A DNA stretch of 46,676 nt from Ignavibacteria bacterium (GTDB lineage: Bacteria; Bacteroidota; Ignavibacteria; Ignavibacteriales; Ignavibacteriaceae), in contig JAUXVN010000041.1 in the NCBI GenBank assembly GCA_030684555.1, forward strand, positions 1 through 46,676. Direction: 5' to 3'. Of this stretch, positions 1 to 46,676 are shown piece after piece; position 1 is the stretch's first letter, and the number at the start of each line of letters is the position of its first letter. The notes beneath the pieces were generated by a model that made no database searches, had not been told where the DNA came from, and saw only the letters and a program-made list of their open reading frames with translations. Position numbers and translations under genes: made by a program.

Positions 1-101
1 CGGGCAAACTCCCGGAAAATAGTAACCTGTCATAACAGGAAAGCGTTAAGCTTATTTTTTCTTTGTATGATTCTGTTAGTATTTTCATGTCCCAAATTTA
101 A
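1..101. other. Left edge, no gene recognised
   Basis: No reading frame here is convincing. Three short stems can be read: CGGG/CCCG near 1-14, CCTGT/ACAGG at 26-39, and AAGC/GCTT at 41-53 followed by a T run at 55-60. The last one could be the terminator of a gene or RNA lying left of the window. An in-frame stop at 99-101 closes the frame of the next feature. Confidence 0.3.
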
Positions 102-446
102 CACTTTTTCCCTTTTTGGTTCTGGCTTGTCCAGGTTGGGACTAAGTCAAATGAATCCCTGAATACCACTATTAAAAAACGTCTATTAGATTCAATCGGG
201 AAAGAAAAGGAAAAAATTTTTCGAGATGGAATTCAAACTCCATTTGAATCAGATAATCCTATTCATGCTGCTCAACATGCAACTGCCACTTGTTGTAAAA
301 AGTGTTTGAACTATTGGTATGATATTCCGATAAATAGAAAACTAACCGATGAAGAACTTGAGTATTTTACAAAGCTTGTCTATCGATATTTAGAAATTAA
401 AAATGATGAACCTGATGAACAGAAGGATTTATTTAATCAAGAATAA
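102..446 (+). pseudogene. DUF4186-family protein, 5'-truncated
   Basis: The open frame runs 114 codons to the stop at 444-446. Its C-terminal two thirds carry the hallmark of DUF4186: a QTP motif, then AQHATATCC, KKCLNYW and a LTDEELEYF helix. No function is established for the family. The frame has a stop at 99-101 and no ATG, GTG or TTG before the conserved core, and the first roughly 40 residues expected of the family (an SxFRxxF-type segment) are absent. Residues before the QTP motif look unrelated, as if a foreign sequence end had been joined on. I read it as a truncated gene, although an unusual start codon cannot be excluded. It ends 14 bases before the radical SAM gene and points the same way, so it was probably the first gene of that operon. 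The Cys/His-rich core could bind metal; this is inference. Confidence 0.6.
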
Positions 447-460
447 GCGCTCGTGGCGAG

Positions 461-1462
461 ATGAATTATATTAATACTGAAAAATTTTCTAAAACACTTC
501 GCGAGAAGGGATATAAAAAAGATTCTGAGGAATTTCTTATAACTAATTTCAAAGATTCTTTGCAAGAAAACGACATCACTAGGGGGGCAAACTGCAACGG
601 GTTCGGCAGGGTTCATCATTTTCGTAGATATTTAACAAATGATTGGCCACAAAATCCACTCCCTATAGATCCTGCATGTCATGCGTTGAATATTCCAAGA
701 ACAGATTTGTTGGAAGTTCAATTGTTTCAGAATTCAATATGTAGTTGGAGATGCTGGTACTGCTTTGTTGATGAAAAGCTTTTAAATGGTGACAAACGAT
801 ATGCTCGATATATGTCTGTCAATGAATTAATTCAATTGTATCTGCATGAGAAAGATTCTCCCAAAGTGATTGATATTTCCGGAGGACAGCCCGATTTAAT
901 ACCGGAATGGACTCTCCATTTCCTAAAAAACCTACAAGAATTGAGGAAAAAAAAACAAATATATATATGGTCAGATGATAATTTGAGCAATGAATATCTT
1001 TGGAAATATTTAACTAAATCAGAACTTAACTACTTATGTTCGGCAGAAAATTATGGCAGAGTTGGCTGCTTTAAAGGATTTGACAAAAACTCATTCTCTT
1101 TTAACACAAGAGCCGAACCTGAACTTTTTAATAAACAATTTAAAATTATGCAAAGGCTTGTTCAAGCGGGGTTTGATGTTTATGGTTATGTAACCCTTAC
1201 AACCAATAATTTAGATAATGTATTCAATCTTGTTAATAGTTTTATTGATAGGTTACAAACCGAAATACATCCGATCTTCCCTCTACGAGTTATCCCTTTG
1301 CAAATTCTCGAATTTTCTCCTACGAAATCCCGGTTAAATGAAATCACAAAATATGCACTAGAAACACAGTATGAAGTCGTTTGTTATTGGCAAGAAATTT
1401 TATCTAAAAGGTTTTCTAAGAAAGAGTTAGAAAATTCCATTCATTTACATAAATTGCACTAA
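461..1462 (+). CDS. Radical SAM domain protein
   Basis: A 333-residue protein with a canonical radical SAM cluster motif, Cys94-X3-Cys98-X2-Cys101 (CSWRCWYC), followed by a SAM-contacting DISGGQP motif about 40 residues later. The family uses a 4Fe-4S cluster and S-adenosylmethionine to make a 5'-deoxyadenosyl radical. Which substrate is attacked here cannot be read from the sequence. The N-terminal 85 residues hold two further cysteines (in the GANCNGFG and DPACHA segments) that could ligate a second cluster or a metal. Two more cysteines lie around 194-205. I see no SPASM-like seven-cysteine tail. A GGCGAG sequence sits just ahead of the ATG. The stop overlaps the next start (TAATG), so translation is probably coupled to the ASCH gene. 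The neighbours (ASCH reader, nucleotide kinase) suggest a nucleotide or nucleic-acid substrate; this is inference. Confidence 0.85.
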   Translation: MNYINTEKFSKTLREKGYKKDSEEFLITNFKDSLQENDITRGANCNGFGRVHHFRRYLTNDWPQNPLPIDPACHALNIPRTDLLEVQLFQNSICSWRCWYCFVDEKLLNGDKRYARYMSVNELIQLYLHEKDSPKVIDISGGQPDLIPEWTLHFLKNLQELRKKKQIYIWSDDNLSNEYLWKYLTKSELNYLCSAENYGRVGCFKGFDKNSFSFNTRAEPELFNKQFKIMQRLVQAGFDVYGYVTLTTNNLDNVFNLVNSFIDRLQTEIHPIFPLRVIPLQILEFSPTKSRLNEITKYALETQYEVVCYWQEILSKRFSKKELENSIHLHKLH

Positions 1463-1947
1463 TGGAAACAAAAATGTTATCAACCAGTTTTAGTCGCATT
1501 TTTTTTAATAATGGGATTGACTTAAATAATAAAACACTCCACCTTGGTGTTTTTATAGAACCATTCCTTACTAAAATACTCATAGGGAAAAAAGTCTGGG
1601 AATCAAGGTTTTCAATTAATAGATGCCCTCCCTACCAACGAGTTAATGATGGAGATATTTTATTGATAAAAAAATCTGGTGGACCAATACTTGGTTATTC
1701 CGAGATTGAGAATGTAATATATTTAGAACTTGACACTCTGTCGTTTGACGACCTGAAGCAGGAATATTCAGAATTGTTATGTATTGAAGATCCATTATTT
1801 TGGGAAACAAAAAGATTAGCATCATATATGACTATCATGAAATTATCAAAATTTCAAAAAATCTCGCCGATTGATATTGTTAAGAGAGATAGAAGAGGGT
1901 GGGTTGTGCTAAAGCCTGAATTAGAACAATTTAAGCTTGCATTTTAG
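1462..1947 (+). CDS. ASCH/PUA-like domain protein
   Basis: A 161-residue soluble protein. Residues 28-70 fit the ASCH fold: a first strand LGVFIEPF, the signature GKKVWESR at 42-49 (family pattern G-x-K-x-x-E-x-R), then a P-P-Y-x-R-V-N-D-G-D-I-L-L turn ending at Gly64-Asp65. A following strand (ILGYSEIENV) matches the next beta element. The C-terminal 60 residues are helical and charged and lie outside the core domain. ASCH domains are related to PUA and EVE/YTH domains and bind RNA or modified nucleotides; some are hydrolases. The start overlaps the stop of the radical SAM gene by one base; a second in-frame ATG at 1474 is an alternative. The kinase gene follows 11 bases downstream. The ligand is unknown. 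Confidence 0.75.
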   Translation: METKMLSTSFSRIFFNNGIDLNNKTLHLGVFIEPFLTKILIGKKVWESRFSINRCPPYQRVNDGDILLIKKSGGPILGYSEIENVIYLELDTLSFDDLKQEYSELLCIEDPLFWETKRLASYMTIMKLSKFQKISPIDIVKRDRRGWVVLKPELEQFKLAF

Positions 1948-1958
1948 AACGATTAGAT

Positions 1959-2486
1959 ATGATTATAGGGATTTCAGGTAGAATTAACAGTGGAAAAACT
2001 ACATTAGCCAAATATTTGAGTAAATCTTTTGAGTGGAAATGTGTTGGTTTTGGTGACTATATTCGATATATAATTAAAGAAAAGAATGTAACTGAAACAC
2101 GAGAAAATTTACAAAAATTTGGACAATCTCTGGTAGATAATCATTTAGATAGTTTTTGTAGAGGTATCCTTAACTTTATTGAATGGGATGGTAAAGAGAA
2201 TCTAATTATTGAAGGAATTCGACATACTTCTGTATTAAATAAAATAAAAGAGCTAAGTGGGGATGAAGAATTTCTTTTTGTCTATATTTCAACATCCAAT
2301 AATCAGTTGATGAGTCGAAAGAATCAACTCTCAACTAAGCAATTAGGTGAAAAATATGAGCAACATAAAATGGAAATAGAGACAATATTTGAGTTGCCAA
2401 AACTTGCAGATGTATTAATTGATGGAGAAAGTAGCATCGAAGAGAGTTTTAAAATTATATCTGTTAGATTAACTTCACATAATTAA
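1959..2486 (+). CDS. P-loop kinase, nucleotide-kinase/dephospho-CoA-kinase-like
   Basis: A 175-residue protein that opens with a Walker A loop at residues 7-15 (GRINSGKTT). Its size and layout match small P-loop kinases: a base- or acceptor-binding helix after FGDYIRY, a short strand LIIEGIRH in the Walker-B-like position, an arginine-containing lid region (MSRKNQL, about 108-114) and a C-terminal AD-VLIDGESS-EE segment that resembles dephospho-CoA and deoxynucleoside monophosphate kinases. It is not CoaE itself as far as I can tell, because the canonical CoaE motifs are weak. It closes the tight operon with the radical SAM and ASCH genes. A role in phosphorylating the product or substrate of the radical SAM enzyme is a reasonable inference but is not shown. 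Confidence 0.7.
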   Translation: MIIGISGRINSGKTTLAKYLSKSFEWKCVGFGDYIRYIIKEKNVTETRENLQKFGQSLVDNHLDSFCRGILNFIEWDGKENLIIEGIRHTSVLNKIKELSGDEEFLFVYISTSNNQLMSRKNQLSTKQLGEKYEQHKMEIETIFELPKLADVLIDGESSIEESFKIISVRLTSHN

Positions 2487-2517
2487 AAATATTAAAGCGA
2501 GTCCTGGCTATCATACT

Positions 2518-2760
2518 TCAGGAGTAACGAATCTTAAAAAATCTTTTTATAAAAAACCCCGTTAATCCTCCAAGTAAGAACATCCCTCCAAGCAAATACA
2601 CATCCGGTAATTCGACTCTGGATTCTGCGGCGTCGGTGTAGATCTGGTCTATGGTGGTGAGGCTGAGGCTGTCGGTGTTGGTTGCGGTGAATTCGAACGA
2701 AACGGCAAAAAAATAGTGATGATAGCAACTACAAATAAAACTACACAAAATGTGGATAAA
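2518..2760 (-). pseudogene. Frameshifted small membrane-protein remnant
   Basis: On the minus strand the last 60 codons (stop at 2518-2520) read like real protein: a polar segment with TTIDQIYTDAAES, then one hydrophobic helix (YLLGGMFLLGGLTGFFI) and a basic tail KRFFKIRYS. Just upstream, in a different frame, lies a signal-anchor-like stretch CVVLFVVAIITIF. The two frames join at a homopolymer of seven A on the plus strand (2707-2713); one extra base there would fuse them into a protein with two transmembrane helices. No ATG lies in the upstream frame. I read this as a decayed gene or a homopolymer sequencing error. I do not recognise the family. Confidence 0.35.
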
Positions 2761-2794
2761 AAATTAACTACTCTAATTGAGTCGATAGGAAAAT

Positions 2795-3202
2795 ATGAAT
2801 ATGAATATGAATTCTAACACCAAACCAACATTCGAAGAATTACTAAATGAAGCGGAAGAACTTCTCGTCTTTAAAACAAAAGAAGAAAAAACAGGATTTG
2901 ATAAAGATGTTCTTCAACTTGAAATAATGCATGAAGTACAAAAATTAATGGATAATGAAGGGCTTTCGAGAAAAGAATTGGCAGAGAAACTTGGTAAATC
3001 GAAAAGTTTTGTATCTCAACTTTTTAGCTGCGATAAAAAATTGCATTTCGGATTGCTAACGCAATTTCAAGAAATATTTAAAGGCAAATTTAAGTTTTCA
3101 TTTATTCCTTTTTCTGATTACAACCCGAAAATGGTAATAGATGATTACAAGGATGGTTTAGAAGAGCGATGTTCATTTGCTATTACGCAGAAAACAAATT
3201 AA
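2795..3202 (+). CDS. XRE-family helix-turn-helix regulator
   Basis: A 135-residue protein with an HTH_3-type DNA-binding domain at about residues 45-80: the core GLSRKELAEKLGKSKSFVSQLF has the Q/K-rich turn and the recognition helix SKSFVSQLF. The N-terminal 40 residues are acidic and helical (EELLNEAEELLVFKTKEE). They resemble the leader of HigA-like or phage-type antitoxin/regulators. The start has ATG at 2795, 2801 and 2807; the short TAGG before 2795 is a weak ribosome site. No toxin gene lies beside it, so a pure regulator or orphan antitoxin are both possible. It may control the upstream island or the GH2 gene downstream; nothing in the sequence decides this. Confidence 0.75.
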   Translation: MNMNMNSNTKPTFEELLNEAEELLVFKTKEEKTGFDKDVLQLEIMHEVQKLMDNEGLSRKELAEKLGKSKSFVSQLFSCDKKLHFGLLTQFQEIFKGKFKFSFIPFSDYNPKMVIDDYKDGLEERCSFAITQKTN

Positions 3203-3589
3203 TGTGATTTTGACTTAACAAAATCTAACCTAATCAACACTTCAATTTTTCCCTGCAAAGATAAAATATGATTTTGATAGCCTGAAGTTTGTTAATGATC
3301 TACGGAACTAAGATTATCATCACAGCGGGTTTTTAAAATTCAATTTGTAATAATAAGTGGAGAGTGTTTAAAGTCTTCTTCGCTTTAACTTTATTACATT
3401 AATAAATCTACTTATAATTTTAATAAAATCAGGAAGCTGTTTCTGATAACCTGAAGCAAAAATCAACTAAAATCAATTGTTTACGTTATAAATCGTCGTG
3501 GTATTATTTTTGCAGTTATACTCGTGCTAAAAAGCCGGCAATTATCAAAACCTAAAAATTATACAAACATTAATAACGGAAACCAAAGC
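3203..3589 (+). promoter_or_regulatory. Intergenic region before GH2 gene, possible promoter
   Basis: I see no gene here. A Bacteroidota-type -7 element TATTTTTG lies at 3505-3512, with a TTG at 3477-3479 upstream. The 25-base spacing is longer than the usual 19-21, so the match is weak. A short direct repeat, GATAnCCTGAAG, occurs near 3275 and 3443. Confidence 0.25.
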
Positions 3590-5914
3590 ATGAAACAGTT
3601 TTCTTACATCTTTTTGATATTGATTTTTTTCTTAGTTTCAAAAGGAAACTCCCAGGTCGCTTCACTTGAAGCCACATTTCTTACACCAAAAGTCGATGGT
3701 ATTACAGTTCCGTATCAAAACGGAATACCGGTTCCTTCTTTTGAAAAACAGGAAAGAGAAACAATCGATCTTAAAGGGACATGGAAGAAGCAGCGTTTTG
3801 TGGCAAGTGATATAATCACTCTTGCCAAGCGTGATGAAACGGGGTATAATAACCTTGTAAATGAAGCGCAAAACCGTCATCTCCCTTCTTACGATGATGC
3901 AGCATGGCAAACTAAACAAATCCCGGGTGTTGAAAATAATATGAACCCGTTTCCAACAGTTCCTGAATATTACGAGGATGGTGTTTGGTACAGATATAAA
4001 TTTGATGTAGCCGATTTGTTAAATAGTAAATTCATTAAACTGATGTTTTATTCTGTGAATTATGTAGCTGATGTTTGGCTTAACGGAAATTATCTTGGTT
4101 ATCACGAAGGGGGTTATACTCCTTTTGCATTTGATGTTAGCAATAAACTTAATTACGGAACTGAAAATGTAATTGCTGTTAGAGTTGATAACCCCGCATG
4201 GGGCAGCCGCAATGATATTGTCCCTTATACGCGTGTAGATTGGTTTAATTATACGGGAATTATTCATGATGTTTATCTTGAAGTTTCAAATAAAGTTTCG
4301 GTGATTCGGGCAGATGTGGTTCCTTTAACTATTAATGGAGAAATTCAGACAACAGTTACTCTTTACAATAAAAGTGGAAATAGTAAAAATGTTGATGTTC
4401 AAATAGAAATATTTAATGCAGATATAAATGAAGGGAATATTCAGAGTGATAAAGCGTCTTCGTTGATAGGAAATGTTGCAGCATTTAGCGGAACTTCCCA
4501 ATCAACATTAAATGTTTTAAATGATTCGGTAAATGTTTGGCGCACAAATTTAACAGTAGATAATCCTCGTCTTTGGTCGCCTAAATTTCCAAATCTGTAT
4601 ATTATGAAAGTGACTGTTAAAGAGAGCGGAAATGTTATTGATGAATATTATACTCAATTCGGAATTAGGACTATAGAAACTGTAGAAGATAAAGTCTATT
4701 TGAATAATACACCGGTTTTCTTCACCGGAGTAGCCCGACATGAGGATCATCCTGTTTATGGAAGAAGCATTCCAATTAATGTTATCTACGATGATCTTAT
4801 AAAAGTTAAAGATGTAAATGCAAATATGCTTCGTACTGCACACTATCCGAATCATCTTTATACTTATCAAATTGCAGATAGACTTGGAATTGCAATAGTT
4901 GAAGAAATTCCGGTTTGGTGGTTCGATGATCAGATGCCATGGGTGATCCAGAATAGTATTCGCCATATTCATGAACAGATGTTCAAAGAAATGGTCTTTA
5001 AAGATTATAATCGTCCCTCAGTCTTGCTTTGGAGTGCGACTAATGAATGTCTTGATGTTACTAATAGAAAAACATTTATAACTAAAGTTAAGCAGGACAT
5101 TAATTTTAATTATCCGGATGGAAGATTAATTACACAATCAGCCGCAGCAGATAGACCCGGTCCAAATGATCCATCTCAAGCAGCGTGTGATGTTGCCGGT
5201 TGGACGATGTACTTCGGAATATTCCATGGCGGAACTTATTATGATGGAACCCGACGTTTTCTTACAGATGCAAATTATGAATATCCTTTCAAACCTGTGC
5301 TTGATACGGAATTCGGTTATTGGTCTGGTGAACTTAATGCCCCTGGTGGACAATCGGCTCAAGTAACAGTATTTAAGGAAACTTTTTCTGCTTTCACATT
5401 CAGAGCTGCAACGATAAAGCCAAACGGTGCATTTTACGAAGGGGGTTATTTAATGGGAATTACCTGGTGGTGTATTTTCGATTGGTATTCGCATCAACAT
5501 CCGCAGGGATTTCAAAGTATGGGACTTTACCGAATGGGCAGAGATACTGCCAAAACTGTTAGCGATACACTCAAAACTTATTATGCCCCTTATTTCAATC
5601 TTGGTGGTATGCCCACTTCTGTTGAAAATGAAAGTGAACATCTTATTCCCGATGAATATTTAGTAAAACAAAATTATCCAAATCCATTTAATCCGGAAAC
5701 CACGATTGAGTATCAAATTCCATCAACCGGTATGGTTGAGCTTAAAGTGTATAATGTTTTAGGTGAGGAAGTAACTACAGTAGTAAATGAATTCAAAAAT
5801 GCCGGGACGTATAAAGTTAATTTTAATGGAAGTGAATTATCGAGTGGAGTCTACTTTTACGAATTACGAGCGGATAATTTTAAGGAAATTAAAAAACTTA
5901 TTATTCTCAAGTAG
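3590..5914 (+). CDS. Secreted GH2 family glycosidase with T9SS sorting domain
   Basis: A 774-residue protein from the ATG at 3590. The upstream ATG at 3524 would place 22 polar residues before the signal peptide (MKQFSYIFLILIFFLVSKGNSQ), so I prefer 3590. The order is the GH2 sugar-binding jelly roll (about 60-235, WLNGNYLGYHEGGYTPFAFD), an Ig-like domain (235-375) and a TIM barrel (375-660). Barrel motifs include RTAHYPNH, the acid/base Glu486 in SATNE and the nucleophile Glu574 in LDTEFGYW. Family members are beta-galactosidases, beta-glucuronidases, beta-mannosidases and relatives; I cannot tell the substrate. The C-terminal 85 residues are a T9SS type A sorting domain (QNYPNPFNPETTI to KKLIILK), so it should be secreted and probably surface-bound. 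It stands alone, with 397 bases of repeat and promoter sequence before the next gene. Confidence 0.88.
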   Translation: MKQFSYIFLILIFFLVSKGNSQVASLEATFLTPKVDGITVPYQNGIPVPSFEKQERETIDLKGTWKKQRFVASDIITLAKRDETGYNNLVNEAQNRHLPSYDDAAWQTKQIPGVENNMNPFPTVPEYYEDGVWYRYKFDVADLLNSKFIKLMFYSVNYVADVWLNGNYLGYHEGGYTPFAFDVSNKLNYGTENVIAVRVDNPAWGSRNDIVPYTRVDWFNYTGIIHDVYLEVSNKVSVIRADVVPLTINGEIQTTVTLYNKSGNSKNVDVQIEIFNADINEGNIQSDKASSLIGNVAAFSGTSQSTLNVLNDSVNVWRTNLTVDNPRLWSPKFPNLYIMKVTVKESGNVIDEYYTQFGIRTIETVEDKVYLNNTPVFFTGVARHEDHPVYGRSIPINVIYDDLIKVKDVNANMLRTAHYPNHLYTYQIADRLGIAIVEEIPVWWFDDQMPWVIQNSIRHIHEQMFKEMVFKDYNRPSVLLWSATNECLDVTNRKTFITKVKQDINFNYPDGRLITQSAAADRPGPNDPSQAACDVAGWTMYFGIFHGGTYYDGTRRFLTDANYEYPFKPVLDTEFGYWSGELNAPGGQSAQVTVFKETFSAFTFRAATIKPNGAFYEGGYLMGITWWCIFDWYSHQHPQGFQSMGLYRMGRDTAKTVSDTLKTYYAPYFNLGGMPTSVENESEHLIPDEYLVKQNYPNPFNPETTIEYQIPSTGMVELKVYNVLGEEVTTVVNEFKNAGTYKVNFNGSELSSGVYFYELRADNFKEIKKLIILK

Positions 5915-5936
5915 GTAGTTTAATTCTAAATGAATA

Positions 5937-6163
5937 ACTCACCTTTCGCAAAAGAAATGTAAAAAACACTATTCGTCATTGTGTTAGCCAGGGAGAATTG
6001 TTTCTGAATCTGTTTTCCCATAATATTTAGATGCTGAAATGAATTCAGCATGACAATTTTTCCATATATGTCATCCCGAACTCGTTTCGGGATCTCCCTT
6101 CTTATGGACAGATGCTGAAATGATTTTCCGCGGCGAACATCATGACATCTGCTTAAGGTGAGT
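5937..6163. repeat. Intergenic palindromic repeat element
   Basis: The 227-base stretch is bounded by a 9-base inverted repeat, ACTCACCTT (5937-5945) and AAGGTGAGT (6155-6163). Inside are two hairpins: TGCTGAA/TTCAGCA at 6032-6050 with a 5-base loop, and TCCCGAA/TTCGGGA at 6074-6092. The motif TGCTGAAATGA recurs at about 6113. This is the architecture of a REP/MITE-like element. The right end resembles the end of another intergenic element near 44800. Confidence 0.5.
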
Positions 6164-6215
6164 GAATAAATAATAACTCTTTTATTTTATGAAGATTCTA
6201 AATTTTAAACAACGA

Positions 6216-6245
6216 TTGACAAATATTAATTATCTTCATATTTTG
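6216..6245 (+). promoter_or_regulatory. Promoter of cytochrome c gene
   Basis: TTGACA (6216-6221) is followed after 17 bases by TATTTTG (6239-6245). This is a consensus -35 with a Bacteroidota-like -10/-7 element. It lies 67 bases before the cytochrome ATG, which has AAAGGGGGAG as its ribosome site. Confidence 0.5.
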
Positions 6246-6311
6246 TTAAGTCAAATTAATTGACAGTTAAAAAATATTTAACACTAACAACTATTAACGA
6301 AAGGGGGAGCA

Positions 6312-7166
6312 GTGAAAAAATATTACTCACTACTTCTAATTTTATTACTTGCAGTTTTAATTTCTGCTTGTAAAGAGACGATCAATGAAGTCGAAAAACC
6401 AACCGATTACGATAAGGCGGATGGTATTAATGGTGGAATTCGATACGACAAATTCTGGTCTACAGAAGCTGACTATTCCAAAAAAGGTGATACTGATATT
6501 TTGGCTAAATTAAATGCCAAAGCCGATTTTTTTCGATGCAAACAATGTCATGGATGGGATTTAGTTGGTACAAAAGGTTCTTATGTTAGTCGTGGTCCAA
6601 ATGCAAACAGACCAAATATTTCTGGTATGGACTTAGTAACTCTTGCAAAAACAAAAACTGGTCAAGAACTATTTGATGCCATCAAAAAAACCGCTGGCAG
6701 AAGAGATATTAGTTTTGATTTAACAACTTATGATCCTTCCACCAACGCTACTGAAGGCGATAAAATGCCTAATTATACTCAACTCTTAACTGATGCAGAA
6801 ATTTGGGATATTGTTAAATTTTTGAAAGTTGAAGCTTTAGATTTAACTCAGCTTTATGATTTGACATTAACCGGTACCTACCCAACAGGTCGTGCAACTT
6901 TCTCAAATATTGGTAAAGACGGTGATGCCCCTGTAGGTAAAACCTATTTTGATTCAAAATGTGCATCATGCCACGGTGCAGATGGAACACAATTACAAAT
7001 GGAATCAATGACATTAGGAAAATTTTTGCGATCCAAAGCAAACGAATCACAACACAAAATTAAATTTGGTCAATTAGGTTCAGCTATGACTGCATTTAAA
7101 ACTGGTTTGCAGGATATGAAGAATTTATACAAAGCTGTTTCAGATACAGTTGCCTTTCCAAATTAA
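6312..7166 (+). CDS. Di-haem c-type cytochrome lipoprotein
   Basis: A 284-residue exported lipoprotein: signal peptide ending in the lipobox LISAC with acceptor Cys20. Two c-type haem sites follow, Cys76-KQ-Cys79-His80 and Cys217-AS-Cys220-His221. The second sits in a typical monohaem cytochrome c domain (GKTYFDSKCASCHGADGT). Methionines at 242-270 could serve as the distal ligand. The first domain has the sequence RPNISGMDL after its haem site, with Met as a possible ligand. The protein should sit on a periplasm-facing membrane and carry electrons. A strong Shine-Dalgarno (AAAGGGGGAG) precedes the ATG and a clear terminator follows, so it is probably a single-gene transcript. Its place between a GH2 enzyme and a symporter gives no clear partner; I see no oxidase or reductase beside it. 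Confidence 0.85.
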   Translation: MKKYYSLLLILLLAVLISACKETINEVEKPTDYDKADGINGGIRYDKFWSTEADYSKKGDTDILAKLNAKADFFRCKQCHGWDLVGTKGSYVSRGPNANRPNISGMDLVTLAKTKTGQELFDAIKKTAGRRDISFDLTTYDPSTNATEGDKMPNYTQLLTDAEIWDIVKFLKVEALDLTQLYDLTLTGTYPTGRATFSNIGKDGDAPVGKTYFDSKCASCHGADGTQLQMESMTLGKFLRSKANESQHKIKFGQLGSAMTAFKTGLQDMKNLYKAVSDTVAFPN

Positions 7167-7189
7167 TTCTTCATCGATTATTGTTAAAA

Positions 7190-7216
7190 GCTGCCGGAAT
7201 TGGCAGCTTTTTTTTT
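7190..7216 (+). terminator. Rho-independent terminator of cytochrome gene
   Basis: GCTGCC (7190-7195), a short loop and GGCAGC (7202-7207) form a 6-bp GC-rich stem. Nine T follow at 7208-7216. Confidence 0.85.
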
Positions 7217-7351
7217 GCTGAAAATCTTTACACATCAAAATTGGTTATTAAAATAATAAACAGATTTATCATAATAATAAATGAACCCGCAATTCTACAA
7301 TTCAGATTACCATTTAAGTCAAAAATCATCATTTTAATTCAATAAAACTCC

Positions 7352-7367
7352 TGGCACTTTTTGTGCT
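7352..7367 (+). promoter_or_regulatory. Sigma-54 (-24/-12) promoter of symporter gene
   Basis: TGGCAC at 7352-7357, five T, then GTGCT at 7363-7367 match the RpoN consensus TGGCAC-N5-TTGCW at all but one position, with the required GG-N10-GC spacing. The start of transcription would fall near 7378, about 20 bases before the symporter ATG. An enhancer-binding activator would be needed; none is in the window. Confidence 0.55.
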
Positions 7368-7399
7368 GTTATCTTCAGGTTAAATAAATTTAAAATGGA

Positions 7400-9031
7400 A
7401 TGACTCACAATTTCGGAACATTTGACGGAATAATTTTAATCAGTTACCTGATCGGGGTAATGATACTCGGATTTTACTATTCGCGGAAAAGTAATAAAAC
7501 GATGAATGATTATTTCCTCACCGGGAGAAATTTAACCTGGCTCGGTGTCGGTATGTCCCTCTTTGCTACAAATATTTCGAGTGAACATTTTATTGGTCTT
7601 GCAGGTTCAGGGGCAAGCAGCGGTTTGGCAGTCGGACAATTCGAGTTGATGGCGATTTTTATACTGATAATTCTAGGTTGGTTTTTAGCTCCGATTTATA
7701 TTAAATCAGGCGTTATAACAATGCCTGAGTTCATCGAAAAAAGGTATGACGCAAGAAGCCGCAAAATATTTACATTCATCTCCATAGTAGTTTACCTTTT
7801 TACAAAAATATCTGTCACCCTTTTTGCGGGTGGAATTTTATTTTACAAAATATTCGGTTTGAACATTTATGCTTCTGCAATCATTATCGTACTTATGACC
7901 GGTATTTATAGCGTTGTCGGTGGTTCTTATGCAGTTATGAAAACCCAGATAGTCCAAGGTTTTATGATGTTAGCAGGAGCATTATTGTTAACGATTTTCG
8001 GGTTGAATGAAGTAGGTGGGTTTGCCGCATTACAAGAAAAACTTCCGGTTGATTATTTTACAATGTTCAAACCAATGGATCATCCCGATTTCCCATGGAC
8101 TGGGATTATCTTCGGTGCTCCAATAATTGCTTTTTGGTATTGGTGCGCTGATCAATATATAGTTCAGCGTGTTCTTTCAGCCCGCTCAATTGATGATGCT
8201 CGACGCGGTTCACTCCTTGCAGCTTTCCTCAAAATCACACCAATTTTCATACTCGTTTTACCCGGTTTAATTGCTTATGCCCTTTTTCCAGGCTTACAGG
8301 GGGACGAAGCATATCCTGTTTTAATTGCGAGTAATATTTTACCTGTTGGTGTTAAGGGATTTGTACTTGCCGCTTTACTTGCTGCAATAATGTCATCATT
8401 GGCAAGTGTTTTTAATAGTACCGCTTCACTAATAACAAATGATTTTTATAAACCCCGGCACCCGAACGCATCTGAAGAAAAGCTTGTCTTAGTTGGAAGA
8501 TTAACTACAATGATAATTGTTGTTACAGCCATTCTTGGTGTTCCGCTTGTTAAGTTAATCAGCTCTCAACTTTATTTATATATGCAAAGTATTCAAGCGA
8601 ATATAAGTCCACCAATAACGGCAGTTTTTATTTTCGGACTTTTTATGAAAAAGGTAAACGCAAAAGGAGCGCTTTGGACGTTGATAATAGGGGAGAGCAT
8701 AGGCATTTCAAAATTAACAGCTGACTTTTTGGTAAGATTTGATGTTGTACAAAACCCAGTTCTTGTTGCATTAGCAAACATAAATTTCCTCCATTTTGCA
8801 ATATTTTCATTTATTATCAGTTCTTTATTGTTGATTGGAATAAGTTATGCTACTCAAGTAAGTTCAGAGCCAACACGCTCAAATCTGCAACTCTTGTTCT
8901 CTGAGAATCTTCAAGATATTGGATTTAACTTAAGACATTTAAAAAGTGCTGTTAAAACATATAGAGCAAACGTATTTTTTTCGATTTTCATTTTAATGAT
9001 AATAATCGGTTTATGGAGTCTCTGGTTTTGA
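7400..9031 (+). CDS. Sodium/solute symporter, SGLT-like (SSS family)
   Basis: A 543-residue inner-membrane protein with about 13-14 hydrophobic helices. It has the SSS-family pattern: an early helix with YFLTGRNLTWLGVGMSLFATNISSEHFIG, an IYSVVGGSYAVMKTQIVQ segment around 170-190 that matches the GGxxAVxxTDxxQ signature, and FWYWCADQYIVQRVLSA, which is typical of the sugar-transporting SGLT branch. It should couple sodium entry to uptake of a monosaccharide. The ATG at 7400 is the first in frame; an ATG at 7394 runs into a stop at once. The sigma-54-like promoter lies directly upstream. Its place between a GH2 gene and a polysaccharide-degradation cluster supports a sugar substrate, probably glucose or galactose; that choice is inference. 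Confidence 0.88.
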   Translation: MTHNFGTFDGIILISYLIGVMILGFYYSRKSNKTMNDYFLTGRNLTWLGVGMSLFATNISSEHFIGLAGSGASSGLAVGQFELMAIFILIILGWFLAPIYIKSGVITMPEFIEKRYDARSRKIFTFISIVVYLFTKISVTLFAGGILFYKIFGLNIYASAIIIVLMTGIYSVVGGSYAVMKTQIVQGFMMLAGALLLTIFGLNEVGGFAALQEKLPVDYFTMFKPMDHPDFPWTGIIFGAPIIAFWYWCADQYIVQRVLSARSIDDARRGSLLAAFLKITPIFILVLPGLIAYALFPGLQGDEAYPVLIASNILPVGVKGFVLAALLAAIMSSLASVFNSTASLITNDFYKPRHPNASEEKLVLVGRLTTMIIVVTAILGVPLVKLISSQLYLYMQSIQANISPPITAVFIFGLFMKKVNAKGALWTLIIGESIGISKLTADFLVRFDVVQNPVLVALANINFLHFAIFSFIISSLLLIGISYATQVSSEPTRSNLQLLFSENLQDIGFNLRHLKSAVKTYRANVFFSIFILMIIIGLWSLWF

Positions 9032-9131
9032 TAAATAAACGAATAAATAACCAAACTAAATCTGTTAATTCAATTGTATATCAGGTGCGATTGATTGACA
9101 ATTTCTTAATTAACTAAAAAGGATGGAAGTT

Positions 9132-11609
9132 ATGAAAAAACTCATTCAACCTGTTCTCCTTGTGTTCTTCTTTTCTTTCTCTGTTGTTTATGCACAGATG
9201 ATCGAAAGTTTTGACGGGGATATTTCTACAGATACCACATACACAATATCGTTAGAAGGTCCTCCCAGTTTTATGAACTTTACAACAAACACAACCGATG
9301 TTAAAGAAGGCACTGCCTCTGCTAATGTTGATGTTAATATCGGTGCATTCCATGAATGGGGCAGCTATGCTCAATTAATTAAAAGAGTCCCCGAAGGACA
9401 ACCATTGATGAATTGGGCTATCAACGATTCATTAGCAATTTGGATTAAAGTTACAAAAGCTCCTTCAATTCCGGCTAATATGGTTTTCAGAATTCACATT
9501 GCTGATCGTCCAAGTGAAAATGATCCAATAGAAGAGTATATTTACGAACATGCAACTATCCTTGACACAGAATCAGGATGGGTTGAGTTAAAAATTCCTT
9601 TAACAGAGATTTCTTCAGACGGAAGCGTGATTCCGAGTGATGCAGGTTTTGTTATTTCTCCTTCTAATTGGGGTGGGTTCACTTATAATAACCGTAAACT
9701 TGATTTCGATAAAATTATCGGTTTTAATATTTCTGCTATTACATCAGGTTATACTCCCGGTGTTAATCTTCCTGCAGATTCTCTCAAATTTACAGTTGAC
9801 GGTTTCAGAAGATCTGGTGTAAGAGCTATTCCCGCTATAGTTTTCAATGGTATGACGTTAGCAGGAAATTTATCTGCCTGGGCATGGGGACAATCGAGTG
9901 TTGGTGTCGAAACTGGAGTTGGTCCAATTGCCGGAACAAATGCCCTTCAATGGATTCAAGGAAATGAATGGGGAAACGGTTGGACCGGTATGGGCTTTAC
10001 GGCTGATCCAACTTACAATTTAGCCGGTGCATGGCAACAAGATAGTGTGAAATTCAAAATGAAAGCTGCAGACGGTGTTGGCGCATTAAGAGTTCAATTT
10101 GAAGGTGGTTCCGGGAAAGTTGGAACAGTTTTCACTCCGGTTGCTGACAACCAATGGCATTCATATTCATTCCCATTACGTGAGATGGCTTATCAAGATG
10201 GAACCAGCGGTTTTGATTCTTCAAATGTACATGTAGTCGGAATGATGGCTGAAGCTTCAGGTGTTGCCGGAAAAGTTATTCTAATTACAGATTGGTGGAC
10301 TGGTAATCCTGAGTTTGATGTTATTCCACCTGTTGCACCTACCAACGTTGTTGCATTCGCAGGTACTTTCCAAAATGTTGTTACATGGAATGATGTTCCG
10401 AATGAAACCGGTGAAAAATATGATGTTTATTATAGTGCCGAAACAATTACAGATATCACAGCTTCCGGTGTTGAAGTTGTAAAATTAGGATTAGGTGAGG
10501 GAGTTCAATTAATTGAACATTTACTTTTAGCTCCAAATACAAATCAATCAGTAACTTATTACTATGCTGTTGTTTGTAGAGATGCTGCCGGTAACTATGG
10601 ACCGGTTAGTACAAGTTCACCAGCAGTTTCAAATACTGCAAAAGGTTATCCTACAGTTTCCTGGAATGCTCCTACTACAACATTCGTTGCAGACGGTAAT
10701 TTCACTGAATGGACAAATATTCCTCCAATGAGAATGTTCCCTTCAGATGGTTCAGGATATATTGTTACTAATACATCAATTACAGGTGATGCAGATCTTT
10801 CTGTTAAAGCTCATATTGCAATGGATGCTAATTATCTATATGTCGGTTTAGATATTGAAGATGATGTTGTTAGTTTCAATCCTAATATCAGTTCATATTT
10901 AAATGATGCTCCCGATCTTTTCATTGGTTTGTATGATTGGCATGGAGCTCCACACTCAAGTTATAAACGTGGTGCACAGCCCGATTATCATTTTCGCTTT
11001 GCTAAAGATAGAGCAATGTTAGACGGATTTAGAGATAGTATTCTTGTCCCCGGTGTTAATTATGCATGGACAGAAAAATTCCCTACCGGTTATACTGTTG
11101 AAGCACGAATCTCTTTTGATGATTTAGCTACAAGAACCGGCGATAACAGATTTGTGCCTCTTGAAGGAATGAGACTTCCTCTTGACTTCTCAATAAATGA
11201 TGCTGATGCTACAGGTGAAAGAGAAGGAATTCTTACATTCTCACCATACAATGAAGATCAATCATGGAATTCAGTTGCTCGTTGGTTACATACATGGATT
11301 GGTAATTCATGGTTTGTTGGTGTAGATGACGAAAGTGATAGACCTGCTACATATACATTGTCACAAAATTATCCTAACCCATTCAACCCAAGTACAGTTA
11401 TCAATTATTCAGTTGAAAAACCGGGTATGGTTTCAATTAAAGTTTACGACGTTCTCGGAAGAGAAGTTGCTGACTTAGTTAATGAATTCAAATCAGCCGG
11501 AAGATATAATGTCTCTTTCAACGGAAGCGGATTAGCAAGTGGAATTTATTTCTATAATATTACCTCGGGCTCTTTCAATTCAGTTAGAAAAATGATGTTA
11601 GTTAAATAA
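9132..11609 (+). CDS. Multi-domain carbohydrate-binding T9SS surface protein
   Basis: An 825-residue secreted protein. The run AAAAAGG abuts an ATG at 9123 and sits at normal spacing from the ATG at 9132, which also begins the signal peptide (MKKLIQPVLLVFFF...YAQ), so 9132 is preferred. After the signal peptide come two jelly-roll-like regions (about 25-235 and 236-395) that resemble galactose-binding or CBM11-like folds. A fibronectin type III domain follows at 400-500 (PPVAPTNVVA... YYYAVVCRDAAGNYG). A CBM9/DOMON-like domain lies at about 505-715, with the typical pattern of a substrate-facing strand pair (DGNFTEW, YLYVGLDIEDD). The last 85 residues are a T9SS type A sorting domain (QNYPNPFNPSTVI to RKMMLVK). 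I see no catalytic residues, so a binding or surface-display role is likely. It heads the first TonB cassette but is separated from it by a terminator. Confidence 0.75.
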   Translation: MKKLIQPVLLVFFFSFSVVYAQMIESFDGDISTDTTYTISLEGPPSFMNFTTNTTDVKEGTASANVDVNIGAFHEWGSYAQLIKRVPEGQPLMNWAINDSLAIWIKVTKAPSIPANMVFRIHIADRPSENDPIEEYIYEHATILDTESGWVELKIPLTEISSDGSVIPSDAGFVISPSNWGGFTYNNRKLDFDKIIGFNISAITSGYTPGVNLPADSLKFTVDGFRRSGVRAIPAIVFNGMTLAGNLSAWAWGQSSVGVETGVGPIAGTNALQWIQGNEWGNGWTGMGFTADPTYNLAGAWQQDSVKFKMKAADGVGALRVQFEGGSGKVGTVFTPVADNQWHSYSFPLREMAYQDGTSGFDSSNVHVVGMMAEASGVAGKVILITDWWTGNPEFDVIPPVAPTNVVAFAGTFQNVVTWNDVPNETGEKYDVYYSAETITDITASGVEVVKLGLGEGVQLIEHLLLAPNTNQSVTYYYAVVCRDAAGNYGPVSTSSPAVSNTAKGYPTVSWNAPTTTFVADGNFTEWTNIPPMRMFPSDGSGYIVTNTSITGDADLSVKAHIAMDANYLYVGLDIEDDVVSFNPNISSYLNDAPDLFIGLYDWHGAPHSSYKRGAQPDYHFRFAKDRAMLDGFRDSILVPGVNYAWTEKFPTGYTVEARISFDDLATRTGDNRFVPLEGMRLPLDFSINDADATGEREGILTFSPYNEDQSWNSVARWLHTWIGNSWFVGVDDESDRPATYTLSQNYPNPFNPSTVINYSVEKPGMVSIKVYDVLGREVADLVNEFKSAGRYNVSFNGSGLASGIYFYNITSGSFNSVRKMMLVK

Positions 11610-11618
11610 TCTTTTCTC

Positions 11619-11648
11619 GGGGTGCAGTTACTGCACCCCTTCTTTTTT
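11619..11648 (+). terminator. Rho-independent terminator
   Basis: A 9-bp stem, GGGGTGCAG and CTGCACCCC around a TTA loop (11619-11639), is followed by a T-rich tail to 11648. It lies between the binding-protein gene and the TonB receptor gene, so the receptor cassette needs its own promoter or readthrough. Confidence 0.85.
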
Positions 11649-11701
11649 CAAAAATGTATTAGTGATTTATGAGAATTAAAATACTACTTAAAAGGACAAT
11701 G

Positions 11702-14389
11702 ATGGAAAAATTAAGTAATGCAATCAAGCTAAGTTTTTTCTTTTTCATTGCAATAACAATTGGAATACAAGCCGGTACAACAGGCAAGTTGTCAGGTAAA
11801 ATTACAGATTCAAATTCAGGTGAACCTGTTTTTGGTGCGAATGTGGTAATTGAAGGAACGTATTTTGGCGGTGCTGCAGATATGGATGGATATTATGTGA
11901 TTAATAATATTCCTCCCGGAGAATATCGAATTATTGTAAGTGCTGTCGGTTTTGCAAAAGTTATTGTTGAAAAAGTATTAATAAGAATTGACCTTACAAC
12001 AAATGTAAATGTTAAATTATCATCAACTGCTGTTGAACTTGGGCAGGAAGTTGTTGTTACTGCAGACCGACCTTTAGTAACAAAAGATTTAACATCTACA
12101 TCGGCAACAATATCTGCAAACGATATTAAAATGATGCCTGTAGAAGATGTTGGTCAAATTATTAATCTACAAGCCGGTGTAGTAGGCGGTCACTTCAGAG
12201 GCGGACGCTCTAATGAAGTTGCATATTTAATTGATGGTGTATCTGTAACCGATGCATTCAATAATAGATTAAGTGTCGAAGTTGAAAATACATCAATTCG
12301 TCAAATGGAAGTTATCAGCGGTACCTTTAATGCTGAATATGGACAAGCAATGTCCGGTATCGTAAATATTGTTACTCAAGACGGTTCACAAAAGTTTGAA
12401 GGAACTATTAATGCTTACGCCGGTAACTATATTACAAGCAATACCGATTTATTTAAGAATCTTGATAAGCCCTTAAATCTTTCAACAAAAAATGTTCAGT
12501 TCAGTTTAAGCGGACCGACCGGACTTAAAGGTTTAACATTTTTTACTACCGGAAGATATTATGAGAATAATGGTTATTTGTACGGAAGAAGAGTTTATAA
12601 TGTAACAGATAATGTACCGATTGAAATTGCGATTCCGGGAGAACCAACGTTAGTGATTTATAGAAATACTGGTGATAATGCTTACGTTGCGATGAACCCT
12701 GATAAGAAATTTTCTTTCAACGGAAAAGTAACTTATCAAATCCCGATGTTTAAATTTAGTTATTCACTTTTCTGGGATGATAATTATAATCGTTATTATG
12801 ATCATTATTTTTCATGGACTCCTGATGGAGTGATGAACCATTACAGAACTAATACAATAAATAATTTACAGATTTCGTTTTACCCGACTCAAAGTACTTT
12901 TACAAGTTTGAAATTTGCCGTAAACAGTCATAAATATTGGGGACATTTGTATGAAGACCCTTATGATTCGAGATATGTCGAACCGCGTCAAGGTATCCCT
13001 ACTTCAGGTTACACTTTCAGATCCGGTGGAAATCAGGTGGGTCGTTATACAAGAAATACAAAAACCGGTGTAGTTCAGTGGACGTTGAGTTCACAAATTT
13101 CTAAAGAACATAAAATTGGAATGGGGGCTGAGGCTCGATTCCACGATATGTTTAATCATTCTCGCGATATCGTTAACTTAACAGAAGATCAAGAAGATTC
13201 ACTCGGTAACAAAATTTTTACACTTGGTTATCGTGATTTAGGAACTCTCGGAAATCAAGCTTATCGAAAAAAACCAATGGAAATTTCAGCTTATGTCCAG
13301 GATAAGATGGAATATGATATTATGATAATTAACGCTGGTATTCGCTTAGATTATTTTGATCCTAATTCTATTCTCCCTGCTGATCTACGAAATGTTACAA
13401 AAAATCCCGACTTCCCCGGAGCCGGTGAATTTGTAAAAACAAAAGCGAAATTACAACTGAGTCCCCGTTTAGGTGCTTCATTTCCAATTACTGATGAAGG
13501 AATTATTCGTTTTTCTTATGGACATTTTTTCCAGATACCAAGTTTTGAAAATTTATACACTAACTCAGATTACCTTATCACTACAGGCGGGTCGTTATCA
13601 TCAGTAATGGGAAACCCTGATTTAGGTGTACAAAAAACAGTAATGTACGAAATCGGTTTACAGCAAGTTCTTTTTACTAATATGGTTTTAAATCTTACTG
13701 TTTATTATCGTGATATTCGTAATCTGCTCGGTATGGAAATTATTAATACTTATGAAGGCTTCAAGTACGCACGTTTTATTAATCGAGATTACGGAAACGT
13801 TCGAGGATTTATCTTCACCTTCGAAAGAAGATTTATAGATTACTTCGGCGCAAAAGTAGATTATACATATCAAATAGCTGAAGGTAATGCTTCAGATCCG
13901 TATGCTGTTTATAATAATAATCAAACTAAACCTCCCGTTGAAGAGACCAAAAAAGTAGTATCATTAGATTGGGATCAACGCCATACATTCAATGTTTCGC
14001 TAAACACAGGTAAACCGGGTGATTGGAATGTCGGCATTATTTTTCAATACGGTGCTGGCTTTCCGTACACTGAAGATAGAAGAGTTTCGCAAGGTGTAAG
14101 ATTTGAAAACGGCGGTATAAAACCTTCAACTTTTAATCTTGATTTAAGAGCTGATAAAGTTTTTGACATCGGCGGTATTAGAGTAAATGCTTTTTTATTG
14201 GTTTATAATCTGCTTGATATTAAAAATGAATATGGTGTTTATGGCACAACCGGAAGAGCAACAAACGATCTGAATGTTAAAGATGCCGGCGAAATTATCG
14301 GCATGAACACAATCGAAGAATATGTGAATAATCCTTCAATGTATTCAACACCGCGCGAAATTCGTATCGGTTTTGGATTTGGTTTTTAA
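11702..14389 (+). CDS. TonB-dependent receptor with carboxypeptidase-regulatory-like domain (cassette 1)
   Basis: An 895-residue outer-membrane receptor. AAAAGG sits 7 bases before the ATG at 11702, and the signal peptide follows at once; the ATG at 11669 would add 11 basic residues. The order is a signal peptide, a CarboxypepD_reg-like domain (about 28-110, with SGKITDSNSGEPVFGANV and DGYYVINNIPPGEY), a plug domain (about 120-225, with RGGRSNEVAYLIDGVSV and NAEYGQAMSGIVNIVTQDG) and a long beta-barrel that ends in the aromatic strand RIGFGFGF. This is the class that includes SusC-like importers, although a SusD partner is not present. The giant protein follows 18 bases later and the PorV-like gene after that, in one transcription unit. 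It is probably an oligosaccharide importer; substrate unknown. A paralogue lies at 31738. Confidence 0.85.
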   Translation: MEKLSNAIKLSFFFFIAITIGIQAGTTGKLSGKITDSNSGEPVFGANVVIEGTYFGGAADMDGYYVINNIPPGEYRIIVSAVGFAKVIVEKVLIRIDLTTNVNVKLSSTAVELGQEVVVTADRPLVTKDLTSTSATISANDIKMMPVEDVGQIINLQAGVVGGHFRGGRSNEVAYLIDGVSVTDAFNNRLSVEVENTSIRQMEVISGTFNAEYGQAMSGIVNIVTQDGSQKFEGTINAYAGNYITSNTDLFKNLDKPLNLSTKNVQFSLSGPTGLKGLTFFTTGRYYENNGYLYGRRVYNVTDNVPIEIAIPGEPTLVIYRNTGDNAYVAMNPDKKFSFNGKVTYQIPMFKFSYSLFWDDNYNRYYDHYFSWTPDGVMNHYRTNTINNLQISFYPTQSTFTSLKFAVNSHKYWGHLYEDPYDSRYVEPRQGIPTSGYTFRSGGNQVGRYTRNTKTGVVQWTLSSQISKEHKIGMGAEARFHDMFNHSRDIVNLTEDQEDSLGNKIFTLGYRDLGTLGNQAYRKKPMEISAYVQDKMEYDIMIINAGIRLDYFDPNSILPADLRNVTKNPDFPGAGEFVKTKAKLQLSPRLGASFPITDEGIIRFSYGHFFQIPSFENLYTNSDYLITTGGSLSSVMGNPDLGVQKTVMYEIGLQQVLFTNMVLNLTVYYRDIRNLLGMEIINTYEGFKYARFINRDYGNVRGFIFTFERRFIDYFGAKVDYTYQIAEGNASDPYAVYNNNQTKPPVEETKKVVSLDWDQRHTFNVSLNTGKPGDWNVGIIFQYGAGFPYTEDRRVSQGVRFENGGIKPSTFNLDLRADKVFDIGGIRVNAFLLVYNLLDIKNEYGVYGTTGRATNDLNVKDAGEIIGMNTIEEYVNNPSMYSTPREIRIGFGFGF

Positions 14390-14407
14390 GAAATAGGAGA
14401 AAGAATA

Positions 14408-17400
14408 ATGATTTCACGCTTTTCAAATATTTTAGTTTTATTGATTCTGATAAGTTCAATAAATCTATTTCCCCAAACTGATCCTAAAATTATTAAGTAT
14501 CGAAATGATCCTTATGGTGATATTCAGTATCGTAGAGAAGGAGTGATGGACGGAAACCAAATCAGAACACTCTTTTATAATAACGGTGAAGTTGGGCAAT
14601 GGCCTTATCAACCTTCCGGTGAGTGGCCTAAGGGAACCGGTCAATCGTATCTTGATGGAGTTGCACTATTAATTTCTACAGAAATTACGGCTCCCGGTAA
14701 CGGGCAAGTTGTACATCCTCTCGAAACATCTTACAGAGAATGGATGGATAGAGATCCTGCAACAAATTTGATATGGGGATTAGAGCCTGTCCCCGGTTAT
14801 TCAAATGCTTCTTCCGAAAACCCTGCAATAAATGTTGATAAAAACTCATGGCCTGCATTCTGGCCTAACGCACTCGATTTAACTCCGGAATGGGATGGTT
14901 ACTGGTATGGTTATTTTGGCCGTGGAGTGCTTAATTCTGATTTCGAAACTTTTTATGTAATGGATGATTCAAAAGATAAAGAATTTACAAGAGTTCCATT
15001 TTCTTATTATCCGATTGCTTCTGATTCTAACAGAGGAGGACTCGGACTCCGCGTTGAAGTTAGAGGTTTCCAATGGTCACAAGTTCTTGCAGAAGATATT
15101 ATTTTCTGGCATTACGATATAGTGAACATTGCCGATGTAACTTACCCTAAAACATTATTCGGTTTCTATACAGATTGCGGAGTTGGCGGAACTGATGACT
15201 CCGGAGATGATATGGCGAATTATGATAAAACATTGGACTTAGCTTATTGTTATGATTTTGATGGTTATGGTGCCCCGGTTCGTTGGATTACCGGTTATTA
15301 TGGTTACGCTTATCTGGAAAGTCCCGGCAATGCAACAAATGGAATTGATGATGATGAAGATGGGATGATTGACGAAAGACGTGATGACGGATTAGATAAT
15401 GACGGCGATTGGGTCTCCTATACCGATCTTAACGGAAACGGTAAATGGGATGCAGATCAAAACGAACCATTAAATAATGACGTTGGTAAAGATGGCGTTG
15501 GTCCTTTCGACCCACAATATATTGGTCCCGATGAAGGTGAAGGTGATGGCAGACCGACTGCAGGTGAACCAAATTTTGATGCTACTGATAAAGATGAATC
15601 TGATCAAATCGGTTTAACAGCTATTTCAATTTATCGTCTTGGTGATGGTGGAACCGGCGGCGGTTGGCCTAAAGATGATGAATCAATGTGGACAAGAATG
15701 AATTATGCAAACTTCGATACTGCATTGCAGCGTGCAAATATAAGTATGTGTTTTGCATCCGGTCCGTTTCCGCTTGAACAAGGAAGAAGAGAAAGATTCT
15801 CTATGGCTCTTGTTTTCGGAAATAACCTTGAAGATTTAATCTTTAACAAAGAGACAGTTCAGCAAATCTATAATGCAAATTACAATTTTGCTCGTCCACC
15901 TTATAAACCAACTGTGAGTGCAGTTGGGGGCGATGGAAAAGTCTTTCTTTATTGGGATAGAATAGCCGAAGAATCGCGTGATCCATTCCTTGGTTTTCAA
16001 GATAACGATCCGACTAAAGGATATAAAAAAGATTTTGAAGGTTATTTAATTTACCGTTCCGAAGAAGCTGAGTTTAATGATATAAAAATTATTACCGATT
16101 CTAAAGGGGAAGCCAAATATTGGAAACCGATTGCTCAGTTCGATTTAGTCGATTCAATTAAAGGACCTGATCCTGTCGGTATTAACGGTGCACATTTTTG
16201 GAGAGGTGCAAATACCGGACTGCAGCATTCCTACATCGATACTGATGTGAAAAACGGAAAAACATATTATTACGCAATTGTTTCTTATGATATGGGTGAT
16301 CCTAATTTTGGTACTGCGGGATTGCAGCCGTCAGAATGTACAAAAATTATAACAGAAGATTATGCGGGTAAATTACAGTTTGTTGATATCAACTGTGCGG
16401 TAATTACCCCAAATGCTCTTTCTGCAGGTTATCAACATCCTCAAATAATTGGAGATATAAATCATGTTAAAGAAGGATTAGGTACCGGTGCTTTGCAAGT
16501 AACTATTCTTAATCCAAAAGAAATAAAAGATGGTGCAAATTATTTCTTCAACTTCAAATCATCCGGTGCAATTCCTCAATACTCAACATCCGAATATAAT
16601 ATTGTACGAGTTTTGAATGGAGCTGCAGATACACTCCATTCTAAAATTGATTCTACAAATTTCGGTTCAAATAAATTCAGTCCTCCATTTGACGGAATGG
16701 TTGTTTCAGTATTGAATGATACCGTTATAGCACCAATTGATTCTTCAACCGGCTGGTTAAAAGGTTCGAGCAATCTTCTTATGATGACTTTTAAGAATAC
16801 AACAGGAATTGGAGTTGCCTGGCCTGCTGATTATGACATTGAATTTTTTGATTCACCTGTTGATACAGCATACATTCAGCAATTTCCATTTTACACTAAA
16901 TTTCCATTGAACTTTAAAGCGACTAATCTTTATACCGGACAAAAAGCAAAAATTGCCGTAATGGATTTGGATACATCTCAAAGTTTAACACTTGGTGATG
17001 TAATTCAGATATTAGAGTTCAGAGGAGCTCAAACAATGTCCAATCTTAGGATTTCATGGCAAGTTTCGTATATGCCTCCATTCGATCCGAGCGCAACTCC
17101 AACTTATCCGCAGCCCGGCGATAAATATCAGATTAGAGTAACAAAGCCATTCATAACTGGGGATTACTTTAACTTCTCAACAAAACCTGCAACTGCAGAT
17201 GCATCATTAGCAAAATCGCAGCTTGCCAAAATTGATGTTGTTCCAAACCCATATCTTGGTGCGGCAGCATGGGAAAAGAGAAATCTTAATTCTACAGGAA
17301 GAGGACAAAGGAAAATCGATTTCATAAATCTTCCTGCAAAGTGTACAATTCGTATTTATACATTAGCGGGGGCATTAGTTACCACTCTTAATAAAGATTC

Positions 17401-17536
17401 CGAAATTTCTGACGGAGCGCTCTCATGGAATTTAGTTTCAACTGATGGAATGGAAATCGCCTATGGTGTTTACATCTATCATGTTGATGCTGAAGGGATT
17501 GGTTCTCACATCGGAAAATTTGCGGTAATTAAATAG
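14408..17536 (+). CDS. Giant Asp-rich surface protein, cassette 1
   Basis: A 1042-residue exported protein with a signal peptide ending near FPQ. I do not recognise an enzyme. Residues 311-405 are an Asp/Gly-rich run of calcium-loop-like repeats (GIDDDEDGMIDE, DNDGDW, DLNGNGKWD, GEGDGRPTAGEPNFD), similar in style to thrombospondin type 3 or EF-hand-like loops. A fibronectin III-like region follows at about 500-660 (KPTVSAVGGDGKVFLYWD... GKTYYYAIVSYD). The last 100 residues (VVPNPYLGAA to IGKFAVIK) resemble the FlgD-like/T9SS C-terminal fold, but end in GKFA-I-K and not in the usual KKM-L-K. It lies between the TonB receptor (18 bases) and the PorV-like gene (6 bases), so the three are translated as a unit. 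A paralogue with the same neighbours is at 34542. A surface substrate-binding role is inference from position. Confidence 0.65.
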   Translation: MISRFSNILVLLILISSINLFPQTDPKIIKYRNDPYGDIQYRREGVMDGNQIRTLFYNNGEVGQWPYQPSGEWPKGTGQSYLDGVALLISTEITAPGNGQVVHPLETSYREWMDRDPATNLIWGLEPVPGYSNASSENPAINVDKNSWPAFWPNALDLTPEWDGYWYGYFGRGVLNSDFETFYVMDDSKDKEFTRVPFSYYPIASDSNRGGLGLRVEVRGFQWSQVLAEDIIFWHYDIVNIADVTYPKTLFGFYTDCGVGGTDDSGDDMANYDKTLDLAYCYDFDGYGAPVRWITGYYGYAYLESPGNATNGIDDDEDGMIDERRDDGLDNDGDWVSYTDLNGNGKWDADQNEPLNNDVGKDGVGPFDPQYIGPDEGEGDGRPTAGEPNFDATDKDESDQIGLTAISIYRLGDGGTGGGWPKDDESMWTRMNYANFDTALQRANISMCFASGPFPLEQGRRERFSMALVFGNNLEDLIFNKETVQQIYNANYNFARPPYKPTVSAVGGDGKVFLYWDRIAEESRDPFLGFQDNDPTKGYKKDFEGYLIYRSEEAEFNDIKIITDSKGEAKYWKPIAQFDLVDSIKGPDPVGINGAHFWRGANTGLQHSYIDTDVKNGKTYYYAIVSYDMGDPNFGTAGLQPSECTKIITEDYAGKLQFVDINCAVITPNALSAGYQHPQIIGDINHVKEGLGTGALQVTILNPKEIKDGANYFFNFKSSGAIPQYSTSEYNIVRVLNGAADTLHSKIDSTNFGSNKFSPPFDGMVVSVLNDTVIAPIDSSTGWLKGSSNLLMMTFKNTTGIGVAWPADYDIEFFDSPVDTAYIQQFPFYTKFPLNFKATNLYTGQKAKIAVMDLDTSQSLTLGDVIQILEFRGAQTMSNLRISWQVSYMPPFDPSATPTYPQPGDKYQIRVTKPFITGDYFNFSTKPATADASLAKSQLAKIDVVPNPYLGAAAWEKRNLNSTGRGQRKIDFINLPAKCTIRIYTLAGALVTTLNKDSEISDGALSWNLVSTDGMEIAYGVYIYHVDAEGIGSHIGKFAVIK

Positions 17537-17548
17537 AGGAGTATGAAA

Positions 17549-18574
17549 ATGAAAACTAAAATGATAACAATAGTAATTCTTCTTTTTACAACTGCATCTT
17601 TATTCGGACAGTTTGTAAGTAATGTTTCTAAAAAGGGAACAACCGCCGCATCGTTTCTCTCTATAAGCCAGGGGGCGCGTGCAACTGCAATGGGAAGCGC
17701 ATTTGTTGGGCTTGCCGATGATGCGAGTTCAATTTTCTGGAATCCATCAGGAATTGCAAAAATGAATTCAGCCGGAGCAATGTTTGATTTTACCGATTGG
17801 TTTGCAGATATAAAATTCAATTATGTTGCTGTTGCTTATCCGGTTTCTGGATTTGGTACGCTTGGTTTAAGTTTTACTTCTTCAAGTATTGGCGAAATGC
17901 GTGTAACTACAATTGACGAACCGGGGGGAACTGGTGAAACCTTCAAAGCTGCAGATGTTGCAATAAGTTTGACTTATGCAATAAATCTGACCGATAATTT
18001 CAGTATCGGTTTTAATCCAAAATTCATTCAACAAACAATTTGGAAGATGAGTGCTTCTGCATTTGCAGTTGATCTTGGTGTGCAATATGTAACTCCTTTT
18101 GACGACATGGTGCTTGCAATGTCTATTTCCAATTTCGGAACAAAAATGAAGTTAGAAGGGAATTCAAATTTAGTACTCCATGATTTGAATACACAGTCAA
18201 CCGGAAATAACGGAAATATTCCTGCATACTTACAAACCGATGAATGGGCTTTACCCTTGACATTTCGAGTCGGAGTCGGTTATAAGAAAGAAATATTTGA
18301 ATCACACACAATTCATTTAGCCCTTGATGCGCTTCATCCAAATGATAATTATGAAAGTATAAATATCGGTTTTGAGTGGACTATGTATGATATGATTTCA
18401 CTTCGCGGAGGTTATAAGTCTTTATTTTTAGAAGATTCTGAAGAGTCCTTTACACTTGGGTTTGGTGTTAAACAATATTTAATGGGGAATATCGGTTTGT
18501 CATTTGATTATGCTTATGCCGATTTTGGAAGATTAACTAATATTCAAAAGTTCTCAATAGGTTTACTTTTTTAG
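17549..18574 (+). CDS. PorV/PorQ-family outer-membrane protein, cassette 1
   Basis: A 341-residue beta-barrel of the PorV/PorQ family. AGGAG at 17537-17541 sits one base from the ATG at 17543 but 7 bases from the ATG at 17549, which decides the start. A signal peptide ends near FGQ. The family's N-terminal signature is clear (ISQGARATAMGSAFVGLADDASSIFWNPSG), and it ends in the aromatic strand FSIGLLF. In Porphyromonas PorV shuttles T9SS cargo from the translocon to the attachment machinery. A copy tied to one cassette suggests a dedicated partner for the giant protein just upstream. This is inference. Confidence 0.8.
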   Translation: MKTKMITIVILLFTTASLFGQFVSNVSKKGTTAASFLSISQGARATAMGSAFVGLADDASSIFWNPSGIAKMNSAGAMFDFTDWFADIKFNYVAVAYPVSGFGTLGLSFTSSSIGEMRVTTIDEPGGTGETFKAADVAISLTYAINLTDNFSIGFNPKFIQQTIWKMSASAFAVDLGVQYVTPFDDMVLAMSISNFGTKMKLEGNSNLVLHDLNTQSTGNNGNIPAYLQTDEWALPLTFRVGVGYKKEIFESHTIHLALDALHPNDNYESINIGFEWTMYDMISLRGGYKSLFLEDSEESFTLGFGVKQYLMGNIGLSFDYAYADFGRLTNIQKFSIGLLF

Positions 18575-18594
18575 CATGGTGTCTCCTTTGTTGA

Positions 18595-18656
18595 AGCTGC
18601 GTTATCTAAATTTTTGTGATATGAGTTTGAACGATAACGCAGCTGATACTTTATAA
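18595..18656 (+). promoter_or_regulatory. Inverted repeat and possible promoter before lichenase gene
   Basis: A perfect 12-base inverted repeat, AGCTGCGTTATC (18595-18606) and GATAACGCAGCT (18633-18644), has a 26-base centre. TTGAAC (18627-18632) and TTATAA (18651-18656) are 18 bases apart, so the right arm fills the spacer of a possible promoter. No T run follows, so a terminator is less likely. An operator, or a stem that insulates the upstream cassette, would fit. Confidence 0.4.
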
Positions 18657-18685
18657 GGCGAGAGTTTTAAGATGTATGGAGTTTT

Positions 18686-20497
18686 ATGAAGAATTTAATA
18701 TTCACTTTGTTTACAATTCTACTTATCTCACCTTTTTTAATATCAAAAGATTACAAAGGAGGGGAGTACAGAACTAAAGAATCTTTTCTTTATGGTCGAT
18801 TTGAAACAAGATTAAAATCCCCGCAAAAGGAAGGAGTGCTCGCCTCGTTTTTTACTTACCACGATTTTTCTTCCGGGCTTCAGAATTGGAATGAAATTGA
18901 TATTGAAATTCTTGGGCGATATAATAACGCTGTTCAGTTTAATGTTATTTCACCGGGACAAGTAAATAATGTGCGTCAGCATTTTGTAAATTTTAATCCA
19001 CACCTCGATTATCATGTTTATGCTTTTGAATGGACTCCTGATTATGTTGCATGGTTTATTAATGGAGTAGAAGTTTATCGACAGACTGCAGAACACATCG
19101 CCACTATTAATAAAGCACAAAAATTAATGATGAATATTTGGAATCCGGCTTATAATAATTGGGTTGGTGAGTGGAACGCAAATATTCTTCCTGCCTTTGC
19201 TTATTATGATTGGATTAGTTACTCCTCTTACACCCCCGGAAACGGTTCTTACGGTACAAATAATAATTTCACTCCTTTATGGAGAGATGAATTAGATAGC
19301 TGGGATACAAACCGCTGGGATAAAGCTACACATACATTTGGAGGCAATAATTGCGACTTCATACACGAAAATATTGTCTTCCGCGATGGTAAGATGATTC
19401 TCTGTTTAACAGATAATGTTAATATTGGTTATGTTGATAAAAAATCTCCGACACCCCTCTGGGCAAGGGCAATTAATAACAAAGTTAGAATTATGTTTTC
19501 GGAAGAGATGGAAAAAACATCCGCTGAAACACCTTCAAATTATATTATTGTAAATGCTACAATTGAATCTGCTCTTTTATTGGAAGATGAAAGAAGTGTT
19601 GACCTTACTGTAAGCGGGCTTGATCCCTCAATCATTTCTAATTTAATTATGATGAATCTAAAAGATAAAGCTGAACCCGCAAATAATATGGGATTAAAAG
19701 CAATAACAATTCAGAATACACAGTTCCCAACTTTTCCACTTAAACTTAATGCTGGAGGAATTGGAATTAACGGATATGTAGCAGATCAAGAATTTAAACC
19801 ACTAACTGAATACGGTTATCTTGATGGAACTAATGTAAGTTATTCTTCATCAATTCAAATTAACGGAACGGATGAAGATGTCATTTATCAAACCGATCGT
19901 ACCGGATTAGTAAAATATTTAGTACGTGTTCCAAACGGTGTTTATGATGTTAAACTGATGTTTGCTGAAAATTATCACACAACTTCAGGGAAAAGAATTT
20001 TTGATGTTTTTGTGCAGAGTGAAATGGTTGAAAACAAACTTGATATTTTTCAGAAAGTTGGAGCTAATTCGGCTTATGAAAAACTTGTTCAAAATGTAAA
20101 TGTAACTGATAATATTCTCGAAATATTTTTTGCAGCACATATTGATAATCCTTTAATAAACGGATTTGTTATAACGCAAAAATCATTAGATACAAAAGAT
20201 GAAAGTTCGGTTTACCCCGATCAATTCCAACTCTACCAAAATTTCCCTAATCCCTTTAATGGACAAACTAATATCAGTTATTATCTTCATCAAAATGATG
20301 ATGTAACACTTAAGATTTACAACTTGTTGGGTAATCTTATTTATGAAGAGAAAGAATCTAATCAAAGCGCCGGGTATCATTCGATTAATTGGAATGGCGA
20401 GACATCTTACGGAATAGAACTTGCATCCGGAATCTATTTCTTCTCTCTTATCGGCTCTACTTTTAAACAGACAAAAAAAATGGTGCTTCTAAATTAA
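18686..20497 (+). CDS. Circularly permuted GH16 lichenase with malectin and T9SS domains
   Basis: A 603-residue secreted enzyme. The GH16 catalytic motif is Glu70-Ile-Asp72-Ile-Glu74 (EIDIE, the form without the extra bulge residue seen in lichenases), and the flanking GRYNNAVQFNV, HVYAFEWTPDYVAWFINGVEV and KLMMNIWNP match lichenase. The segment that normally opens the fold (W-RDELDSWDTNRWDKATHTFGG, then NIVFRDGKMILCL) is at residues 195-245, after the catalytic half and a YTPGNGSYG linker. This is the natural circular permutation known from the Fibrobacter 1,3-1,4-beta-glucanase. Then come a SbsA/Ig-like domain (about 250-345), a malectin domain (352-495) that should bind glucan, and a T9SS type A domain (509-603). 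It probably cuts mixed-linkage beta-glucan. The GH3 gene follows 37 bases later, so they likely share a transcript. Confidence 0.85.
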   Translation: MKNLIFTLFTILLISPFLISKDYKGGEYRTKESFLYGRFETRLKSPQKEGVLASFFTYHDFSSGLQNWNEIDIEILGRYNNAVQFNVISPGQVNNVRQHFVNFNPHLDYHVYAFEWTPDYVAWFINGVEVYRQTAEHIATINKAQKLMMNIWNPAYNNWVGEWNANILPAFAYYDWISYSSYTPGNGSYGTNNNFTPLWRDELDSWDTNRWDKATHTFGGNNCDFIHENIVFRDGKMILCLTDNVNIGYVDKKSPTPLWARAINNKVRIMFSEEMEKTSAETPSNYIIVNATIESALLLEDERSVDLTVSGLDPSIISNLIMMNLKDKAEPANNMGLKAITIQNTQFPTFPLKLNAGGIGINGYVADQEFKPLTEYGYLDGTNVSYSSSIQINGTDEDVIYQTDRTGLVKYLVRVPNGVYDVKLMFAENYHTTSGKRIFDVFVQSEMVENKLDIFQKVGANSAYEKLVQNVNVTDNILEIFFAAHIDNPLINGFVITQKSLDTKDESSVYPDQFQLYQNFPNPFNGQTNISYYLHQNDDVTLKIYNLLGNLIYEEKESNQSAGYHSINWNGETSYGIELASGIYFFSLIGSTFKQTKKMVLLN

Positions 20498-20534
20498 ATA
20501 TGGAATTAATAAAATAAATCAAGGATATATAGAC

Positions 20535-22772
20535 ATGAAATCTGTTCTAATACTGTTAATTATAGCCGGAATGACTTTCGCCATACCGAATAAACCTGCT
20601 GATAAATCAGTTGAAATAGAAAAAAAAGTTAAAAAACTTTTAGCTGAAATGACGCTTGAAGAAAAAATTGGTCAGATGACTCAAGTAACTATGCAAACCA
20701 TTTCTAAAACTCAAGGAACAAAATTACAATCACACGAACTTGATGAAGTTAAATTAGAAGAAGCAATTCTTAAATATCATGTCGGCTCTCTTCTTAATGT
20801 TTATGATGTTGCTCATACTGCCGAATATTGGCACGAGATAATCACCAAAATTCAAGATGTTGCAGCAAAAAAATCAAGATTAAAAATTCCTGTCTTATAT
20901 GGTATTGATGCTATTCATGGTGCTACTTATACCGTTGGAGCAACTCTTTTTCCGCAAGCAATAAATATGGGAGCTTCATTCAATAAAGAGTTAGCAAAAC
21001 GTTCCGGTGAAATTACTTCAATTGAAACAAGAGCTTCAGGGATTCCTTGGAATTTTTATCCGGTTATGGATCTCGGTCGTCAACCGCTTTGGCCCCGTCT
21101 TTGGGAAACATTCGGTGAGGATGTTCATTTAGCTTCCATGATTGGTTCGGAATATATTAAAGGGGCGCAGGGAGATAATATTTCTTCTGATTCAAAAGTA
21201 TTAACATGTTTAAAGCATTACGTCGGTTACAGTTTTCCATTTAACGGAAAAGACAGAACTCCTGCTTATATGTCAGAACGTACTTTGCGTGAATATTTTC
21301 TTCCTCCGTTTGAAGCTGGTGTAAAAGCAGGAGCTTTATCTGTTATGGTTAATTCTGCTGAAGTTGACGGAATTCCTACTCACTCCGATTATCGACTTCT
21401 CACAGAAATTTTACGCGGTGAATTAAAATTCAAAGGAGTTGTAGTTTCTGATTGGGAAGATATTAAAAGACTTCACACACGCGATAGAGTTGCCGATACT
21501 CCAAAAGAAGCAGTTCGTATGGCTGTTATGGCCGGTGTTGATATGAGTATGGTTCCTTATGATTTCTCTTTTTATGAACTTCTTCTTGAACTTGCAAAAG
21601 AAAAAGCTGTTCCGATGAAACGAATTGATGAAGCGGTAAGCCGTATTCTAATGGTAAAATTTGAACTCGGACTTTTTGAAAATGCTTATCCTAAAAAAGA
21701 ACTTCTTTCAAAAATTGCAACAGAAGAACATACAAAAGTAAATCTTGAAGCTGCCCGCGAAACTATTACTCTTGTTAAAAATGATAACAACATTCTTCCG
21801 TTAAGTAAAAAATCAAAAGTACTTGTTACCGGTCCTACGGCAAATATGCTTTCAGTAATGAACGGCGGTTGGACAATAACATGGCAGGGTGATGAAGAAT
21901 CTCTCTATCCAAAAGATAAGAAAACAGTTCTTAAAGCAATTGAAGAAAAAATCGGAAAAGAAAATGTAACATATTTCGAAGGAACTTCTTTTAATGCCGA
22001 TATTAATACAAAAGATGCAGTTGCAGCAGCCGAAAATGTAGATGCAATTATTTTATGTCTCGGCGAAAAAGCATATTGCGAAACACCGGGAAACATTAAC
22101 GATTTTAATTTAGATCATGCACAAATTAGTTTAGCCGCTCAATTAATTAAAACAGGAAAACCTGTTATAACAATCATGTTTGAAGGAAGACCCCGTGTTA
22201 TTAATTCAATTGCCGAAAAAAGTAAAGCAGTTGTTATTGCTTTTCTCCCCGGAATGGAAGGGGGAATTGCTACAGCCGATATTTTATTTGGTGATGCAAA
22301 CCCAAGCGGAAAACTTCCCGTAACTTATCCTAAAGCTCAGAATGATATTGTTCATTATGATTATAAACCACTCGAGTTTTTTGATGCCAATGCTTACGCT
22401 CCACAATGGTCTTTCGGACATGGATTGAGCTATACCACATTTGAATACTCTGATTTAAAACTGAGTAAAAATGTTATCGGTAAAAATGAAGAGTTAACAG
22501 TAACAGTTAAAGTTAAAAACACCGGAAAGCGTGAAGGGAAGGAAGCTGTTCTCCTTTATTTAACTGATTTATACGGTTCAGTTTCCAGACCGAATAAGCA
22601 ATTGCAAGGTTTTGAAAAAATAAACCTTAATTCCGGTGAAACAAAAGAAGTTACATTTACACTTAAACCGGAACAACTTTCATTTATCGGAAGAGATAAT
22701 AAACGAATTACCGAACAGGGAGATTTTATAATTTCAGTTGAAAACCTAAAAGCCGAATTCAAACTGAAGTAA
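20535..22772 (+). CDS. GH3 beta-glucosidase, periplasmic
   Basis: A 745-residue enzyme with a signal peptide (to about FAI) and no T9SS tail, so it should stay in the periplasm. The order is GH3 N-domain (about 30-375), GH3 C-domain (about 415-620) and fibronectin type III-like domain (670-740). The nucleophile is Asp306 in VVVSDWED. The substrate pocket motifs KHYVGYS and SVMVNSAEVDG are intact, and the C-domain carries the GEKAYCETPG loop where the acid/base usually lies. The length and layout match BglX-type beta-glucosidases. It would hydrolyse cello- and laminari-type oligosaccharides that the lichenase releases and the TonB receptor imports. An AAGGA at 9 bases precedes the ATG. A terminator follows. 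Confidence 0.9.
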   Translation: MKSVLILLIIAGMTFAIPNKPADKSVEIEKKVKKLLAEMTLEEKIGQMTQVTMQTISKTQGTKLQSHELDEVKLEEAILKYHVGSLLNVYDVAHTAEYWHEIITKIQDVAAKKSRLKIPVLYGIDAIHGATYTVGATLFPQAINMGASFNKELAKRSGEITSIETRASGIPWNFYPVMDLGRQPLWPRLWETFGEDVHLASMIGSEYIKGAQGDNISSDSKVLTCLKHYVGYSFPFNGKDRTPAYMSERTLREYFLPPFEAGVKAGALSVMVNSAEVDGIPTHSDYRLLTEILRGELKFKGVVVSDWEDIKRLHTRDRVADTPKEAVRMAVMAGVDMSMVPYDFSFYELLLELAKEKAVPMKRIDEAVSRILMVKFELGLFENAYPKKELLSKIATEEHTKVNLEAARETITLVKNDNNILPLSKKSKVLVTGPTANMLSVMNGGWTITWQGDEESLYPKDKKTVLKAIEEKIGKENVTYFEGTSFNADINTKDAVAAAENVDAIILCLGEKAYCETPGNINDFNLDHAQISLAAQLIKTGKPVITIMFEGRPRVINSIAEKSKAVVIAFLPGMEGGIATADILFGDANPSGKLPVTYPKAQNDIVHYDYKPLEFFDANAYAPQWSFGHGLSYTTFEYSDLKLSKNVIGKNEELTVTVKVKNTGKREGKEAVLLYLTDLYGSVSRPNKQLQGFEKINLNSGETKEVTFTLKPEQLSFIGRDNKRITEQGDFIISVENLKAEFKLK

Positions 22773-22793
22773 TTTTATTACTCGTTAATCAAA

Positions 22794-22828
22794 ATGCTCT
22801 GATAATTAGATTGTCAGAGCATTTTTTT
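22794..22828 (+). terminator. Terminator after GH3 gene
   Basis: TGCTCTGA and TCAGAGCA form an 8-bp stem with an 11-base loop, followed by a T run to about 22828. It ends the lichenase/glucosidase unit. Confidence 0.8.
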
Positions 22829-23521
22829 ATATAGGTGTTTTTCTTCACAAATCCCGAAGGGGTGATATAATGTTTTTTGGGTTTTGAATTGGTATGATGT
22901 TTATGTCACCCCTACGGGGTTCTGATTGTTGGATGGCTCCGTTTTTGCTACAAACATATCACCCCTACGGGGTTTGGAAACTGCTGGGAATATTCGGTAT
23001 GTTACAATCATGTAACCCTTACGGGGGTTTGTACATACTATTTTGATATTTGTATTGATGCAGTGTTAATCCATATATGGTGTGTTTTTCTATTTGATAA
23101 TTTATAATCAAAATAAAATGTTTCATATCATTGACTATTAATCCCGTAGGGATGATCTGTTTATAGAAATTGTAAACCAAAAATACCCTAAACCCCGTAG
23201 GGGTGATATGATGTTTTTGTTAAACTAATCCTAATGCTGTTTTTTATGTCACCCCTACGGGGTTCTGGTTTTTGGATGTGTCGGTTTTGCTACAAACATA
23301 TCACCCCTACGGGGTTGCGGTCGTTGGATGGCTCCGGTTTTGTTACAACCATGTCACCCCTTCGGGGTTTGGAAACTGCTGGGAATATTCGGTCTGTTAC
23401 AATCATATCACCCCTTACGGGGTTTGTACATACTATACAAACCTTTGACACCTTTTGATGATGTACTTGGAATAACCCAATAATCGGGAAATAATCTCCC
23501 GTTTTCTTTTCCATTGCATAT
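22829..23521. repeat. Array of palindromic GGGGTGA/TCACCCC repeats, left of vapBC
   Basis: No gene is convincing in this stretch. The unit is a palindrome of the type TCACCCC-TACGG-GGTT or its complement. Copies start near 22851, 22906, 22959, 23012, 23141, 23191, 23249, 23301, 23353 and 23406. A larger composite, with a reverse unit, about 35 bases, then forward units joined by a GTTGGATG...TTGCTACAAACATA spacer, occurs at 22851-22977 and again at 23191-23316. The block GGAAACTGCTGGGAATATTCGG also recurs (22976 and 23370). Spacing is uneven and spacers are themselves repeated, so this is not CRISPR. Short frames inside it (for example 23234-23458) are products of the repeat. Confidence 0.8.
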
Positions 23522-23539
23522 ATATCACTATTGTGATAT
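23522..23539. promoter_or_regulatory. Palindromic operator of vapBC
   Basis: ATATCAC (23522-23528), TATT, GTGATAT (23533-23539) is a perfect 7-base inverted repeat. Its place just upstream of the antitoxin fits autoregulation by a ribbon-helix-helix antitoxin. It covers the alternative GTG start at 23533, which argues for the ATG at 23563. Confidence 0.5.
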
Positions 23540-23562
23540 CTTTCCTAAAAAAGATTTGTAAA

Positions 23563-23790
23563 ATGATACGAACAATAATATCACTTCCAAGAGAAATAAA
23601 AGTCTGGTTAGACGATTATTCTAAAAAGATAAATAAACCGACTGCCGAAACAATCAGAGAAGCATTAAGCCAATATCGAAAAAAAGTAGAATCTGAAAAA
23701 ACAGATGCACTCTCTGCCACCGCCGGAATTTGGTCTGAAAAGAAAATTGATGGTAATGATTATGTAGAAAAGTTAAGATCAGATTGGTGA
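23563..23790 (+). CDS. VapB-like ribbon-helix-helix antitoxin
   Basis: A 75-residue protein. The N-terminus MIRTIISLPREIKVWLDDYSKK is a ribbon-helix-helix DNA-binding segment (beta strand then two helices), followed by TAETIREALSQYRKK. The acidic and aromatic tail, with IWSEKKIDGNDYVEKLRSDW, is the toxin-binding part expected of such antitoxins. A GTG at 23533 would add 10 residues, but it lies inside the palindromic operator. The toxin gene starts 4 bases after the stop. The product should bind and silence the PIN toxin and repress its own operon. Confidence 0.75.
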   Translation: MIRTIISLPREIKVWLDDYSKKINKPTAETIREALSQYRKKVESEKTDALSATAGIWSEKKIDGNDYVEKLRSDW

Positions 23791-23794
23791 TAAT

Positions 23795-24157
23795 ATGAAA
23801 TATCTGATAGATACAGTTATTTTAATTGATCATCTGAATGGGATTAAGAAAGCTACACAATGGCTTAAGAAAAATAAAGATTCATTTATAAGTCCGATAA
23901 CAAGAGCAGAATTATTAGTTGGAGCAGAAGAAAAAGAAAAGCATTCAATAAAATTTCTTTTGGATAGTTTTGAAACATTGTCAATCAATAATGAAATAGC
24001 AGATTTGGCGGCAGAGTTGCGAAAAAAGCATAGACTTAAACTTCCGGATGCATTTCAAGCAGCAATAGCAATAATCAATGAAGTGAAATTAGTAACAAGA
24101 AACACAAAAGATTTTAAGAGAGAGATGGGATTTATTAAAATACCTTATAAGCTTTAG
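23795..24157 (+). CDS. VapC-like PIN-domain toxin
   Basis: A 120-residue PIN domain. The acidic metal-binding residues are present: Asp6 in YLIDTVILIDHL, Glu39 in ITRAELLVG, Asp85 in KLPDAFQAA and Asp106 in TRNTKDF. The length is normal for a VapC ribonuclease toxin, which cleaves tRNA or rRNA in studied cases; the target here is unknown. All catalytic residues are intact, so the pair is likely functional. It follows the antitoxin by 4 bases. The pair is bracketed by inverted copies of a repeat composite. Confidence 0.85.
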   Translation: MKYLIDTVILIDHLNGIKKATQWLKKNKDSFISPITRAELLVGAEEKEKHSIKFLLDSFETLSINNEIADLAAELRKKHRLKLPDAFQAAIAIINEVKLVTRNTKDFKREMGFIKIPYKL

Positions 24158-24420
24158 CTGCAAAGCGACAAATGATACAAAAATGCAAACCTATGACGCA
24201 CAGCGATGATGTGCTTGGTTTAGAATAAATGGAAAGATGCCTGCCCCTAAGGGGGAAGTTGGATCCAGTGAAATATAAGAACATGCATTTCACGGGTCAG
24301 GGAAGATGTAAGTATCATTAACCCACGAATTTTTTATGCATAGCAGTACACATCAAACAAAAGCCGAAAAATAACTTCATAAAATTTGTCCCGAATATTT
24401 ACTATTAAGGGGACACATCA
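24158..24420. other. Intergenic, nothing recognised
   Basis: No reading frame with protein-like composition and no RNA gene. A CCCC-TAA-GGGGG stem is present near 24245. The stretch separates vapC from the right-hand repeat array. Confidence 0.4.
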
Positions 24421-24598
24421 AACCCCGAAGGGGTGATATGTTTGTAACATAACCAAACACATCCAACAACCAGAACCCCGGAGGGGTGATATGTTTGTAG
24501 CAAAACAAAATTTCCAACAACCATAACCCCGTAGGGGTGACCTAAACATCACAACAATTCCAACCCCAAAAACATTATATCATCCCTTCGGGATTTTT
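24421..24598. repeat. Palindromic repeats, right of vapBC, inverted orientation
   Basis: Four units begin at 24421, 24475, 24525 and 24579. Read on the minus strand the block gives the same order as the left composite: TCCCGAAGGGATGATATAATGTTT, spacer, GTCACCCCTACGGGGTT, then GTTGTTGGA...TTTTGCTACAAACATATCACCCC. It is therefore an inverted copy of the left block about 1.1 kb away. Confidence 0.75.
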
Positions 24599-24780
24599 GA
24601 GCTTTAAGCAGAATGATTGCTGCTTTTAGGTCAATCGTTCCACCTAAAAGCTCGACAACTCGAGCTTTTTCCTCAATTGTTCGAGCTTTGACCTCAAATG
24701 ATTGAGCTTTAAGCTCGGACGTTTAATCTTTAAGCTTGAAAATTGATACTTTTAGAGGCAACATTAAAGAATGTCGGTTA
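24599..24780 (-). repeat. 21-bp-period degenerate tandem repeat with a heptad-like frame
   Basis: About eight imperfect units of 20-22 bases built on GAGCTTTxAxCTCAAxxxTT run from 24599 to about 24765. On the minus strand one frame is open across most of them and reads in seven-residue steps (LKAQSFE, VKARTIE, EKARVVE, LLGGTID, LKAAIIL, LKAQKSR), then runs into the adjacent palindromic unit (RRDDIMF). No start codon precedes it. It could be a decayed coiled-coil gene or a non-coding repeat whose period happens to be three-fold. Confidence 0.45.
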
Positions 24781-24811
24781 ATATATTCGCATTTCGGTTA
24801 ACCAGGTACAA

Positions 24812-24843
24812 CAAAAAAGCCCGAACCAAAATGATTCGGGCTT
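24812..24843 (-). terminator. Terminator of minus-strand T9SS gene
   Basis: AAGCCCGAA and TTCGGGCTT form a 9-bp stem (24817-24843). On the minus strand a T run follows the stem (the A run at 24812-24818 of the plus strand). Confidence 0.8.
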
Positions 24844-24868
24844 GAATATTTTACTGACGTTTGAAATG

Positions 24869-25660
24869 TTACTTATTCAAAATCATTTTCTTTGTAGATA
24901 CAAAATTGCCGCTTTCAATTCGGTAGAAATAAATTCCTGAGTTTAATTTTGAGGCATCAAATTTTATGTTCTGAATTCCGGCTGCCTGATAACTATTTAC
25001 TAAAGTAGAAACTTCATTTCCAAGAACATCAAATACTTTAAGTGTTACAAAATTCCCTTCCATTAATGAGTAACTAATATTTGTACTTGGATTAAATGGA
25101 TTTGGGTAATTTTGATTCAAATTAAAAGAAGTAACTAAATTAATATCTTTAACATCTGTTACCGGATTTACTGTGATTGTTTTGTTAAGTGCAAAATTCC
25201 ACATATCACCGGTATTTGCTCCGTTTAGATTAACACTATTACCGTTTGCATATAAAGTAACATTTCCGGTTGTCGCGGGGGCAGTATAAGTGAATTCAAA
25301 AGTAACAACATTTGAAACCGGTGATTTTGGGGATGTATGAGTTAATTCGTCACCAACTTTTTTTAGTCCCGCACCTGCAGTTAAAGTGCCGGTTGATGCA
25401 GCAATGTTAGTTCCGCCTGCACTAAGCGTTCCGCCTGTTATCGTAACTGTGAATGATGCTGTTTCATTAACTGTCATTACATCAGGACCATTAATGGTAA
25501 CTATTACACTTGTAGATAAACTGCCATGACAGTCACATCCATCTCCATTCTTCAGTGTTACCCCGGTAATTCCGGTAGAACTTGCATAAATTAAAAATGA
25601 AACAGAAACTGTAATCAATAGGAAATTTACAATGAATTTTCCACTTGTCGATTTTTTCAT
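24869..25660 (-). CDS. Small T9SS-exported protein with CxCH motif (choice-of-anchor-V-like)
   Basis: A 263-residue secreted protein. AGGAG overlaps the upstream ATG at 25672 and sits 4 bases before the ATG at 25660, so the latter is chosen. A signal peptide ends near IYA. The mature start carries a Cys42-Asp-Cys44-His45 motif (DGCDCHG) beside a GxTGVTLKNGDG stretch, as in choice-of-anchor V domains. A CxCH site is shorter than the CxxCH of normal c-type haem sites, so haem binding is doubtful. An Ig-like beta domain (about 50-160) precedes the T9SS type A sorting domain (about 175-263, QNYPNPFNPSTNI to KKMILNK). Role unknown; a surface protein. Likely a single-gene unit ended by the terminator at 24812-24843. 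Confidence 0.65.
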   Translation of the reverse strand: MKKSTSGKFIVNFLLITVSVSFLIYASSTGITGVTLKNGDGCDCHGSLSTSVIVTINGPDVMTVNETASFTVTITGGTLSAGGTNIAASTGTLTAGAGLKKVGDELTHTSPKSPVSNVVTFEFTYTAPATTGNVTLYANGNSVNLNGANTGDMWNFALNKTITVNPVTDVKDINLVTSFNLNQNYPNPFNPSTNISYSLMEGNFVTLKVFDVLGNEVSTLVNSYQAAGIQNIKFDASKLNSGIYFYRIESGNFVSTKKMILNK

Positions 25661-25778
25661 AGGACTCCTCATATAGATATATTAATAGAATAACCTGATA
25701 AGAAGGTAATTCTTACTTTATTAAAAAAAATTAACGGAGGGAATTAGTTAACACACACAAATAAATACTAAAAAAGAA

Positions 25779-26510
25779 TTAGAACCTTGAACCCAGAAAA
25801 TGAGGTAACATTTTGCGCCATGTAGGCCAGTCATGGGGCATATCATAACCCCAAATATCAAGTTCGTGATTAATCCCTTTACTGCTAAGTATAGAAGAGA
25901 GTAAACGTGAAGCATCGGGATCTTCAAAATCGCCCTGCCCGGAAGCGATTATTATTTTCTTATTACTCCTCATTTGGTTTAACATAAAATCATCATGCCA
26001 GTGGGGGAGATAATCCACCGGAGAATTAAAGTAAACATTATCGTCGTAATAACCTTTTGTATAATCTTTAAGATTATATGAACCGCTTAATGCAACAGTT
26101 CCCGAAAAAATATCGGGTCTTCTGAAAAAAGAATTTGCGGCATGGAATGCTCCTAATGAAGCACCTGTTGTAACAATCGGGACGTGCCCGTTGCAGTCGT
26201 TATAAATAAACGGAACAACTTCTTCAATAATGTATTTGTTATACTGCTGATGCCTTATTGCTTTATCAGCGGGGTGCATATTGTTATTTAACCAGCTTTC
26301 ACTATTAATGCTGTTTATAGAATAAGCTTTAAACTTTCCCGCCTCAACCATATGTGCCAAAGTATGTACAAGATAAAATCTTTCATACTCAAGAAAATCA
26401 GCAGCGGCTGTTGGAAACATCAATAATCCGAAACCATAATGCCCGTAAACAACAAGATCCATTTCTTTGTTAAGATTCGGGCTCCACCATCGGTGTATTT
26501 CTCTTCTCAT
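25779..26510 (-). CDS. Alpha/beta-hydrolase, esterase-D-like family
   Basis: A 243-residue cytoplasmic protein without a signal peptide. The nucleophile elbow is GASLG with Ser118, and His226 in MPHDWPTW is the likely catalytic histidine. A DFEDPDAS loop in between can supply the acid. The N-terminus (EIHRWWSPNLNKEMDLVVYGHYG) and the overall order match the COG4947-type esterase family, whose substrates are not well defined. A GGAG lies 7 bases before the ATG at 26510. An ATG four bases upstream is out of frame. Confidence 0.7.
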   Translation of the reverse strand: MRREIHRWWSPNLNKEMDLVVYGHYGFGLLMFPTAAADFLEYERFYLVHTLAHMVEAGKFKAYSINSINSESWLNNNMHPADKAIRHQQYNKYIIEEVVPFIYNDCNGHVPIVTTGASLGAFHAANSFFRRPDIFSGTVALSGSYNLKDYTKGYYDDNVYFNSPVDYLPHWHDDFMLNQMRSNKKIIIASGQGDFEDPDASRLLSSILSSKGINHELDIWGYDMPHDWPTWRKMLPHFLGSRF

Positions 26511-26648
26511 TCATCTGCTCCGGGTAAATTATTATTGTTTGCCTCGTTTCCGAAAACAAATTTATTCCAATTTGGTAAAAAGTCAAACTTATAATTTTGA
26601 ATGATGAACAACTTTTTTTCATGTTACGGAGGTTAAAGAGAAAAGAGC

Positions 26649-26682
26649 GGCTGTTTCAAAATAATCATCTTCTGAAACAGCC
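26649..26682 (-). terminator. Hairpin terminator after HEAT-like gene
   Basis: GGCTGTTTCA and TGAAACAGCC form a perfect 10-bp stem with a 14-base loop. On the minus strand a pyrimidine-rich tail (CTCTTTTCTC) follows. It lies downstream of the 26760-27152 gene. Confidence 0.65.
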
Positions 26683-26759
26683 GGATTAATTTAATGCTTC
26701 CATTTTAGTCTTAATTAATAATACTCATTAATCTTGTAAAATATTTCAAATCTTATTCA

Positions 26760-27152
26760 TCATTTCATGGAAGCATCATCTAAGTAAACAAAAGAACTGA
26801 GTTTTTGCAAATCGGTATTATCAGATTCAACTGTAAATTTTTTAAGGAATTTTATCCCTTTAGGAGAATCTATTCTTAATAACGAAAGTACAGCTAATTT
26901 TTGAACTTCATCATTATTCTGATTTTTGATTATGTCAATTAAATAATCAACAGATTCATCAACCTTGTAAAGTCCCGCAAAATAAACTCCCTGCCTTTTA
27001 ACTCCTTGATTTTCGGAAGTGAGACATGAAATTAGATTATCGATTGCATACTTGTTGTTGAAATTATTTTTTCCATTTTGCAAGTTATTGATCTCAGCTT
27101 CTGTTAAAGCCGGGTATATAATAATCAACGATAATAGTATTAAAGCTTTCAT
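26760..27152 (-). CDS. Small exported HEAT-repeat-like protein
   Basis: A 130-residue protein with a signal peptide (MKALILLSLIIIYPALTEA). The mature part is all-helical. It has two HEAT-like helix pairs: GVKRQGVYFAGLYKVDESVDYLIDII and EVQKLAVLSLLRIDSPKGIKFLKKF. HEAT repeats bind proteins or act as scaffolds; the partner is unknown. GGAG is well placed before the ATG. A terminator hairpin follows its stop. Confidence 0.6.
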   Translation of the reverse strand: MKALILLSLIIIYPALTEAEINNLQNGKNNFNNKYAIDNLISCLTSENQGVKRQGVYFAGLYKVDESVDYLIDIIKNQNNDEVQKLAVLSLLRIDSPKGIKFLKKFTVESDNTDLQKLSSFVYLDDASMK

Positions 27153-27337
27153 AACGTCTCCAAAGAATTTATTTATCTTCGGGTGTTAAAAGACGAAAAA
27201 ATAATTACAATAACATTTCATTTTGTAAGTGAGGAAATAATTAATGACTTAAGGTTTATACCCGAAAGGATCGGCATTTTGATTGATGTCTTAAGATAGT
27301 CAATAATCAAAAATCAATTAAACCAAGAGAAAAATTC

Positions 27338-28468
27338 TCAGTCAGAATCCATCAAATCGGAGATGAACTTTAAATTTGGTGATTCTGAGTTCGAGATTAT
27401 AATTTTAATAATAGCTGTTAGTGGAACAGCAAGCAGCATTCCGGCAATTCCCCAAATATATCCCCAAATTAAAACTGATAGAAGAATCATTATAGGATTA
27501 AGATCAAGCCGTCTTCCGAGCAAAATCGGTTCTGTAATATTAAAAGCAAGAGTTTGAATCAGTGCCATTATTGCTGCGATCAACACTCCGTAACCAAGTG
27601 AATCATGTTGAATAATTCCCATTAATGTAGGAAGTATTAGAGCAACCGCAGAGCCGATTGTCGGAATAAAGTTTAAGAAAAATGTTAACAATCCCCAGAT
27701 AATAGGAAAATCAACATCAAGTAAAAATAGTGCAAATGCAGTGATTATACCGGTTGCGAGGTTAATAATAATTTTAGAAATAATATAATTTTGAATCTGC
27801 TTTGTAATCGCTTTAAATGTGTTATCGAGTTTTATTTCGGTTGAGTGTTTCACCGTTAATGTATGATTTTCATCAATAGTAGTATTCAATTCGTTTCCTT
27901 CAAGGGATTCATCAAAATCGCTCTCAATTTTCCCTTGGACATATCTTTTCCTTATCGCTTCAATAAAACCATGATGTCCGCCAACAATAAAAACGAAGAA
28001 GAGAAGAACGAAAAATATACTCCCTGTTATTGAAAATGCTGAAGAAAAAACTCCGCCGGCTAACTCTTTATAATCCAGTTTGGAAATTATTTTTTGAATT
28101 GAAAAACTTCTGAAGTATGGATCACGGATTTTTAAGTCAACCGCCAACTCTCTTACAATCAGATTAATCTTATCAAAATAATTTTGTAGATCGGATGAAA
28201 ATCTTAGGAAAGAATCCAATAAAAATCCTCCGATGCTTAAAAAGATAATGACCACTATGGCAACGTCTATCAATATAATAAATACAGTAGGGAACTTTAT
28301 TTTTTCAAAATAAAAATTAAGAGGTGAAAAAAGAAAAAATAAAAAATATGCGAATACAAACGGAATAAATATATGCGCAAGTTCACTTAAAATGAATGCG
28401 ATAATAAAAATTCCTATTATTGAGACAAAAAACTTAATTACCGAATCGGCTTGAATTTTCTTTTTCAT
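27338..28468 (-). CDS. AI-2E/PerM-family membrane transporter
   Basis: A 376-residue inner-membrane protein with about seven hydrophobic helices. The N-terminal triple-helix block, a soluble stretch at about 85-130, a helix at 145-165, an acidic hydrophilic insert at about 165-215 and the conserved C-terminal block (GLLTFFLNFIPTIGSAVALILPTLMG, GRRLDLNPIMILLSVLIWGYIWGIAGMLLAVPL) match the AI-2E family. Members move small molecules or ions (AI-2 release, sodium/proton exchange) and the cargo cannot be predicted. The hydrophilic insert is longer than I expect for the family. It is divergent from the M14 peptidase gene with 62 bases between starts. Confidence 0.85.
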   Translation of the reverse strand: MKKKIQADSVIKFFVSIIGIFIIAFILSELAHIFIPFVFAYFLFFLFSPLNFYFEKIKFPTVFIILIDVAIVVIIFLSIGGFLLDSFLRFSSDLQNYFDKINLIVRELAVDLKIRDPYFRSFSIQKIISKLDYKELAGGVFSSAFSITGSIFFVLLFFVFIVGGHHGFIEAIRKRYVQGKIESDFDESLEGNELNTTIDENHTLTVKHSTEIKLDNTFKAITKQIQNYIISKIIINLATGIITAFALFLLDVDFPIIWGLLTFFLNFIPTIGSAVALILPTLMGIIQHDSLGYGVLIAAIMALIQTLAFNITEPILLGRRLDLNPIMILLSVLIWGYIWGIAGMLLAVPLTAIIKIIISNSESPNLKFISDLMDSD

Positions 28469-28530
28469 GGAAGTGAAGTTATACTTATATTTAAATGTAA
28501 ACTTGATTTAATTACATATACCGGTTAATA

Positions 28531-30420
28531 ATGAAACTTAAAACATCTACAGCAAATATATTGCATACGTTAACTACTTCGTACAAATATTTTTTTCTTT
28601 TATTGCTTTTCTTGACTTTATTCAGTTCAAATATCAAAGCTCAAGTCGTTTTTGAAGGGAATTTTGAAAGCGGTAATATAAATACGGTTTCTACAACCGA
28701 TTCAATTCTTTACACGGTCACAACTAAAACCGATATTGGCGGGCGCTGGTTTTATTTCAGAATTAAAAATGTGAAAGACTGTTACGTAAGAGTTCGGGTT
28801 TCGTCCAGCGATGTTGTGAGAGCAGTCTATTCTTATGATGATAAAAATTACGAAAGATTCAGTGCTTCAGAGAGTCCCTCTGTAAATCTATTCCAAAAAA
28901 CTTATTCGCGGGATACCGTTTACGTTTCCTATTACACTCCTTATAATTATTCATTTCTGCAGGAAAGAATTAATGAATGGAAAGAATCAGAATTTGCGGT
29001 AGTGGATACAATCGGAATTACATCCAGAAATCTATTAATACAAGAAATAAGAATAACCGATAAAACCGTTTCTGATTCTGGTAAAATAAGAGTTTGGATT
29101 CACGCAAGAACTCATCCGGGTGAAACACCAAGCTCGTGGCAATTTGAGGGAATTATTCAAACCCTGCTTTCCAACAATCCGGTTATACAAAAGTATCGTG
29201 AGAATATAGTTTTTCATTGTATCCCATTTACTAATCCGGAAGGTGTTTTTTACGGAAGATCGAGAACCAATTATGATGGCGTTGATGTTGAATCAAATTG
29301 GAATAAAAGTGATGCTCAAACAACGCAAGAAGTTAAATTTCTTAAACAGAGAATGAGTGCTATTAATAGTGAAAAAGTAATGTCTGTTTTTCTGAATTTA
29401 CATTCACAAGCCTCTCCGTTTTGCACTTTTTGGATTCACACAGCATCATCAACAAGTGATTTCTTTTACAGACGCGAAATGCAATTCTCAAATTTAAATA
29501 CCTCTGATAATCCATACTTTGTTCAAAGTGATTATCGGTTTTCAAATCTAAGTTCAACCTTTCCTGAAGGTTGGTTATGGAATAATCATGGTGATAAAGT
29601 AATGGCTCTTACGTATGAAACTCCTTATGATTTCTATTCTAACGATCAACCGGTAACAATTGAAAATCTGAATTATCTGGGTGAACGTACTGTTTATGCT
29701 GTTGCTGAATATCTGGAAATAAATCATCCGCGTCATTTTATACTTGATAATAAAAACGTTGCTAATTTTTGGAATGTTGAATCAATTGGAAACGAATTTT
29801 ACAGTGATGATTATATTACCACACAAACAAGTGACGGCAGAGGTCCCATTAAATTCGAAAGTGAAATACTTGAATCCGGTAATTACGATGTTTATGCATG
29901 GTGGCCCACAAATCCAAATTTTGCTTATGATGTAAAATATCATATTGAAGGAGGAGGAAATCAACTTGACCGTCAGAAGAATTTGCGGATAAGCGGCGGA
30001 CAGTGGAATTACATGGCTACTTTGGATTTGAATAATTCCGGGAAAATAGCGATAACAGTAAGTGATTCCGGTACAGGTACAGTTGCTGCAGATGCTTTTA
30101 GAATTATTTATCGTGGCGCACCCGTAAATATCAAGGATGAAATAAGTTTAAAAGATTTCGCATTGTATCAAAATTATCCTAATCCATTTAATCCCAGTAC
30201 AACAATCAGGTTTAATCTTAATAAACCGAATAGAGTTAAATTGCAGATATTTAATACGCTTGGACAGGAAGTTGCATTGCTTGTTGATGAATATAGAAGT
30301 ACCGGAAATCATGAAGTGATTTTTGACGCAGGCAGATATTTGATTTCAAGCGGGGTTTATTATTATAGGTTGCTTGTTGATGAAAAAGCCGAAACAAAAG
30401 GAATGGTAATTCTTAAATAA
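28531..30420 (+). CDS. Secreted M14 zinc carboxypeptidase with golvesin-like and T9SS domains
   Basis: A 629-residue protein with a signal peptide (to about KAQ). The zinc site is His195 and Glu198 in THPGE plus His291 in NLHSQA. Glu363 in LTYETPYDF is in the place of the catalytic base. HPGE is the pattern of the M14B / cytosolic-carboxypeptidase-like branch. An N-terminal beta domain (about 40-170) precedes the peptidase, as in that branch. At about 405-530 lies a golvesin/Xly C-terminal-like beta domain (GNYDVYAWWPTNPNFAYDVKYHI), and the end is a T9SS type A domain (537-629). It should be exported and cell-surface bound. The substrate (protein C-termini or peptidoglycan peptides) is not known. 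Confidence 0.8.
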   Translation: MKLKTSTANILHTLTTSYKYFFLLLLFLTLFSSNIKAQVVFEGNFESGNINTVSTTDSILYTVTTKTDIGGRWFYFRIKNVKDCYVRVRVSSSDVVRAVYSYDDKNYERFSASESPSVNLFQKTYSRDTVYVSYYTPYNYSFLQERINEWKESEFAVVDTIGITSRNLLIQEIRITDKTVSDSGKIRVWIHARTHPGETPSSWQFEGIIQTLLSNNPVIQKYRENIVFHCIPFTNPEGVFYGRSRTNYDGVDVESNWNKSDAQTTQEVKFLKQRMSAINSEKVMSVFLNLHSQASPFCTFWIHTASSTSDFFYRREMQFSNLNTSDNPYFVQSDYRFSNLSSTFPEGWLWNNHGDKVMALTYETPYDFYSNDQPVTIENLNYLGERTVYAVAEYLEINHPRHFILDNKNVANFWNVESIGNEFYSDDYITTQTSDGRGPIKFESEILESGNYDVYAWWPTNPNFAYDVKYHIEGGGNQLDRQKNLRISGGQWNYMATLDLNNSGKIAITVSDSGTGTVAADAFRIIYRGAPVNIKDEISLKDFALYQNYPNPFNPSTTIRFNLNKPNRVKLQIFNTLGQEVALLVDEYRSTGNHEVIFDAGRYLISSGVYYYRLLVDEKAETKGMVILK

Positions 30421-30611
30421 TTTTATGTTTTTTTTTGAAACGTTTGGGGATGTTTCAGCATATTTGATGTTAATTGGAAATTATTTAGTTTTAACCCCAT
30501 TAAATTTGTAATTGCTACCACGGGGAATGCAAAGTAACAATTGAACAACATGTAAGTTCTTCAATAATATTTACGAGAAAAAATACTTTAGGTCGAAGGC
30601 TGAATTGATAT

Positions 30612-31703
30612 ATGATGAAATTTTTACTTTTTTTAATTATTACTTCGGTTACTATCCTTCCACAAGATTCAAAAATTGAAATCTTAAGTAACTCCCATTT
30701 AATTTACTCTTACCAAAATGTCAAAATTCAGACCGACGAAAAATCTTTCGAGGTCGTCTCTGGAACTAGTTCAGTCTACTCGGAGCAGATCAAAGGTAAA
30801 AAGGTAATTTATAATTCTGAAAACGGTAGTTATCTGTTAATAACAAATTATGGTTTTAAGCCCGCAAAAGATGATTATAATATAGACTATTTCTTATTTG
30901 ATGAATCTTTCAAACTAATAACAAAATATTCTGAAATTGCTCCTTTCGATTTACCTCACCCGATTGCTTCTGTAAGTGATAATGGATTTATTGTTCTGTT
31001 TGATCCGCTTTCTTATGAGTTAAAAATAATTGATGAAAAGGGAAAAACTGAAATTTCGTTACAAAAAGAAGTCCCACTTGAAATGGAACGCACAGCATTT
31101 ATTCGTTGTTATGCGAATACAATAATTGTCGGAGTGAATGAAATTGCTATGAATAACAGTGTTACCGAAGCAGAAATCGATTTATTTTCAATAGACAAAA
31201 CGACTAATAAAGTTTCGGCTTCAAAGTTAAATCTTTCCATATTAACCGGACTTTATATAGATGAAAACCGAATGTTCGTTTCAGGTGTTGTTTGGGACAA
31301 CAGTTCTGTAAAAGGCAAATCATTTATTTACGAAACTTCTTCTGAAAAATTGATTCAAATTACAGACTTCAATTTTGATAACATTGTTAAAACTGACAAC
31401 GGTTATTTAACATCAAACGGAAACCAAATTAGAAACATCTCTTCTGAAGGAATAATTTTAAACGAAACAAAAATAAACAGTTTTAGAATTTATAGTTTGG
31501 TTAAACATGATGGGAATATATTCCTAACATACTCTGCCGAATCCGGAAATTATCTTCTAATCCTAAATGAAGAAAATCTTAAACCGGAAACAGCCCCATA
31601 TTTTATTTCAAACAAACAAATCTCGAATAAGCTGACCATTTCAAAAAACAATGAACTTTATTTTCAAGATATTAATTCAACTTTTATATATAGAATGAAA
31701 TAA
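30612..31703 (+). CDS. Exported beta-propeller-like protein, unknown function
   Basis: A 363-residue protein with a short signal peptide (MMKFLLFLIITSVTILPQ). A second ATG at 30615 is possible. The mature part is made of repeated beta strands with propeller-like blades (for example GSYLLITNYGF, NGFIVLFDPLSYELKIIDEKGKTEI, YLTSNGNQIRNISSEGII). I see no known motif. It ends 34 bases before the TonB receptor of cassette 2 and probably shares its transcript, so it may serve that system at the envelope. Confidence in the gene is high, in any function low. Confidence 0.6.
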   Translation: MMKFLLFLIITSVTILPQDSKIEILSNSHLIYSYQNVKIQTDEKSFEVVSGTSSVYSEQIKGKKVIYNSENGSYLLITNYGFKPAKDDYNIDYFLFDESFKLITKYSEIAPFDLPHPIASVSDNGFIVLFDPLSYELKIIDEKGKTEISLQKEVPLEMERTAFIRCYANTIIVGVNEIAMNNSVTEAEIDLFSIDKTTNKVSASKLNLSILTGLYIDENRMFVSGVVWDNSSVKGKSFIYETSSEKLIQITDFNFDNIVKTDNGYLTSNGNQIRNISSEGIILNETKINSFRIYSLVKHDGNIFLTYSAESGNYLLILNEENLKPETAPYFISNKQISNKLTISKNNELYFQDINSTFIYRMK

Positions 31704-31737
31704 TGAAACAAACTCACTACAGTTGCAGGAGGATTTC

Positions 31738-34524
31738 ATGCACAAACTGATACATGTAAGAACTTTCTTCCTATTTTTTCTACTTCTTACTCCTATGCTC
31801 CACTCACAATCCGGTAAAATTGCGGGCGTTATTAAAGATGCCACAACCAACGAACCAATTCCCTTTGTAAATATAATAGTTGAAGAAACCACAATGGGCT
31901 CGGCTTCAAACATTGACGGGGAATATTATATTCTTAACATACCTCCCGGTATTTATTCATTAAAAGCTTCTGCTATTGGATATAACTCGGTTACAGTTAA
32001 TAATATAAAAGTTCAAACCGGATTCACTACTAATCTCGATTTCAAATTGAATTCAATGGCTTATCAACTTCAGGAAGATGTTGTTGTAACAGCAACACGT
32101 CCTTTAGTTCAAAAAGATTTAACTGCATCAACATCAACTGTTGGCGCCGATATGATTTCGGAACTTCCTGTTACTGAAATTAGCGATGTACTTCAGTTGC
32201 AAGCTGGAATAGTAAGTTCAGGTGGTGATCTTCATATTCGAGGCGGACGAAAGGGTCAAATCGCTTTCCAGATTGACGGCGTTCCCGTTACAGATGCTTA
32301 TGATGGCGGTACTGTAATTGAAGTAAGTGCAACTGCAGTTCAGGAACTTCAAGTAATAAGCGGTGCATTTAATGCTGAGTATGGGCAGGCAATGTCCGGT
32401 ATTGTTAACCTTGTAACAAAAGACGGAAATAATAATTTTAACGGTAGTTTGACCGCATATTCGGGCGATTATGTTTCCAATAAAAGCGATAAGTTTTGGG
32501 GAATTGAAAAAGTTAGTCCATTTGCAATCAAAAGTATTGAAGGTAGTTTAAGCGGACCAATTTTAAAAGATAATCTCTTTTTCTTTACTACCGGACGTTA
32601 TTTCTATAATACAGGCTACTTCTTCGGTAAAAGAACATTTTTAATTACTGATAAAGCTACTGAAGTCCCGGGTTCAGGGGGAACAAAATTTAATATCACT
32701 CAAAGTGGTGATAATGAATCTGTTGCAATGAATCCAAATGAAAGGCTTTATGGACAAGCAAAATTGACTTTTCGAGTAATGTCAGGAATGAAATTAAGTT
32801 ACAACTATATTCTTGAAAGCCAGGATTATCAAGATTTCAATTCTGATAACCGTTTAACTCCTGATAACAGTCTACAAAGATTCAGAAGAGGTAATACGAA
32901 CCAATTATCTTTGAATCATGCTGTTTCGAATTCAAGTTATTATAATTTTAATCTTTCTTATTATTTCAAAAGTTATCGACATTATTTATTTGAAGATATT
33001 TATACCGGTAATCCGGCTAAACCAACAAACTATGTTGATAACTATTCATTGCAAACTCCTCCATACAGTTTTAATATAGGTGGAACTGATTATAGCAGAT
33101 TTTATAGAAGTTCAGGAACAATTTCTGCTAAACTTGATTGGGCAACTCAGTTTAATCAGGAAATCAATGTGCAGTTTGGTGGTGAATATAAACGTCATCA
33201 AATTTATTATGAGAACATTAACTTATTTCCGGTTTATGAGAATGGGATTTTAACAATGGGAATTCCACCAACAACTTCAAACAATAATGATCAATATTTG
33301 AGGAAGCCGACGGAGGCAGCAGCATATATACAATCCAAGTTTGAAGCATTTAACTTAATTTTTAATATCGGTGTGCGCCTTGATGTATTTGATCCGAATG
33401 GTGTTGTGTTAACTGACCCATCAGACCCTTACATCCACGATCCCAAAAGACCTTCTAACCGTTTTCATGATTTAAATGGAAATGGTGTTCAAGATCCGGG
33501 TGAAGCTACCAAAACACTTGATGAGAGATTAGCTTATTGGTATAACGATGCTACAATCAAATATCAATTTAGCCCTCGTATTGGTTTGGCTTTCCCGATT
33601 ACAGATGCAGGCGTAATTCACTTTTCTTATGGACACTTTTTACAATTACCTCCGTATGAATTAATGTACGCTAATCCCGATTTTGAAATTGGTGTTGGTT
33701 CAGGTAATCAGGGTGTTTTTGGAAATGCTGACTTAAAACCACAGCAAACTGTTAAAGGAGAAATCGGTTTACAACAACAAATCGGTGAAGATATTGCTGT
33801 CGATTTCACTGTTTTCTTCGAAGATTTCAGAGATTTAACCGGAACTCAAACAGATGAAATTTTAGTATTCGGAAGAGGAAGCAGTTACAGTAAATATTCA
33901 AATACAGACTTTGGATACTCAAAAGGGTTTATTGTTAAATTTCAGAAACGATTTTCTGATGGTTTAGCAACAAGTATCGATTATACATATTCTGTTACAA
34001 AAGGAAATGCTTCAAATCCGGCAGATGCAAGAAACGCATTAGCTTCCGGCGCACTTCCTGAAACTTTTATTGCTCCATTAGATTGGGATCAAACACATAC
34101 ATTAAACCTATCAATTGCATATTCAAAACCGAGAGATTATAGTTTCTCGATTATCGGTAATTTTTATTCCGGTCAGCCTTATACTCCCGGTGTAAATAAA
34201 AATACAAACGTCACACAAAATGCATTTCCACGAAACAGTCAAATTAAACCGAACATTTTTAATGTTGATTTTAGAGTAGCCAAAGATTTTGATATAAGTA
34301 TTGGTTATCTAACAGTTTTTATGAAAGTCTTTAATCTCTTTGATTCAGATAATCCAAGAGGAATTTTTAGCGATTCAGGTGATCCGATATTTACATTCGG
34401 CAGACTTGAAGCTGAAAAAATTAATCCGACTATCTATTATAATTCACTCGATGAACGCTTCCTAAATCCGGGATTTTTCTCGGAACCGAGGAGAGTTGAA
34501 CTCGGATTATCTTATAACTTTTAA
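31738..34524 (+). CDS. TonB-dependent receptor with carboxypeptidase-regulatory-like domain (cassette 2)
   Basis: A 928-residue outer-membrane receptor, paralogous to the one at 11702. AGGAGG stands 5 bases before the ATG at 31738; an upstream TTG at 31723 overlaps this site and is rejected. The order is signal peptide (to about HSQ), CarboxypepD_reg-like domain (SGKIAGVIKDATTNEPIP to SAIGYNSV), plug (RGGRKGQIAFQIDGVPV, NAEYGQAMSGIVNLVTKDG) and beta-barrel ending in RRVELGLSYNF. Several stretches are near-identical to cassette 1, including EYGQAMSGIVN. The giant protein follows 17 bases later. Probably imports an oligosaccharide or other large substrate. Confidence 0.85.
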   Translation: MHKLIHVRTFFLFFLLLTPMLHSQSGKIAGVIKDATTNEPIPFVNIIVEETTMGSASNIDGEYYILNIPPGIYSLKASAIGYNSVTVNNIKVQTGFTTNLDFKLNSMAYQLQEDVVVTATRPLVQKDLTASTSTVGADMISELPVTEISDVLQLQAGIVSSGGDLHIRGGRKGQIAFQIDGVPVTDAYDGGTVIEVSATAVQELQVISGAFNAEYGQAMSGIVNLVTKDGNNNFNGSLTAYSGDYVSNKSDKFWGIEKVSPFAIKSIEGSLSGPILKDNLFFFTTGRYFYNTGYFFGKRTFLITDKATEVPGSGGTKFNITQSGDNESVAMNPNERLYGQAKLTFRVMSGMKLSYNYILESQDYQDFNSDNRLTPDNSLQRFRRGNTNQLSLNHAVSNSSYYNFNLSYYFKSYRHYLFEDIYTGNPAKPTNYVDNYSLQTPPYSFNIGGTDYSRFYRSSGTISAKLDWATQFNQEINVQFGGEYKRHQIYYENINLFPVYENGILTMGIPPTTSNNNDQYLRKPTEAAAYIQSKFEAFNLIFNIGVRLDVFDPNGVVLTDPSDPYIHDPKRPSNRFHDLNGNGVQDPGEATKTLDERLAYWYNDATIKYQFSPRIGLAFPITDAGVIHFSYGHFLQLPPYELMYANPDFEIGVGSGNQGVFGNADLKPQQTVKGEIGLQQQIGEDIAVDFTVFFEDFRDLTGTQTDEILVFGRGSSYSKYSNTDFGYSKGFIVKFQKRFSDGLATSIDYTYSVTKGNASNPADARNALASGALPETFIAPLDWDQTHTLNLSIAYSKPRDYSFSIIGNFYSGQPYTPGVNKNTNVTQNAFPRNSQIKPNIFNVDFRVAKDFDISIGYLTVFMKVFNLFDSDNPRGIFSDSGDPIFTFGRLEAEKINPTIYYNSLDERFLNPGFFSEPRRVELGLSYNF

Positions 34525-34541
34525 AATTCAGGAAAAAATCT

Positions 34542-37500
34542 ATGAAACATAATACATTCCAATTATTCCTGATAGGAATATTGCTATTAAGTTTTGAAAT
34601 GCTCGGACAGCGCGGTGACCCAAACTTACTCACCGTTGGGTTACACACCGGTAACCGAATCGGTATTTCATTTCATAATGATGGACAGGTTGCGGGAATT
34701 CTCTCAGGTGTGGATATCAGAGGTGAATGGCCTTATGGTTCAGGTGAAAATTACATTGGTGATTGTATCCCACTAATTGGTGTTGAATTCATCAACCGAA
34801 TGGGAGATACACTACACTCAGTAATTATTTCAAGAGGTCCTCGAAACCGCCAGGCAGAAGAAAGACATCCTTATAAAAATTATTTTTGGGGATGGAATCC
34901 TTTACCCGGTTACAGAAATCCAAATTATGAATCAGTTGCAATGAGTCACTTACCAGAATCTTGGCCTATCGAAGGCTGGAATGACCCAATAGCTGCAACA
35001 TGGAAAGATGATAGAGGGGGAACTCAATGGTTCGGTTATTTTGGACGGGGCATAATTAACGCCGATCAGGAAAGTTTGTTTGATGCTGATGACAATACTG
35101 ATACCGAATTTAATTTTACCTGGAACTCCAGCGGAGAACCTGTTGACACTCTATTTTTACCAAATGCAAATGATCTTACCCGAAATGGAATGGGATTACG
35201 AATGAGAGTTCGTGGTTTCCAATGGTCAAACTTTTTAGCAGAAGATGCTATCTTTTGGTTATATGATATAACTAACGAAGGAACAACAATCTATAGAAAA
35301 GCCGATTTCGGAACAGTAGTTGGAACTCTCGCTGGTGGTGATGGTGACAGTGGTGATGATCTCGGTTATTTTGATATAGAAGAATCGATTACTTATTCAT
35401 GGGATAGTGATGGGAGTGGAAATAAAGGACAAAAAGTCGGTTATGTCGGTTATGCATTCCTTGAATCTCCAGGAAATCCTTTTGATGGGATTGATAACGA
35501 TGACGACTCAAGAGGTGGATCACCAAGATTTACTTCAACTGATTTCGATTCGGTAAAATATAATGCCGGCGATCAAGTAGTTTTAATTGATCCCGCAACT
35601 TATGAAAGAAGCCTCCATACAGTTGCAGCTACTACCGACACTGTTTATTCAATGGGTGTTATGTTTATTATTGAACCTGGTGTTTCATACTTTAGAGAAG
35701 GGCATATCGGTTCAGTAGTAAACGGCGTTTCTGTACCACATCCATCTGCGTATGATGGAATTGATAATGATCTTGATGGACTAATTGATGAAAATCAGGC
35801 TATTCATTATACAACACGTATTCTAAACGGAGCATCAGGGTTATCTTATAAAAATTACATAACAGGTGCCGGAGTTAATGATTTGATGATTGACGAACGA
35901 AGAGATAACGATATTGATGAAGATGGTGATTGGGATGTTAGATTTGATGATATTGGTATTGATGGTATAGGTCCAAACGATAACAATTATCCGGGCCCCG
36001 ATTTTGGTGAAGGTAACGGTAGACCTGATCAAGGTGAACCAAATTTTGGAAGAACCGATCCTGATGAATCAGATCAAATTGGATTGACATCATTTAACTT
36101 TTTCAATTTGACAGCTTCTCCGGATATGACAAATGATTCTTTATTATGGGGAAGAATGACCCCGGGTCGTTTTGATGTTATTCCCCCAATCCCTCAAGAT
36201 GGTGACTTTATTTACGCATCGGGTTACTTTCCGTTAATCCCATCAAATGGTAATCCTGATGTTAAAGAAAGATTTTCAGTAGCTTTATTATTTGGTGAAG
36301 ATTTACCCGATATAGTCGGTAACAAACAAATCGTTCAACAGATATATAATGCGGGATATAAATTCCCTCAACCTCCAATTAAACCTTCAATTACAGCTAC
36401 TCAAGAAGATGGAAAAGTTGTGATTTACTGGGATGGTGCTACAACTGAAGGCTCCCGCGATTTTATTACAAAGAAAAAAGATTTTCAGGGTTACAAAATT
36501 TATAGAGCTACAGATGCCAATTTTGCTGATTCACGGCAGATTACTAACGGAAGAGGTGTCCTAGCATTCGATAGACCAATTGCTCAATACGATTTAATTG
36601 ATACAATCTCAGGTTATTTTTATCCCTCGTACCGATTATTGCAACAAATAGGAGGAACAACTTTCTATATGGGTGACAATACCGGAATTATCAATCGATT
36701 TGTTGATAGTAGTGTAACTCTTGGACAAACTTACTATTATGCTGTTGTTGCTTATGATGAAGGCGATGCAAGTCTAGATATATTCCCAACAGAAAATTCT
36801 AAATTTATCAGACGTTCTAATTCAGGTGAAATAATTACTGATAATAACACAGCAGTAATAACTCCAGGATTCAGACCCGCCGGTTATGAAAAAGCGAAAT
36901 TAGTCGACTTTCAGAAATCAACTGGATTCATTGGAACGGGGAAAGTAGACGTTGAAATTATTGATGATAAAGCAATCAGGGATAATTTCAAATATGAAAT
37001 TGCTTTTGAAGACTCCGGAATTTCTTCATATACAACTAATTGGTCACTTATAGATTTACAATCTCCCGATACAGTTCAAGTTGTATTTAATGGTGATATA
37101 ACGATTGTGAACCCGTTACAAACTATTCTGCTTCCATCCGGGACTGATACAATTTATGTTAACGGATTACCTGTAAAATCAAATGGGACAAATTACACCG
37201 CTGAGTACGATTCACTTGTTTACAAATCAAATATCTATTTGGGTAATACTCCAATCCGACAAGGATTTAGAATACAGTTGTTTAATGATCAGGTGATTAA
37301 GTTAGACACAGCAAGATCAGGATTTACAGGATACAGTTCTCCTGAAAAACCTGATTATAATGTGCAGGTATTATTTGATTCAACTTATCCGGCAAACAAT
37401 GGTGCCGCAGTTCCTAATGATTATCAAATTGAGTTTTTTAATACAATAGTTGATACATCAGTTGCAGATACATTACTTCCAAATATTGCAAGAAATCGTG

Positions 37501-38114
37501 CTCCTGCAACACCTGTTAATTTCAAAGTTACAAATTTAACAAAAGGAACAGATCTAAAATTTGCACTAAGAAAAACTGGTACAATCACTTCAGTTTATAC
37601 AATTGACTTTAAAGAAGATTACCTTGGAGAACTTAGAAGAACATGGCGAGTCATTATTCGATATGCAGGTGCTAATGTGCCTCTTGAAAGTTCGGGGAAA
37701 TTAATTTTTGCAACTACAAAACCTTTCAACAGGAATGATAAAATAACATTCACTATGAAAGCAGCCAAGGTTAATGCGGAATTAGCTAAAGGCGATTTGG
37801 AGAAAATTAAAGTTGTACCAAATCCTTATGTTGTTACACATGAAGCTGAAGCCCGGCTTCTGAGTACACAAACGAGCGGACGAGGAGAAAGAGAAATTCG
37901 GTTTACGCATGTTCCACCGGGATCAAAGATTTCCATATATACAGTTAGAGGTGAATTAATTAGAACTCTTTATCATGATAATTTATTCGTGGGTGATGTT
38001 TATTGGAATCTCAGAACTGAAGAAAATTTAGATGTAGCGTTCGGCGTATATGTATTTATGGTTGAAGCCGGTGACGCAGGTAAAAAAATTGGCAAATTCG
38101 CCTTAATTAAATAA
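34542..38114 (+). CDS. Giant Asp-rich surface protein, cassette 2
   Basis: An 1190-residue exported protein, paralogue of the one at 14408 and placed identically between receptor and PorV-like gene. Shared blocks include the W-rich N-domain with the FGYFGRGI motif, RVRGFQWSNFLAEDAIFW and the acidic GEGNGRPDQGEPNFGRTDPDESDQIGLT. Here the acidic loops are split into blocks at about 313, 406-420 and 450-512, with a segment of about 85 residues between the first two that the paralogue lacks. A fibronectin III-like region follows (KPSITATQEDGKVVIYWD... QTYYYAVVAYDEGD). The C-terminus VVPNPYVV to GKKIGKFALIK is the same GKFA-I-K type. The signal peptide ends near LGQ. Surface binding is inference. 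Confidence 0.65.
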   Translation: MKHNTFQLFLIGILLLSFEMLGQRGDPNLLTVGLHTGNRIGISFHNDGQVAGILSGVDIRGEWPYGSGENYIGDCIPLIGVEFINRMGDTLHSVIISRGPRNRQAEERHPYKNYFWGWNPLPGYRNPNYESVAMSHLPESWPIEGWNDPIAATWKDDRGGTQWFGYFGRGIINADQESLFDADDNTDTEFNFTWNSSGEPVDTLFLPNANDLTRNGMGLRMRVRGFQWSNFLAEDAIFWLYDITNEGTTIYRKADFGTVVGTLAGGDGDSGDDLGYFDIEESITYSWDSDGSGNKGQKVGYVGYAFLESPGNPFDGIDNDDDSRGGSPRFTSTDFDSVKYNAGDQVVLIDPATYERSLHTVAATTDTVYSMGVMFIIEPGVSYFREGHIGSVVNGVSVPHPSAYDGIDNDLDGLIDENQAIHYTTRILNGASGLSYKNYITGAGVNDLMIDERRDNDIDEDGDWDVRFDDIGIDGIGPNDNNYPGPDFGEGNGRPDQGEPNFGRTDPDESDQIGLTSFNFFNLTASPDMTNDSLLWGRMTPGRFDVIPPIPQDGDFIYASGYFPLIPSNGNPDVKERFSVALLFGEDLPDIVGNKQIVQQIYNAGYKFPQPPIKPSITATQEDGKVVIYWDGATTEGSRDFITKKKDFQGYKIYRATDANFADSRQITNGRGVLAFDRPIAQYDLIDTISGYFYPSYRLLQQIGGTTFYMGDNTGIINRFVDSSVTLGQTYYYAVVAYDEGDASLDIFPTENSKFIRRSNSGEIITDNNTAVITPGFRPAGYEKAKLVDFQKSTGFIGTGKVDVEIIDDKAIRDNFKYEIAFEDSGISSYTTNWSLIDLQSPDTVQVVFNGDITIVNPLQTILLPSGTDTIYVNGLPVKSNGTNYTAEYDSLVYKSNIYLGNTPIRQGFRIQLFNDQVIKLDTARSGFTGYSSPEKPDYNVQVLFDSTYPANNGAAVPNDYQIEFFNTIVDTSVADTLLPNIARNRAPATPVNFKVTNLTKGTDLKFALRKTGTITSVYTIDFKEDYLGELRRTWRVIIRYAGANVPLESSGKLIFATTKPFNRNDKITFTMKAAKVNAELAKGDLEKIKVVPNPYVVTHEAEARLLSTQTSGRGEREIRFTHVPPGSKISIYTVRGELIRTLYHDNLFVGDVYWNLRTEENLDVAFGVYVFMVEAGDAGKKIGKFALIK

Positions 38115-38127
38115 CGGAGGCAGTAAT

Positions 38128-39129
38128 ATGAAAAAAATTATAGTTATAGTTGTCTTGTTTTTAGGAACCGTTTTTGCACAAACAAAAGTCGGTTCATCTG
38201 CCGCTCCGTTTTTGAACATTGCGGTAGGTCCCCGCGCAATCGGGTTAGGCGGTGCATTTGTTGCAACAGCTAACGATGTCACCTCACTTTATTGGAATCC
38301 TGCAGGTGCATCGCGTTCATATACCAACGAAGCACTTTTCGCCCACTCAGTATGGTTTGCAGATATTAATTACAATTGGGCTGGTGTTATGTTAAACCTT
38401 GACGATCTTGGTACAATTGGTTTAAGCATGACCTACCTTGATTATGGTGATATCGAAGTTACCACTTTGCGAGAACCGGAAGGAACAGGAGAAAAATTTA
38501 ATCCAAGTGATCTTGTGTTAGGTTTAACTTATGCTTATAACCTTACTGATAGGTTTTCAGTAGGTGGAACTGTAAAATATATAAGTCAAAGAATATGGAA
38601 CACAAATGCAAGTACAATTGCGTTTGATATTGGTACATTATTTATGTCAGATATTTATGGCTTGAGAATTGGCGCTACTATTACTAACTTTGGCAGTGAT
38701 TTACAATTAGATGGCAAAGATCTGTTTGTTCAGTACGATATTAACACTAATGTTTACGGAAATAACGATCAGATAATGGCAAAACTAAAAACCGATCCTT
38801 TCCCGTTGCCTTTGACATTCAGAGTTGGTATTGCAATGGATGTTTTAAGTTTAGATATGCATCGCTTTACAATTGGTGTTGATGCACTTCATCCTACAGA
38901 TAATGCCGAATCAATAAATCTCGGTGCTGAATATGTATTTAATGAGAATATTGCGTTAAGAGGAGGATATAAAAATCTTCTTCTAAATAATACTGAAGAG
39001 GGATTAACCCTCGGCTTTGGTTTGAAATATGATTTAACGTCAAATTTAGGCGTCTCTATTGATTATGCTTATCAAGATTTTGGCAAACTTGATTACACAC
39101 AGCATTTTTCAATGGGTGTAAGATTTTAA
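38128..39129 (+). CDS. PorV/PorQ-family outer-membrane protein, cassette 2
   Basis: A 333-residue barrel, paralogue of 17549. CGGAGG precedes the ATG, and a signal peptide ends near FAQ. The family start is clear (NIAVGPRAIGLGGAFVATANDVTSLYWNPAG), as are VTTLREPEGTGEKFNPSDLVLGLTYAYNLTDRFSVG and the aromatic C-terminus HFSMGVRF. It lies 13 bases behind the giant protein and 61 bases before a T9SS binding protein. A T9SS shuttle or cargo-acceptor role follows from the family. Dedication to this cassette is inference. Confidence 0.8.
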   Translation: MKKIIVIVVLFLGTVFAQTKVGSSAAPFLNIAVGPRAIGLGGAFVATANDVTSLYWNPAGASRSYTNEALFAHSVWFADINYNWAGVMLNLDDLGTIGLSMTYLDYGDIEVTTLREPEGTGEKFNPSDLVLGLTYAYNLTDRFSVGGTVKYISQRIWNTNASTIAFDIGTLFMSDIYGLRIGATITNFGSDLQLDGKDLFVQYDINTNVYGNNDQIMAKLKTDPFPLPLTFRVGIAMDVLSLDMHRFTIGVDALHPTDNAESINLGAEYVFNENIALRGGYKNLLLNNTEEGLTLGFGLKYDLTSNLGVSIDYAYQDFGKLDYTQHFSMGVRF

Positions 39130-39132
39130 CAA

Positions 39133-39158
39133 ATTGCTCACTATGCTAAATGAGTAAT
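39133..39158 (+). promoter_or_regulatory. Hairpin between PorV-like and binding-protein genes
   Basis: ATTGCTCA (39133-39140) and TGAGTAAT (39151-39158) form a stem with one mismatch. It could tune expression of the downstream gene relative to the cassette. No T run follows, so a terminator is unlikely. Confidence 0.25.
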
Positions 39159-39190
39159 TAAAAAACAAACAAAAACAAAGGAGAGACACA

Positions 39191-40633
39191 ATGAAGAAAA
39201 TGTTCTTTTTTATCGTTGCAGCATTCCTTGCTAATGTTACATTAGCTCAAAATATCTCGATTCAGTTCAAGGTAAATATGAGCGTTCAAGCTAAGAAAGG
39301 GTTATTCACACCCGGAACTGATGCTGTAAAATTAGCAGGAAACTTCAACGGCTGGAGTAACGGCGGAACTGTACTAACAGGTCCTGATGCCGATACGGTT
39401 TATACCGTTACTATCGATACCTTTACAGTTGGTGATGCACTTGCATTCAAATTTATCAAGGGTGCTGATGGTTGGGAAAATGATCCAAACAGAGAATTCA
39501 CTGTTACCGGTGCAGGAGTATATTCAGGTTGGTTCAATAATGATAGTGTATTCAGCGCTATTTCTCCTGTAGCTGTTACATTCTCATGTAATATGGAATA
39601 TGAAATTGTCTCCGGACGTTTCAATCCTGCTACAGATACACTTTCTGCAAGAGGCAGCCACAATGGCTGGTCAGGTAATGACATGATGGTTCCAAGTTCT
39701 TCGGATCCTAACTATTATGAAATAACCAGAACTTTACAAGTGGCTTTAAATGAAACCATTAACTACAAATATGCTTATTTAAGCCCGGGTGGAACTACAT
39801 GGGAAAATGATCCTAATAAGACATATACAATTACTCAGGACGATATCACTGCAGGTTCAGCTTTTACTGAAAGAACCTTCAATGATTTAGGCTTGGATAA
39901 TATTACTAACTATCCAGTAACAATTAAATTCACAGTTAATGTTGTCGGTGCAGTTTCTTCAGTAACCGGACAACCATTCACTTCAATTACTGATGTTCGT
40001 CTTTGCGGTGCTAATGCTCCGTTAAAATGGCCTGATGGCGGTTGGCCGGATGCAGATAGTGCAAAGACAATCAAACTTTATGATAATGGAACAAATGGTG
40101 ACGTAACTGCTAATGATAATATTTGGTCACGTGATGTAGTATTCCCACAATATTCACCATTAAGAATTCAATATAAATATGGTGCTAACTGGGGTCTTCC
40201 TACAAATACAGGCAGTAATGATAACGAATCATCAATCGGAACAGATCACTTCATCAACATGCAATCGAACATGAATAGTGCCCGCGTTGCTAACCAATGG
40301 AGTGTTATGGGAGATCATGATTTATTAGACATCGTTCTTGATGTTCGTGATTTAAATTCAGGTGTTCCTTCAGTTTATGAATTAGGTCAAAATTATCCTA
40401 ATCCATTTAACCCTTCAACCTCAATCCGTTTTGCAATTCCTGAAGCCGGAATGGTTACAATGAAGGTTTACAATGCACTTGGACAAGAAGTAGCAAACTT
40501 AGTTAACGAATTTAGAAATGCTGGAACTCACGTAGTTGATTTCAATGCTTCTAACTTAACAAGTGGTATCTATTTCTATTCAGTTACTTCAAATAACTTT
40601 ACTTCTACAAAGAAGATGTTACTCTTGAAGTAA
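39191..40633 (+). CDS. T9SS protein with starch-binding-like E-set domains
   Basis: A 480-residue secreted protein; AAAGGAG sits 6 bases ahead of the ATG and the signal peptide ends near LAQ. Two repeated E-set/CBM48- or CBM20-like modules follow, at about 22-125 (VKLAGNFNGWSNG... FKFIKGADGWENDPNREF) and 126-240 (LSARGSHNGWSGND... GTTWENDPNKTYTI). A third, divergent beta domain lies at 240-385 (VRLCGANAPLKWPDGGWPD). Such modules bind starch or glycogen, and the whole recalls SusE/SusF-type starch-binding surface proteins, although the families are different. The end (391-480) is a T9SS type A domain. It is the last gene of cassette 2 and points to alpha-glucan as a possible substrate. Confidence 0.75.
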   Translation: MKKMFFFIVAAFLANVTLAQNISIQFKVNMSVQAKKGLFTPGTDAVKLAGNFNGWSNGGTVLTGPDADTVYTVTIDTFTVGDALAFKFIKGADGWENDPNREFTVTGAGVYSGWFNNDSVFSAISPVAVTFSCNMEYEIVSGRFNPATDTLSARGSHNGWSGNDMMVPSSSDPNYYEITRTLQVALNETINYKYAYLSPGGTTWENDPNKTYTITQDDITAGSAFTERTFNDLGLDNITNYPVTIKFTVNVVGAVSSVTGQPFTSITDVRLCGANAPLKWPDGGWPDADSAKTIKLYDNGTNGDVTANDNIWSRDVVFPQYSPLRIQYKYGANWGLPTNTGSNDNESSIGTDHFINMQSNMNSARVANQWSVMGDHDLLDIVLDVRDLNSGVPSVYELGQNYPNPFNPSTSIRFAIPEAGMVTMKVYNALGQEVANLVNEFRNAGTHVVDFNASNLTSGIYFYSVTSNNFTSTKKMLLLK

Positions 40634-40658
40634 TTCAGTTCTGTTCTTAATAAAAAAA

Positions 40659-40682
40659 GCCGTTCTGCGAAATCAGAACGGC
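40659..40682. terminator. Bidirectional terminator between convergent genes
   Basis: GCCGTTCTG and CAGAACGGC form a 9-bp stem with a 6-base loop. An A run precedes it and a T-rich tail follows, so it can end both the plus-strand cassette 2 and the minus-strand SGNH gene. Confidence 0.85.
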
Positions 40683-40712
40683 TTTCTTATTTTAAATCCA
40701 AGCAGTAAGCAA

Positions 40713-42698
40713 CTACTGTTTAATTGCCGCTCTCAATTGGTTATACAACTCAACAGCTCCCGGAAATTTGTTATCAATCTGTAAACATTTTTCAATCGAA
40801 ACTAATGCAGAATTATAATCGCTTGAATTCACATAAGCACCGGTTAAATTAAAATATACTTGTGCATCCTTATTACTGAATGAAGTGCTTTGTTTTAAAT
40901 ACTTAATTGCTTCGCTATTATTATTTCTTGAGAGTTCTATTATACCTAACCATTTTGTAGAAAATGCATCGGAGTCAATTTTTATTCGTTTCTTTAAAAG
41001 AGTATAAACTTCATCATATCTTTTACGAACCAATAGTTCCTCAGCCATAGAATTGTAATACTCGGTTATAAAAGGATATTGATCAATCAATACATTCATT
41101 TCGTATAAATAAGAATCAAAATCATTCTGAGTTAAATAATAACTTGCTGCTTTTCTGTGAGCTTCTTCCCACGAGTATTTGCTGTCAATTACAAATAGTG
41201 CAATTGAATCAATTTCTGTTTTAGCATTGAATAGCTTGAGCATTGTCGCATTATCTTTTCGTCTGCTGAACGGCCAATCATTTTTTAAAATGATTATCCG
41301 GTATTTAGAAATGGTTGAATCAAGTTTAGAAAAATAAAAATTTTCAATAGCTCGGCTTTCTTGAGTTTCATTCGGAATTTCTAAAGAATTACCGGATGGA
41401 ATTTTATTATTCTTCTGCATCGTTTCAAAGAAAACTTTTCCCATTAGCCAATAACCATCTAATGTCGGATGAAGATGATCAACCATTAGGTTGTCGCCGG
41501 TAATTTGTAATGGGCTGTGAACATTGAATGCTGAATCAACATCTGCTATCGGTATATTGAATTCATTTCCAAAATTTTTAATTATTTCATTAATCTTTTC
41601 AGAAGCACGGAATCTCAATGCATCCCGCTCTTTTGCCAAAATAAATAATGTTTTTGCTTCTGAGGGTTTTCCTTCAGTTAAGGATTTGGTTGCTTCATTA
41701 AAGATATCGGCTGCAGATTTATTTTCGTTTATTTTTTCAGGATTAAACGGAGCTTGATCTTTCAAATTACTGGTCAAAGTTCCAAGGATGACCGGAACAT
41801 TTGCCTCTTTTGCCATCGTAAGAATGTCCCGCATATTGGCTTCAAATTGATTCAAACCTGCATTAAAAACATCAGAATTATATTGAATTAATTGTTCCTT
41901 TGCCATTCTTGACATAAGTGTTCCGGTTTCTCCTGTATCGGTGGAAGAAGTAAATAATGAGGTTACCGAAACAAGAAAGCCTCGCAACAATTGAGTCGTT
42001 CTATATTCATTTAAAGATAAGAGCAGATTAACAAAAAAACGAAATTGTCCGAGTGATTCAAGTGAACCAACACCGAGAGCGCCGTAATATTCGTTATGCC
42101 CGGTATAAATTAAAACTAAATCAGGATTTTGTTCAATAACACCAGGGAATAAATCGCGTAAAGTATAACTGCTTATTGCGGTTAAAGAGATATTTACAAC
42201 TTCAATTGTTTTATCCGGATATAAAACCTCTAATCTCTTTTGCACATAACGTGAAAATGATCCATTCGGAGAAAAGGGATAACCAGCAGCACTACTTTCT
42301 CCCATAACAAAAACTCTAAATGAATTCGTTTTCTTTTCTGCATCAAAAGTATTTTGAACTGAATACGGAACGCTTTTAGTAGTATAAAAATATCTTCGTG
42401 CAACTTCGTTGTTCAGCATTAATTTCGTTGGCGTGGCGTTTACCCATTGCTCATAACTATCGCCGTAATTGAACAATCTCAATCCAACTTCCAACAAAAA
42501 GAAAAAGATGAAAGGAATTAAAATCAATATAATGTAAAACCAGTAAGGGGAATTCTCCGGCTTTTTTGCTTCAATTTTTGAATTGATAATCGCTTCTATT
42601 TCCTTCTTACTAACTTTATACTTTACAGCAAGCTCATCTATAGTATGAGTTGATTGAAGGCTGACTATTTCTTTACGCTTTTGTTTATTTAATGCCAA
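40713..42698 (-). CDS. SGNH/GDSL-type hydrolase with N-terminal HTH-like segment, TM helix and TPRs
   Basis: A 661-residue protein. Residues 1-41 form a short cytoplasmic, HTH-like segment (STHTIDELAVKYKVSKKEIEAII), residues 52-70 one transmembrane helix, and the rest lies outside. The SGNH core runs from about 128 to 430, with block I VMGESSAAG (nucleophile Ser135), block III YTGHNEYYG and block V with Asp407 and His410 in DHLHP. The C-terminal half (about 470-661) is helical, with TPR-like repeats ending in SALVSIEKCLQIDNKFPGAVEL. Related membrane-anchored SGNH proteins act on acetyl groups of polysaccharides or glycans; no substrate is shown here. AGGAAATAA precedes the ATG. It is convergent with the preceding cassette and divergent from the PPIase gene. 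Confidence 0.75.
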   Translation of the reverse strand: MALNKQKRKEIVSLQSTHTIDELAVKYKVSKKEIEAIINSKIEAKKPENSPYWFYIILILIPFIFFFLLEVGLRLFNYGDSYEQWVNATPTKLMLNNEVARRYFYTTKSVPYSVQNTFDAEKKTNSFRVFVMGESSAAGYPFSPNGSFSRYVQKRLEVLYPDKTIEVVNISLTAISSYTLRDLFPGVIEQNPDLVLIYTGHNEYYGALGVGSLESLGQFRFFVNLLLSLNEYRTTQLLRGFLVSVTSLFTSSTDTGETGTLMSRMAKEQLIQYNSDVFNAGLNQFEANMRDILTMAKEANVPVILGTLTSNLKDQAPFNPEKINENKSAADIFNEATKSLTEGKPSEAKTLFILAKERDALRFRASEKINEIIKNFGNEFNIPIADVDSAFNVHSPLQITGDNLMVDHLHPTLDGYWLMGKVFFETMQKNNKIPSGNSLEIPNETQESRAIENFYFSKLDSTISKYRIIILKNDWPFSRRKDNATMLKLFNAKTEIDSIALFVIDSKYSWEEAHRKAASYYLTQNDFDSYLYEMNVLIDQYPFITEYYNSMAEELLVRKRYDEVYTLLKKRIKIDSDAFSTKWLGIIELSRNNNSEAIKYLKQSTSFSNKDAQVYFNLTGAYVNSSDYNSALVSIEKCLQIDNKFPGAVELYNQLRAAIKQ

Positions 42699-42808
42699 TT
42701 TATTTCCTGTAAAAGGTTTGATTCTCTTTTTTGCTTTGAGTTTCTAAAGCTATTGGTTTATCTTTTAATACTTAAAATAAAGTATTTGATGACATATCAG
42801 TATAACAA

Positions 42809-44641
42809 ATGAAAATAAAATTATCGCTCGTTTTAGCAATCTATTTATTTCATAGTGCTTCTATGATAGCCCAAGTTGTGGATAAACCTCTTGTAAAAAT
42901 AGGAAATTATAAATTATCGGAAAAAGAATATATCGAACGCGTTGAGATGACACCGCTTCTCGGAAGAAAATTAAAAGGGGAAAATCGAAAAGTAAAAGAG
43001 GATTTCCTCTATTCGTTAATTGGTGAAAAACTGCTTGCAATAGGTGCACGTGATTACGGAATTGACACTCTTGAGTTAGTCAAACATTCCTTAATTGAAT
43101 TTGAAAAAATGTTTGTCCGCGATGCTTTGTACAAAAGAAAAATTGTAGAACCTTCGAGAGCAGACGGAGAAGAATTATTTGACCGGTATTTGTTTTCCCC
43201 CTCAATCGTATTTACGACATTTATTCATGCTAATACGAAAAAAGAAATTGATGATATTTACAACCTGCTAAAACTTGGAACTCCATTTGATTCGCTTTAC
43301 GTTGAACTTGCAGATGCTAAAACAGATACTCTCACATTCGGTATCGGAAATTTGCCTGAAAGCGATGAAGTTAAATTGTTTGGAGTGGGATTAAATGAAT
43401 TTACGGAACCGATTCAACTTGATGATAAATGGTTTCTCTTTAACATTAAGAAAAAATATGATCCGGTTTTTGCCAAATCAGCAGGCTGGGAAGTTGAATT
43501 TAAACGGTTAAAAAAAGTCGCCGAAGGTCGGGCTGAAGATAAATATTATCGTGACTTTACGAAGAGTTTTTTTGCAAATAAAATCGTACAAGCGAACGGT
43601 AAAATGCTCCATTTTCTTGCGGCTCATATCGAAAATGTTTTGAAGAAAAAATACGAAAAAGTTAATCCCAAACCCGATAAACTGACACTTGAATTAATTG
43701 ATCTTCTTCAGATTGAAGATAAAATATCGCCGGATACACTTAACCAACCCTATATACAACTCGAACAGAAAAATCACAGCTTAAAAGATTTTATCAGATT
43801 TTTTCGCTTTGAACAATTTTCTCTTTCGACTATTGATTATCAATCGATTGTGACTTTGCTGAATAATAAAACCAAAAAATATATCGAGTGGGAATTACTT
43901 GCCCACGAAGGTTATCGTTTGAACTTAGATAAAACTGAAGAGGTTAAATATCAGACAAATATGTGGAGGGAGAATTATCTTTTTAGCCTGATGAGAAATA
44001 AATTTATGGACTCAACTTCGGCTAATAGTGCCGATTATCAAAAGTATTATGAAGAGAATTATCGTTCTAAGAAAATCCCTTCGCAAGTCAATATTTTAGA
44101 AATATTAACTGACAGTTTAAATAACGTCTATTTCATTCTTGATGAAATTGAAAAAGGAGTCGACTTTAAAGAATTGGCTTCTAAGTATTCTAATAGAGAA
44201 TGGACAAAATCAAGTCAAGGTGAATTTGGGTTTTTCCCTATAACAAATCATGGAGATATTGGAACAATAGCTTCGAGAATGGAAATTGGTGAAATCTACG
44301 GACCGCTTAAAGTTAAGGAAGGTTATTCGATATTTAAATTAGTCGGTAAAAAAGAGGAAATAGAACAGATAACCCCATTTGAAAAAGTTCAATCGGAAAT
44401 TGAACAGGTTGTAAAGTTTAAAAAAATTAATGATGCAATCTCCAGTTATACCGCATCAAAAGCGGTTGAACTCGGGGTTGAAATAGATTCGGATTATTTT
44501 GAACAATTAAAAATATCGAACATTAACGCACTGGTATTTAAACATTTGGGTTTTGGCGGAAAAGTTACCGCAGTCCCATTACTCACTCCTTTTTTCGAAT
44601 GGGCAACACCATGGCTTGAAAATCAGAATGTAAATCCATAA
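42809..44641 (+). CDS. Parvulin-type peptidyl-prolyl isomerase, SurA-like
   Basis: A 610-residue exported protein with a signal peptide (to about MIAQ). The N-terminal 250 residues are a charged, helical chaperone-like region. A single well-preserved parvulin (PPIC) domain lies at about 425-520 (KIPSQVNILEILTD, GVDFKELASKYSNRE, SQGEFGFFPITN, IASRMEIGEIYGPLKVKEGYSIFKLVGKKEE). The order and export fit SurA/PrsA-like foldases that assist outer-membrane proteins, which would suit an envelope rich in TonB barrels. A second, degenerate parvulin-like stretch at about 145-215 (YNLLKLGTPFDSLYVELAD, GIGNLPESDEV) may be an inactive copy. It stands alone. Confidence 0.75.
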   Translation: MKIKLSLVLAIYLFHSASMIAQVVDKPLVKIGNYKLSEKEYIERVEMTPLLGRKLKGENRKVKEDFLYSLIGEKLLAIGARDYGIDTLELVKHSLIEFEKMFVRDALYKRKIVEPSRADGEELFDRYLFSPSIVFTTFIHANTKKEIDDIYNLLKLGTPFDSLYVELADAKTDTLTFGIGNLPESDEVKLFGVGLNEFTEPIQLDDKWFLFNIKKKYDPVFAKSAGWEVEFKRLKKVAEGRAEDKYYRDFTKSFFANKIVQANGKMLHFLAAHIENVLKKKYEKVNPKPDKLTLELIDLLQIEDKISPDTLNQPYIQLEQKNHSLKDFIRFFRFEQFSLSTIDYQSIVTLLNNKTKKYIEWELLAHEGYRLNLDKTEEVKYQTNMWRENYLFSLMRNKFMDSTSANSADYQKYYEENYRSKKIPSQVNILEILTDSLNNVYFILDEIEKGVDFKELASKYSNREWTKSSQGEFGFFPITNHGDIGTIASRMEIGEIYGPLKVKEGYSIFKLVGKKEEIEQITPFEKVQSEIEQVVKFKKINDAISSYTASKAVELGVEIDSDYFEQLKISNINALVFKHLGFGGKVTAVPLLTPFFEWATPWLENQNVNP

Positions 44642-44840
44642 ATATTTTTAAATGGTTTAACCATCTTACGTATAAATTGGATTTCAATTTATGTTCCTGT
44701 ATATAACTTAGTGATTTCGTGCCTTGGTGGCGAAATTTGACTTCTTTTTTTGCCGCGAAGTCTCAAGGAAACAAAGAAACCACCGAGTGCCTAAGGTGAA
44801 TGATTTAACTTTAATATTTTCCTCATAGAAAGGGGACATT
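44642..44840. repeat. Intergenic repeat-like element
   Basis: The stretch contains CTTGGTGGCGAA (about 44724) and CCACCGAGTGCC (about 44782), an imperfect inverted pair. Its right end TGCCTAAGGTGAATGATT resembles the right end of the element at 5937-6163. It looks like an imperfect palindromic repeat. No gene is present. The ribosome site of the FAD gene, AAAGGGGAC, lies at its end. Confidence 0.35.
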
Positions 44841-46409
44841 GTGAAAAAAGAAATCGAATTATCTTTCCTCCCTAAAGATGCCTTCAACGACGAAGTTATA
44901 AGAAATTCAATTGCTCAAAGACTCAGAATAAATCTAAATGAAATCTCTGCACTAAATATTCTAAGGCGTTCCATTGACGCAAGAAAAAGTCAAGTTGTAT
45001 ATAAATTGTTGATTGAAGTTTATATAAATGAAATCCCTAATCAACTTGAAGAAAAAATTACTTATAAACATGTTGATAATGGAAGAAGAGTAATAATAGT
45101 CGGAAGCGGTCCTGCGGGAATGTTCGCCGCATTAAGATTATTAGAACTTGGTTTCAAACCAATTGTGATTGAAAGAGGTAAAGATGTTCAAACCCGAAGA
45201 CGGGATATTCGAGGAATTCAACAAGAACATATTGTTAATCCCGATTCAAACTATTGCTTCGGTGAAGGGGGAGCCGGAACTTATAGCGATGGCAAACTAT
45301 ACACTCGTTCAACAAAAAGGGGAAATGTAAAAAAAATTCTATCTGTACTCGTTAATCATGGTGCAGTTAAAGATATTTTAATTGATGCGCATCCGCATAT
45401 CGGTTCGAACAAACTTCCACAAGTCGTTACATCAATCCGCGAAACAATTTTAAGCCATGGCGGCGAAGTTCACTTTAATTCCAGGGTTACCGATTTATTG
45501 ATTAGCGAAAATAAAATTAGCGGAGTGATTGTAAATGAAAGTGATGAATTTACTGCTGATGCAGTAATCCTTGCTACAGGACACTCCGCACGCGATATTT
45601 ATGAACTTTTATTTAATAAAGGAGTTAGATTAGAATCTAAACCATTTGCATTGGGGGTTCGTATTGAACATCCTCAATCATTGATTGATGAAATTCAATA
45701 TCATTCAAAAGAGAAAGATCCGAACCTGCCTGCCGCAAGTTATGGCTTAACCTGTCAGATTGATGGGAGAGGAGTATTTTCATTTTGTATGTGTCCGGGG
45801 GGAATTATTGTTCCCGCATCGACTGCACCGGGGGAATTAGTGGTTAACGGAATGTCCCTTTCAAAAAGGAATTCACCTTTTGCAAATTCCGGTTATGTAG
45901 TTACTATTGATAAAGAAGATGTTGCTAATTATAATTCTTACGGAGTTTTTGACGGTTTACAATTTCAAAAAGAAATCGAACAAAAAACATTTGTAGCGGG
46001 AGGAAGTTCACAAACTGCTCCTGCTCAAAAGGTGACAGATTTTCTTAACAATAGATTATCTTCAAATTTATTGAAAACCTCTTATATCCCCGGAATTATT
46101 TCTTCACCACTTCATGAATTATTGCCTGATTTTATAGTTAAACGACTTCAAAAAGGATTGATCGAATTCAATAAAAAAATGAGAGGCTATATAACTGAAG
46201 AAGCACAATTGATTGCCGTTGAATCAAGGACAAGTTCACCTGTCCGTATTCCCAGGAATCCTGAGACTTATATGCATACTGAAATTGAAGGATTATTTCC
46301 TTCCGGAGAAGGAGCCGGTTATGCAGGAGGAATTGTCTCTGCTGCAATAGATGGTGAAAATTGTGCTAACGGAGTGAACCATTATTTAAGTAGTTTAATA
46401 AAGAAATAA
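44841..46409 (+). CDS. FAD-dependent oxidoreductase, COG2509-like
   Basis: A 522-residue protein with a GTG start (AAAGGGGAC lies 3 bases upstream). The Rossmann dinucleotide motif is GSGPAG at residues 88-93 in VIIVGSGPAGMFAALRLLELG, and a second flavoprotein motif is ATGHSARD. The N-terminal 85 residues form a separate alpha/beta domain. Diagnostic stretches of the COG2509 family are CFGEGGAGTYSDGKLYTRS, FSFCMCPGG, GMSLSKRNSPFANSG and the C-terminal GEGAGYAGGIVSAAIDG. The family is annotated only as a predicted FAD dehydrogenase; the substrate is not known. No signal peptide, so cytoplasmic. It stands alone in this window. Confidence 0.85.
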   Translation: MKKEIELSFLPKDAFNDEVIRNSIAQRLRINLNEISALNILRRSIDARKSQVVYKLLIEVYINEIPNQLEEKITYKHVDNGRRVIIVGSGPAGMFAALRLLELGFKPIVIERGKDVQTRRRDIRGIQQEHIVNPDSNYCFGEGGAGTYSDGKLYTRSTKRGNVKKILSVLVNHGAVKDILIDAHPHIGSNKLPQVVTSIRETILSHGGEVHFNSRVTDLLISENKISGVIVNESDEFTADAVILATGHSARDIYELLFNKGVRLESKPFALGVRIEHPQSLIDEIQYHSKEKDPNLPAASYGLTCQIDGRGVFSFCMCPGGIIVPASTAPGELVVNGMSLSKRNSPFANSGYVVTIDKEDVANYNSYGVFDGLQFQKEIEQKTFVAGGSSQTAPAQKVTDFLNNRLSSNLLKTSYIPGIISSPLHELLPDFIVKRLQKGLIEFNKKMRGYITEEAQLIAVESRTSSPVRIPRNPETYMHTEIEGLFPSGEGAGYAGGIVSAAIDGENCANGVNHYLSSLIKK

Positions 46410-46430
46410 TTGGTAAGAAATTCCATCTGT

Positions 46431-46452
46431 TGTCGAGAACCACTTCTCGACA
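46431..46452 (+). terminator. Hairpin after FAD gene
   Basis: TGTCGAGAA (46431-46439) and TTCTCGACA (46444-46452) form a perfect 9-bp stem with a 4-base loop. No T run follows, so termination is possible but not certain. Confidence 0.4.
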
Positions 46453-46545
46453 GAGGATGGAGTAAAACTAAAGATTATCCATAATCGGCGGAGCGCTCAT
46501 GTTAAAAAATAATGTTTATTACCAAAAACCAAATAAGAGGCAATT

Positions 46546-46676
46546 ATGTCCTTAAACTCATTAACAAAACTATTAGTTATAATATTACTCCCGTTACTTT
46601 TTACTGCGGTGAGTTGTAATAAGCCGACAGAGCCGCCGCCTGTTGATGATAAACCAATTGTAAAAAACACAATAGT
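46546..46676 (+). CDS. Lipoprotein, 3' end beyond the window
   Basis: The start of a gene cut by the window edge. AAGAGG lies 5 bases before the ATG, and the first 43 codons encode a lipoprotein signal peptide ending in the lipobox TAVSC (Cys24), followed by a proline-rich linker NKPTEPPPVDDKP. No function can be given from this fragment. Confidence 0.6.
   Translation, partial: MSLNSLTKLLVIILLPLLFTAVSCNKPTEPPPVDDKPIVKNTI

What the first reader, a model, noticed from the sequence alone, without database searches (positions are those of the whole stretch)
102..2486. DUF4186 / radical SAM / ASCH / P-loop kinase cassette: candidate nucleotide-modification or defence system
Four genes run in one direction with gaps of 14, -1 and 11 bases. 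A radical-generating enzyme, a PUA-like nucleotide reader and a nucleotide-kinase-like protein together suggest a pathway that makes or senses an altered nucleotide. I know of no described system with this gene set. The order is seen; the role is inference. Prokaryotic viperins pair a radical SAM enzyme with a nucleotide kinase, which is a precedent for the combination, but the motifs here are not viperin's.
Basis: partly seen in the sequence, partly recalled or inferred. Interest (0 to 1): 0.75.

Follow-up and report, generated by a model that had tools for sequence, protein, structure and literature searches.

The report
Widespread undescribed radical-SAM operon in defence islands
Four neighbouring bacterial genes turn out to belong to a six-to-seven-gene operon that is found in very distant microbes, often among anti-virus genes; it probably makes or handles an altered nucleotide, but what it does has not been shown.

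Summary
The four genes are present as described, but they are only the right half of an operon. The window is a whole contig whose first 140 bases are a repeat seen at nine other places in the genome. The left half (DUF6932, XRE-ImmA regulator, 5' half of DUF4186) ends contig C62 of the same genome.

Seeding with the radical SAM (rSAM) protein alone gave 87 public loci. The usual order is [DUF6932 or DUF4160]-XRE/ImmA-DUF4186-rSAM-(BpsA-like transferase)-ASCH-kinase. Of 62 non-redundant loci with enough flank, 53 hold DUF4186, ASCH and kinase near the rSAM, in 11 named phyla. Reverse searches of plasmids with ASCH and kinase hit exactly the rSAM's seven records. Flanks are rich in defence genes: 80 PADLOC families from 100 flanking ORFs, 5 from 100 control ORFs on the same contigs.

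Mechanism is inference: most likely an inducible anti-invader operon that alters a nucleotide or base, with the kinase charging it and ASCH binding or clearing it. By curated cut-off the rSAM is not a viperin. I found no description in the open papers searched; a key older paper was not readable.

The parts
1..140 (.). end of a repeated (presumably mobile) element that splits DUF4186 and breaks the assembly
   Evidence: 10 matches in the genome including this one, 8 of the other 9 at contig ends; element/host border at 140/141 by comparison of copies
141..446 (+). 3' half of DUF4186 (zinc-binding-type CC..C core); the frame is open from 102 but 102-140 is the repeat
   Evidence: Pfam PF13811 6.2e-20, positions 39-109; own profile positions 61-152; alignment A6
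461..1462 (+). radical SAM enzyme, 333 aa, own family
   Evidence: PF04055 6.5e-7; CX3CX2C invariant in 40 of 40 aligned relatives; AlphaFold2 model pLDDT 95.9
740..763 (+). CX3CX2C cluster motif (residues C94, C98, C101)
   Evidence: sequence; invariant
1462..1947 (+). ASCH (PUA-like) protein, 161 aa
   Evidence: PF04266 8.6e-4, just under cut-off; profile of 40 relatives with invariant H27, L36, K44, R49, P57, K141, W147
1591..1608 (+). ASCH K-x2-E-S-R signature (residues 44-49)
   Evidence: K44 and R49 in 40 of 40, E47 and S48 in about 93%
1959..2486 (+). P-loop kinase of the nucleoside-monophosphate-kinase type, 175 aa
   Evidence: AAA_18 4.4e-11; profile matches adenylate-kinase-related chains 3lw7 and 3h0k at 1e-14
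1977..2000 (+). Walker A GRINSGKT of the kinase
   Evidence: sequence; G12 and K13 invariant

Best explanation
A horizontally spread, regulated operon that works as an anti-invader (anti-phage or anti-plasmid) system by changing a nucleotide or a nucleic-acid base. Steps: (1) the XRE/ImmA protein represses the operon and is inactivated on DNA damage or infection (inferred from CapH/CapP-type regulators, recalled); (2) the rSAM enzyme makes a radical change on a nucleotide or base (rSAM chemistry is sure from fold and motif, the substrate is inferred); (3) in most versions, not here, a BpsA/METTL5-like transferase adds a methyl or aminopropyl group to an amine (inferred from fold and DPPWY motif); (4) the NMP-kinase-like protein phosphorylates the product or its precursor (inferred); (5) ASCH binds or hydrolyses the altered nucleoside to protect or reset the host (inferred); (6) DUF4186, a zinc-ribbon protein, and slot 1 (DUF6932 or DUF4160) are a partner and a sensor/effector of unknown role. 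In this genome DUF4186 is split by a repeat, so the copy may be inactive. Shown: one conserved gene set, coupled genes, mobility, defence-gene neighbourhood. Inferred: defence (about 0.7) and nucleotide or base as target (about 0.5).
For: Gene set and order in 87 loci seeded by rSAM alone; 53 of 62 with D, A and K in 11 named phyla, one archaeal MAG included. Reciprocal plasmid hits. Short gaps: DUF4186-rSAM <=20 bases in 63 of 69, ASCH-kinase 63 of 66. PADLOC: 80 families from 100 flanking ORFs against 5 from 100 control ORFs of the same contigs at 1e-20. Present in one Tolypothrix strain inside an 18.4-kb insertion absent from its sister. Nucleotide clues: kinase profile matches adenylate-kinase-type chains; Dcd/dUTPase-fold gene between DUF4186 and rSAM in 5 loci; a family annotated as dGTPase in one member lies downstream in 5 cyanobacterial loci; ASCH is of the PUA-like class; the transferase family recurs beside a PUA-like/phosphoesterase protein next to Gabija.
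Against: No activity is known for any part. Nearest rSAM fold is pyruvate formate-lyase activase (Z 17.3), a protein-acting enzyme; nucleotide- or RNA-acting rSAMs come lower (QueE 13.5, SPL 13.0, TYW1 12.9, RlmN 12.9, viperin 12.0). Foldseek's best rows are peptide maturases SuiB with TM 0.39. ASCH is weak by Pfam. No nuclease or clear killer in the core. The only gene that PADLOC names, DUF6932 as PDC-M63A, belongs to a candidate pair that showed no defence in one native-host test (passages, PMC12409345). 9 of 62 loci lack one or more of D, A, K.
Confidence: 0.45

Rival explanations
1. Nucleic-acid modification system: rSAM and the DPPWY transferase modify host DNA or RNA (tRNA, rRNA), ASCH reads the mark, kinase and Dcd supply precursors; it marks self or changes translation during infection.
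For: Transferase model has the BpsA fold (Z 23.1, 290 residues, 3.5 A) and next the METTL5/PH1948 RNA m6A-type fold (Z 16.5-17.4) with DPPWY; rSAM fold list includes TYW1, RlmN and spore photoproduct lyase; PUA-like partner.
Against: No nuclease in the core, so not a self-contained restriction system; the transferase is missing in 7 of 62 loci and here; a nucleotide kinase is not needed for post-synthetic marking.
Confidence: 0.25
2. Stress or nucleotide-pool-cleaning module: the XRE-ImmA regulator senses DNA damage and the enzymes remove or repair damaged nucleotides (as dUTPase, dGTPase and spore photoproduct lyase do); it travels in defence islands as a passenger or as a toxin-antitoxin-like unit with DUF6932.
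For: ImmA/IrrE-type regulator, Dcd-like and dGTPase neighbours, SPL among rSAM folds.
Against: Patchy: 1 of 296 genomes of the same phylum and strong flank enrichment for defence genes are unlike a repair pathway.
Confidence: 0.15
3. Peptide or protein modification: the rSAM is an activase or RiPP-like maturase.
For: Best structural neighbours are PFL activase (VIA Z 17.3) and, by Foldseek, SuiB.
Against: The recurrent genes include no precursor peptide and no glycyl-radical enzyme (ORFs under 80 aa were not clustered, so a short peptide could be missed); NCBIfam rSAM maturase models match far below cut-off.
Confidence: 0.1
4. No common function: mobile-island genes that were thrown together.
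For: None found beyond the orphan cases: L077 has rSAM alone and L087 two rSAM ORFs.
Against: Fixed order across phyla, coupled genes, reciprocal plasmid hits.
Confidence: 0.02

Closest known systems
Prokaryotic viperins with associated kinase (pVip/VakA)
   Same: rSAM enzyme plus a nucleotide-kinase-like protein in defence islands; viperin is among the fold neighbours (Z 12.0); the Nostoc kinase matches PADLOC VakA at 5.2e-7.
   Different: rSAM is 14.8 bits against the viperin cut-off of 180; the operon adds DUF4186, ASCH, XRE-ImmA, DUF6932/DUF4160 and usually a BpsA-like transferase.
(PIN)-GNAT-EVE operons (PMC7641849, sections 10 and 24 read)
   Same: Those operons carry an ASCH protein and often an AAA_17 ATPase; XRE domains occur; they lie near restriction systems.
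   Different: No GNAT, PIN or EVE gene was identified in the core operon; rSAM, DUF4186 and the transferase take their place.
BpsA branched-chain polyamine synthase / METTL5-type methyltransferases
   Same: Fold of the transferase found in most relatives.
   Different: About 11% identity to BpsA; DPPWY motif; not present in the window's genome by profile search.
PDC-M63 (PADLOC candidate)
   Same: Slot-1 DUF6932 matches PDC-M63A at 1.7e-16.
   Different: The other operon proteins scanned match no M63B model.
Pyruvate formate-lyase activase and QueE
   Same: Closest rSAM folds (Z 17.3 and 13.5).
   Different: 12-13% identity; no glycyl-radical enzyme was identified beside it.

Membership tests
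Viperin (NF038283 / pVip) | reaches the curated viperin score | tested here: not met
   14.8 bits against 180; PADLOC pVip 18.3 bits, E 3.1e-4
Viperin (NF038283 / pVip) | makes ddh-nucleotide from CTP, GTP or UTP | not testable with these tools
   needs enzyme assay
Radical SAM superfamily | CX3CX2C and partial TIM barrel | tested here: met
   invariant motif; PF04055 above cut-off; model and fold matches
ASCH/PUA-like | ASCH domain score | tested here: inconclusive
   20.4 bits against 21.2; profile's best solved match PH0355 at 0.017; conserved K-x2-E-S-R
NMP/dNMP kinase | P-loop and NMP-kinase profile | tested here: met
   Walker A; AAA_18 above cut-off; adenylate-kinase-type chains at 1e-14. 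Substrate not tested
(PIN)-GNAT-EVE operon | GNAT-EVE fusion beside ASCH | tested here: not met
   not among the recurrent gene families within the flanks nor in the annotated plasmid operons; no direct EVE-profile search was run
Restriction-modification | cognate nuclease in the operon | tested here: not met
   no nuclease among the seven conserved genes; restriction genes occur only as neighbours
PDC-M63 | M63A plus M63B | tested here: not met
   only M63A found
Anti-phage defence system | location in defence islands | tested here: met
   80 against 5 PADLOC families in matched 100-ORF sets
Anti-phage defence system | protects against phage | not testable with these tools
   needs plaque assays

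The most novel reading that the evidence does not exclude
A new class of innate immunity: a DNA-damage-triggered operon in which a previously undescribed radical SAM family, helped by a BpsA-like transferase and an NMP kinase, makes a new modified (deoxy)nucleotide that poisons invader DNA or RNA synthesis, while ASCH clears it from the host's pools.
Probability: 0.25. Interest if true: 0.93.

Novelty: categorically new. Interest (0 to 1): 0.76.

Why it matters
The gene set matches no system model in PADLOC 2.0.0 as a whole, yet is spread over at least 11 named phyla with its core kept together. If it makes a modified nucleotide it would be an immune chemistry that arose apart from viperins, and a possible source of new antiviral nucleotides. 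It gives a home to DUF4186, DUF6932 and an uncharacterised rSAM family, and complete operons of about 6 kb on sequenced plasmids make it directly testable. 'Categorically new' refers to the gene set and rests on limited literature searches; function is not shown.

Tried and rejected
Scans with the window's rSAM alone found nothing in genome contigs or IMG/VR; the six-sequence alignment A1 then gave 89 relatives in genome contigs, of which the best 80 were kept, and none in IMG/VR. Prophage origin: dropped. Viperin: dropped by cut-off. An integron cassette at the contig start was considered from the repeat's look and dropped when the repeat proved to be the end of an element copied across the genome; the element is unidentified: a 71-aa reading of the adjoining sequence gave no Pfam match. 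Solved-structure searches with single rSAM and ASCH sequences gave nothing; profiles gave weak matches. A profile of the transferase found nothing in the window's genome, without a positive control in that call. First defence scan (120 of 492 flanking ORFs from 61 loci, 95 families at 1e-15) had no control, so it was repeated on 100 of 147 flanking and 100 of 215 control ORFs from 19 loci. Family counts are redundant: one protein can match many models; by name the first 25 rows show 13 names against 4. The 19 loci were chosen for long contigs (L083 was asked for but not held). Counts leave out L007 and L008 (near-copies) and the window. Loci that break the pattern: L077 and L087 (no partner found), L021 (no transferase, ASCH or kinase), six of 62 without XRE and DUF4186 nearby. 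The correlation test (0 of 199 shuffles reach the observed value for each partner, r 0.32-0.57) does not control for host relatedness; the kinase has the lowest r. The tree is a quick one. Literature: ten searches gave no description; DUF6932 had no paper and DUF4186 four papers, of which I saw passages of two. The paper that PMC7641849 cites for the ASCH/AAA_17 operons, which I recall as Iyer et al. 2013, is not held, so earlier mention there cannot be excluded.

Full report
OBSERVATION. Pfam names them DUF4186, Radical_SAM, ASCH (just under cut-off) and AAA_18 kinase. The window is a whole contig, C45 of a 4.34-Mb genome in 152 contigs.

THE CASSETTE IS HALF AN OPERON. Only the second half of DUF4186 is in the window. 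Bases 1-140 are a repeat with nine further matches in the genome, eight of them at contig ends and one 214 bases from an end. A profile search of the same genome finds the XRE-ImmA regulator on contig C62 (E 1.1e-91) and the missing first half of DUF4186 at the end of C62 (profile positions 2-60, against 61-152 in the window). Upstream lies DUF6932 (PF22014 8.5e-37). So the order is DUF6932, XRE-ImmA, DUF4186 split by a repeat, rSAM, ASCH, kinase. That C62 and C45 are joined by the element is inference from the repeat and the matching profile positions. The regulator's peptidase domain scores a little under Pfam's cut-off here (20.3 against 22), though it passes in Nostoc and Rhizobium; its sequence keeps an HELYH motif. 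Three genes further up on C62, a DUF4145 protein matches the PADLOC model PD-T7-4 at 1.1e-17.

DISTRIBUTION. tblastn of plasmids with the window's rSAM gives seven records: Rhizobium, four filamentous cyanobacteria, two Roseovarius. All carry the same block. An alignment search of one genome per species gave 89 relatives, 80 kept. Own profiles over the 87 loci plus the window find rSAM in 88, DUF4186 80, XRE-ImmA 79, kinase 79, ASCH 76, transferase 71 and DUF6932 61. Contig ends explain part of the losses: among 62 non-redundant loci with at least 4.5 kb on both sides of the rSAM, kinase is near in 60, ASCH 58, XRE-ImmA 56, DUF4186 56, transferase 55; slot 1 is DUF6932 in 43 or DUF4160 in 11, never both. 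DUF4186, ASCH and kinase all accompany the rSAM in 53 of 62, in 11 named phyla plus plasmids; one is an archaeal (Nitrososphaerota) MAG, where wrong binning is possible. The transferase-less form of the window, with rSAM followed directly by ASCH and kinase, recurs in seven other loci (L020, L023, L039, L041, L054, L059, L078).

RECIPROCAL TEST. Searching the plasmids with ASCH or with the kinase returns exactly the same seven records. The transferase returns these seven plus four without the rSAM. In the two of the four that I opened it is followed by a metallophosphoesterase; in Agrobacterium that protein starts with a PUA-like domain and the neighbour is a GajB helicase of Gabija (8e-181). 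Nineteen whole genomes behind the loci each hold one copy of the rSAM; of 296 genomes of the window's phylum only its own has it. No match in phage records or in IMG/VR.

MOBILITY. The window's rSAM falls in a fully supported set of eight with Acidobacteriota, Spirosoma and Hymenobacter, apart from the two Ignavibacteriota copies (quick tree). One Tolypothrix strain has the block inside an 18,401-base insertion that its sister strain lacks (passages of PMC9679502; positions).

DEFENCE CONTEXT. In 100 of 147 flanking ORFs from 19 loci PADLOC finds 80 families at E 1e-20 or better, with Bil, AbiE, type I and II restriction, IetA, PD-T4-6, MADS and CapP among the 25 shown. In 100 of 215 ORFs from 19-kb stretches elsewhere on the same contigs it finds 5 families. 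Counts are of models, not proteins, so the excess by name is 13 (in the 25 shown) against 4. One flanking ORF is the in-operon Dcd-like gene of L010.

PARTS. rSAM: confident model (pLDDT 95.9). Nearest solved folds by VIA are PFL activase (Z 17.3, 228 residues, 3.1 A), then QueE 13.5, spore photoproduct lyase 13.0, TYW1 12.9, RlmN 12.9 and viperin 12.0; Foldseek ranks SuiB first with TM 0.39. Invariant residues include C94, C98, C101 and C203. Transferase, modelled from Ignavibacteriota L033 (pLDDT 90.2): BpsA fold over 290 residues (Z 23.1), then PH1948 and METTL5 (17.4, 16.6); D, P and W of DPPWY are kept in 90% or more. Kinase: adenylate-kinase-type profile. ASCH: K-x2-E-S-R. Additional genes: a dCTP-deaminase-like protein (PF22769 9.7e-18), with a hydrophobic tail by eye, between DUF4186 and rSAM in five loci; a family annotated as dGTPase in Nostoc downstream in five cyanobacterial loci; DUF763 after the kinase in four alphaproteobacterial loci.

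MECHANISM. Shown: a conserved, closely packed, mobile operon in defence-rich places. Inferred: regulation by DNA damage (ImmA-type), radical chemistry on a nucleotide or base, phosphorylation by the kinase, and binding or clearing by ASCH. The nucleotide reading rests on the kinase, the Dcd- and dGTPase-type companions and the PUA-like domains; the nearest rSAM fold, a protein activase, speaks against it, and substrate cannot be read from fold. In this genome the split DUF4186 may have disabled the system.

KNOWN SYSTEMS. Viperin membership fails by cut-off. (PIN)-GNAT-EVE operons share ASCH, AAA_17 and XRE (PMC7641849 sections 10 and 24) but not the enzymes. PDC-M63 shares DUF6932 only; that candidate pair gave no sign of defence in one native host (passages of PMC12409345). 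Ten literature searches found no description of the operon, in open papers only.

Noticed in passing
window 1-140; also contigs C13, C20, C22, C23, C43, C44, C93, C94, C97 of G000: A repeat of about 140 bases with two short hairpin-like stretches ends or begins many contigs; it is the end of an unidentified element (copies 91-100% alike) that has spread in this genome.
   Followed up: partly
L108 3959-6414 (Agrobacterium pAt1D132a); L109 3992-6345 (Loktanella): A BpsA-like/DPPWY transferase relative followed by a metallophosphoesterase (PUA-like fused in Agrobacterium), beside Gabija in Agrobacterium: perhaps a second undescribed two-gene system.
   Followed up: partly
L009, L010, L011, L014, L033 (between DUF4186 and rSAM); L026 and L030 nearby: dCTP-deaminase-like proteins with a hydrophobic C-terminal stretch, inside or near the operon.
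   Followed up: partly
L002, L069, L072, L081: DUF763 gene placed directly after the kinase in four alphaproteobacterial copies.
   Followed up: no
L106 15931-16647: DUF4145 protein upstream of DUF6932 on C62 matches PADLOC PD-T7-4 (1.1e-17).
   Followed up: no
window 2795-3202: Helix-turn-helix regulator just downstream of the kinase, with weak matches to PADLOC PDC-M64 models (6.5e-6).
   Followed up: no
window 3524-5914: Glycoside hydrolase family 2 protein with a type IX secretion sorting tail, starting about 1 kb downstream of the operon.
   Followed up: no
L003 and L005, from about 9.6 kb: Large protein of about 1012 aa followed by a helicase-like protein directly after the operon in two cyanobacterial plasmids; the large protein (L003) had no PADLOC match at 1e-5.
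   Followed up: no
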